Of a stretch of 28,478 nucleotides of DNA, positions 1 through 28,478 are shown one piece after another. How positions within the stretch are numbered: the first letter of the stretch is position 1; each line of letters begins with the position of its first letter. Under the pieces are notes generated by a model. It searched no databases, was not told the DNA's origin, and worked only from the letters and a program-made list of their open reading frames with translations. The position numbers and the translations under genes are program-made. The stretch is from a virus, in the IMG/VR virus record IMGVR_UViG_3300023180_000301, positions 1 through 28,478 of that record. The stretch is one strand, 5' to 3'.

Positions 1-216
1 TGTGATGGTGTTAGCGATGAACCCGGAGATCCTGATGCGTGGATGGAATCTTATATGATGGCAGAAGAAGTTTTCGACAAAGGAAACTGGAGAGGAATGA
101 CTGAGGGTGCGACTCATTATCACTCTCTTCAAGTGAGACCTAAGTGGGTCAAGGATCGTGGTATGGAATACACGGGTACAATTGGACAACATGAATTTTA
201 CAGGTGGGAAAGATAA
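1..216 (+). CDS. Cell-wall hydrolase, SleB/CwlJ-like (C-terminal part)
   Basis: The open frame enters from the left edge and ends at TAA 214-216, giving the last 71 residues. The stretch GATHYHSLQVRPKWV followed by TGTIGQHEFYRW matches the end of the Hydrolase_2 (SleB/CwlJ) domain, where an ATH(Y/F)H motif is followed by a P-x-W and an IG-x-H-x-FYR ending. These enzymes cut peptidoglycan, so in a phage this would be an endolysin or a virion-associated muralytic enzyme. The catalytic glutamate, nearer the N terminus, is outside the window. The stop overlaps the next start by one base (TAATG), so the two are probably co-translated. Confidence 0.8.
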   Translation, partial: CDGVSDEPGDPDAWMESYMMAEEVFDKGNWRGMTEGATHYHSLQVRPKWVKDRGMEYTGTIGQHEFYRWER

Positions 217-608
217 TGAACTACAAATTTAATGAAGATCAACTGATTCAGGAGTTTAAAAAATATGTCGATAAAACATACGACCAACATTATGCAACGG
301 ATAAGTATCAGGCTACTGACATCATCATTGATTCTGGTCATGGTACTGGGTTTTGCTTGGGTAACGTCATCAAGTATGCAAAGCGATACGGAAGGAAAGG
401 CAACACCGATGAGTGGCGTAAGGATGTAATGAAGATCTTGCATTACGCATTGATTCAATTGTATATTCATGATCAGGAAAATAAAACCGAAGTTAAAAAA
501 GCACCGGGGCATTTCTATCCAGATATCCCTACGTGTCCTTCCAGCATTGACGATGTTACGCCAGAAGAATGGAACGAAGCAGCAAGGAAGGAGCGATCTA
601 ATGGGTAA
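216..608 (+). CDS. DUF3310-like small phage protein
   Basis: This 130-residue protein contains LGNVIKYAKRYGRKG, then D-x-x-KDVMKILHYALI. This is the arrangement of DUF3310 (SaV-like) proteins of phages: a short helix with NVIKY, a basic GRKG turn and a second amphipathic helix. The family has no firmly known activity. An in-frame GTG lies 12 bases upstream at 204, but ATG 216 is preferred because it forms the TAATG overlap with the upstream hydrolase. The acidic C-terminal tail (DDVTPEEWNEAA) overlaps the start of the next gene by 8 bases. Confidence 0.7.
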   Translation: MNYKFNEDQLIQEFKKYVDKTYDQHYATDKYQATDIIIDSGHGTGFCLGNVIKYAKRYGRKGNTDEWRKDVMKILHYALIQLYIHDQENKTEVKKAPGHFYPDIPTCPSSIDDVTPEEWNEAARKERSNG

Positions 609-804
609 TGTAATTAGTTTCTGTGACTATCGTCAAAAAAGAATCGAGGAACGTGCCATGGATGAACTGATCGATGAGATGTCAGAAGAAGAACTTGTTG
701 ACTTAGTTGCTGTTTTGTGCGAAACTAAAACTGTGTTAGATAATTATGAGATGGGTTCGTTTACGTTTACCCTTGAGATAGATGATACTAAAGACACCCC
801 TTAG
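601..804 (+). CDS. Small acidic hypothetical protein (67 aa)
   Basis: ATG 601 follows a good ribosome site (aaggagcg, about 590-597) and lies inside the end of the previous gene, overlapping it by 8 bases. The product is 67 residues, mostly helical and acidic, with a run MDELIDEMSEEELVDLVAVL. No family is recognised. A longer in-frame reading that starts earlier would overlap the DUF3310-like gene almost completely and has no ribosome site, so the short form is chosen. The 3' end overlaps the Dam methylase start by 23 bases. Confidence 0.6.
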   Translation: MGNVISFCDYRQKRIEERAMDELIDEMSEEELVDLVAVLCETKTVLDNYEMGSFTFTLEIDDTKDTP

Positions 805-1600
805 ATATCCCGGTGGCAAATCTCGTGCCACTAAAAAACTTTTTAGAAATCTTCCAGACTTCACGAGTTACAGAGAACCCTTCCTTGGTGGAGGGTCTTG
901 TGCTCTTGAGATCTCTCGTAGATATAACGTACCTGTATGGGTCAATGACAAATACTATAACTTGTATTGCTTTTGGAAACAACTGCAAGAAAACTCGATT
1001 ATGCTATATAACAGCATACTAGAACTCAAGGTCTCCGCAGAAAGTTATGAAGACACTAAGCAAGCACATAGAAACCTTTTTCTTGAAAGCAGAGAAGAAA
1101 TCTCTGGATGCTCTGATCCTTTTCGGATTGCTGTTCTTTTTTACGTGTGTAACAAGTGCAGTTTTTCTGGTCTAGGAGAGTCGAGCGGATTCTCTGCGCA
1201 AGCAAGTCAACAAAACTTTTCCTATAACAACATCCAAAAGTTAAAATTGTATGGTCCAGAAATAAAAGATTGGTTGATCACTAATCTTGATTACACTGAA
1301 GTTATAGATGGTACAGAAAGCGAGTTTATATTTGCTGATCCCCCTTATGATATCAAGTCTGGATTGTATGGTAAGAAAGGTGAGCACCATCTAACTTTTG
1401 ATCATGTAGAGTTTGAGAAAAACATGTCAGAAGTGAAATCTAAAGTTATGATTACATATAATTCAAATGCGGAAATTCGAGACCTATACAAAGACTGGAC
1501 TCAGGTTGAATGGGACTTGACATATACTATGCATTCGAGTAAGATATATCGTGTTGATGAAAAGAACCGTAAGGAATTGTTGATAACTAATTATGAATAA
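782..1600 (+). CDS. dam: DNA adenine methylase, D12 class (Dam-like)
   Basis: This 272-residue protein transfers a methyl group from S-adenosylmethionine to N6 of adenine in DNA. Motif order is that of the alpha group. PLRYPGGKS lies at residues 6-14, the SAM-binding EPFLGGGS at 32-39 (FxGxG-type), and the catalytic DPPY at 186-189, followed by HHLTFDH and a C-terminal LLITNY typical of Dam/DpnM enzymes. Length is close to T4 Dam (259 aa). The target cannot be read from sequence; GATC is the family default. Likely roles are protecting phage DNA from host restriction or marking it for replication or packaging. It overlaps the upstream gene by 23 bases and the next by 8. Confidence 0.92.
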   Translation: MILKTPLRYPGGKSRATKKLFRNLPDFTSYREPFLGGGSCALEISRRYNVPVWVNDKYYNLYCFWKQLQENSIMLYNSILELKVSAESYEDTKQAHRNLFLESREEISGCSDPFRIAVLFYVCNKCSFSGLGESSGFSAQASQQNFSYNNIQKLKLYGPEIKDWLITNLDYTEVIDGTESEFIFADPPYDIKSGLYGKKGEHHLTFDHVEFEKNMSEVKSKVMITYNSNAEIRDLYKDWTQVEWDLTYTMHSSKIYRVDEKNRKELLITNYE

Positions 1601-1799
1601 AGGGATGAGATTTGCAGTTATAGATACCATTGCTGCAACGCCGATTAATTTTACATTAAACTTTGTATGTTTGAGCATAGCATTTCATTATGGAATGACT
1701 GCTATAGAAGCAGCACCTTTTTTGACTGCTGTATTTTTTGTGTGCGCAATCATACGTAAGTATTTAATATTTAATTACACAGGAAAGAAAAATGCCTAA
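1593..1799 (+). CDS. Small membrane protein, two predicted TM helices (DUF7220-like)
   Basis: The product is 68 residues with two hydrophobic stretches, about residues 15-32 (TPINFTLNFVCLSIAF) and 38-57 (IEAAPFLTAVFFVCAIIRKY), followed by a short basic tail. The pattern N-F-x-L-N-F then F-x-x-V-F-x-V-x-x-x-x-R-x-Y resembles the small inner-membrane DUF7220 proteins found in phages and plasmids; this is pattern recall only. ATG 1593 overlaps the end of dam; a second in-frame ATG at 1605 after aaaggg is a real alternative start. Function unknown. Confidence 0.6.
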   Translation: MNKGMRFAVIDTIAATPINFTLNFVCLSIAFHYGMTAIEAAPFLTAVFFVCAIIRKYLIFNYTGKKNA

Positions 1800-2073
1800 A
1801 GGTATCAAAGGGAGCGGTTCAGGTACTACCGTTCTTATGAATCTAACAATAGAGAAGGAACTCCGCGACGAGTTCCATATCTGGTGTATTCGAAATAATA
1901 CGACTATGAAAGATGTTATTGTCAATTTTATTTCGGATGTGGTAGAGCAAGGTAAAGGGGTAGCACCCGTTAGGGTAACTCCACAAAACCTTAAACGTGA
2001 AGATGGAGTCGATGCAATGAGTAAGTTCTTCGACGAGATGGATAAATCTGATAACTGGGAGGACAGTTACTAA
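1792..2073 (+). CDS. Ribbon-helix-helix (CopG/ParG-like) DNA-binding protein
   Basis: This 93-residue protein has a glycine/serine-rich N-terminal arm (residues 1-12). It then has a strand TVLMNLTIEK and two helices (ELRDEFHIWCIRNN and TTMKDVIVNFISDVV). That is the ribbon-helix-helix layout of CopG/ParG-type regulators, which dimerise and insert a two-stranded ribbon into the major groove. The tail is acidic and probably disordered. A phage transcription regulator is the likely role; its operator is unknown. A strong site (aggaaagaa) precedes ATG 1792, and the gene overlaps both neighbours. Confidence 0.65.
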   Translation: MPKGIKGSGSGTTVLMNLTIEKELRDEFHIWCIRNNTTMKDVIVNFISDVVEQGKGVAPVRVTPQNLKREDGVDAMSKFFDEMDKSDNWEDSY

Positions 2074-2324
2074 TGAATATGGAAGGTTTCACCAAAGCAG
2101 CACTTGAAGGAATCGTGACTGTAGAGTTTAATAAGATCGATACAGGCGAACTAAGAGTGATGCCTTGCACTTTGAATCGAGAGTTGTCTAATCATAATGT
2201 TCCTGAGATTTTAGAGCAGAAAGATGACAATGATCATCTTGTGGTTTGGTCATTAGACAAAAACGATTGGCGTTCTTTTAGATCGAGTACCGTTGTTCGG
2301 TGGTATAAGGGAAGACCCGATTAA
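2073..2324 (+). CDS. DUF2693-like (SH3-fold) phage protein
   Basis: The product is 83 residues. The order of motifs (ALEGIVTVEFNKIDTGELRVMPCTL, then HLVVWSLDKNDWRSFRSSTV) matches DUF2693-type phage proteins: a strand pair carrying V-T-V-x-F-x-K-x-D-G-x-x-R, an M-x-CTL turn, and a WRSFR strand. The family is small and beta-rich with no proven role. ATG 2073 shares a base with the previous stop, and the stop at 2322-2324 abuts the next ATG. Confidence 0.6.
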   Translation: MNMEGFTKAALEGIVTVEFNKIDTGELRVMPCTLNRELSNHNVPEILEQKDDNDHLVVWSLDKNDWRSFRSSTVVRWYKGRPD

Positions 2325-2852
2325 ATGAGAATCAGTTCTCGTTATCACACGTTGTTTCATTCCGAAGTCGTAACGTTAGATCTATCAGACATTGACTCTG
2401 ATCTGATAGATGATACTTTACTAAAAATAGGAAATTCTTGGGATCAACGAATTAATCTTACTGATCAATGGACCCAAGACTTAAAACCAGAAGAAACAAT
2501 AGATAGCAAACTCATGTGTCCATCCGATAATGATGGGTTTAATTTCATGAGGTATCTTTCCTATCTTTTTATGGACAAAGGAACGAGGTATGTGTCCTTT
2601 ACTCTGTCCATAAACAATTTAACGACAACTAAAACTTTAAAAATTAAGGAGAAACACGCAGTTTATTTTCCGGGATGGATCAGACACTCTGTAGAAAAAT
2701 CTGATACACCTTGCTCCATAAGATATGGAAGTTTCGAATGTTCTGTAGATGGACAGTCGCCCGAAAAGAACATCGCTAAAATACTTTCTGAAAACATCTA
2801 TTACCCATCACAAAGAATAGAGAAACCACAAGATGAGTTATTCGGTAGATAA
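2325..2852 (+). CDS. Putative 2OG-Fe(II) oxygenase-fold protein, probably without the iron site
   Basis: This 175-residue protein has one recognisable segment, residues 113-138. There, VYFPGWIRHSVEKSDTPCSIRYGSF resembles the C-terminal strand pair of phage 2OG-Fe(II) oxygenases of the PF13759 type (FPxWLxHxV followed by an Arg). H121 and R133 could be the distal iron ligand and the 2-oxoglutarate-binding Arg. No upstream HxD/HxE pair is visible at the expected distance, so a non-catalytic jelly-roll protein or a degenerate enzyme is likely. It overlaps the next gene, a more complete oxygenase, by 20 bases, so the two may work together. Confidence 0.45.
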   Translation: MRISSRYHTLFHSEVVTLDLSDIDSDLIDDTLLKIGNSWDQRINLTDQWTQDLKPEETIDSKLMCPSDNDGFNFMRYLSYLFMDKGTRYVSFTLSINNLTTTKTLKIKEKHAVYFPGWIRHSVEKSDTPCSIRYGSFECSVDGQSPEKNIAKILSENIYYPSQRIEKPQDELFGR

Positions 2853-3327
2853 AGTATTGTCGCAAGAGCAATTGCATCGTCTTAGAGAGTACGAACAAAA
2901 ATTACAATACCAAAACATCGATCAGTATTACAATTTGTTTAGTCTTCAGAAGTGCAACGATCCGGGTCCCAGATGGTATAGAGATCTTCTAGAAGGATAC
3001 TATAACAGAAAGATACATGCGTCTTACTTCCTACGATACGGTGTAGGTTCGTTTACAAAAGCACATCGAGACGATAACCGTGTGACAGATAGAACTATCG
3101 TGACCTTTATTAGAACGGATAATCTTCTTGGTGGTGAGTCATTGATTTTTGAACCCATACCGGGATTAGACAAAGACGGGCAATGGCAGAAACCTGTAGT
3201 GGTTCCGGAAATTACGTCTGGCAAATCCCTGATTTACGATACCGACATGGTACACTCAGTGGCAAAGGTTCATCGAGGATTAAGGAACGTTCATATCTGC
3301 TGGTTTAAGACCAAACAAACTCACTGA
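2833..3327 (+). CDS. 2OG-Fe(II) oxygenase (PKHD-type)
   Basis: This 164-residue protein is built as a double-stranded beta helix. H78-R79-D80 is the HxD iron pair, in AHRDD. GGESLIFEP follows as a core strand, then MVHSV with the distal ligand H141, then HRGLRNVHICWF with R151 to hold 2-oxoglutarate. All three iron ligands and the Arg are present, so activity is likely. The substrate is unknown; phage members of this family are thought to act on proteins or nucleic acids. Translation starts inside the preceding oxygenase-fold gene, and the gene is followed by a 176-base region with no long ORF. Confidence 0.75.
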   Translation: MSYSVDKVLSQEQLHRLREYEQKLQYQNIDQYYNLFSLQKCNDPGPRWYRDLLEGYYNRKIHASYFLRYGVGSFTKAHRDDNRVTDRTIVTFIRTDNLLGGESLIFEPIPGLDKDGQWQKPVVVPEITSGKSLIYDTDMVHSVAKVHRGLRNVHICWFKTKQTH

Positions 3328-3503
3328 GCAGTTCTGCAGAATAAAGTTTTCTATCTGAAGCAAACAGTCTACCGCAAAATAGACGATAAATGTAATAAGT
3401 GGATCCGACTACCGGAGAATATTTTTCTAAGATAAGTTGTTCGTACATAATTTGCAGAGAGTAAGTTGTGTTTATATATAAAAATTCAAAAAAGGAGAGT
3501 AGT

Positions 3504-3635
3504 ATGCAACAAACAGAATTAAACATGGATGTTAAACTTGACGCACCTTACAACGGGTGGTTTTATTGCAGGATCCGCAACGGAATGTTTAGGTGGCCGC
3601 AATACATTTCATTTTATAAGAGGAATAGACTATGA
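3504..3635 (+). CDS. Small hypothetical protein (43 aa)
   Basis: ATG 3504 has an excellent ribosome site (aaaggagag at 3491-3499), and the stop TGA 3633-3635 overlaps the peroxiredoxin start by four bases (ATGA). The 43-residue product is aromatic- and Arg-rich in its second half (NGWFYCRIRNGMFRWPQY). No family is recognised. The clear ribosome site and the tight coupling to the next gene argue that it is real and heads this transcription unit. Confidence 0.6.
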   Translation: MQQTELNMDVKLDAPYNGWFYCRIRNGMFRWPQYISFYKRNRL

Positions 3636-4183
3636 TTAGAAAAGGTGATACCCTACCAGAATGTAACTTCCGCACACGAGTGCGAGACGAGTCAGTTGGA
3701 GGACCCAACCCTTACCGATGGGAAGACTTGACTACCGACGATTACTTTAAAGGTAAACGAGTTGTTTTGTTTGCTCTTCCCGGTGCGTTCACGCCTACGT
3801 GTTCGACGTTTCAGTTGCCGGGATACGAGCAGAAGTTTGAGGCATTTCAGAAGACTGGTATCGACGCAATCTATTGCTTGTCAGTCAACGATGCTTTCGT
3901 AATGAACGCATGGGCAAAAAGTCAAAACCTTGAGAACGTGGAGGTAATTCCTGATGGATCCGGATCTTTCACCAAAGCAGTTGGTGCGTTGGTTGATAAA
4001 GACAACCTTGGGTTTGGTTATCGCAGTTGGCGTTATGCATTGGTTGTTGATGATTGTGTAGTTGAAGCAGTTTTTCCTGAAGCAAGCATGCGCGATAACG
4101 CAGAGGACGACCCTTATGAAATCTCTTCGCCAGAGAATGTGCTGAACTACTGTCTAGGACATGCGAGGACAGAAGCAGCATGA
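3632..4183 (+). CDS. Peroxiredoxin (Prx5-like)
   Basis: This 183-residue protein has the peroxidatic motif PGAFTPTC, with P50, T54 and C57 forming the family PxxxTxxC active site. R in SWRYALVVDD fits the catalytic Arg. The PGAFTPTCS wording and the overall length fit the Prx5/AHP5 subfamily, in which C57 reduces H2O2 or alkyl peroxides and is restored by thiols. C11 and C174 could serve as resolving partners, but the sequence does not show which. In a phage this is an auxiliary metabolic gene that would limit oxidative damage during infection. It overlaps the small ORF before it and the gene after it by four bases each. Confidence 0.9.
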   Translation: MIRKGDTLPECNFRTRVRDESVGGPNPYRWEDLTTDDYFKGKRVVLFALPGAFTPTCSTFQLPGYEQKFEAFQKTGIDAIYCLSVNDAFVMNAWAKSQNLENVEVIPDGSGSFTKAVGALVDKDNLGFGYRSWRYALVVDDCVVEAVFPEASMRDNAEDDPYEISSPENVLNYCLGHARTEAA

Positions 4184-4401
4184 ACGATAAGTGGAACGGA
4201 GAAGCAAGAGGATGTGCAGATGTCATGTTCTCTCGCATCCAGATCTTAATGCGTAAACAAAAATATCCGGGACATTACAGTAACCTTTTCAATGCTGTAA
4301 TGTCCTTGGTAACACACTGCGAAGAAAAAGATCTAAGATTGACAGACATTCTAGAAGATGTGTATTTACAATTAAAGGAAGATAGCAATGAAGAGCGGTA
4401 A
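4180..4401 (+). CDS. Hypothetical helical protein (73 aa)
   Basis: The product is a mostly helical 73-residue protein with no recognised family. It has a central stretch HYSNLFNAVMSLVTHCEEKD and an acidic C-terminal helix (RLTDILEDVYLQLKED). It is tied to the peroxiredoxin by an ATGA overlap and overlaps the cupin by 14 bases, so it is translated with both. No membrane segment or metal motif is visible. Confidence 0.6.
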   Translation: MNDKWNGEARGCADVMFSRIQILMRKQKYPGHYSNLFNAVMSLVTHCEEKDLRLTDILEDVYLQLKEDSNEER

Positions 4402-4807
4402 AATCTGGGGTAATACCCAACTAATCGAGCACACCCCCTCGTTCGAGTTTCATCGGATTGAGTTTAAAGCAAACCATTGTTGTAGCGAACACTACCACAA
4501 GACCAAGTGGAATGGATTCTTCGTTGAGTCGGGTACTCTTTTGGTTAAGACGTGGCAAGAAGAACCGTCAGACCACAGACCCAACATGCTGTGCGATCAA
4601 ACGGTTTTGCGAGCAGGAGATTACTACAAGGTAGCTCCCGGCAAGTGGCACCAGTTCGTGGGTGTGGATGATGGTGTAGCATTCGAGTTGTATTGGGCAG
4701 AATTTGACGGTAACGACATCGTTCGACGCACACAAGGACGCGCATTAGATCGCCCCGCCATTGAGGGTCATCCCGGTAATCCCCTTACTGATTTGAACGC
4801 AGACTAA
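4388..4807 (+). CDS. Cupin-domain protein
   Basis: This 139-residue protein is a single cupin barrel. Motif 1 is CSEHYHKTKWNGFFVESG with metal-ligand candidates H35 and H37. Motif 2 is RAGDYYKVAPGKWHQF with H88. The usual motif-1 glutamate, 3-4 residues after HxH, is not in place (W41/N42), so metal binding may use another residue or be weak. Cupins include isomerases, dioxygenases and sugar epimerases; nothing here fixes the substrate. It sits between a small gene and a methyltransferase and shares one base with the latter (TAATG). Confidence 0.75.
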   Translation: MKSGKIWGNTQLIEHTPSFEFHRIEFKANHCCSEHYHKTKWNGFFVESGTLLVKTWQEEPSDHRPNMLCDQTVLRAGDYYKVAPGKWHQFVGVDDGVAFELYWAEFDGNDIVRRTQGRALDRPAIEGHPGNPLTDLNAD

Positions 4808-5364
4808 TGGCAGCGCATCATAGAGCAACCCGCACGGAACTGCATGAATTGGTTGGGGGATTTCTTAGAAAAGAGAAATACCCTAATGAAAGCGTGTTAG
4901 AGATCAGCGGCAACACGCCAGAATGGAAACCTTTTTTCAAATTATGGCAAGGCACCGTTTATCCTCAAACAGATGCTCATAATCTTCCGCATAAAGACAA
5001 TACGTTTAGTGCGGTTATAGTGAACCAAGTTTTAGAACACGTCCGCAAACCTTGGATAGTGATGAAGGAAGTACACCGGGTCCTCAAACCCGGTGGCATC
5101 GCTATCGTTTCGTCTCCCTTCATGTATCAAGTCCATCTTGAACCAGAAGACAACTGGAGGTTTACGATTGATGGATTAAAAATCCTCTGCGAAGACTTCT
5201 CCAAAGTTCGGTTAGAAGGCAAGACTGGTAACCCCTCCCTAATAAAATATCTTATTGATAACCCTAAAGGAATTAAAGACGACGTTGCCCATATGCATAT
5301 GAATCTTTTTAGGAATCAAACAGACCTTTGGTACCTTAAATCGGTATTGATTGTTGAAAAATAG
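4807..5364 (+). CDS. SAM-dependent methyltransferase (class I, Methyltransf_11-like)
   Basis: This 185-residue protein has the post-motif pattern of class I methyltransferases. DAHNLPHKDNTFSAVIVNQVLEHV corresponds to motifs II and III, and MKEVHRVLKPGGIAIVSSPF is the classic motif-IV helix and strand. The glycine-rich motif I, normally VLDxGxGxG, is reduced to VLEISGNTPEW, so SAM binding may be atypical. The substrate is not evident; phage enzymes of this kind modify small molecules, sugars or virion glycans. The stop codon falls inside a 9-bp inverted repeat ahead of the next promoter. Confidence 0.78.
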   Translation: MAAHHRATRTELHELVGGFLRKEKYPNESVLEISGNTPEWKPFFKLWQGTVYPQTDAHNLPHKDNTFSAVIVNQVLEHVRKPWIVMKEVHRVLKPGGIAIVSSPFMYQVHLEPEDNWRFTIDGLKILCEDFSKVRLEGKTGNPSLIKYLIDNPKGIKDDVAHMHMNLFRNQTDLWYLKSVLIVEK

Positions 5365-5383
5365 GAATATAATGTATTCCTAT
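5361..5383. repeat. Perfect 9-bp inverted repeat at the end of the methyltransferase gene
   Basis: ATAGGAATA (5361-5369) and TATTCCTAT (5375-5383) are perfect reverse complements around a 5-base loop. The left arm contains the methyltransferase stop codon. No T-run follows, so it is not a standard terminator. It lies 18 bases upstream of the -35 box at 5401 and could be a weak terminator, an RNA-end stabiliser or a regulator site. Confidence 0.5.
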
Positions 5384-5400
5384 AATTCCTCAAAAATCTG

Positions 5401-5440
5401 TTGACATTTGCGCATCTCCTATGAGATAATTACTTTGTAA
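5401..5440 (+). promoter_or_regulatory. Sigma70-like promoter P1 with TTAC-N3-GTAA dyad
   Basis: TTGACA (5401-5406) and GATAAT (5425-5430) are spaced by 18 bases. The last T of the -10 box begins the dyad TTAC-TTT-GTAA (5430-5440), which covers the expected start of transcription. A strong ribosome site (aaggagat) and ATG 5455 follow. The module recurs at 5852, 10940 and 12281, and in weaker form at 8604. Confidence 0.8.
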
Positions 5441-5454
5441 TTAAGGAGATAGAG

Positions 5455-5616
5455 ATGGAAAACTTAGTTGGTTGTAAGATTCGATACGTTTACGGTGCGA
5501 TGCATTTTGAAGACGAAGGTGTGGTCGTTGAAGATCGTGGTGACGTAGTTGCTGTTATGGTTGGTGGACGACAAGCGTATATCCACCGTCGTCAAATTAT
5601 TGCGGAGGGTGTATAA
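5455..5616 (+). CDS. Small hypothetical protein (53 aa), first gene after promoter P1
   Basis: ATG 5455 lies 7 bases after aaggaga (5443-5449), and the stop TAA 5614-5616 shares its last base with the next ATG. The 53-residue product reads as a small beta-rich fold: LVGCKIRYVYG, EDEGVVVEDRGD, VVAVMVGGRQAYIHRRQI. This looks like an SH3- or KOW-like barrel, but that is inference from the strand pattern only. Being first behind a strong early-type promoter suggests early expression. Confidence 0.65.
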   Translation: MENLVGCKIRYVYGAMHFEDEGVVVEDRGDVVAVMVGGRQAYIHRRQIIAEGV

Positions 5617-5822
5617 TGATTGATCGAGTTGTGTGTGCTTATACTGATTGGGGAAGCGAAGTTTTCCACCTCTATGCTAAAGACGAGTTAGTAGGTCGTG
5701 CCAGAACTGCCAACGGTATCGCTTTCCATATAGAAAAGAATGGTGGTCCTGCTCCCGTTATCCGTGGTCACATTGCTGATACCCATGCTCTGACATGGAA
5801 AAAAGCGTGTGAATTGTTATAA
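5616..5822 (+). CDS. Hypothetical protein (68 aa)
   Basis: The 68-residue product has no recognised family. It contains VFHLYAKDELVGRARTANGIAFHIEKNGG and ends with a helix (ALTWKKACELL). It is coupled to the preceding small gene by a TAATG overlap and is the last gene of the P1 unit, because promoter P2 begins 30 bases after its stop. Confidence 0.6.
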   Translation: MIDRVVCAYTDWGSEVFHLYAKDELVGRARTANGIAFHIEKNGGPAPVIRGHIADTHALTWKKACELL

Positions 5823-5851
5823 GGATATAACAAAATAGTCTAAGAAAAGTG

Positions 5852-5890
5852 TTGACAAAACATATTTTTCGTGAGATAATTACCCTGTAA
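5852..5890 (+). promoter_or_regulatory. Sigma70-like promoter P2 with TTAC-N3-GTAA dyad
   Basis: TTGACA (5852-5857) and GATAAT (5875-5880) have 17-base spacing. The dyad TTAC-CCT-GTAA occupies 5880-5890. The A-rich stretch just upstream (caaaatagtctaagaaaagtg) is a near copy of the upstream element at promoters P3 and P5. Confidence 0.8.
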
Positions 5891-5911
5891 ATTAATGAGA
5901 GAGAGTGAGTT

Positions 5912-6463
5912 ATGGAAGCACAATTTATTAAAGAGTTTGCTGCAGAAGGTCTTAAGTTGACGTTTGACGCAGAGCGTCCCGTTGCTACCTGTATCCGTGA
6001 GACCAAACGTGCCCGTATGGGTTACAAGGTTGAGTTCTGTTATCGCTTCAAGAATGCCGAGCGTATGTACCAGTATGTCGAAGGTTTCCTTGCTGGTCGC
6101 AGAGAGGTTGCTGCTCTTAAAGAAGAACGCAAGGTTGCTCGTGCTGTTGCTCGTAAAGAAGCGCAAGAGAACGTCAAGAAGGGTGACATCTTCGTTGCTA
6201 CTTGGGGTTGGGAACAGACCAACGTCGATGCGTATCAGGTTGTTGCTAAGAAGGGTGCTACTGTGACTCTCCGTGAGATTGCGTTAGAGACTATCGAAGG
6301 TAGCGAAGGTTATATGAGTGACCGTGTTCGCCCTGTCAAGAATCACTTCATTGGTGAAGCATTCACCAAGCGAATCACTGGTCGTGGTATCAAAATTAAC
6401 GATTGTCAACACGCAAGTCCTGCCGAAGAAGGCAAAGAATTTTACCGAAGCTGGTATGCATAA
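5912..6463 (+). CDS. Hypothetical phage protein with a basic helix and a beta-rich domain
   Basis: The product is 183 residues. Residues 1-60 contain strands and an F-K-N-A-E-R-M helix. Residues 61-88 are a very basic helix (AGRREVAALKEERKVARAVAR), and 89-165 begin with KKGDIFVATWGWEQTNVDAY, a strand-rich segment. The G-D-I-x-x-x-x-W-G-(W/Y)-(E/D)-Q-T-N-V-D-x-Y-Q-V-V pattern recurs in unannotated phage and prophage proteins; the function is unknown. Nucleic-acid binding is plausible because of the basic helix. It is the first gene of the P2 unit. Confidence 0.6.
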   Translation: MEAQFIKEFAAEGLKLTFDAERPVATCIRETKRARMGYKVEFCYRFKNAERMYQYVEGFLAGRREVAALKEERKVARAVARKEAQENVKKGDIFVATWGWEQTNVDAYQVVAKKGATVTLREIALETIEGSEGYMSDRVRPVKNHFIGEAFTKRITGRGIKINDCQHASPAEEGKEFYRSWYA

Positions 6464-6473
6464 GGAGAAAGTA

Positions 6474-6815
6474 ATGTTATTAACTGAAATCACTCCCAAG
6501 ACTCACACGCTGGATATCCTGAGTCATCTTAAGAAGTTGTGTGCTACTCACGACTGGTACTTTCAGATGGCAGATGACTCTCGTGCATACGAGCGAGGTC
6601 TTGTTCACGCTGATGAGATCAACTACGTGAGGAACGTTTTGGTCGCTCGTGGGTTTGAGAAACAAGCAGAGTCTTTGATTGATCGCTATCGTAAACCCAT
6701 GCCAACGTTTGAAACAATGTTGAAACCCTTGCCCAAGAAGATGCCTCCTCTTAAAGAAGATGGTCGGTATGATTGGTCTTTTGAGTGGAATGCTGAAACA
6801 GAAGAGTGGGTATGA
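6474..6815 (+). CDS. Hypothetical protein (113 aa)
   Basis: ATG 6474 follows a clear site (aaggaga at 6462-6468). A longer in-frame reading from 6318 would lie inside the previous gene and has no such site. The 113-residue protein has helical N-terminal two-thirds (HTLDILSHLKKLCATHDWYF, EINYVRNVLVARGFEKQAESL). It then has a proline-rich linker (PLPKKMPPLKEDG) and a short aromatic tail (YDWSFEWNAETEEWV). No family is recognised. It overlaps the next gene by ATGA. Confidence 0.6.
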   Translation: MLLTEITPKTHTLDILSHLKKLCATHDWYFQMADDSRAYERGLVHADEINYVRNVLVARGFEKQAESLIDRYRKPMPTFETMLKPLPKKMPPLKEDGRYDWSFEWNAETEEWV

Positions 6816-7294
6816 ACGGATTTCGTAAGATGCAAGAACGACTAACTGCAGAAGGTTGGTTCGTTGCTTGGAACCTCCCGTGTTGTCAAACGTGTGCGTG
6901 GGGTGAGTTATCTTGGTTACCGGAACCACCGAAAGACATGTCTAAGGTATTGTTCAATCACTCGCAGGATTGTGAGGTCGAAGGTAGCGAAGAAGAGTGT
7001 GGAGAATGTGACGGTGAAGGCTACGACATTGATAATGATGAAGATTGTTCTTACTGCAACGGAACTGGGTACGATGACTTTGGAGATGTGGACCCTGATG
7101 AATATGACACATCGGTAGGCGGTTTCGTTTGTAACTATCCCGAACAGCAGGACTCTTCGCTGTTTTGCTTTGATGGTTCCGAAGAAGGTTGTAAAAACTT
7201 TAAAGATGTGATACCATTGATAGAAGAATGTGGATGTACGGTGAACTGGAGTGGTTCCGGTGATTCACGAATTGAAATTAGTTGGAGTTTGTAA
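6812..7294 (+). CDS. DUF6891-like protein with inserted DnaJ-type zinc-finger repeats
   Basis: The product is 160 residues. The outer parts resemble DUF6891: an N-terminal helix, NLPCCQTCAWGEL, VLFNHSQDCE, and at the end a helix plus CGCTVNWSGSGDSRIEI. Inserted near the middle, about residues 64-86, are CGECDGEGYDI and CSYCNGTGYDD, two CxxCxGxG units like those of the DnaJ central zinc finger. Two units provide four cysteines, enough for one zinc ion. The surrounding loop is very acidic. Function is unknown; a protein- or RNA-contacting zinc finger is a fair guess. ATG 6812 is preferred over GTG 6806 because of its ATGA coupling. Confidence 0.6.
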   Translation: MNGFRKMQERLTAEGWFVAWNLPCCQTCAWGELSWLPEPPKDMSKVLFNHSQDCEVEGSEEECGECDGEGYDIDNDEDCSYCNGTGYDDFGDVDPDEYDTSVGGFVCNYPEQQDSSLFCFDGSEEGCKNFKDVIPLIEECGCTVNWSGSGDSRIEISWSL

Positions 7295-7617
7295 TGATTA
7301 TACATACTAATTCTCGCTACGATCTCAATGGTCGCAAACGTAAATCTCGTAAACCAAAAGGAGAAGTCTGTGCCAAGTATACGCCGCCTAAGTTCAAAGA
7401 GTACAAACCAAAAACTACGTATGCAATCGAACGTGCGGCAGAGGCAAAACGCTTCCCATCGTGCGTGGTTGCTCCAACAAAGGCGAGAGGAGACAAAAAA
7501 GAATCTCCAAGATACACCGGAGACTACGTCATCGGAATTGCCACTCTCCACAAATCTAACGCTGTTCCTGTAACCAATAAGGAATATGCCACTGAAATTT
7601 CTGCGATGATTAAATGA
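7294..7617 (+). CDS. Basic hypothetical phage protein (107 aa)
   Basis: The start is ATG 7294, coupled to the previous stop (TAATG). An in-frame upstream start at 7282 is less likely. The N-terminal half is strongly basic (RYDLNGRKRKSRKPKG), while the C terminus has the ordered segment YTGDYVIGIATLHKSNAVPV, which I recall as recurring in small proteins of marine T4-like phages. The role is unknown; the charge suggests nucleic-acid contact. It overlaps the radical SAM gene by four bases. Confidence 0.6.
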   Translation: MIIHTNSRYDLNGRKRKSRKPKGEVCAKYTPPKFKEYKPKTTYAIERAAEAKRFPSCVVAPTKARGDKKESPRYTGDYVIGIATLHKSNAVPVTNKEYATEISAMIK

Positions 7618-8564
7618 AGAATACGGATCTTGTAAAACAATTTCCTTTTCATCCTATCCGGATTGAACTAAACTTAACAGAACTGTGCAATTTACGTTGC
7701 GACTTTTGTCCTCGTGCGCATGACTATCCGAATCGTAATTTGCACATGAGCGAGGAAATGTTTGATCTGTTTCTTGACAGTCACATGGAGTTCACTGCAG
7801 AACATCATGCGAAAATGCAGATTCTTTTGATCGGCAGAGGAGAACCCACACTACACCCTCAGTTCAAACTTTTTCTTGATAAGTTACATGCTTATGACAG
7901 AGTGCTAAAGAAAAGATTTGGATGGGGGATAGGACTACAAATCCACACCAATGGACGTAAGTGGGAAGACTGGATTCCGGAATATTACAAAACTTTTACT
8001 TCGATTAATTTCAATTGCTATTCAGATAGAACCTATCCTGAGTACCTTGATATTCAAGAACAACTGAAAAAATATCCAAACGTTTTAGTTCAGGATCGTG
8101 GAGTCACTGGAAGGAATGAACCGAAAGTAGAAGTTAGAAAAACTATCAGTCGTGGTGAGACTAAAGTTTATTATAACAACCGTGCTGGATCAATTCCAGA
8201 TAACGTAATCCCTTTGAAGTCTCTCGAAGAAACGCATGATGTAATTTGCCACAAACCCTTTGATGTAATCTATCTAGATTGGGATGGAACTTGGAGAATT
8301 TGCTGTAATGACTGGGGAAATCCGTTAGAGAATAATTTCGGTGAAGACTTTGGTAATATTCAAGACATCAGCATTTCAGATCACATGTGGCGTAACCCTA
8401 AAATGAATGAATATCGATGGAGACTCTTAAAAGGAGACAGGTCTCTGACCCCTTGCGATAAGTGTAACGCAGTACCCCCGCCTGAATATATCGAACCGTT
8501 TACCCAACGATTCAATGAGATCTTAGACCTCAAACCTATATGGAAACCAGAACACTTAGATTAA
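7614..8564 (+). CDS. Radical SAM/SPASM-type enzyme
   Basis: This 316-residue protein has LTELCNLRCDFC, with C25, C29 and C32 forming the CX3CX2C motif that holds the 4Fe-4S cluster cleaving S-adenosylmethionine. Further TIM-barrel signatures are LIGRGEPTLHP (the GGEP-like motif) and IHTNGRKW. The C-terminal third has CHKPFDVIYLDWDGTWRICCNDWGN and a final CDKCN, the cysteine pattern of a SPASM/twitch auxiliary-cluster domain. Such enzymes modify peptides, sugars or RNA. No precursor peptide is obvious next door, so the substrate is unknown. It ends the P2 unit. Confidence 0.85.
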   Translation: MKNTDLVKQFPFHPIRIELNLTELCNLRCDFCPRAHDYPNRNLHMSEEMFDLFLDSHMEFTAEHHAKMQILLIGRGEPTLHPQFKLFLDKLHAYDRVLKKRFGWGIGLQIHTNGRKWEDWIPEYYKTFTSINFNCYSDRTYPEYLDIQEQLKKYPNVLVQDRGVTGRNEPKVEVRKTISRGETKVYYNNRAGSIPDNVIPLKSLEETHDVICHKPFDVIYLDWDGTWRICCNDWGNPLENNFGEDFGNIQDISISDHMWRNPKMNEYRWRLLKGDRSLTPCDKCNAVPPPEYIEPFTQRFNEILDLKPIWKPEHLD

Positions 8565-8577
8565 AAAGCTCTAAGCA

Positions 8578-8600
8578 TATTCCAAAATAATCTAAAAAAA
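8578..8600 (+). repeat. 23-bp upstream element, copy 1 (before promoter P3)
   Basis: The segment from tattccaaaataatct to the following A-run is identical to 12255-12277. In both places it ends 3 bases before TTGAC. Its A/T-rich content and position fit an UP element for RNA polymerase alpha or a recurring activator site. A diverged copy precedes promoter P2 at about 5831-5851. Confidence 0.65.
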
Positions 8601-8603
8601 GTG

Positions 8604-8632
8604 TTGACGAAACATAAAAAATTTAGTAAAAT
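8604..8632 (+). promoter_or_regulatory. Sigma70-like promoter P3 (without the dyad)
   Basis: TTGACG (8604-8609) and TAAAAT (8627-8632) have 17-base spacing. It shares the upstream element and the taattaatgag leader with the other promoters but has ATGTTTTTAA where they have TTAC-N3-GTAA. It drives the DUF932 gene and, by position, the genes through 10841. Confidence 0.7.
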
Positions 8633-8664
8633 ATGTTTTTAATTAATGAGAAATGGAGTGACAA

Positions 8665-9618
8665 ATGTCCCATAATGTAGAAACAATGGCGTATGCGGGT
8701 GAGGTTCCTTGGCACGGACTCGGTGAGAAAGTGTCTGCCGATCTTGCTCCCATGCAGATGATGCAGAAAGCAGGAGTTGACTGGAAAGTAACCAAAGTTC
8801 CAACCGTTGCTATCTATGACGGTGAGATGATCCAGACTGGTACTCAGGCTTTGATTCGTGAATCTGACAACACGATCCTCGCACCTTCTGTAGGTGAGAA
8901 CTGGGAACCCATTCAGAACGATGAAGCATTTAACTTCTTCAACGAGTTCTGCCTTGCTGGTGACATGGAAATGCACACTGCAGGTTCTTTGCAGGGTGGC
9001 AAGATCGTCTGGGTACTTGCTAAGATCAAGGAGTCTTTCGATGTCCTTGGTAAGGATCAGGTTGACAACTACATGCTGTTCAGCAACCCACATATCTATG
9101 GTAAGTCTGCGAACATTCGTATGACTCCAGTGCGTGTTGTCTGCAACAACACACTCAACATGTCTATGAACATGGAGTCTGTTAACGAAGCAGTTGTTAA
9201 TCACCGTCGAGTGTTCAACCCTGAAGCAGTAAAAGAAACGCTTGGTATTGCTCACGAGAAGTTCGAGCAGTATAAAGATGCAGCAAACTTCCTTGCGACT
9301 AAGCGATACACGCAAGACAATCTGATCACGTTCTTGAACAACGTGTTCCCCGCTGCTAACACCAAGCGAAAAGTTGTGACTGAGCAGAAAGATTTGTCTA
9401 CCACTGCGAAGCGAACCCTTGAGGTTATCGATACGCAACCCGGAGCAGAGTTGTTCCCCGGCACGTGGTGGAACGCACTGAACGCAGTCACCTATATGAC
9501 TGACCACCAGTTGGGACGTTCATCAGACGCTCGTATGACCAGTGCATGGTTCGGTGCGAACCAAGCAAAGAAGTTACGAGCAATCAATTCAGCAGTAGAA
9601 TTTGCGGAGGCAGCGTAA
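8665..9618 (+). CDS. DUF932 (phage/plasmid-like TIGR03299) protein
   Basis: This 317-residue protein starts with VETMAYAGEVPWHGLG, the hallmark opening of DUF932/TIGR03299 proteins. It continues with ALIRESDNTILAPSVGENWEPIQN, RMTPVRVVCNNTLNMSM and TWWNALNAVTYMTDH, all expected for the family at full length. The family is common on phages and plasmids. Its role is not settled, and links to DNA replication or recombination are suggestions only. Its codon use is of the highly expressed type, and it is first behind P3, which fits an abundant early protein. ATG 8665 follows tggagtg at about 8654-8660. Confidence 0.88.
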   Translation: MSHNVETMAYAGEVPWHGLGEKVSADLAPMQMMQKAGVDWKVTKVPTVAIYDGEMIQTGTQALIRESDNTILAPSVGENWEPIQNDEAFNFFNEFCLAGDMEMHTAGSLQGGKIVWVLAKIKESFDVLGKDQVDNYMLFSNPHIYGKSANIRMTPVRVVCNNTLNMSMNMESVNEAVVNHRRVFNPEAVKETLGIAHEKFEQYKDAANFLATKRYTQDNLITFLNNVFPAANTKRKVVTEQKDLSTTAKRTLEVIDTQPGAELFPGTWWNALNAVTYMTDHQLGRSSDARMTSAWFGANQAKKLRAINSAVEFAEAA

Positions 9619-9995
9619 TGTACGCATCACATAAAGAAATCCCGGCAAACTATAAGAAACTCATCAAAGAACAGACCCTCGAAATGAGGGTCAAAGATGT
9701 CCCTCTTGCAGTTTGTAACGAGATCGTTCGAGAACACCTCGAACAAGAAGAAAATCTCTTCGAAGAGTTCACTCGATTCACCATCGAAGCAATCAAAGAT
9801 GGTGAGCGAATCGAGATGACAGCATCGTCTGTAGATGATGCGGATGACCTGATGGACGAGATCATCGAGCACGGTGATCGTCCTGATGTGACCATGGTCT
9901 TGCGTCAGAATGATCGCCTGATCCGTGGGTATATCAATGGTCGTGTAATCTATCCATCATCATACGAGGGCAAGATCAATGTTAGCAAGAGATAG
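9618..9995 (+). CDS. Acidic hypothetical protein (125 aa)
   Basis: ATG 9618 shares a base with the DUF932 stop (TAATG) and follows gcggaggcagcg; a longer in-frame version from 9546 lies inside DUF932 and is rejected. The 125-residue product has helical acidic segments (LEQEENLFEEFTRFTIEAIKDG, SVDDADDLMDEIIEH). A beta ending follows, DVTMVLRQNDRLIRGYINGRVIYP. No family is recognised. Position suggests co-translation with DUF932. Confidence 0.6.
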   Translation: MYASHKEIPANYKKLIKEQTLEMRVKDVPLAVCNEIVREHLEQEENLFEEFTRFTIEAIKDGERIEMTASSVDDADDLMDEIIEHGDRPDVTMVLRQNDRLIRGYINGRVIYPSSYEGKINVSKR

Positions 9996-10263
9996 GTACC
10001 ATTTAGGTAAGATAGTCATCTTCTGCATCTTCATGCTCTGCGGGGTTGATGTGGCAGCAGACCCCAAGACCATCGGACCAAAGTGTGAGTATGTGACCAC
10101 TACCATCGAGAAGGATGGTAAGATCATCTCGAAGGAAAAGGTCGAGGTCTGTGAAGAGACAGTGATAGAAGGCGACAAACAGATGGATCCTGAATTAAAG
10201 TCTGCGATCATACAGGTAGCAACCTACTCGACTCTGATCGCAATTCTTTCCAAACTAGACTAG
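9979..10263 (+). CDS. Small exported or membrane protein (94 aa)
   Basis: The N terminus has a basic start and a hydrophobic core (KIVIFCIFMLCGVDVAA) that reads as a signal peptide with likely cleavage after VAA. A 40-residue polar part follows, with two cysteines (CEYVTTTIEKDGK and VEVCEET) that could form a disulfide in the periplasm. It ends in a second hydrophobic segment (IIQVATYSTLIAILSKL). It overlaps the previous gene by 17 bases and precedes a lipoprotein, so the two may act together at the envelope. An in-frame ATG at 10033 is a less likely start. Confidence 0.55.
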   Translation: MLARDRYHLGKIVIFCIFMLCGVDVAADPKTIGPKCEYVTTTIEKDGKIISKEKVEVCEETVIEGDKQMDPELKSAIIQVATYSTLIAILSKLD

Positions 10264-10271
10264 GAAATGTT

Positions 10272-10841
10272 ATGAAAACATTATTAATTATGGCGTTAAT
10301 TTTATTAACGGGTTGCGCGAGCAACTATAAAGTGAAACAAGAATCGACAGAGAAGAATGTTCTCAGCACGGTTCCCGGATGGTTCATCGACGAACAGAAA
10401 AAGACTGAGGGTCTACTGTTCAAGAAACGGAACGGGTACATTTTTGGTGTCGGTTCTGCAGTGTCTGCTAGTTTGCAGATCGCAATCGACAAGGCAACGA
10501 TGCAGGCAAAAGCAGATCTTGCTGATCAGGTTCGCTCGTATGTGAACAAGACCACGGAGTATGCTGCGCAAGAACAGGGGTCAGAAACATCTGCCTCTCT
10601 GGTCACAGAGACTGGTTCTCTGGTGACAAACAAGGTGTCCAACATCAATATCTCAGGTTATGAGATGTGGAAGCAGGAAGTGTTTGTGACTCAGGCACAG
10701 CAATACCGCGTGTATGTTGGTTTAAAGTGGACTCGGGGTGAAGATAACTCTCTCAATGACTTGATCCCCGAAGACTTGCTAGGGATTCGTTCTCCTGCCC
10801 CGGCAAGCGAAGTAGTGGAGATAGTTGAGGTTTTTAATTAA
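10272..10841 (+). CDS. LPP20-family-like lipoprotein
   Basis: This 189-residue protein starts with a type II signal peptide (MKTLLIMALILLTGCAS), with lipidated C15 in the lipobox LTGC. It continues with VPGWFIDEQ, IFGVGSAVSASLQIAIDKATMQAKADLADQVRSYVNK and VFVTQAQQYRVYVGLKW. This order is that of LPP20-type bacterial lipoproteins: a W-F motif, a G-x-G-x-A strand, then a long helix of A-rich repeats. Exported lipoproteins in phages may change the host surface, for example to exclude other phages. The gene ends just before a terminator hairpin. Confidence 0.7.
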   Translation: MKTLLIMALILLTGCASNYKVKQESTEKNVLSTVPGWFIDEQKKTEGLLFKKRNGYIFGVGSAVSASLQIAIDKATMQAKADLADQVRSYVNKTTEYAAQEQGSETSASLVTETGSLVTNKVSNINISGYEMWKQEVFVTQAQQYRVYVGLKWTRGEDNSLNDLIPEDLLGIRSPAPASEVVEIVEVFN

Positions 10842-10865
10842 ACTTCCATTATATCTCCACTTTTT
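10814..10865 (+). terminator. Rho-independent terminator after the lipoprotein gene
   Basis: AGTGGAGATA (10814-10823) pairs perfectly with TATCTCCACT (10852-10861). The enclosed sequence forms a further stem (GAGGTTT with AAACTTC, one wobble). Five T residues follow at 10861-10865. The left arm lies in the end of the lipoprotein coding region, whose stop is in the loop. Confidence 0.75.
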
Positions 10866-10870
10866 GGGTC

Positions 10871-10939
10871 GCGGTAAGTCGTTGATTTTATTAGGGTTTT
10901 TTGCTTTCGTTTTCCCCTTTAAAATCAATGACTTACCGC
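10871..10939. repeat. Long inverted repeat (20-base arms) abutting promoter P4
   Basis: Arms at 10871-10890 and 10920-10939 pair at 19 of 20 positions. Inside, GGG (10894-10896) can pair with CCC (10914-10916) around a T-rich loop. The right arm ends exactly at the -35 box of P4. It may be a second terminator-like hairpin, a structured RNA, or a regulator site in the DNA form. Confidence 0.7.
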
Positions 10940-10978
10940 TTGACTCTTGCCTCCAAATTTGCGATAATTACCTTGTAA
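10940..10978 (+). promoter_or_regulatory. Sigma70-like promoter P4 with TTAC-N3-GTAA dyad
   Basis: TTGACT (10940-10945) and GATAAT (10963-10968) have 17-base spacing. TTAC-CTT-GTAA covers 10968-10978, followed by gaggagat and ATG 10992. It lacks the A-rich upstream element of P2, P3 and P5; the long inverted repeat takes its place. Confidence 0.8.
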
Positions 10979-10991
10979 CTGAGGAGATGAC

Positions 10992-11447
10992 ATGATCAAT
11001 TTGCACTTTCACGGACGCATCAAGAATCGCAAAGCATACGAGCAGTTTGCTGAAGAGGTGATTGCTGAGTTGTTTCCACGTGAGTTCACCAAGCGTGAGA
11101 TCGATATCCACATCAAGTTTGCAATTGCTTGTGGACAGGGTGTGTTCGGGTACGCTTATCAGGGTGACCACGAAGACGAGTTCATTGTCGAGGTAGGCAA
11201 GATTGTCATTGACGGTGAGTTTCGTCAGCAGACTCCTCGTGAGATCGCAGCGACGATTGCTCACGAGTTGACCCACGTTCGACAGTATGTTCGACGTGAG
11301 TTAAACGCAACGATGACCCGGTGGAAGGGTCAGAAGGTTCCCTATGGTCCCCGTGGTGGTCTTAAGATCAAGTATCGCCAGCAACCATGGGAACAGGAAG
11401 CATTTGAGATGGAAGAATTTTTAACGGAGTTGTTATGGGCGCACTAG
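10992..11447 (+). CDS. HExxH zinc metallopeptidase-like protein
   Basis: The product is 151 residues. IAATIAHELTHVRQYVRREL contains HELTH, with zinc ligands H91 and H95 and catalytic E92, in a helix of the zincin type. About 40 residues later, QPWEQEAFEMEEF offers E134 or E136 as the third ligand. The order resembles small SprT- or ImmA-like peptidases; the specific family is not certain. A host or phage protein target in the cytoplasm is likely, since there is no signal peptide. It is first behind P4 and overlaps the next gene by 13 bases. Confidence 0.75.
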   Translation: MINLHFHGRIKNRKAYEQFAEEVIAELFPREFTKREIDIHIKFAIACGQGVFGYAYQGDHEDEFIVEVGKIVIDGEFRQQTPREIAATIAHELTHVRQYVRRELNATMTRWKGQKVPYGPRGGLKIKYRQQPWEQEAFEMEEFLTELLWAH

Positions 11448-11977
11448 TAGAACACGCCAAAGTCTGGGGTGCAATGAAGCACGTTGGACAAACCCGGAAG
11501 TATACCGGAGAACCTTACTTCACGCATTGTGAGGCAGTCGCAGAGCGTGTACAGGACTTCTACAAGACCATGCTTAACACGGAGGCACCAGACGAAGTCG
11601 TTGCTGCAGCACTCCTTCATGACGTTGTAGAGGACACTGACGCTACGTTTGAGGAACTGATTGAGATCGCTGGCGAGGAAGTCGCTAGATATGTTTATTT
11701 CCTCACAAAACCACCTGCTTACGCTGGTAACAGAAGTGTTAGGAAAGAAATCTACAACGGCAAGTTGGCACTGGCACCAATTCCTGTCAAAGTGATTAAG
11801 TTCTGTGATATGTACCACAATCACGGCAGCATTATGGAACACGATCCTCAGTTCTGGGTCAACTGGAGACAGGAAACTACGCGAGCAATTACTGCAATGG
11901 GAATTGCGTTTACACACAATGGTGCTTTGCTAGAGTGGGCACCAGAGTTTGTAACAAACCTTAGCAGGGGTGGGTGA
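11435..11977 (+). CDS. MESH1/SpoT-type HD hydrolase, predicted (p)ppGpp hydrolase
   Basis: This 180-residue protein matches the hydrolase half of RelA/SpoT enzymes as a stand-alone domain. RKYTGEPYFTH spans 21-31 with metal ligand H31, HDVVEDT has H62, D63, E66 and D67, GNRSVRKE has N98-R99, and IKFCDMYHN has D124 and N128. These are the Mn-binding and guanine-binding motifs of MESH1-like small alarmone hydrolases, which remove pyrophosphate from (p)ppGpp or the phosphate from NADPH. Lowering ppGpp would block the host stringent response and keep synthesis going. The last codons and stop lie within the tRNA-Tyr gene, an unusual overlap. Confidence 0.85.
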   Translation: MGALVEHAKVWGAMKHVGQTRKYTGEPYFTHCEAVAERVQDFYKTMLNTEAPDEVVAAALLHDVVEDTDATFEELIEIAGEEVARYVYFLTKPPAYAGNRSVRKEIYNGKLALAPIPVKVIKFCDMYHNHGSIMEHDPQFWVNWRQETTRAITAMGIAFTHNGALLEWAPEFVTNLSRGG

Positions 11978-12047
11978 GTGGTTAAAACCATCAGACTGTA
12001 AATCTGACGCGAGAGCTACGTTGGTTCGAATCCAACCCCCTGCACCA
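11964..12047 (+). tRNA. tRNA-Tyr (anticodon GTA)
   Basis: Acceptor strands GCAGGGG (11964-11970) and CCCCTGC (12037-12043) pair fully and are followed by encoded ACCA (12044-12047). The anticodon loop CTGTAAA sits between CAGA and TCTG, with GTA at 11998-12000. A long variable arm (acgcgagagctacg) and GGTTCGAATCC T-loop fit bacterial class II tRNA-Tyr. Its first 14 bases are also the end of the HD-hydrolase coding region. Confidence 0.93.
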
Positions 12048-12157
12048 TGTGCACGAGTATCCCGTTCGACTCTGACAGCGGGTGAGGGAAGTCTGACAGG
12101 CGCAACCCAATACAACCACAGGGCACTCTGACGAGAGGTATGCCAAGTCTGTCATCT
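12048..12157 (+). other. Spacer between the tRNA genes with repeated TCTGAC
   Basis: These 110 bases hold no ORF or third tRNA. TCTGAC occurs at 12071, 12092 and 12127 (and inside tRNA-Tyr at 12003), with TCTGTC at 12148. GGCACTC...GAGAGGTATGCC can form a small hairpin. It is probably a transcribed tRNA precursor spacer; any further RNA function is unsupported. Confidence 0.35.
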
Positions 12158-12236
12158 CGGGGTGTAGCTCAGTCTGGTAGAGCACTCGCTTTGGGAGCGA
12201 GGGGTTTCGGGGGTTCGAATCCCTCCACCCCGACCA
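12158..12236 (+). tRNA. tRNA-Pro (anticodon TGG)
   Basis: CGGGGTG (12158-12164) pairs with CACCCCG (12226-12232), followed by A and encoded CCA to 12236. The anticodon stem CTCGC/GCGAG holds loop TTTGGGA with anticodon TGG at 12192-12194. D-arm GCTCAGTCTGGTAGAGC and T-loop GGTTCGAATCC are normal. TGG reads all or most proline codons. Confidence 0.93.
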
Positions 12237-12254
12237 AACTTTTAGTTATATGCT

Positions 12255-12277
12255 TATTCCAAAATAATCTAAAAAAA
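12255..12277 (+). repeat. 23-bp upstream element, copy 2 (before promoter P5)
   Basis: This is identical over 23 bases to 8578-8600 and in the same position relative to the -35 box. Perfect conservation outside coding sequence between two sites 3.7 kb apart implies recent duplication or strong selection. Confidence 0.65.
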
Positions 12278-12280
12278 CTG

Positions 12281-12319
12281 TTGACAATGTTCTCAAAACA
12301 TGCGATAATTACTTTGTAA
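12281..12319 (+). promoter_or_regulatory. Sigma70-like promoter P5 with TTAC-N3-GTAA dyad
   Basis: TTGACA (12281-12286) and GATAAT (12304-12309) have 17-base spacing. TTAC-TTT-GTAA covers 12309-12319. The spacer itself contains ATGTT...AACAT. It drives the run of small genes that begins at 12328. Confidence 0.8.
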
Positions 12320-12327
12320 TTAAGGAA

Positions 12328-12495
12328 ATGAAGGAGATTGATTTGGGAATTTTAGTTGATATGATCACTGGTGAGTTTGTTGATACTGGTGACATTGGCA
12401 ATCTTTGTGAGTATGTAAATGCACTTAATGAGATGGGGGTTGAACACAACCTTCGTGTTTTCCTTGAAGATGATGCTTTTGCGGAGGTTGCGTAA
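12328..12495 (+). CDS. Small acidic hypothetical protein (55 aa)
   Basis: This is the first gene after P5. ATG 12328 is only two bases after aagga, too close for normal initiation, whereas an in-frame TTG at 12343 lies six bases after a strong AAGGAG (12331-12336). The true start could therefore be 12343 (50 aa). The product is acidic (LVDMITGEFVDTGDIGNLCEYV, RVFLEDDAFAEVA) and resembles no known family. Its TAA shares a base with the next ATG. Confidence 0.55.
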   Translation: MKEIDLGILVDMITGEFVDTGDIGNLCEYVNALNEMGVEHNLRVFLEDDAFAEVA

Positions 12496-12734
12496 TGATT
12501 ACTAACTTTATCGCTCTGCGTAAGAATCCCGCATTCCGGGAGTTCCGAAACTATGTCTTGTCTTTCTATGGTTATGATGGTCTCTATCCGATTGCAGGGT
12601 TGAACGTTGAGAAAGTCGAAGTTGCCATCGTGGACTATATCAAGATGTGCAGTGACCCTCAAAACTTCTTCGAGTGGGGCGATGGGGACTCTGTTGACCG
12701 TGAACGTGTTCGTGATATACTGGAGGCAGCGTAA
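12495..12734 (+). CDS. Hypothetical protein (79 aa)
   Basis: The 79-residue product is helical, with FIALRKNPAFREFRNYVLSFYG at the start and a C-terminal acidic part (DPQNFFEWGDGDSVDRERVRDIL). No family is recognised. It is preceded by gcggaggttgcg and coupled on both sides by TAATG overlaps in a chain of four such genes. Confidence 0.6.
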   Translation: MITNFIALRKNPAFREFRNYVLSFYGYDGLYPIAGLNVEKVEVAIVDYIKMCSDPQNFFEWGDGDSVDRERVRDILEAA

Positions 12735-12913
12735 TGGAAATTCTAAACTACGAAATTGGTAAGATTGTTCAAGAGTATGGTGATGCAGGTTATCCCGGCT
12801 TTCCCGCTAACTTTGAGTTTGTTCAGCGATTGACTGAGGAAGGTTTCACCGTCGAACAGGCAGTTGAGATCTTAGAAGAAGCACGAGAAATTGATAATGA
12901 GGAGATTTTATAA
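12734..12913 (+). CDS. Small helical hypothetical protein (59 aa)
   Basis: ATG 12734 follows ctggaggcagcg and is joined to both neighbours by TAATG. The 59-residue protein reads IGKIVQEYGDAGYPGFPANF, then two helices (EFVQRLTEEG and TVEQAVEILEEAREI) separated by a G-F turn. The last part resembles a small three-helix or UBA-like unit, but this is only a visual impression. No family is recognised. Confidence 0.6.
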   Translation: MEILNYEIGKIVQEYGDAGYPGFPANFEFVQRLTEEGFTVEQAVEILEEAREIDNEEIL

Positions 12914-13188
12914 TGGATGGTAATGATTTTTTTGACTACTTTGTTCAACCGTTGTTGGATATGAACAACCTTGACCTTGGTGCTCTTGCTGACCACACCT
13001 TACCGGATGGTTGGTACCTGACCCAAGATGGACGCGACGATGTCGCAGACAAAGTTGGATTGGCAATTCACGATGCGTATTTCGATACGGGTGCTGCCGA
13101 TACTTGGGGTCCTGCTACGTTCTTTGATTGGTACGTTGATAACGTTCTAAAATTAGCAAAGGTTCCTAACATGGATGTGGTCCACTAA
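12913..13188 (+). CDS. Acidic hypothetical protein (91 aa)
   Basis: The 91-residue product is strongly acidic and aromatic (FFDYFVQPLLDMNNLDLGALA, GWYLTQDGRDDVADKVGL, TFFDWYVDNVLKLAK). Phage proteins with this much surface charge sometimes mimic DNA, but nothing here proves it. It follows a clear ribosome site (gaggag at 12900-12905) and ends one base before the GTG start of the ferredoxin-like gene. Confidence 0.6.
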   Translation: MDGNDFFDYFVQPLLDMNNLDLGALADHTLPDGWYLTQDGRDDVADKVGLAIHDAYFDTGAADTWGPATFFDWYVDNVLKLAKVPNMDVVH

Positions 13189-13365
13189 GTGTACGTTTGT
13201 GTGTGCAATGCTATCACTGAAAAGATGCTTGACGACAACCACTTTCTATTAGAAAAGGTTGGATCTCAATGTGGTAAGTGTCTTGAAGGTGGACATATAC
13301 GAGATGGTCACAGAGTAACTTATCTAAAAGGAACCGATGAAGAAGATAGAAGTAATCGCAAATAA
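13189..13365 (+). CDS. Bfd-like [2Fe-2S] ferredoxin, GTG start (58 aa)
   Basis: A GTG codon directly after the previous stop opens a 58-residue frame reading (M)YVCVCNAITEKML and later GSQCGKCLEGG. This is the CxC...CxxC pattern of bacterioferritin-associated ferredoxin (Fer2_BFD), with C4, C6, C28 and C31. In E. coli Bfd the gap between the pairs is about ten residues longer, so the helical part is shortened here. Such proteins bind a 2Fe-2S cluster and pass electrons, for example to release iron from bacterioferritin. It overlaps the following gene by 29 bases. Confidence 0.7.
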   Translation: MYVCVCNAITEKMLDDNHFLLEKVGSQCGKCLEGGHIRDGHRVTYLKGTDEEDRSNRK

Positions 13366-13591
13366 TTGTTTACATTATTTGACTGAAGACCAAATTCTTG
13401 CTAAAATAAAAGAGTTGGGTATTGATCCCAACGATGAGGTAAACGAAGGTGATAAAGTTCGATTTGGACATATGACCTTCCTCGCATACGACATGGGTGG
13501 CGCGGGACGTAAATTGCTAACGACTGCAGAGGACCAACCCACCCAAGTTGTTTGTCCCACTTGTAATGGAGAAGGAGTTGTAAATGCCTAA
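13337..13591 (+). CDS. Hypothetical protein with one CxxCxGxG unit (84 aa)
   Basis: The product is 84 residues: an N-terminal helix region (IEVIANNCLHYLTEDQILAKI), a beta-rich centre (EVNEGDKVRFGHMTFLAYD), and a C-terminal CPTCNGEGVV. The last is a single DnaJ-type half zinc finger and could bind zinc by dimerising. No family is recognised. Ribosome site aaaagga (13327-13333) precedes ATG 13337. It overlaps the ferredoxin gene and the next gene by 8 bases. Confidence 0.6.
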   Translation: MKKIEVIANNCLHYLTEDQILAKIKELGIDPNDEVNEGDKVRFGHMTFLAYDMGGAGRKLLTTAEDQPTQVVCPTCNGEGVVNA

Positions 13592-13883
13592 AGAAGGTTT
13601 AGTTGTTGTTGATCGTGTTGCTTGTCCTGATGATATCTCAGTCTCAGTGCATCCCGCAGACGGTGATCTTTTGACGATCTGGGATGAGATTCGACGAGAT
13701 TCCGTAGCGATTGCTTCGTGTGAGGAATCTCTTGGAAAAAAGTGCTTTGTTGATATGGGTCGAACCACAGAAGGTTATCCTATTGCTGAAATCTACCGTG
13801 AAGGTACTTTGTTTCGACAGATTTTTGCTACCATGGACCTAAATAATGGTAACCATGAAAGATTAGATCACGATGCTTTTTAG
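13584..13883 (+). CDS. Hypothetical protein (99 aa)
   Basis: The 99-residue product has a beta-rich start (EGLVVVDRVACPDDISVSVHP) and a cysteine at position 46 in IASCEESLGKKCF. A strand pair then follows, with EIYREGTLFRQIFATMD. No family is recognised. A site aatggagaaggag (about 13566-13578) precedes ATG 13584. The end overlaps the next small membrane-protein gene by 11 bases. Confidence 0.55.
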   Translation: MPKEGLVVVDRVACPDDISVSVHPADGDLLTIWDEIRRDSVAIASCEESLGKKCFVDMGRTTEGYPIAEIYREGTLFRQIFATMDLNNGNHERLDHDAF

Positions 13884-14043
13884 TCCCTTAGAAATAACTC
13901 TTTTGATTCTTCTGCCCACTGCCATTGCTTGGTATATGGGCAGAGAAGCAGGAGCAAGAGACGTTTTGAATTCTATGAAAGTAGCGTTCGAAGAAATGCC
14001 AGATTTTGAGGTCATTGTAAAGGACGATGAAAATGAAGTTTGA
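13873..14043 (+). CDS. Small single-TM protein (56 aa)
   Basis: ATG 13873 opens a 56-residue frame with one N-terminal membrane helix (FSPLEITLLILLPTAIAWYMG) and then a short acidic cytoplasmic or periplasmic part (FEEMPDFEVIVKDDE). Its stop TGA 14041-14043 overlaps the next small gene by 11 bases. No family is recognised. The membrane helix, with no other feature, fits the many small phage proteins that sit in the host inner membrane. Confidence 0.5.
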   Translation: MLFSPLEITLLILLPTAIAWYMGREAGARDVLNSMKVAFEEMPDFEVIVKDDENEV

Positions 14044-14179
14044 TTTTGATGATATGTATCACCAGTATGGTGAAATTATGCTGACTCCTGCATTGTTGTA
14101 TGCTAGGGAAGATTATTATCGCTGTATTAGTTTCACCTTCTTAAGGTGGCGATGGAGCGTTGAATGGAAAAGTTTGTAG
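14033..14179 (+). CDS. Small hypothetical protein (48 aa)
   Basis: ATG 14033 opens a 48-residue frame rich in aromatic residues (DFDDMYHQYGEIM, then FLRWRWSVEWKSL). The purine-rich gacgatgaaa before it is a weak ribosome site. It overlaps the gene before by 11 bases and the oxygenase after it by 16 bases, which fits the tight packing of this region. No family is recognised. Confidence 0.45.
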   Translation: MKFDFDDMYHQYGEIMLTPALLYAREDYYRCISFTFLRWRWSVEWKSL

Positions 14180-14712
14180 AACCGTGGGAGTACTATGTCT
14201 TCGACGATTTTTTTGGTGCTAGAGATTTAGCACTCTTCAAAGACATCTTATATTTTTTCCCTAAGTGCACTACCGAAGGTGAACGTTGTCGTGTTCCCAT
14301 CGGTAAAGCATTTTCGTATGAAGATTCCCCTGCGGAACACACGTTTCCTGAACTGCGACAGTTATTATCAAACAAAGTTAAACAGAATCTCAACACATAC
14401 GATGAGTTTGCTGATCTGCATAATAAAAAAGTTTTTGTTGAGTATCAGTCATTAGGCAAAAACTTTGAGTGGGAGGTCCACAAAGACACCCCTTCCAAAT
14501 TCTTTTCTCTTGTGTTATACTTGGAACCAGAGTACGGTAGTTGTGGGACAAGAATCTATGACGGTGAAAAATTTGTGAGAGAAATAGAATGGAAACAGAA
14601 TCGTGCCGTTGGTTTTTATAATAAGGCACACCATCTACACGACTTTTATTCTAACGTTGACGAAAGAATCACATTGAATTTTGTGTTTTTACAAAACGGA
14701 ATTAGTGCATGA
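14164..14712 (+). CDS. 2OG-Fe(II) oxygenase-like protein
   Basis: The product is 182 residues. FEWEVHKDTPSKFFSLVLYL has the HxD iron pair (H106, D108), GSCGTRIYD is the middle strand pair, and FYNKAHHLHDFY followed by DERITLNFVFLQ supplies H156, H157 or H159 and R168. This is the layout of phage 2OG-Fe(II) oxygenases with a Y-L-x-x-x-x-x-x-G-T-x-(I/L)-(Y/F) core. The substrate is unknown. It is the third oxygenase-fold gene in the window, and it overlaps the DUF1289 gene by four bases. Confidence 0.65.
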   Translation: MEKFVEPWEYYVFDDFFGARDLALFKDILYFFPKCTTEGERCRVPIGKAFSYEDSPAEHTFPELRQLLSNKVKQNLNTYDEFADLHNKKVFVEYQSLGKNFEWEVHKDTPSKFFSLVLYLEPEYGSCGTRIYDGEKFVREIEWKQNRAVGFYNKAHHLHDFYSNVDERITLNFVFLQNGISA

Positions 14713-14900
14713 CAGTACGTTCACCTTGCATCGGAGTCTGCGTCCTTGATCCTACTTGGAATCAGTTCTGCATCGGATGCAAAAGAATGCTTATTGAAAT
14801 TGAAGACTGGGCGTATTATACTGACAAACAGAAGCAAGATATTATTGACAGAATAGAATCACTAAAACAAGAGGATCCCGCAGACTACCCTAAATACTAA
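14709..14900 (+). CDS. DUF1289 small cysteine protein
   Basis: This 63-residue protein reads SPCIGVCVLDPTWNQFCIGCKRMLIEIEDWA, the DUF1289 signature. It has four cysteines in C-x3-C-x(9-10)-C-x2-C order, then R-x-x-x-E-I-x-x-W and a helix of charged residues. The family is a small, probably metal- or Fe-S-binding protein found widely in proteobacteria, with no established role. It is linked to the upstream oxygenase by an ATGA overlap and ends just before the late-type region. Confidence 0.85.
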   Translation: MTVRSPCIGVCVLDPTWNQFCIGCKRMLIEIEDWAYYTDKQKQDIIDRIESLKQEDPADYPKY

Positions 14901-14901
14901 T

Positions 14902-16302
14902 ATGGGCGCACTATCTAACAGAGAGATCTTAAAATCCGCAAGTTCTGGACCCTATGCAGGGAACGAACGTGAGGATATTTTTGCACTTAAAATTCGTGAT
15001 GGTAAGAAGTTTGTTCTGGGAAAAACAAAAAACGGAGAGGAGGTTGAAGGTGTCGCTTACGACAAGAAAACTAAACTCTTCACCTATAAAACCAAAAAAG
15101 GTGTAGAAACTGTTCCACTGACTAAGATCTTTAAGGACAAAGATTTTGGTGGTGGTTCTGGTTCAGGTGGTGGTGCAGAAGACACCAAGTACACAGAATC
15201 TCTTCAGTGCTATTACTGCTCATACGTATTCAACGTTGCAAAAAACAAAGTCAAGTCTATCTCAGACAAAGAATTAGAAAGTGCTACTGATTGGGTAGAT
15301 GCTACGGTTAGCTTAGCAGACGGTTTAAAGAACGGACCAAAAATTTGGATCGAAACAGATGTATATCTGAAAACCGCCAACAAACTCTGGGAACAATACG
15401 GACGCAAGATGACCAAGAACGGTAAGGTTTACTTTCACCGTGGGTCTAAGTTTATGAACAACGTTTATGCCGCCAAGAAAACGGTGCAGAAACTTGATCG
15501 AAAGCAGGAAAAACCTCAAGCACCCGGATCTTTCTCCGAAGACAAGTGGAACCCCGGTGACATTTGGGCATCTACTTTCGACAAAAATGAGAAACCTCTC
15601 GAAAATTTCACCTCCAGTTGGGGAGAACTCAACGCCGAAGTTTATCGACTCGCTCAGTCTGGAGAACTGCTTGGAATATCTCTCAAGAAAGTTGGTGCCA
15701 AGGCAACCCAAGCAACCTATACTGAATACAACGCACCTAAACTGACTGAACGGAAACAGAAATACACTCTTACGTATTTTACCTACGGTAGGACAGGAGA
15801 CTTCTTTAGTTCCCAAGACATCTATCTCACCACCAGTGAAGGACAGGTTCAGTTCCGAACCTTTGGTGGCGAAACGTCATGGCAGGGAGAGATCAAAGGA
15901 GGCGAAGCTGCCGGGGGTAAGATCGGTGGTGGTAACGTAGAGTTTTATTGTCAAGAAGTGTTTGGAAAAGGAATTTACGGACCTTATGACAACGAGAAAT
16001 CCTACCTTTCTCTCATTAAGTCAATGGAAAGGCAAGGTACTTTTGAAAAAGATTTATATAAGCAATATAAAAAACACAACGCCAAATCTATGCCTAGTGT
16101 AGATTTGTTGTCCGAAGGAGATTTTGTTGCTAGAGTCAAAGCAGCAACATACAACTGGAAGAACAGTAAAAAACTTTGTATGAATTTTCTTGACGTTTTG
16201 GAAGACGGTAGTGTAAAAGAGAAAAATGAATTCACAACTAAAATGTTTCGATATGCGCAATCTAACGCAGACCAGTCGAGTTACTTCGTAAAAATATCGT
16301 AA
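14902..16302 (+). CDS. Large phage protein of unknown function, glycine-linked two-part protein
   Basis: The product is 466 residues. Residues 1-80 are a beta-rich N-terminal unit (EDIFALKIRDGKKFVLGKTKNG). A flexible GGGSGSGGG linker lies at 83-91, followed by a long C-terminal part beginning with ESLQCYYCSYVFN. Within it, WNPGDIW (216-222) and LLGISLKKVG (256-265) resemble the P-D and x-x-K strands of PD-(D/E)xK nuclease cores, though the acidic residue before x-K is replaced by Ser. That reading is weak. The protein lacks a strong ribosome site; actaaatactaat precedes ATG 14902. A structural or DNA-processing role is possible. Confidence 0.5.
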   Translation: MGALSNREILKSASSGPYAGNEREDIFALKIRDGKKFVLGKTKNGEEVEGVAYDKKTKLFTYKTKKGVETVPLTKIFKDKDFGGGSGSGGGAEDTKYTESLQCYYCSYVFNVAKNKVKSISDKELESATDWVDATVSLADGLKNGPKIWIETDVYLKTANKLWEQYGRKMTKNGKVYFHRGSKFMNNVYAAKKTVQKLDRKQEKPQAPGSFSEDKWNPGDIWASTFDKNEKPLENFTSSWGELNAEVYRLAQSGELLGISLKKVGAKATQATYTEYNAPKLTERKQKYTLTYFTYGRTGDFFSSQDIYLTTSEGQVQFRTFGGETSWQGEIKGGEAAGGKIGGGNVEFYCQEVFGKGIYGPYDNEKSYLSLIKSMERQGTFEKDLYKQYKKHNAKSMPSVDLLSEGDFVARVKAATYNWKNSKKLCMNFLDVLEDGSVKEKNEFTTKMFRYAQSNADQSSYFVKIS

Positions 16303-16305
16303 TCG

Positions 16306-16313
16306 TATAAATA
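16306..16313 (+). promoter_or_regulatory. T4-type late promoter box TATAAATA
   Basis: TATAAATA is the exact T4 late -10 consensus read by the gp55 sigma factor, which uses no -35 box. It lies outside coding sequence, 4 bases after the previous stop, and would start RNA about 20 bases before ATG 16340. Confidence 0.65.
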
Positions 16314-16339
16314 GTATGACATACTTTTGAGTTTTAAAA

Positions 16340-17563
16340 ATGTTATCATTCGCAGACACATTAACAGAACAAAAGAATACGCACATGACTCACATCGAGG
16401 ACAAGGTGCTGTATGGTGGTGTTAATGGTACTCGCCAAGCAATCTTTGCCTTGCGAGATATGCGAGACATGCTTGCTGGAAAAAAAGATGGTAAAGTATC
16501 AGTCAAATGGGATGGAGCACCAGCAATCTTTGCTGGGACTGATCCAAGGGACGGGCAGTTCTTTGTTGCTAAGAAGGGAATCTTCAACAAAAATCCCAAG
16601 GTCTATAAGACCCCCGCAGAGATCGACGCAGACACGTCTGGTGATCTTTCTTCCAAACTTAAAGACGCTCTGAAGTACCTACCTGCTTTGGGTATCAAAG
16701 GGGTTATTCAGGGCGACTTTTTGTTTGGTCGTGGGGATCTATCCAGTGAAACCATTGATGGTAAAAAATACACAACCTTTCACCCTAACACAATCGTCTA
16801 CGCAGTGCCCGAAGAACAGGCAGCACCTGTCAAACGTGCCAAGATCGGTATCGTATGGCACACTACATATACAGGCAGCACGTTCGAAACCATGCGAGCA
16901 TCATATGGAGTCAATGTTGCCGGACTTAACAAATCAAACAATGTGTGGTCGCAAGACGCATTTTTACGAGATGTGACTAATGCTACTATGACAAAAAGGG
17001 AAACAGAAGATGTTAATGAAACTCTTACGGAAATTGGAAAACTCTTTAATCGCATCTCAGGTAGCACGTTACGACAACTGGAGTCAAATTCTGAACTCGC
17101 CCAACACATTGAAACCTACAACAACACCTTTGTCAGAAAAGGACAGGTCATCGGAAATGAAGTCGCACACACTGAAAAACTCATTCGATGGATCCACGGA
17201 AAGTACGGCAAAGAAATAGCAAAACGCAAAACTGCTGCAGGAAAAGCAACCCAACGAGATAAGCGAAACCAACTCCTTTCGTTTTTCTCGCTTAAGAATA
17301 AAGTGAATCTAATAGAAATGTTTCGATTACAAAAATTAATCGTAGTTGCGAAATTAAAACTTATAAATAAACTTAATCGATTGCAAAGTATCGATTCTTT
17401 CGTGAAAACCAAAAAAGGGTTTAAAGTAACGGGAGCAGAAGGATACGTTGCAATTGACAGACTTGGTGGTGACGCTGTGAAACTTGTTGATCGTATGGAA
17501 TTTTCATACAACAACTTTTCACCTGATATTTTGAAGGGATGGGATAAACCTAGTAGGAGTTAA
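16340..17563 (+). CDS. Ligase-like nucleotidyltransferase with capsid-targeting-like N terminus (DUF6267-like)
   Basis: The product is 407 residues. Residues 1-11, MLSFADTLTEQ, resemble a T4 capsid-targeting peptide. VSVKWDGAPAIFAG carries the KxDG motif with K56 as the predicted AMP-accepting lysine. GVIQGDFLFG and KIGIVWHTT fit the middle motifs, and EGYVAIDR (367-374) with VKLVDR (380-385) fits motifs IV and V of covalent nucleotidyltransferases, close to RNA ligases. This predicts ATP-dependent nucleic-acid joining or end repair. The central helical part (about 230-350) is lysine-rich. The family is otherwise a DUF in marine phages. It has only a weak ribosome site (gag). In-frame ATG 16385 would remove the leader. 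Confidence 0.7.
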   Translation: MLSFADTLTEQKNTHMTHIEDKVLYGGVNGTRQAIFALRDMRDMLAGKKDGKVSVKWDGAPAIFAGTDPRDGQFFVAKKGIFNKNPKVYKTPAEIDADTSGDLSSKLKDALKYLPALGIKGVIQGDFLFGRGDLSSETIDGKKYTTFHPNTIVYAVPEEQAAPVKRAKIGIVWHTTYTGSTFETMRASYGVNVAGLNKSNNVWSQDAFLRDVTNATMTKRETEDVNETLTEIGKLFNRISGSTLRQLESNSELAQHIETYNNTFVRKGQVIGNEVAHTEKLIRWIHGKYGKEIAKRKTAAGKATQRDKRNQLLSFFSLKNKVNLIEMFRLQKLIVVAKLKLINKLNRLQSIDSFVKTKKGFKVTGAEGYVAIDRLGGDAVKLVDRMEFSYNNFSPDILKGWDKPSRS

Positions 17564-17565
17564 AA

Positions 17566-17994
17566 ATGTTGTCGTTTAAAGACTTCATGACGGTAGAGTA
17601 CAAACCGGGAATGCCCGAACTTGTGAACTATGCCGCACACAAAAGACATCGTGGTCGTATCGGTGAGGAAGTCACCGATGAAGCACTCGACTTTCAGCAA
17701 AGACGTGCTAAATCACGTGCGATGAAAAAGAATAAAGCAAAGATTGCCATGGGTCGTAGACGTTCTGCGAAAAGAATGGCAAACACAGAGCGTCTTCAGA
17801 AACGAGCAAATCGTGCTGCTCGCGGAGTTCTCTTCAAAAAATACGCAAAAGGAAAGTCGAAGGACGAATTGCCTTTTGCTCGTCGGCAAGAAATAGAAAA
17901 GAAATTAGATAAGATGAAAGGCAGACTTTCGAAGATTGCCCGTAAACTTATGCCCGATATTCGTAAGAAAGAGAAAGAAAGAAGATCAGCATGA
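17566..17994 (+). CDS. Highly basic capsid-targeted-type protein (142 aa)
   Basis: This starts MLSFKDFMTVE, a capsid-targeting-like leader. After a short neutral part there is an acidic site, GEEVTDEA (33-40). The rest is extremely basic: RRAKSRAMKKNKAKIAMGRRR and RLQKRANRAARGVLFKK, ending in KKLDKMKGRLSKIARKLMP. About a third of all residues are Lys or Arg. This recalls basic internal head proteins such as those of T4, which are packed with DNA. Cutting after E39 would free the basic DNA-binding part. A ribosome site (taggag) lies 6 bases before ATG 17566. Confidence 0.65.
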   Translation: MLSFKDFMTVEYKPGMPELVNYAAHKRHRGRIGEEVTDEALDFQQRRAKSRAMKKNKAKIAMGRRRSAKRMANTERLQKRANRAARGVLFKKYAKGKSKDELPFARRQEIEKKLDKMKGRLSKIARKLMPDIRKKEKERRSA

Positions 17995-19178
17995 TACCTT
18001 CGTTTAAACAGTATCTCGTTGAGGAAGAACGCGAGATATTTTTTACATTTGGACGCATGAACCCACCAACTATCGGACACGGTAAGTTGATGGATGTTCT
18101 GTCCCGAAAAGCAGGACGTAACCCTTACAAGGTGTACCTGTCCCAGTCTTCAGATCCGAAGAAGAACCCACTGACCTACGAGAAAAAGGTGAAGCATGCT
18201 CGAAAAATGTTTCCAAAACATGCTCGTAATATTCTAATCAGCAAGAACGTTAAGACTGTTTTCGATGCAGCAACGGGTCTTTTCGAACAGGGATATAAGC
18301 GCGTCACTATGGTAGTGGGTGCTGATCGTATCACTGAGTTCGAGACTCTGCTCAACAAGTACAACGGTGTCAAAGGCAGACATGGGTTCTATAACTTCGA
18401 GAAGATCTCTATTGTCTCCGCTGGTGCGCGTGATCCTGATGCCGAAGGTGTCGAAGGGATGAGTGCCAGCAAACAACGCCAGAATGCTGCCAATAATGAT
18501 TTCACAACATTTTCACAAGGTGTTCCTCAGAAAATGTCTAATAACGATGCTCGCAAACTTTTTAACGATATTCGAGTAGGCATGGGACTGAAAGAAGCAA
18601 AATCGTTTAAGCAACACGTTGACTTAGGAACTGTTAGTGAGGCACGTGAAAAATACATTAATGGAGAACTTTTCGAACCCGGTGATCGAGTTACTGTATT
18701 AGAATCAGATAAGAGCGGATACATCTACCGCTTGGGTTCCAATTATGTTATTGTAGCATTAGATGAAGGAAGAATCACTCGTCAATGGTTGGAAGGAATA
18801 ATCCACGAAAAATCTGAAAAGAGTACGGATCGCTGGTATAAAGATCAACCTGAATGGGGAACACCAGAAGCAACTAAGCATGCTGAACGTCATCACAAAA
18901 AGATGGAACGTGAAAACGTAGACCCTGTTAAAGCAGTAAAAGACAAAATTAACAGAGAAAAAGAAGTAGATAAACGCAAGTACGATCAAATGTTAGATCG
19001 TGCTCGTATTGCTCGTGCGCGAGCAAAAAATATAAAAACTGACCCCACTGCAAAAAAAGAATCTACTAAAAACCCCGTTGCCAAGTTTGCTCATAAATTC
19101 AACAAGGCAAAAGTAGAACCAGATAAGAAGAAGGAAGCGAAGAAGGGTTATACTAAACACAAGAAAAATTATAAATAA
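17991..19178 (+). CDS. NMNAT/cytidylyltransferase-like protein fused to a second capsid-targeted-type module
   Basis: The product is 395 residues. The leader is MIPSFKQYLVEE, then EIFFTFGRMNPPTIGHGKL, the GRxxPxTxGH motif of nucleotidyltransferases of the HxGH type, as in NMN adenylyltransferase. VTMVVGADRITEF is the later strand, and GMSASKQRQNAA the ISTxxxR-like motif, all within about residue 170. At 203-218 a second leader-like unit appears, AKSFKQHVDLGTVSEA. An SH3-like part follows (FEPGDRVTVLESDKSGYIYRL), then a basic lysine-rich tail. The layout suggests two formerly separate capsid-targeted genes. It may make or repair NAD in the host after ejection, which is inference. Confidence 0.7.
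   Translation: MIPSFKQYLVEEEREIFFTFGRMNPPTIGHGKLMDVLSRKAGRNPYKVYLSQSSDPKKNPLTYEKKVKHARKMFPKHARNILISKNVKTVFDAATGLFEQGYKRVTMVVGADRITEFETLLNKYNGVKGRHGFYNFEKISIVSAGARDPDAEGVEGMSASKQRQNAANNDFTTFSQGVPQKMSNNDARKLFNDIRVGMGLKEAKSFKQHVDLGTVSEAREKYINGELFEPGDRVTVLESDKSGYIYRLGSNYVIVALDEGRITRQWLEGIIHEKSEKSTDRWYKDQPEWGTPEATKHAERHHKKMERENVDPVKAVKDKINREKEVDKRKYDQMLDRARIARARAKNIKTDPTAKKESTKNPVAKFAHKFNKAKVEPDKKKEAKKGYTKHKKNYK
19170..19177 (+). promoter_or_regulatory. Possible late box TATAAATA at the end of the previous gene
   Basis: TATAAATA overlaps the Tyr-Lys-stop codons of the gene ending at 19178 and lies only 6 bases before ATG 19184. A transcript from it would have almost no leader, so it may be chance coding sequence rather than a working promoter. 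Confidence 0.3.
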
Positions 19179-19183
19179 ATACT

Positions 19184-19729
19184 ATGAAATCATTTAAAGA
19201 AGCAACAGTAAAAGTCCCCATGGGGAAGTTTAAAAACCTAGCAAAGACTATTGCTGTTGGAACCATTGAAAAGTCTTCGGAAAAGAAAGTAATGGGGTAT
19301 CTTCAAGCAATGGGTAAAAAGGTACGATTGGAAAGAGATCCCAATTCTAGATCCGGTTTTCGGGTTGTGATTGAAAAGTCTGTTTCTAAGAGTCAACAAA
19401 GATTCATGGGTATGGTGCGAGCGGTACAGAAAGGCGATATGAAAGCACCGTCACCAGAAGTTGCGAAAGCAGCAAAGAGCATGAAAAAGAAAGATGTTAA
19501 GGATTTTGCGTCAACTAAACATAAAGGACTACCAGAGATGAAAACATTTAGAGAAATGCGCGAAGGTGCAATGTCAAAGGATAAAGAGAAACACGATACT
19601 GGTGGTTTTCGCATTTCTAATGCTGATGCCAAAGCAGCACGTGATCGTCTTGCCGCAAAGCGAAAGCAGAAAGCACAAAAGTCTGCTTCACAGAACAAGT
19701 CTTTTAGTAACGTAAGAGATCGCATGTAA
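19184..19729 (+). CDS. DUF3008 protein with capsid-targeting-like leader and a second internal leader
   Basis: The product is 181 residues. The leader is MKSFKEATVKVPM. The central part, SKSQQRFMGMVRAVQKGDMK followed by SMKKKDVKDFASTKHKGLPE, is the DUF3008 signature. Residues 119-128, MKTFREMREGA, look like another capsid-targeting leader with its own ATG (19538) and an aaagga upstream, so internal initiation is possible. The end is basic (DAKAARDRLAAKRKQKAQK). DUF3008 has no proven role. The arrangement suggests two small modules joined in one reading frame, cut by the prohead protease. Confidence 0.65.
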   Translation: MKSFKEATVKVPMGKFKNLAKTIAVGTIEKSSEKKVMGYLQAMGKKVRLERDPNSRSGFRVVIEKSVSKSQQRFMGMVRAVQKGDMKAPSPEVAKAAKSMKKKDVKDFASTKHKGLPEMKTFREMREGAMSKDKEKHDTGGFRISNADAKAARDRLAAKRKQKAQKSASQNKSFSNVRDRM

Positions 19730-21012
19730 TGAAATCGTTTTTTGACCTAAGAGAAAACAAGCAGATAACCGAAGCGGTTAAGGTATCTCGTAAAGACTTT
19801 GACAAGTTGAAGAAAGGTTCCATGATCACAATTGATTATGGTTCATCTGTTAGTCGTAGCAATAAACGTACTTTTATGGTAAAGGGTAAATCACGCAGTG
19901 CAAAGTACAACGTTGATAAGATCAACATGGTTGATCCTCAGAAACCCGGTGGAATGAAGTTCCATCTTTATAGTCGAAATGGAGAGGACGCAACCCTTGC
20001 ATTGGGCGATATGGGCGCAACCATCAATTCGTACAGCATCAAAGAGGAAGTCGAGCAGGTCGATGAAAGCATAGTGTCCGATTACAAAGAGTTAAAGGCA
20101 AAGGGCAAGAGGGACAGTGCAATCATCGATATTATGATGAGTATGTCAAAATATAGACGAATGAATCGTGACCAACTGGCGAAAAAGATTGGTGATGCTA
20201 AACGAAAAGGCATGTTTAGAGAAAAAGTAGAAGAGGCACTTAAAACCAGTGATTATCCCAAGGGAACCTCGATGTCTGCTCAGAAGTTCAAAGATTCTCA
20301 GAAAAAGATGAGCAAACAACGTGCTTTGACTACCAAAGACTATCCCAAAGGCACCTCGATGTCTGCCACTGCTTGGAAGAACAAACAAGAAGAAGTAGAA
20401 CTTGATGAAAGATCTCGTGAAGACGATATTAAAAAGACTATTTCGATTATGAAAAAGTACCCTGCAAACAAAAATAAATCGGAAAAAGAATTGAGGAAGG
20501 GTGCTATTGCTTATCTTGATCAATATAAAAAAGAAGAAGTTGACGAAGCAAAAGTTCGTGGTGCTGATGCATACGACAAGACATTTGCGAATCGTAAACA
20601 AGCAGATAAGTTTGCTCGTGAAATGGGCGGACGTGTTAAGCAAGTTGGTAGAGTCTTCTATGTGTTCAAAGAGTCAGTTGACGAAGCATCCATCCTGAGA
20701 ACCAAGACTACACGAAAGCAATCTGATGCGTCAAAAGAGAAAGACAGGAAGAAAGCAGTGAAGACCTTTCAAGACATCAGAAAGGGTAAGTATTCCGGTG
20801 TTAAGATTGGTGAAGAAACACTTGACGAAGCATCCATTCAGGACATCAAGGATATTCTCACCACTATTGCTAAGTCACAGAACATGAACCAAGCGGTTCA
20901 GATGGTGATGAAGAAGTATAAGGTTGACCAAGGCAAAGCAAAAGCAATGGTCAAGAAGGCAATCGATTCTGGTGTCACATACGATAAGATTAAGAAAAAG
21001 TATGCAAAATGA
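19729..21012 (+). CDS. Modular basic polyprotein with repeated acidic cleavage-like sites
   Basis: The product is 427 residues. It starts with the leader MKSFFDLRENKQITEA, then has blocks of 45-110 basic residues divided by acidic sites. These are ITEA at 13-16, EEVEQVDES at 106-114, EEVELDERS at 221-229, EEVDEA at 269-274, ESVDEA at 315-320 and EETLDEA at 362-368. Each has a hydrophobic residue two before E and A, S or R after it, close to the T4 gp21 rule (L/I)xE followed by A/G/S. The block 175-220 contains DYPKGTSMSA twice. I infer a head-internal precursor cut into small basic proteins. Confidence 0.6.
   Translation: MKSFFDLRENKQITEAVKVSRKDFDKLKKGSMITIDYGSSVSRSNKRTFMVKGKSRSAKYNVDKINMVDPQKPGGMKFHLYSRNGEDATLALGDMGATINSYSIKEEVEQVDESIVSDYKELKAKGKRDSAIIDIMMSMSKYRRMNRDQLAKKIGDAKRKGMFREKVEEALKTSDYPKGTSMSAQKFKDSQKKMSKQRALTTKDYPKGTSMSATAWKNKQEEVELDERSREDDIKKTISIMKKYPANKNKSEKELRKGAIAYLDQYKKEEVDEAKVRGADAYDKTFANRKQADKFAREMGGRVKQVGRVFYVFKESVDEASILRTKTTRKQSDASKEKDRKKAVKTFQDIRKGKYSGVKIGEETLDEASIQDIKDILTTIAKSQNMNQAVQMVMKKYKVDQGKAKAMVKKAIDSGVTYDKIKKKYAK
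20251..20367 (+). repeat. Internal duplication: DYPKGTSMSA encoded twice
   Basis: Codons at 20251-20280 and 20338-20367 both encode DYPKGTSMSA, 29 codons apart. The four base differences between the copies are all synonymous, so the peptide has been kept by selection after duplication. Confidence 0.75.
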
Positions 21013-21290
21013 AATCGTTTAAGTTTTTTTGCGAAGACGATGCATCAGGGTTGTCTGTTAAGAAAGGACACAAGTTACCTGTATCAAAAGGTGCAGGACT
21101 GACTAAAAAGGGTGTTGCGGCATATCGCAGAAAGAATCCCGGATCTAAGTTGCAAACAGCGGTTACGACAAAACCAAGCAAATTAGATCCTGATAGTAAA
21201 GCAGCAAAGAGACGAAAGTCTTTTTGTGCAAGGTCTAGAGGATGGACAGGCGAACGAGGAAAGGCAGCTAGGAGAAGGTGGAACTGTTAA
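21009..21290 (+). CDS. DUF6321-like protein with capsid-targeting-like leader
   Basis: The product is 93 residues. The leader is MKSFKFFCEDDASG. The rest reads GVAAYRRKNPGSKLQTAV, then KRRKSFCARSRGWTGERGKAARRRWNC, the order of DUF6321 phage proteins: a Y-R-R-x-N-P-G-S-x-L turn, KRRxSFCARS and a final R-R-W-N-C. The very basic content fits a DNA- or RNA-contacting head-internal protein. The family has no assigned function. It overlaps the gene before it by four bases and the next by one. Confidence 0.7.
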   Translation: MKSFKFFCEDDASGLSVKKGHKLPVSKGAGLTKKGVAAYRRKNPGSKLQTAVTTKPSKLDPDSKAAKRRKSFCARSRGWTGERGKAARRRWNC

Positions 21291-21586
21291 TGGCAGAGAC
21301 TCAAGTGCAACGATTAGGGAGAATCGAAGAGAAAATCGATTCTATCGTAGGCAAAGTTAGCGATTTAGCGACAACACAAGCGGTGATTCACACGAAAGTG
21401 GAAGCACTGGAGATTCGTCGAGAAGAAATGCACGAGAGGTCTAATAAGATTTCTCAGCGTATGGATGACATGCAAGAAGGCATCCAGACCCTGCGTGTAG
21501 AAGTAGGTTTATCTACTAAAGTTATGTGGGGAGTAGGTGCTGCTGTAGGAGCAGCACTGATAAATGAACTAATAAAGTTAATTTAG
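21290..21586 (+). CDS. XhlA-like coiled-coil membrane protein (holin/lysis type)
   Basis: The product is 98 residues. Residues 5-73 are a heptad coiled coil (QRLGRIEEKIDSIVGKVSDLA, MDDMQEGIQTLRVEVG). Residues 74-98 are a C-terminal membrane helix (TKVMWGVGAAVGAALINELIKLI), the plan of hemolysin XhlA-type phage proteins linked with holins. A role in lysis or membrane anchoring is plausible, but no endolysin is adjacent. ATG 21290 is preferred over 21278, which lies inside the previous gene. It is coupled to the previous stop (TTAATG). Confidence 0.65.
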   Translation: MAETQVQRLGRIEEKIDSIVGKVSDLATTQAVIHTKVEALEIRREEMHERSNKISQRMDDMQEGIQTLRVEVGLSTKVMWGVGAAVGAALINELIKLI

Positions 21587-21595
21587 GAGTACGAC

Positions 21596-22579
21596 ATGGA
21601 TCGTAAAGAAATAGAACGTTTCGGACAACTTTGGCAGGAAGTTGTAGAAAAGAAAAAATTAGATCCTGTCAATCATAATGCTCTCAAAGGATCACATGCT
21701 GATCGTAAGGACAAGGACATCGACAACGATGGAGATGTTGATAAGTCTGATGAGTATCTTCACAATCGTCGCAAGACTACTAAGCATGCGATGAAGAAAG
21801 AAGATGTAGATGGTTGCGAAGTCTGCGGATGCGAAGAATGTGAGTGCGAAATCGAAGAGTCTAAGGACATCGACGCAGGAAACGTTCTGAAAGCATTGAA
21901 GCATGACTGTGCCACTCACGTTCAACACGAGCAGTGGGGTGCTGGAGAATGTATCCCCGGTGAACACACGCTTGTAGAGCAAGAAGACGGTACTGCCATC
22001 GTCACGCACTATGACGTTATGTTCGAGCATGGAATCGAGTTCGACGTTGCTGTTGAATCACTCAAAGTAACCAAATCTGAAGCACATCTTCATGCTGCCA
22101 AGAAGATGGCAAAGAAAGAATCATCTGAAGAACAAGATGAAGCATGTTGGGATTCACATAAGCAAGTGGGGATGAAGAAAAAAGGCGACAGAATGGTTCC
22201 TAACTGTGTTCCCAAAGAGGAAGTAGAACAGGAAGAAGAAGTTATTGCTGAAGAAACTGTAGCAGAATTTGAACAAGAAGTCAACGCTACCTACAGTCAT
22301 TTTGTTCATGGTACTCGTGCTGCACTTCAACAAATGTGGGAAAAAGCACAACAAGGATCTGACGGTAAATACAAAGATGACCAATTAGGTCTTCAACCTC
22401 AAGCAGCAAAAGATTTTGCAGGACAGCATGACTATGATAACGCAGAAGTTAAAGCAGATGCAGTTAAAGATGCAGAAAAAACTGCTGCTGCTGGCAAATC
22501 AGGAAAGCAATCTCCTGCACGTAGTTCGGCAGATAAGTTAAGTAACGGCGACACTAAACCCGTTAAGCAAGGAGCGTAA
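21596..22579 (+). CDS. Modular acidic protein with calcium-binding-like loop and cysteine cluster
   Basis: The product is 327 residues. Residues 26-60 read NHNALKGSHADRKDKDIDND followed by GDVDKSDEYLHNRRK; D41 to D52 is a Dx(D/N)xDG loop of dockerin/EF type. GCEVCGCEECECE (73-85) places five cysteines within eleven residues, likely metal-binding. ACWDSHKQVGMKKKG (183-197), a block I recall from marine T4-like phage proteins, follows EQDE, another acidic cleavage-like site. The end is Ala/Lys-rich. It looks like part of the same head-internal set but has no MKSF leader. A good site (ttaggag) precedes ATG 21596. Confidence 0.6.
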   Translation: MDRKEIERFGQLWQEVVEKKKLDPVNHNALKGSHADRKDKDIDNDGDVDKSDEYLHNRRKTTKHAMKKEDVDGCEVCGCEECECEIEESKDIDAGNVLKALKHDCATHVQHEQWGAGECIPGEHTLVEQEDGTAIVTHYDVMFEHGIEFDVAVESLKVTKSEAHLHAAKKMAKKESSEEQDEACWDSHKQVGMKKKGDRMVPNCVPKEEVEQEEEVIAEETVAEFEQEVNATYSHFVHGTRAALQQMWEKAQQGSDGKYKDDQLGLQPQAAKDFAGQHDYDNAEVKADAVKDAEKTAAAGKSGKQSPARSSADKLSNGDTKPVKQGA

Positions 22580-22581
22580 TA

Positions 22582-22845
22582 ATGGCAAATCAACTAAAAG
22601 ATGCTCATCCTACATCTAAGGGATGGGTACATCCTCGCACAGGCGAGTTACTCAAAGCACAAAAAATGACTGAAGCACAGATTGCTGCTTGGTGGGCAGC
22701 GAAGCATGAAGATGCTGCACCAGCACCAGCACCTGCTCCAGCACCTCAAACTCTACACGAAGCACCTTCAGTAGAGCGTGAACTATCAGAAAGCGAAGTT
22801 ACTCATCATTATGGAATAGACGAACATTCAGAACACGAGGAGTAA
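22582..22845 (+). CDS. Hypothetical protein with an Ala-Pro linker (87 aa)
   Basis: The product is 87 residues. A folded N-terminal part reads HPTSKGWVHPRTGELLKAQKM, then a helix TEAQIAAWWAAKH. An APAPAPAPAP linker (about 48-55) follows, then an acidic C-terminal tail (VERELSESEVTHHYGIDEH). The pattern S-K-G-W-V-x-P-R-T-G-E-L-L recurs in phage proteins without known role. Ribosome site aaggagcg lies just before the start. Possibly a linker or adaptor in the virion. Confidence 0.55.
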   Translation: MANQLKDAHPTSKGWVHPRTGELLKAQKMTEAQIAAWWAAKHEDAAPAPAPAPAPQTLHEAPSVERELSESEVTHHYGIDEHSEHEE

Positions 22846-22848
22846 AAC

Positions 22849-23184
22849 ATGTCCGAACACACTATTGACGCTGATGTAGCAAAAGAAATCGACGCTAATG
22901 GTGATGGGCATATCTCACAAGAAGAATGGGATATGCATTTGGAATTTAAAAGAAAAGCACTGGAAGATCAAGATGCACAACGCGATGCCATTCGTAAGAT
23001 GGCATGGTTTTCACTGATAGGACTTTTGTTGTATCCTTTCGGTATCTTTTTGACTTCTGCATTTGGTTTAGATACGGCAGCAAACTTGATTGCCGATATC
23101 GCTCCTACTTATTTTGCTTCAATTGCTGTATTAGTATCAGCATTCTTTGCGGCAGATGCAGTAGGTGGTAAAAAGAAAGATTAG
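22849..23184 (+). CDS. EF-hand protein with two membrane helices (111 aa)
   Basis: The product is 111 residues. Residues 15-26, DANGDGHISQEE, form a perfect EF-hand loop (D15, N17, D19, G20, I22, S23, E26). A charged helix leads to two membrane stretches, about 50-72 (WFSLIGLLLYPFGIFLTSAF) and 82-104 (IADIAPTYFASIAVLVSAFFA), then a basic tail. It would place a calcium sensor on the cytoplasmic face of a membrane. No known phage family is recognised. Site cgaggag precedes ATG 22849. Confidence 0.65.
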   Translation: MSEHTIDADVAKEIDANGDGHISQEEWDMHLEFKRKALEDQDAQRDAIRKMAWFSLIGLLLYPFGIFLTSAFGLDTAANLIADIAPTYFASIAVLVSAFFAADAVGGKKKD

Positions 23185-23188
23185 ATAA

Positions 23189-24760
23189 ATGGCACAGTTA
23201 GACGTAAATAAACAGACTTTATTAAGTAACAACAATACCTTATATGAAGTTCAGATGCAGGCAGATCAATATGGAAATATTATCTCATCTGGTGCTACGT
23301 CTAAATCTGCGTTTGGAGAACCGATTGCCGTTCCCCTCACTCCTGTACTACAACTAGATGGATTGTACGGATTAGATCCAAGACAGTTTGAGACATATAC
23401 TGCTACAGGAGGTGCCGCCACAACCACCGGAACGTTGATGCAATGTTCTACAGGAACATCAATTGGTGGGTATGGTGTCATTCGTTCGTCTCGTGCTGTT
23501 CGTTATCGTCCGGGTCAAGGTGCTGTCGCACGATTTACTGCCAAGTTCTCACCCGGCGTTGCTGGATATACTCAACGTGCTGGATTCTTTACGCAAGAAC
23601 AAGCATTACAAGTAGGGTATAACGGCGCACAGTTCGGTGTTCTTTTACAGAACGGCGGTAAAGCATACATCTCTAATTTTACCATTACTGCTGCAGCCAC
23701 TGTAACAGGAAACATCACCATTACGTTAGATGATGTTGCTACTGTGGTTGCTGTTACTGCTGCGGATACTATTGCTACTGTGGCACGCAAGATTGCTGCA
23801 GCATTTTCTGGAAATGCTGACTGGATTGTAGAGTATTCTGGCACCAAAGTATGTTTTTTGGCAACCGCAGTTGGTCCTAAAGCAGGTGCATTCGATTTTG
23901 CTGATACAGGTGGTACAGGTGTTACTGCCACAGTAACAAATCCACAGGCAGGTGTTGCCCACACAGACACTTGGATTCCTCAACAAAATTTTAATATTGA
24001 TACCTTGGACGGTGATGGTCCTTCTACTGTTAATATTGATCCCACTAAACTGAATGTTTTTCAGATTAACTTTCGTTGGTTGGGTGCTGGCGAGTTGAGA
24101 TTTGCGATTGAGAATCCATTAAATGGTGATATGATTTTCTTTCATCATATTCATTACTCTAATCAAAATATTGATGTACATATTGACAATCCTTCTTTGA
24201 AAATCGGATACGTTGCTGCTAGTCTAGGCGGTAGCGGAACGAACGTTGTTGTTGAGGGTGCATCAATAATGGGTGGAATTGAAGGTCTGATTCAGAACAC
24301 CAAACTTCCTGTCGCAGCCAATATTTCTTATAATCCTAGTCCTAATTTGGGATCTGGCACTTATCATCATGCATTGACTATTCATAATCGTCTGGTGTAT
24401 GGTGGAAAGATTAACACCCGAGAAGTTTTACTTAAAAACATTAATGCTTCATTTACCACAGCATCTACGGTGCCAGTAACAGTTCTTCTCTTTTATGATT
24501 TTAATGGATTACCATCACTTCAATACACCACACAATCTGATGAATTCTCTTCTGTTTATTTTTCAACTACTACTGGTTCAGTGACATTAGGAAACAATCT
24601 TCCTGTTTATATTATAGACGTTCCGGGAGGCGGTAACAGTAGCGTAGATCTAACAGATCTTAGAATAGCAATTCCTCCCAATCACAATATTTCAGCAATG
24701 GTATTCGCGTCTGCTGCAATTAGCAGAGTTGCTCTGTCTTTAACGTGGGTTGAAGACTAA
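23189..24760 (+). CDS. Virion structural-type protein with an inserted beta domain
   Basis: The product is 523 residues, beta-rich and low in cysteine. SSRAVRYRPGQGAVARFTAKFSPG, AGFFTQEQALQVGYNGAQFG and VFQINFRWLGAGELRFAIENP belong to a jelly-roll-like body, seen in unannotated virion proteins of marine phages. Between about 160 and 250 sits a repeat-like unit (NITITLDDVATVVAVTAADT, TVARKIAAAF), typical of inserted Ig-like phage domains that are swapped between phages. A fiber or decoration protein is most likely. No signal peptide. The start ATG 23189 is 5 bases after the preceding stop. Confidence 0.6.
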   Translation: MAQLDVNKQTLLSNNNTLYEVQMQADQYGNIISSGATSKSAFGEPIAVPLTPVLQLDGLYGLDPRQFETYTATGGAATTTGTLMQCSTGTSIGGYGVIRSSRAVRYRPGQGAVARFTAKFSPGVAGYTQRAGFFTQEQALQVGYNGAQFGVLLQNGGKAYISNFTITAAATVTGNITITLDDVATVVAVTAADTIATVARKIAAAFSGNADWIVEYSGTKVCFLATAVGPKAGAFDFADTGGTGVTATVTNPQAGVAHTDTWIPQQNFNIDTLDGDGPSTVNIDPTKLNVFQINFRWLGAGELRFAIENPLNGDMIFFHHIHYSNQNIDVHIDNPSLKIGYVAASLGGSGTNVVVEGASIMGGIEGLIQNTKLPVAANISYNPSPNLGSGTYHHALTIHNRLVYGGKINTREVLLKNINASFTTASTVPVTVLLFYDFNGLPSLQYTTQSDEFSSVYFSTTTGSVTLGNNLPVYIIDVPGGGNSSVDLTDLRIAIPPNHNISAMVFASAAISRVALSLTWVED

Positions 24761-24764
24761 ATCT

Positions 24765-24772
24765 TATAAATA
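24765..24772 (+). promoter_or_regulatory. T4-type late promoter box TATAAATA
   Basis: TATAAATA lies 4 bases after the stop of the virion-type gene and 30 bases before ATG 24803, in the only intergenic gap of this region. It is likely to drive the secreted-protein cassette 24803-28350. Confidence 0.65.
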
Positions 24773-24802
24773 ACATTGACATTATAACTTAGGATATTAG
24801 TA

Positions 24803-25363
24803 ATGCGATATTTACTATTCTTTGTTATGGCTTTCTGTGTGAGTGTGACATTTGCGGAAGAAGTGACTCCAACAAATGATGACACAATAAGGACTGAATC
24901 TATCACAGACAGCAATGTGAATTCAACAACGACTTCGACTACTACATTGAAGTCACCCCCAGCGTCTGCTATTACGCCGACTATTAACACGTCTAATTCG
25001 GACTTGTGTACATTTGGTGTAGCGGGTGCTATTCAAACACAAATTCTAGGTATCTCTACAGGAACGCAAGTTACTGACGAGAACTGCGAACGACTCAAAT
25101 TGTCCAAGACCTTATACGATATGGGTATGAAGGTTGCGGCAGTTTCTACTATGTGTCAAGACCCAAGGGTCTTCGATGCAATGATGATGGCAGGAACACC
25201 GTGCCCGTATGACGGACTTATCGGTGAGCAAGCAAAAGCGGCATGGATTACCAATGAAGAGGCACAACCCGGAATGAAACAAAAGGAAGGGATGAAAGAT
25301 GGTACTAAGACGCTGCTTGGCGGTGCTGGTGTTGCTGGTTTACTCTTGTTACTCCTTATCTAG
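24803..25363 (+). CDS. Exported protein with N-terminal signal and C-terminal membrane helix
   Basis: The product is 186 residues. The signal peptide is MRYLLFFVMAFCVSVTFA with cleavage before EE. A Thr/Ser-rich linker (NSTTTSTTTLKSPPAS) leads to a conserved-looking part: LCTFGVAGAIQTQILGISTG, ENCERLKLSKTLYDMGMK, then STMCQDPRVFDAMMMAGTPCP. Four cysteines here could form disulfides. The last 12 residues (GVAGLLLLLLI) form a short membrane helix. The mature protein would be anchored in the inner membrane with its body in the periplasm. The function is unknown. It overlaps the next gene by 65 bases. Confidence 0.6.
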   Translation: MRYLLFFVMAFCVSVTFAEEVTPTNDDTIRTESITDSNVNSTTTSTTTLKSPPASAITPTINTSNSDLCTFGVAGAIQTQILGISTGTQVTDENCERLKLSKTLYDMGMKVAAVSTMCQDPRVFDAMMMAGTPCPYDGLIGEQAKAAWITNEEAQPGMKQKEGMKDGTKTLLGGAGVAGLLLLLLI

Positions 25364-26186
25364 CGAATTCGATACTAGCACTCAATACGGAACTACTAAC
25401 AACGCTGCTCAGTTTGGTTTGAACTGGGTGATGACCAACGTGCTGCCTCAACAAGCAGGACTACAGGTCAGCAACGTTGTGTACCGTTATACAACTGAGA
25501 AGAATCCTGATGACGATATGATCGTTCACGTTCAGAACGAGAATGCACGTGGTCCGGGATACATTTTTAGATCGTCGGATGATTGGTCGGGCATACCCGG
25601 CAACTCAATTAACAAAGCAGTCCCCGTAGATTTCGTCGATATATCCTACTGGGGTCCGGGTTCGATTGAGGTGGAAGGGTTCGGCACGGTGAAAAACGCG
25701 GAGGTGTTTTACACATACAAGTATGACCCTTGTTTTGATCCACAGTCAAATCCACAGTGTCCCGGATACGTTGATCCTTTCGTTATAGAATTGACAGAAG
25801 TAGAATTATATGATGTGTTGGATGATGACTTAGTGCAAGACGAGTTAGATCGTAAAGCAAATATGAAAGCACAAGATGAGGACGAAAAAGAGAAGGCAAG
25901 ACAAAAAGCAAAAGAAGCATTAGAAGAGGTAGATGAACGATTAGAACAATTACTGGGCATGGTGATTAAAGACGCCATGTCCGAAGAACAAGAACTTATT
26001 CATTCGCAGATAATGGCATTAAAGGCACTGCCAATATCTTACCAGACTCAACTGTTCGGCGGTGATCTTCCCGGCGGGTCTTTACCCTCTGGAAAAGAAC
26101 TACCGAAGAACACACGAGGATTGAGACAATCTTTCGCGTCGGAACTCCGACACGCAGAGATGGTCCGACTACAGTATGAAAAGTAA
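25299..26186 (+). CDS. Exported protein with helical C terminus, overlapping the previous gene
   Basis: The product is 295 residues. MVLRRCLAVLVLLVYSCYSLS is a signal peptide with a likely cut before SE. The N-terminal half is ordered (QFGLNWVMTNVLPQQAGLQ, VPVDFVDISYWGPGSIEVEG). The C-terminal half is a charged coiled coil (KEKARQKAKEALEEVDERLEQLL). Two cysteines (CFDPQSNPQC) may pair. The signal peptide is written in the same 65 bases that encode the C-terminal membrane helix of the previous gene, in a different frame. Probably an envelope- or surface-exposed protein of unknown role. Confidence 0.6.
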   Translation: MVLRRCLAVLVLLVYSCYSLSSEFDTSTQYGTTNNAAQFGLNWVMTNVLPQQAGLQVSNVVYRYTTEKNPDDDMIVHVQNENARGPGYIFRSSDDWSGIPGNSINKAVPVDFVDISYWGPGSIEVEGFGTVKNAEVFYTYKYDPCFDPQSNPQCPGYVDPFVIELTEVELYDVLDDDLVQDELDRKANMKAQDEDEKEKARQKAKEALEEVDERLEQLLGMVIKDAMSEEQELIHSQIMALKALPISYQTQLFGGDLPGGSLPSGKELPKNTRGLRQSFASELRHAEMVRLQYEK

Positions 26187-26210
26187 ACAAACCAAAAAGG
26201 GAGAGCAGAG

Positions 26211-26714
26211 ATGCTTAATAAAACTTTTATATTATTGGCGGCAGCGTTGACCTTTTGTGCTAGTGCGTTTGCGGAAGAGATTCCTATTAGTGGTACTGTG
26301 GAATCAAAGTGCATCGTAACGCAAGACACTGCGGGAGTTTACGGAAACGGATCACCTGAAACGTTGTCTACGGCAACGGCAGATGGTGGTGTCCATCCGG
26401 TTGTACGGTATGACGTAATCCAAGCCGATTATTATATGGCAAGAATTACTCATCCTACTTCCTTTTCCGAATCCCCGAATCTGAGCGACACTGTAACTTG
26501 GACTGGCAGCACGTCTGTTGACCAAGTATCAGACGCTTCGATGTCTGCCTACGATACCAATAAAGTTGAATATGATAACGTCACTGAGGTAGACTTGTCT
26601 ATCGCTGGTTCTACGTGGTTCAAAATAGAGTCAGAGGCAGACTATGGATACAACAAGGCATTTCCGGGAGGTCAATATCAAGCAGTCGTAACTGCGGAGT
26701 GTATCGCCATTTAA
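26211..26714 (+). CDS. Exported beta-rich protein, fimbrial/spore-coat-U-like
   Basis: The product is 167 residues. The signal peptide MLNKTFILLAAALTFCASAFA is followed by EEIPISGTVESKCIVTQDTAG, a strand that resembles the start of pilin-like or SCPU proteins (I-x-G-x-V-x-x-x-C). The protein ends VVTAECIAI, a final strand with a second Cys, so C35 and the C-terminal cysteine could form the usual disulfide. The remaining sequence is all beta. Likely an exported surface subunit, with the chaperone-like protein coded next. A clear site (gggagag) lies before ATG 26211. Confidence 0.6.
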   Translation: MLNKTFILLAAALTFCASAFAEEIPISGTVESKCIVTQDTAGVYGNGSPETLSTATADGGVHPVVRYDVIQADYYMARITHPTSFSESPNLSDTVTWTGSTSVDQVSDASMSAYDTNKVEYDNVTEVDLSIAGSTWFKIESEADYGYNKAFPGGQYQAVVTAECIAI

Positions 26715-26724
26715 GGAAAATCAT

Positions 26725-27102
26725 ATGAAATACATTATCTTTTTATTGACAATGATGAGTGGGCAAGCCCTGCTTGCCCACGATTTTACTCCAACATACC
26801 CGAAGTTGGAAACAACGCATCAATCGGGAGTGTTGAAAGCGAGTATGAAATTGTTCAATAAACGAGATGATATTCGGTATTATAGAGTGGGCGTCTATGA
26901 CAGTGAGTGGAACAAGATTCCGTTCATCGTCTCAGGCGGGAAAACAATTAATGTAGAGTATCTTGATACAAAGAGATTTGATGTCTATATTCAGGAGAGT
27001 CGAAGAAGAGATGTGACTTATATTTGCACTAAGTCTCTGACACTCCAAGACGGATCTACTAGATCAATAATGGCTTCGAGGATTTGCTCGAAAGTGAAAT
27101 GA
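26725..27102 (+). CDS. Exported chaperone-like Ig-fold protein
   Basis: The product is 125 residues. MKYIIFLLTMMSGQALLA is a signal peptide with a cut before HD. The body, VLKASMKLFNKRDDIRYYRVGVYD followed by EWNKIPFIVSGGKTINVEYL and VTYICTKSLTLQ, is strand-rich. It resembles the N-terminal Ig domain of periplasmic pilus chaperones (a V-x-N-R-x-x-x-x-x-Y-x-V-x-V-Y-x pattern). The family match is by eye. Placed directly after a pilin-like protein, a chaperone role is plausible. It ends in a four-base overlap with the next gene. Confidence 0.55.
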   Translation: MKYIIFLLTMMSGQALLAHDFTPTYPKLETTHQSGVLKASMKLFNKRDDIRYYRVGVYDSEWNKIPFIVSGGKTINVEYLDTKRFDVYIQESRRRDVTYICTKSLTLQDGSTRSIMASRICSKVK

Positions 27103-27551
27103 AACTTATGAGAATATTAGTATTAGTGTTATTGGTGTTAGCGTGTGAACGTGCATTTGGTGAGTCAAGTTCTTTGAACTTGGCACTGCCTAATACGCCC
27201 GGATCATACGCGCAAGACAGAGTACGTGCTGGGCAACTGGAATGTGCGAACGCTATCGGCGGTGCTACCACCGTTGAGTTTGGCGTGATTGGCATTCTAA
27301 ACCAGAACGGACCTTATAGCAGTCTCTACGGAGGTGCTTATGAGAATCCACCGGGATATAATCCTGATGGATTGGTCAAAGATGTTGGGGTTTATGCGAA
27401 ACTAACCATTCCGCTTGATAAACCCAAAGAACGTCTGAACTGTAACACTCTCTATAAACTCGAACTCGAACGAAGAAGACTAGAGATACAACGACTACAG
27501 GCAGAGGTCGCGCAACTGCGTAATTTGCAGTTTGCCGATGACGAGGAGTAA
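27099..27551 (+). CDS. Exported protein with C-terminal coiled coil
   Basis: The product is 150 residues. MKLMRILVLVLLVLACERAFG is a signal peptide; C16 in VLAC could also be a lipobox, so a lipoprotein is possible. The mature part is ordered (VRAGQLECANAIGGATTVEFG, KDVGVYAKLTIPLDKPKERLN) and ends in a heptad helix (YKLELERRRLEIQRLQAEVAQL). ATG 27099 is chosen over 27084 because it creates the ATGA coupling. No family assigned; another member of the secreted cassette. Confidence 0.6.
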   Translation: MKLMRILVLVLLVLACERAFGESSSLNLALPNTPGSYAQDRVRAGQLECANAIGGATTVEFGVIGILNQNGPYSSLYGGAYENPPGYNPDGLVKDVGVYAKLTIPLDKPKERLNCNTLYKLELERRRLEIQRLQAEVAQLRNLQFADDEE

Positions 27552-27553
27552 AC

Positions 27554-28012
27554 ATGGCGGAAGTAGAATTTGCAGGGATGACCTTCAAAGGTGGGAAGAT
27601 GATGATTCTTCTCACAGCACTATCCACTTTGGGTGGTGGACTTTGGGGTGGTTTCGAATTCTATAAGGACTACATGGATATGAAGGAGATAATCCAGAAC
27701 ATCGATGTAGGAGAGATAGAAGCACGAAACAATGTCATCGAAACAAAACTAGATGAAGCGATTGATTACTCAAGAAGCATTAAGAACGATCTGAGAGATG
27801 ACTTCAATCGGATGGAGAAGAATGTGGATCGAATCGAAGACCAGAATCGGGAAATGGAAGATAAAGTCAAAGATATGATTGACAAGGCGACTGAACGTTT
27901 TGACAATCGTAGGGAGAGTTTACAGACAGATACGGAGATTAAAATTACTGCCGTTGAAAAACGACTGAATGATAAAATCCAGAATGTGCTGAACAACCCT
28001 CTCGCTGACTAG
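27554..28012 (+). CDS. Membrane-anchored coiled-coil protein
   Basis: The product is 152 residues. An N-terminal piece (VEFAGMTFKGGK) precedes a single membrane helix at about 17-37 (MILLTALSTLGGGLWGGFEF). A long coiled coil from about 60 to 148 follows (SRSIKNDLRDDFNRMEKNVDRI, VKDMIDKATERFDNRRES). It has the plan of an inner-membrane spanin or a virion-attached membrane protein, but lacks the features needed to say which. Proteins of this layout recur in marine T4-like phages. It is 3 bases after the preceding stop. Confidence 0.6.
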   Translation: MAEVEFAGMTFKGGKMMILLTALSTLGGGLWGGFEFYKDYMDMKEIIQNIDVGEIEARNNVIETKLDEAIDYSRSIKNDLRDDFNRMEKNVDRIEDQNREMEDKVKDMIDKATERFDNRRESLQTDTEIKITAVEKRLNDKIQNVLNNPLAD

Positions 28013-28029
28013 ATAGGGAGTACAGACTC

Positions 28030-28242
28030 ATGCGTGTTAAAATAACGTTTGTTAATGGAGGCACGATTAGTGGTAGGTTAAGTGGGGACGATGAGGTTTA
28101 TGCCACATTGAAACCCAAGGACGTAATCCCTTGGGTTATGAACGACGATAGAAAGTTCATTCCTTTTACCCAACCGAGTGGTATTGAGGTTCATTTGAAC
28201 AAATCAAATATCGCTTTAATCGTGTTAGATGAGGAGGATTAA
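28030..28242 (+). CDS. Small beta-rich hypothetical protein (70 aa)
   Basis: The product is 70 residues with strand-like segments (VKITFVNGGTISGRLSGDD, PSGIEVHLNKSNIALIVLDE), and no cysteine or membrane helix. The F-x-N-G-x-x-x-x-G-x-L pattern suggests a small barrel of Sm- or SH3-type; the family is unknown. Site gatagggag precedes ATG 28030. Its stop is directly followed by the ATG of the next gene. Confidence 0.55.
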   Translation: MRVKITFVNGGTISGRLSGDDEVYATLKPKDVIPWVMNDDRKFIPFTQPSGIEVHLNKSNIALIVLDEED

Positions 28243-28350
28243 ATGGAACGGGAATTCATTTCCCGCGAAATTTTATATAAGACCCAGTTCATGCTTATGT
28301 GTAGCATTGGACTAAACATAGGACTATTACTTGGTTTTATAATAATCTAA
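28243..28350 (+). CDS. Small single-TM protein (35 aa)
   Basis: ATG 28243 follows a strong gaggaggat. The 35-residue product has a charged N terminus (MEREFISREILYK) and a hydrophobic C terminus (FMLMCSIGLNIGLLLGFIII) that is one membrane helix. It is the last gene before the terminator. No family is recognised; small membrane proteins of this sort are common next to phage lysis genes, which is not proof here. Confidence 0.55.
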   Translation: MEREFISREILYKTQFMLMCSIGLNIGLLLGFIII

Positions 28351-28360
28351 CTCAGCGGGA

Positions 28361-28385
28361 GGGGGACTTTGGTCCCCCTTTTTTT
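28361..28385 (+). terminator. Rho-independent terminator
   Basis: GGGGGAC (28361-28367) and GTCCCCC (28372-28378) pair fully around the four-base loop TTTG. Seven T residues follow at 28379-28385. It is the strongest terminator in the window and ends the cassette begun at the late promoter 24765. Confidence 0.92.
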
Positions 28386-28386
28386 A

Positions 28387-28432
28387 TGCGCATATAAGTG
28401 TTATTTTTAACATTTTAGTGCGCATAAAAGTG
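28387..28432 (+). repeat. Tandem promoter-like repeat after the terminator
   Basis: TGCGCATATAAGTG (28387-28400) and TGCGCATAAAAGTG (28419-28432) differ at one base and are 32 bases apart. Both include an AT-rich TATAAG/TAAAAG core ahead of the next gene. They may be paired regulator sites or promoter elements. Confidence 0.4.
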
Positions 28433-28470
28433 ACTTTTATAAGTATTAGTTTGGATGTCAGGAGACAATT

Positions 28471-28478
28471 ATGCGGTA
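28471..28478 (+). CDS. Start of a further gene, cut by the window edge
   Basis: AGGAGA (28460-28465) is followed after five bases by ATG 28471 and then CGG at the edge. The strong site and spacing, and the terminator upstream, suggest that a new transcription unit starts here. The product cannot be judged from two codons. Confidence 0.4.

What the first reader, a model, noticed from the sequence alone, without database searches (positions are those of the whole stretch)
16340..17563. Ligase-like enzyme carrying a head-targeting leader
KWDG (K56), EGYVA (367-371) and KLVDR (381-385) match motifs I, IV and V of covalent nucleotidyltransferases, nearest to RNA ligases. A packaged enzyme of this type could repair RNA or DNA at the moment of entry, for example tRNAs cut by host defence nucleases. 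This combination is not described to my knowledge.
Basis: partly seen in the sequence, partly recalled or inferred. Interest (0 to 1): 0.7.

Follow-up and report, generated by a model that had tools for sequence, protein, structure and literature searches.

The report
Head-packaged ligase-like enzyme of marine phages
A protein of unknown function shared by hundreds of marine T4-like viruses looks like a DNA/RNA-joining enzyme, and in this virus it carries a short tag of the kind that loads proteins into the virus head, so the virus probably injects it with its DNA; both the joining activity and the loading still need a bench test.

Summary
The ORF is real and the motifs sit where stated: K56WDG, E367GYVA, K381LVDR. 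It is Pfam DUF6267 (344 bits), found in 467 phage records, function unknown. Across 64 sequences down to 28% identity, K56, D58, G59, Q124, D126, E367, G368, V370, K381, V383 and R385 are invariant. Two confident AlphaFold models retrieve DNA ligases, RNA ligases and capping enzymes (29 of the 50 best PDB matches for the short form), but no match is significant (best E 0.13). No sequence profile links it to a ligase, and motif V is KxVxR, not KxK.

The leader is well supported. In 78 of 79 relatives it ends in [I/L]xE exactly where leaderless homologues begin. A matrix made from these leaders retrieves T4 internal proteins II and III, and in cyanophage S-SM1 only the neighbouring nucleotidyltransferase, a virion protein by mass spectrometry. 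That leader-bearing neighbour was detected in virions of four cyanophages; leaderless DUF6267 was absent from the three data sets I could check.

DUF6267 phages nearly always lack standard ligase families. Best reading: a head-delivered, ligase-type covalent nucleotidyltransferase beside a packaged NMNAT-like enzyme. RNA-ligase kinship and tRNA repair are not shown.

The parts
16306..16313 (+). TATAAATA, T4-type late promoter box, 26 bases before the start codon
   Evidence: present in 10 of 79 relatives against 1.2 in shuffles, so not conserved
16340..17563 (+). DUF6267 protein, 407 aa, ligase-like covalent nucleotidyltransferase candidate
   Evidence: Pfam PF19782 344 bits; alignment; models
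16340..16369 (+). capsid-targeting-like leader MLSFADTLTE, predicted prohead-protease cut after E10
   Evidence: 78 of 79 relatives end in [I/L]xE here; matrix retrieves T4 IPII and IPIII
16505..16516 (+). motif I, K56WDG, predicted AMP-accepting lysine
   Evidence: K56, D58, G59 invariant
16709..16717 (+). motif III-like Q124-G-D126 (Asp for the usual Glu)
   Evidence: Q124 and D126 invariant; in strand 122-129
16784..16801 (+). motif IIIa-like P149-N-T-x-x-Y154
   Evidence: P149, N150, T151, Y154 invariant; strand 152-157
16994..17383 (+). helical insertion, residues 219-348, between motifs IIIa and IV; shorter in many cyanophage forms
   Evidence: secondary structure of the models; alignment
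17438..17452 (+). motif IV, E367-G-Y-V-A371
   Evidence: E367, G368, V370 invariant
17480..17494 (+). motif V-like K381-L-V-D-R385
   Evidence: K381, V383, R385 invariant; second Lys of the canonical KxK is absent
17566..17994 (+). small basic protein with leader-like start MLSFKDFMTVE
   Evidence: leader score 8.8
17991..19178 (+). NMNAT-like (cytidylyltransferase-like) protein, T4-GC190 relative, leader MIPSFKQYLVE at 17991-18023
   Evidence: phrog_395; HIGH-type motif GRMNPPTIGH; leader score 13.6; orthologues in virions
14902..16302 (+). gene directly upstream, phrog_1462, function unknown, no leader

Best explanation
The gene encodes a ligase-type covalent nucleotidyltransferase core (motifs I to V around K56) with a helical insertion and no OB domain, fused to a T4-type capsid-targeting leader. 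The leader takes it into the prohead core, the prohead protease cuts after LTE10, and the mature enzyme (starting QKNTH) is injected with the genome. In the cell it takes AMP onto K56 from ATP or NAD+ and seals breaks in nucleic acid, beside a co-packaged NMNAT-like enzyme encoded two genes downstream. Leaderless homologues would do the same job after being made in the infected cell. Shown: the family, the invariant motifs, the leader and its tie to virion presence for the neighbouring gene, and the genetic linkage. Inferred: fold class (strong hint only), AMP transfer, packaging of this particular protein, nucleic-acid substrate.
For: Invariant K56-x-D-G, E367-G-x-V, K381 over 64 diverse sequences. 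Confident models whose best PDB matches are dominated by DNA ligases, RNA ligases and capping enzymes (18 of 50 and 29 of 50 by my count). DUF6267 phages have PF01068 in 0/10, PF01653 in 0/15, PF09414 in 1/15, Rnl1 above cut-off in 0/10, while T4-type enterophages have PF01068 and Rnl1 in 20/20 and DUF6267 in 0/20. Leader: 78 of 79 end in [I/L]xE at the domain start; its matrix finds T4 IPII/IPIII and, in S-SM1, only the virion protein T4-GC190. Leader-bearing neighbour in virions of four phages, leaderless DUF6267 not. Prohead protease PF03420 present in 5/5. NMNAT-like gene downstream in 252 of 256 loci of four clades.
Against: No structural match is significant (best E 0.13). No profile link to any ligase. 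Motif V lacks the second Lys and motif III has Asp for Glu. No OB or other C-terminal domain. No proteome of a leader-bearing DUF6267 phage was found. The NMNAT-like neighbour is absent in the Bellamy-type clade, 0/52. Host ligases may suffice for phages that lack their own.
Confidence: 0.45

Rival explanations
1. One reading: an RNA ligase that repairs tRNAs cut by host defence nucleases at the moment of entry.
For: RNA ligases are among the structural matches (Naegleria ligase, T4 Rnl2, TbREL1, archaeal Rnl). The phages carry tRNA genes. Known anti-tRNase repair by T4 Rnl1 (general knowledge; PMC9503650).
Against: DNA ligases rank higher. No profile similarity to Rnl1 or Rnl2. No polynucleotide kinase or end-healing partner was identified beside it; the conserved partner is NMNAT-like.
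Confidence: 0.17
2. A DNA nick ligase that replaces the missing gp30-type ligase in marine T4-like phages; the leader in some clades merely delivers it early.
For: DUF6267 phages lack PF01068 and PF01653. In many cyanophages the gene lies in the replication module near gp43, uvsX, gp41 and gp61. Best structural matches are DNA ligases.
Against: No OB domain or motif VI; host ligase could serve; in Bellamy-type, S-CREM2 and S-SCSM1 phages the gene lies elsewhere.
Confidence: 0.22
3. A nucleotidyltransferase that is not a polynucleotide ligase: it moves AMP or another nucleotide onto a small molecule or protein, in one pathway with the NMNAT-like neighbour (for example NAD+ upkeep against NAD-depleting defence).
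For: Tight linkage with an NMNAT-like gene and apparent fusion of both domains (phrog_455; a 591-aa S-PM2 entry). Incomplete motif V and no nucleic-acid-binding C-terminal domain.
Against: Structural neighbours are all polynucleotide ligases or capping enzymes; the neighbour is absent from one clade.
Confidence: 0.2
4. The leader is not a head-targeting signal, and the protein acts only inside the infected cell.
For: DUF6267 was not reported in a virion in the papers read; many homologues have no leader.
Against: The same leader with the same LxE end marks proteins that are in virions, is found on neighbouring genes of C48C1 within about 11 kb, and its end coincides with the domain start in 78 of 79 relatives.
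Confidence: 0.15
5. Fold coincidence: KxDG and EGxV belong to an unrelated fold and the protein is not a nucleotidyltransferase.
For: No Foldseek match below E 0.001 and no sequence link.
Against: Matches to one superfamily dominate both lists from two models of sequences about 30% identical, and the superfamily's motif residues are the invariant ones.
Confidence: 0.12

Closest known systems
Pfam DUF6267 (PF19782), T4-GC71 of marine T4-like phages
   Same: Full-length membership, same invariant residues, same gene neighbourhood in most clades.
   Different: This clade adds a capsid-targeting-like leader that most homologues in phage records (cyanophages) lack.
Covalent nucleotidyltransferases: DNA ligases, RNA ligases, mRNA capping enzymes
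   Same: Order of motifs I, III, IIIa, IV and V, probable core fold.
   Different: Motif V KxVxR instead of KxK, Asp in motif III, helical insertion between IIIa and IV, no OB domain, no profile similarity.
T4 internal proteins IPII and IPIII (capsid targeting sequence)
   Same: Leader M-x-x-[F/Y]-x-x-[F/Y]-I-x-E, with a cleavage-type LxE/IxE end; T4-type prohead protease present in relatives.
   Different: Cargo is a large, enzyme-like protein rather than a small anti-restriction or unknown protein.
Virion-associated cytidylyltransferase/NMNAT-like protein of cyanophages (T4-GC190)
   Same: Neighbour gene, same leader type, head cargo.
   Different: Different superfamily (HIGH-type nucleotidyltransferase); its virion presence is measured, that of DUF6267 is not.

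Membership tests
DUF6267 (PF19782) | Profile match above the curated cut-off | tested here: met
   344 bits, cut-off 27, residues 13-394
Covalent nucleotidyltransferase superfamily | Motif I KxDG with invariant Lys | tested here: met
   K56, D58, G59 invariant
Covalent nucleotidyltransferase superfamily | Motif IV EGxV | tested here: met
   E367, G368, V370 invariant
Covalent nucleotidyltransferase superfamily | Motif V KxK | tested here: not met
   K381-x-V383-x-R385 invariant; second Lys absent
Covalent nucleotidyltransferase superfamily | Nucleotidyltransferase core fold | tested here: inconclusive
   Best PDB matches dominated by the superfamily, but best E 0.13
Covalent nucleotidyltransferase superfamily | Lys-AMP (or GMP) intermediate | not testable with these tools
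   Needs purified protein
RNA ligases Rnl1 (PF09511) / Rnl2 (PF09414) | Sequence profile similarity | tested here: not met
   hhalign not significant; no Pfam match in 56 members
RNA ligases Rnl1 (PF09511) / Rnl2 (PF09414) | Family-specific C-terminal domain after motif V | tested here: not met
   Chain ends about 22 residues after motif V
ATP-dependent DNA ligases (PF01068) | OB domain with motif VI after the core | tested here: not met
   No domain follows motif V
T4-type head cargo with capsid-targeting leader | Short N-terminal leader ending in a prohead-protease site LxE/IxE | tested here: met
   78 of 79 relatives; matrix retrieves T4 IPII and IPIII
T4-type head cargo with capsid-targeting leader | T4-type prohead protease in the same genome | tested here: met
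   PF03420 in 5 of 5 related genomes tested; the window itself is a fragment
T4-type head cargo with capsid-targeting leader | Late expression | tested here: inconclusive
   TATAAATA upstream here, in 10 of 79 relatives
T4-type head cargo with capsid-targeting leader | Protein found in the virion | not testable with these tools
   No proteome found for a leader-bearing DUF6267 phage; leaderless forms absent from S-SZBM1, S-CREM2 and S-SCSM1 data

The most novel reading that the evidence does not exclude
DUF6267 is an NAD+-using polynucleotide ligase without the usual accessory domains, packaged in the head together with an NMNAT that turns the released NMN back into NAD+: a self-recharging nucleic-acid repair kit injected with the genome.
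Probability: 0.1. Interest if true: 0.85.

Novelty: new variant of a known kind. Interest (0 to 1): 0.62.

Why it matters
DUF6267 is carried by hundreds of sequenced marine T4-like phages and has no assigned function. If it is a ligase-type enzyme it would explain how phages lacking the standard ligase families join nucleic acids. If packaged, it would be, as far as I found, the first ligase-like enzyme delivered in a phage head. The leader rule also gives a simple, testable way to list head cargo in marine phages, and it fits the virion data available.

Tried and rejected
Sequence links to ligases: phmmer and profile search of the PDB, Pfam and PHROG scans of 56 members, hhalign against Rnl1, Rnl2 and T4-type DNA ligase alignments; all negative or not significant. 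PADLOC and NCBIfam: no useful hit for this protein. The jumbo Vibrio phage homologue as query found no further loci. A conserved late promoter was not found: TATAAATA stands upstream of the gene here but in only 10 of 79 relatives. Bacterial and archaeal contigs with DUF6267 come mostly from metagenome bins and are probably phage sequence; not pursued. Supplementary Table S8 of the S-SM1 proteome could not be read, so whether T4-GC71 is listed there is unknown; the text names only T4-GC15 and T4-GC190 as virion proteins among cyanophage core genes.

Full report
What is there. The ORF at 16340-17563 (+) encodes 407 aa. It is a full-length member of Pfam DUF6267 (344 bits) and of PHROG 455, both without function. 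tblastn finds it in 467 phage records, mostly Synechococcus and Prochlorococcus T4-like phages, with 68% identity to Phage C48C1. It is T4-GC71 of cyanophage annotations. No paper in the library mentions DUF6267.

Motifs. KWDG, EGYVA and KLVDR lie at 56, 367 and 381. In an alignment of 64 relatives down to 28% identity the invariant columns include K56, D58, G59, P61, Q124, D126, P149, N150, T151, Y154, H174, T175, Y177, E367, G368, V370, K381, V383 and R385. This is the motif order I, III, IIIa, IV, V of covalent nucleotidyltransferases (motif definitions from general knowledge), with two departures: Asp for Glu in motif III and K-x-V-x-R instead of K-x-K in motif V. A loose pattern of this order picks out only this family plus one false positive among 146 long ORFs.

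Fold. AlphaFold with the alignment gives pLDDT 88.8 for the window protein and 90.6 for a 298-aa cyanophage form. Strand order agrees with a ligase core split by a helical insertion (219-348 in the window protein); the chain ends one helix after motif V, so there is no OB or other C-terminal domain. I take the fold class as likely, not proven. Sequence profiles show no link to any ligase family.

Absence of other ligases. T4-type enterophages have PF01068 DNA ligase and Rnl1 in 20 of 20 genomes and DUF6267 in 0 of 20. DUF6267 phages have PF01068 in 0 of 10, Rnl1 over cut-off in 0 of 10 (one sub-cut-off hit), NAD-type ligase PF01653 in 0 of 15 and PF09414 in 1 of 15, a Vibrio jumbo phage. Several of these records are partial, and host ligase could serve, so this is circumstantial.

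Leader. In 78 of 79 relatives of the window's clade the protein starts with a short variable segment that ends in [I/L]-x-E directly before the conserved K-N-T-H region; in the other one my script picked an internal start. Leaderless cyanophage forms start just there (M-x-K-N-T-H-L-E-H and similar). A scoring matrix built only from these leaders was applied to every ATG-start ORF in the stretches fetched. In 13 kb of T4 its two best hits are the internal proteins II and III (MKTYQEFIAE; identity of the genes, sequences). In 172 kb of S-SM1 its single hit is the T4-GC190 nucleotidyltransferase (MKKFSAFLNE). In C48C1 the five scores above 7 lie in one cluster, about 57-68 kb, around DUF6267, with one marginal hit (6.0) elsewhere. 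Internal windows exceed the score threshold at a rate of 1 in 10,000. T4 IPI (MKTFKEFTS...) is not found by the matrix. More distant homologues on other contigs (38-73% identical) carry leaders such as MYSFKQYLNE and MKKFNQYIIE at the same place.

A natural control. The neighbouring nucleotidyltransferase bears this leader in S-SM1, S-SZBM1, S-SCSM1 and S-CREM2 and was detected in virions of all four (PMC3037559; PMC9146016; PMC9602691, and record notes; PMC10665884). The DUF6267 proteins of S-SZBM1 (141), S-CREM2 (gp87) and S-SCSM1 (257) have no such leader and are absent from the two tables and not labelled as virion protein in the third record. The leader therefore tracks virion presence in the data available, though the number of proteins is small, the proteomes are of limited depth, and the authors themselves note that carry-over of abundant proteins is possible. 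No proteome was found for a phage whose DUF6267 carries the leader.

Neighbour. The NMNAT-like gene lies downstream of DUF6267 in 71/73, 61/61, 64/64 and 56/58 loci of four clades and in 0/52 of the fifth. In the window clade all 70 readable copies carry the leader. PHROG 455 spans both domains and a 591-aa S-PM2 protein in BFVD appears to fuse them, although the older S-PM2 record annotates two genes. The nearest solved structure by profile is the archaeal protein MJ0541 (E 0.083, not significant), which is an NMN adenylyltransferase (general knowledge).

Expression. TATAAATA, the T4 late-promoter box, lies 26 bases before the start codon. It is present in 10 of 79 relatives against 1.2 in shuffles, so it supports late expression here but is not a conserved feature.

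Mechanism. Best supported: late synthesis, entry into the prohead core by the leader, cleavage after LTE by the prohead protease (PF03420 found in 5/5 relatives), injection with the genome, then AMP transfer through K56 and sealing of nucleic-acid breaks beside the NMNAT-like partner. T4 precedent: internal proteins are loaded by a capsid targeting sequence and act on host defence on entry (PMC3012670). Packaging and cleavage of this particular protein, and every later step, are inferred. The protein should be called a DUF6267 protein that probably works like a ligase-type nucleotidyltransferase; it should not be filed as an RNA ligase, because motif V, profile similarity and domain make-up were tested and not met.

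Noticed in passing
L082 (Phage C48C1), record positions about 57,300-68,400: Several different proteins with the same leader type sit in one cluster (matrix hits at about 57,300, 61,827, 63,080, 64,854 and 68,091, plus the GTG-start NMNAT-like gene at 63,448): probably an internal-protein locus that could list head cargo.
   Followed up: partly
window 19184-19729, 19729-21012, 21009-21290: Three further genes start with MKSF-type leaders (MKSFKEATVKV, MKSFFDLREN, MKSFKFFCED) that fall below the matrix threshold; the first and last carry DUF3008 and DUF6321.
   Followed up: no
window 11435-11977: Protein with HD-type motifs (YFTHCEAVAE, LLHDVVEDT) that looks like a small (p)ppGpp hydrolase; judged by eye only.
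   Followed up: no
window 7614-8564: Radical SAM protein, best NCBIfam match twitch-domain radical SAM at sub-cut-off score.
   Followed up: no
window 782-1600: Dam-type adenine methyltransferase relative, below the curated cut-off.
   Followed up: no
window 3632-4183: Peroxiredoxin-like protein, sub-cut-off matches.
   Followed up: no
window 11964-12236: tRNA-Tyr and tRNA-Pro genes.
   Followed up: no
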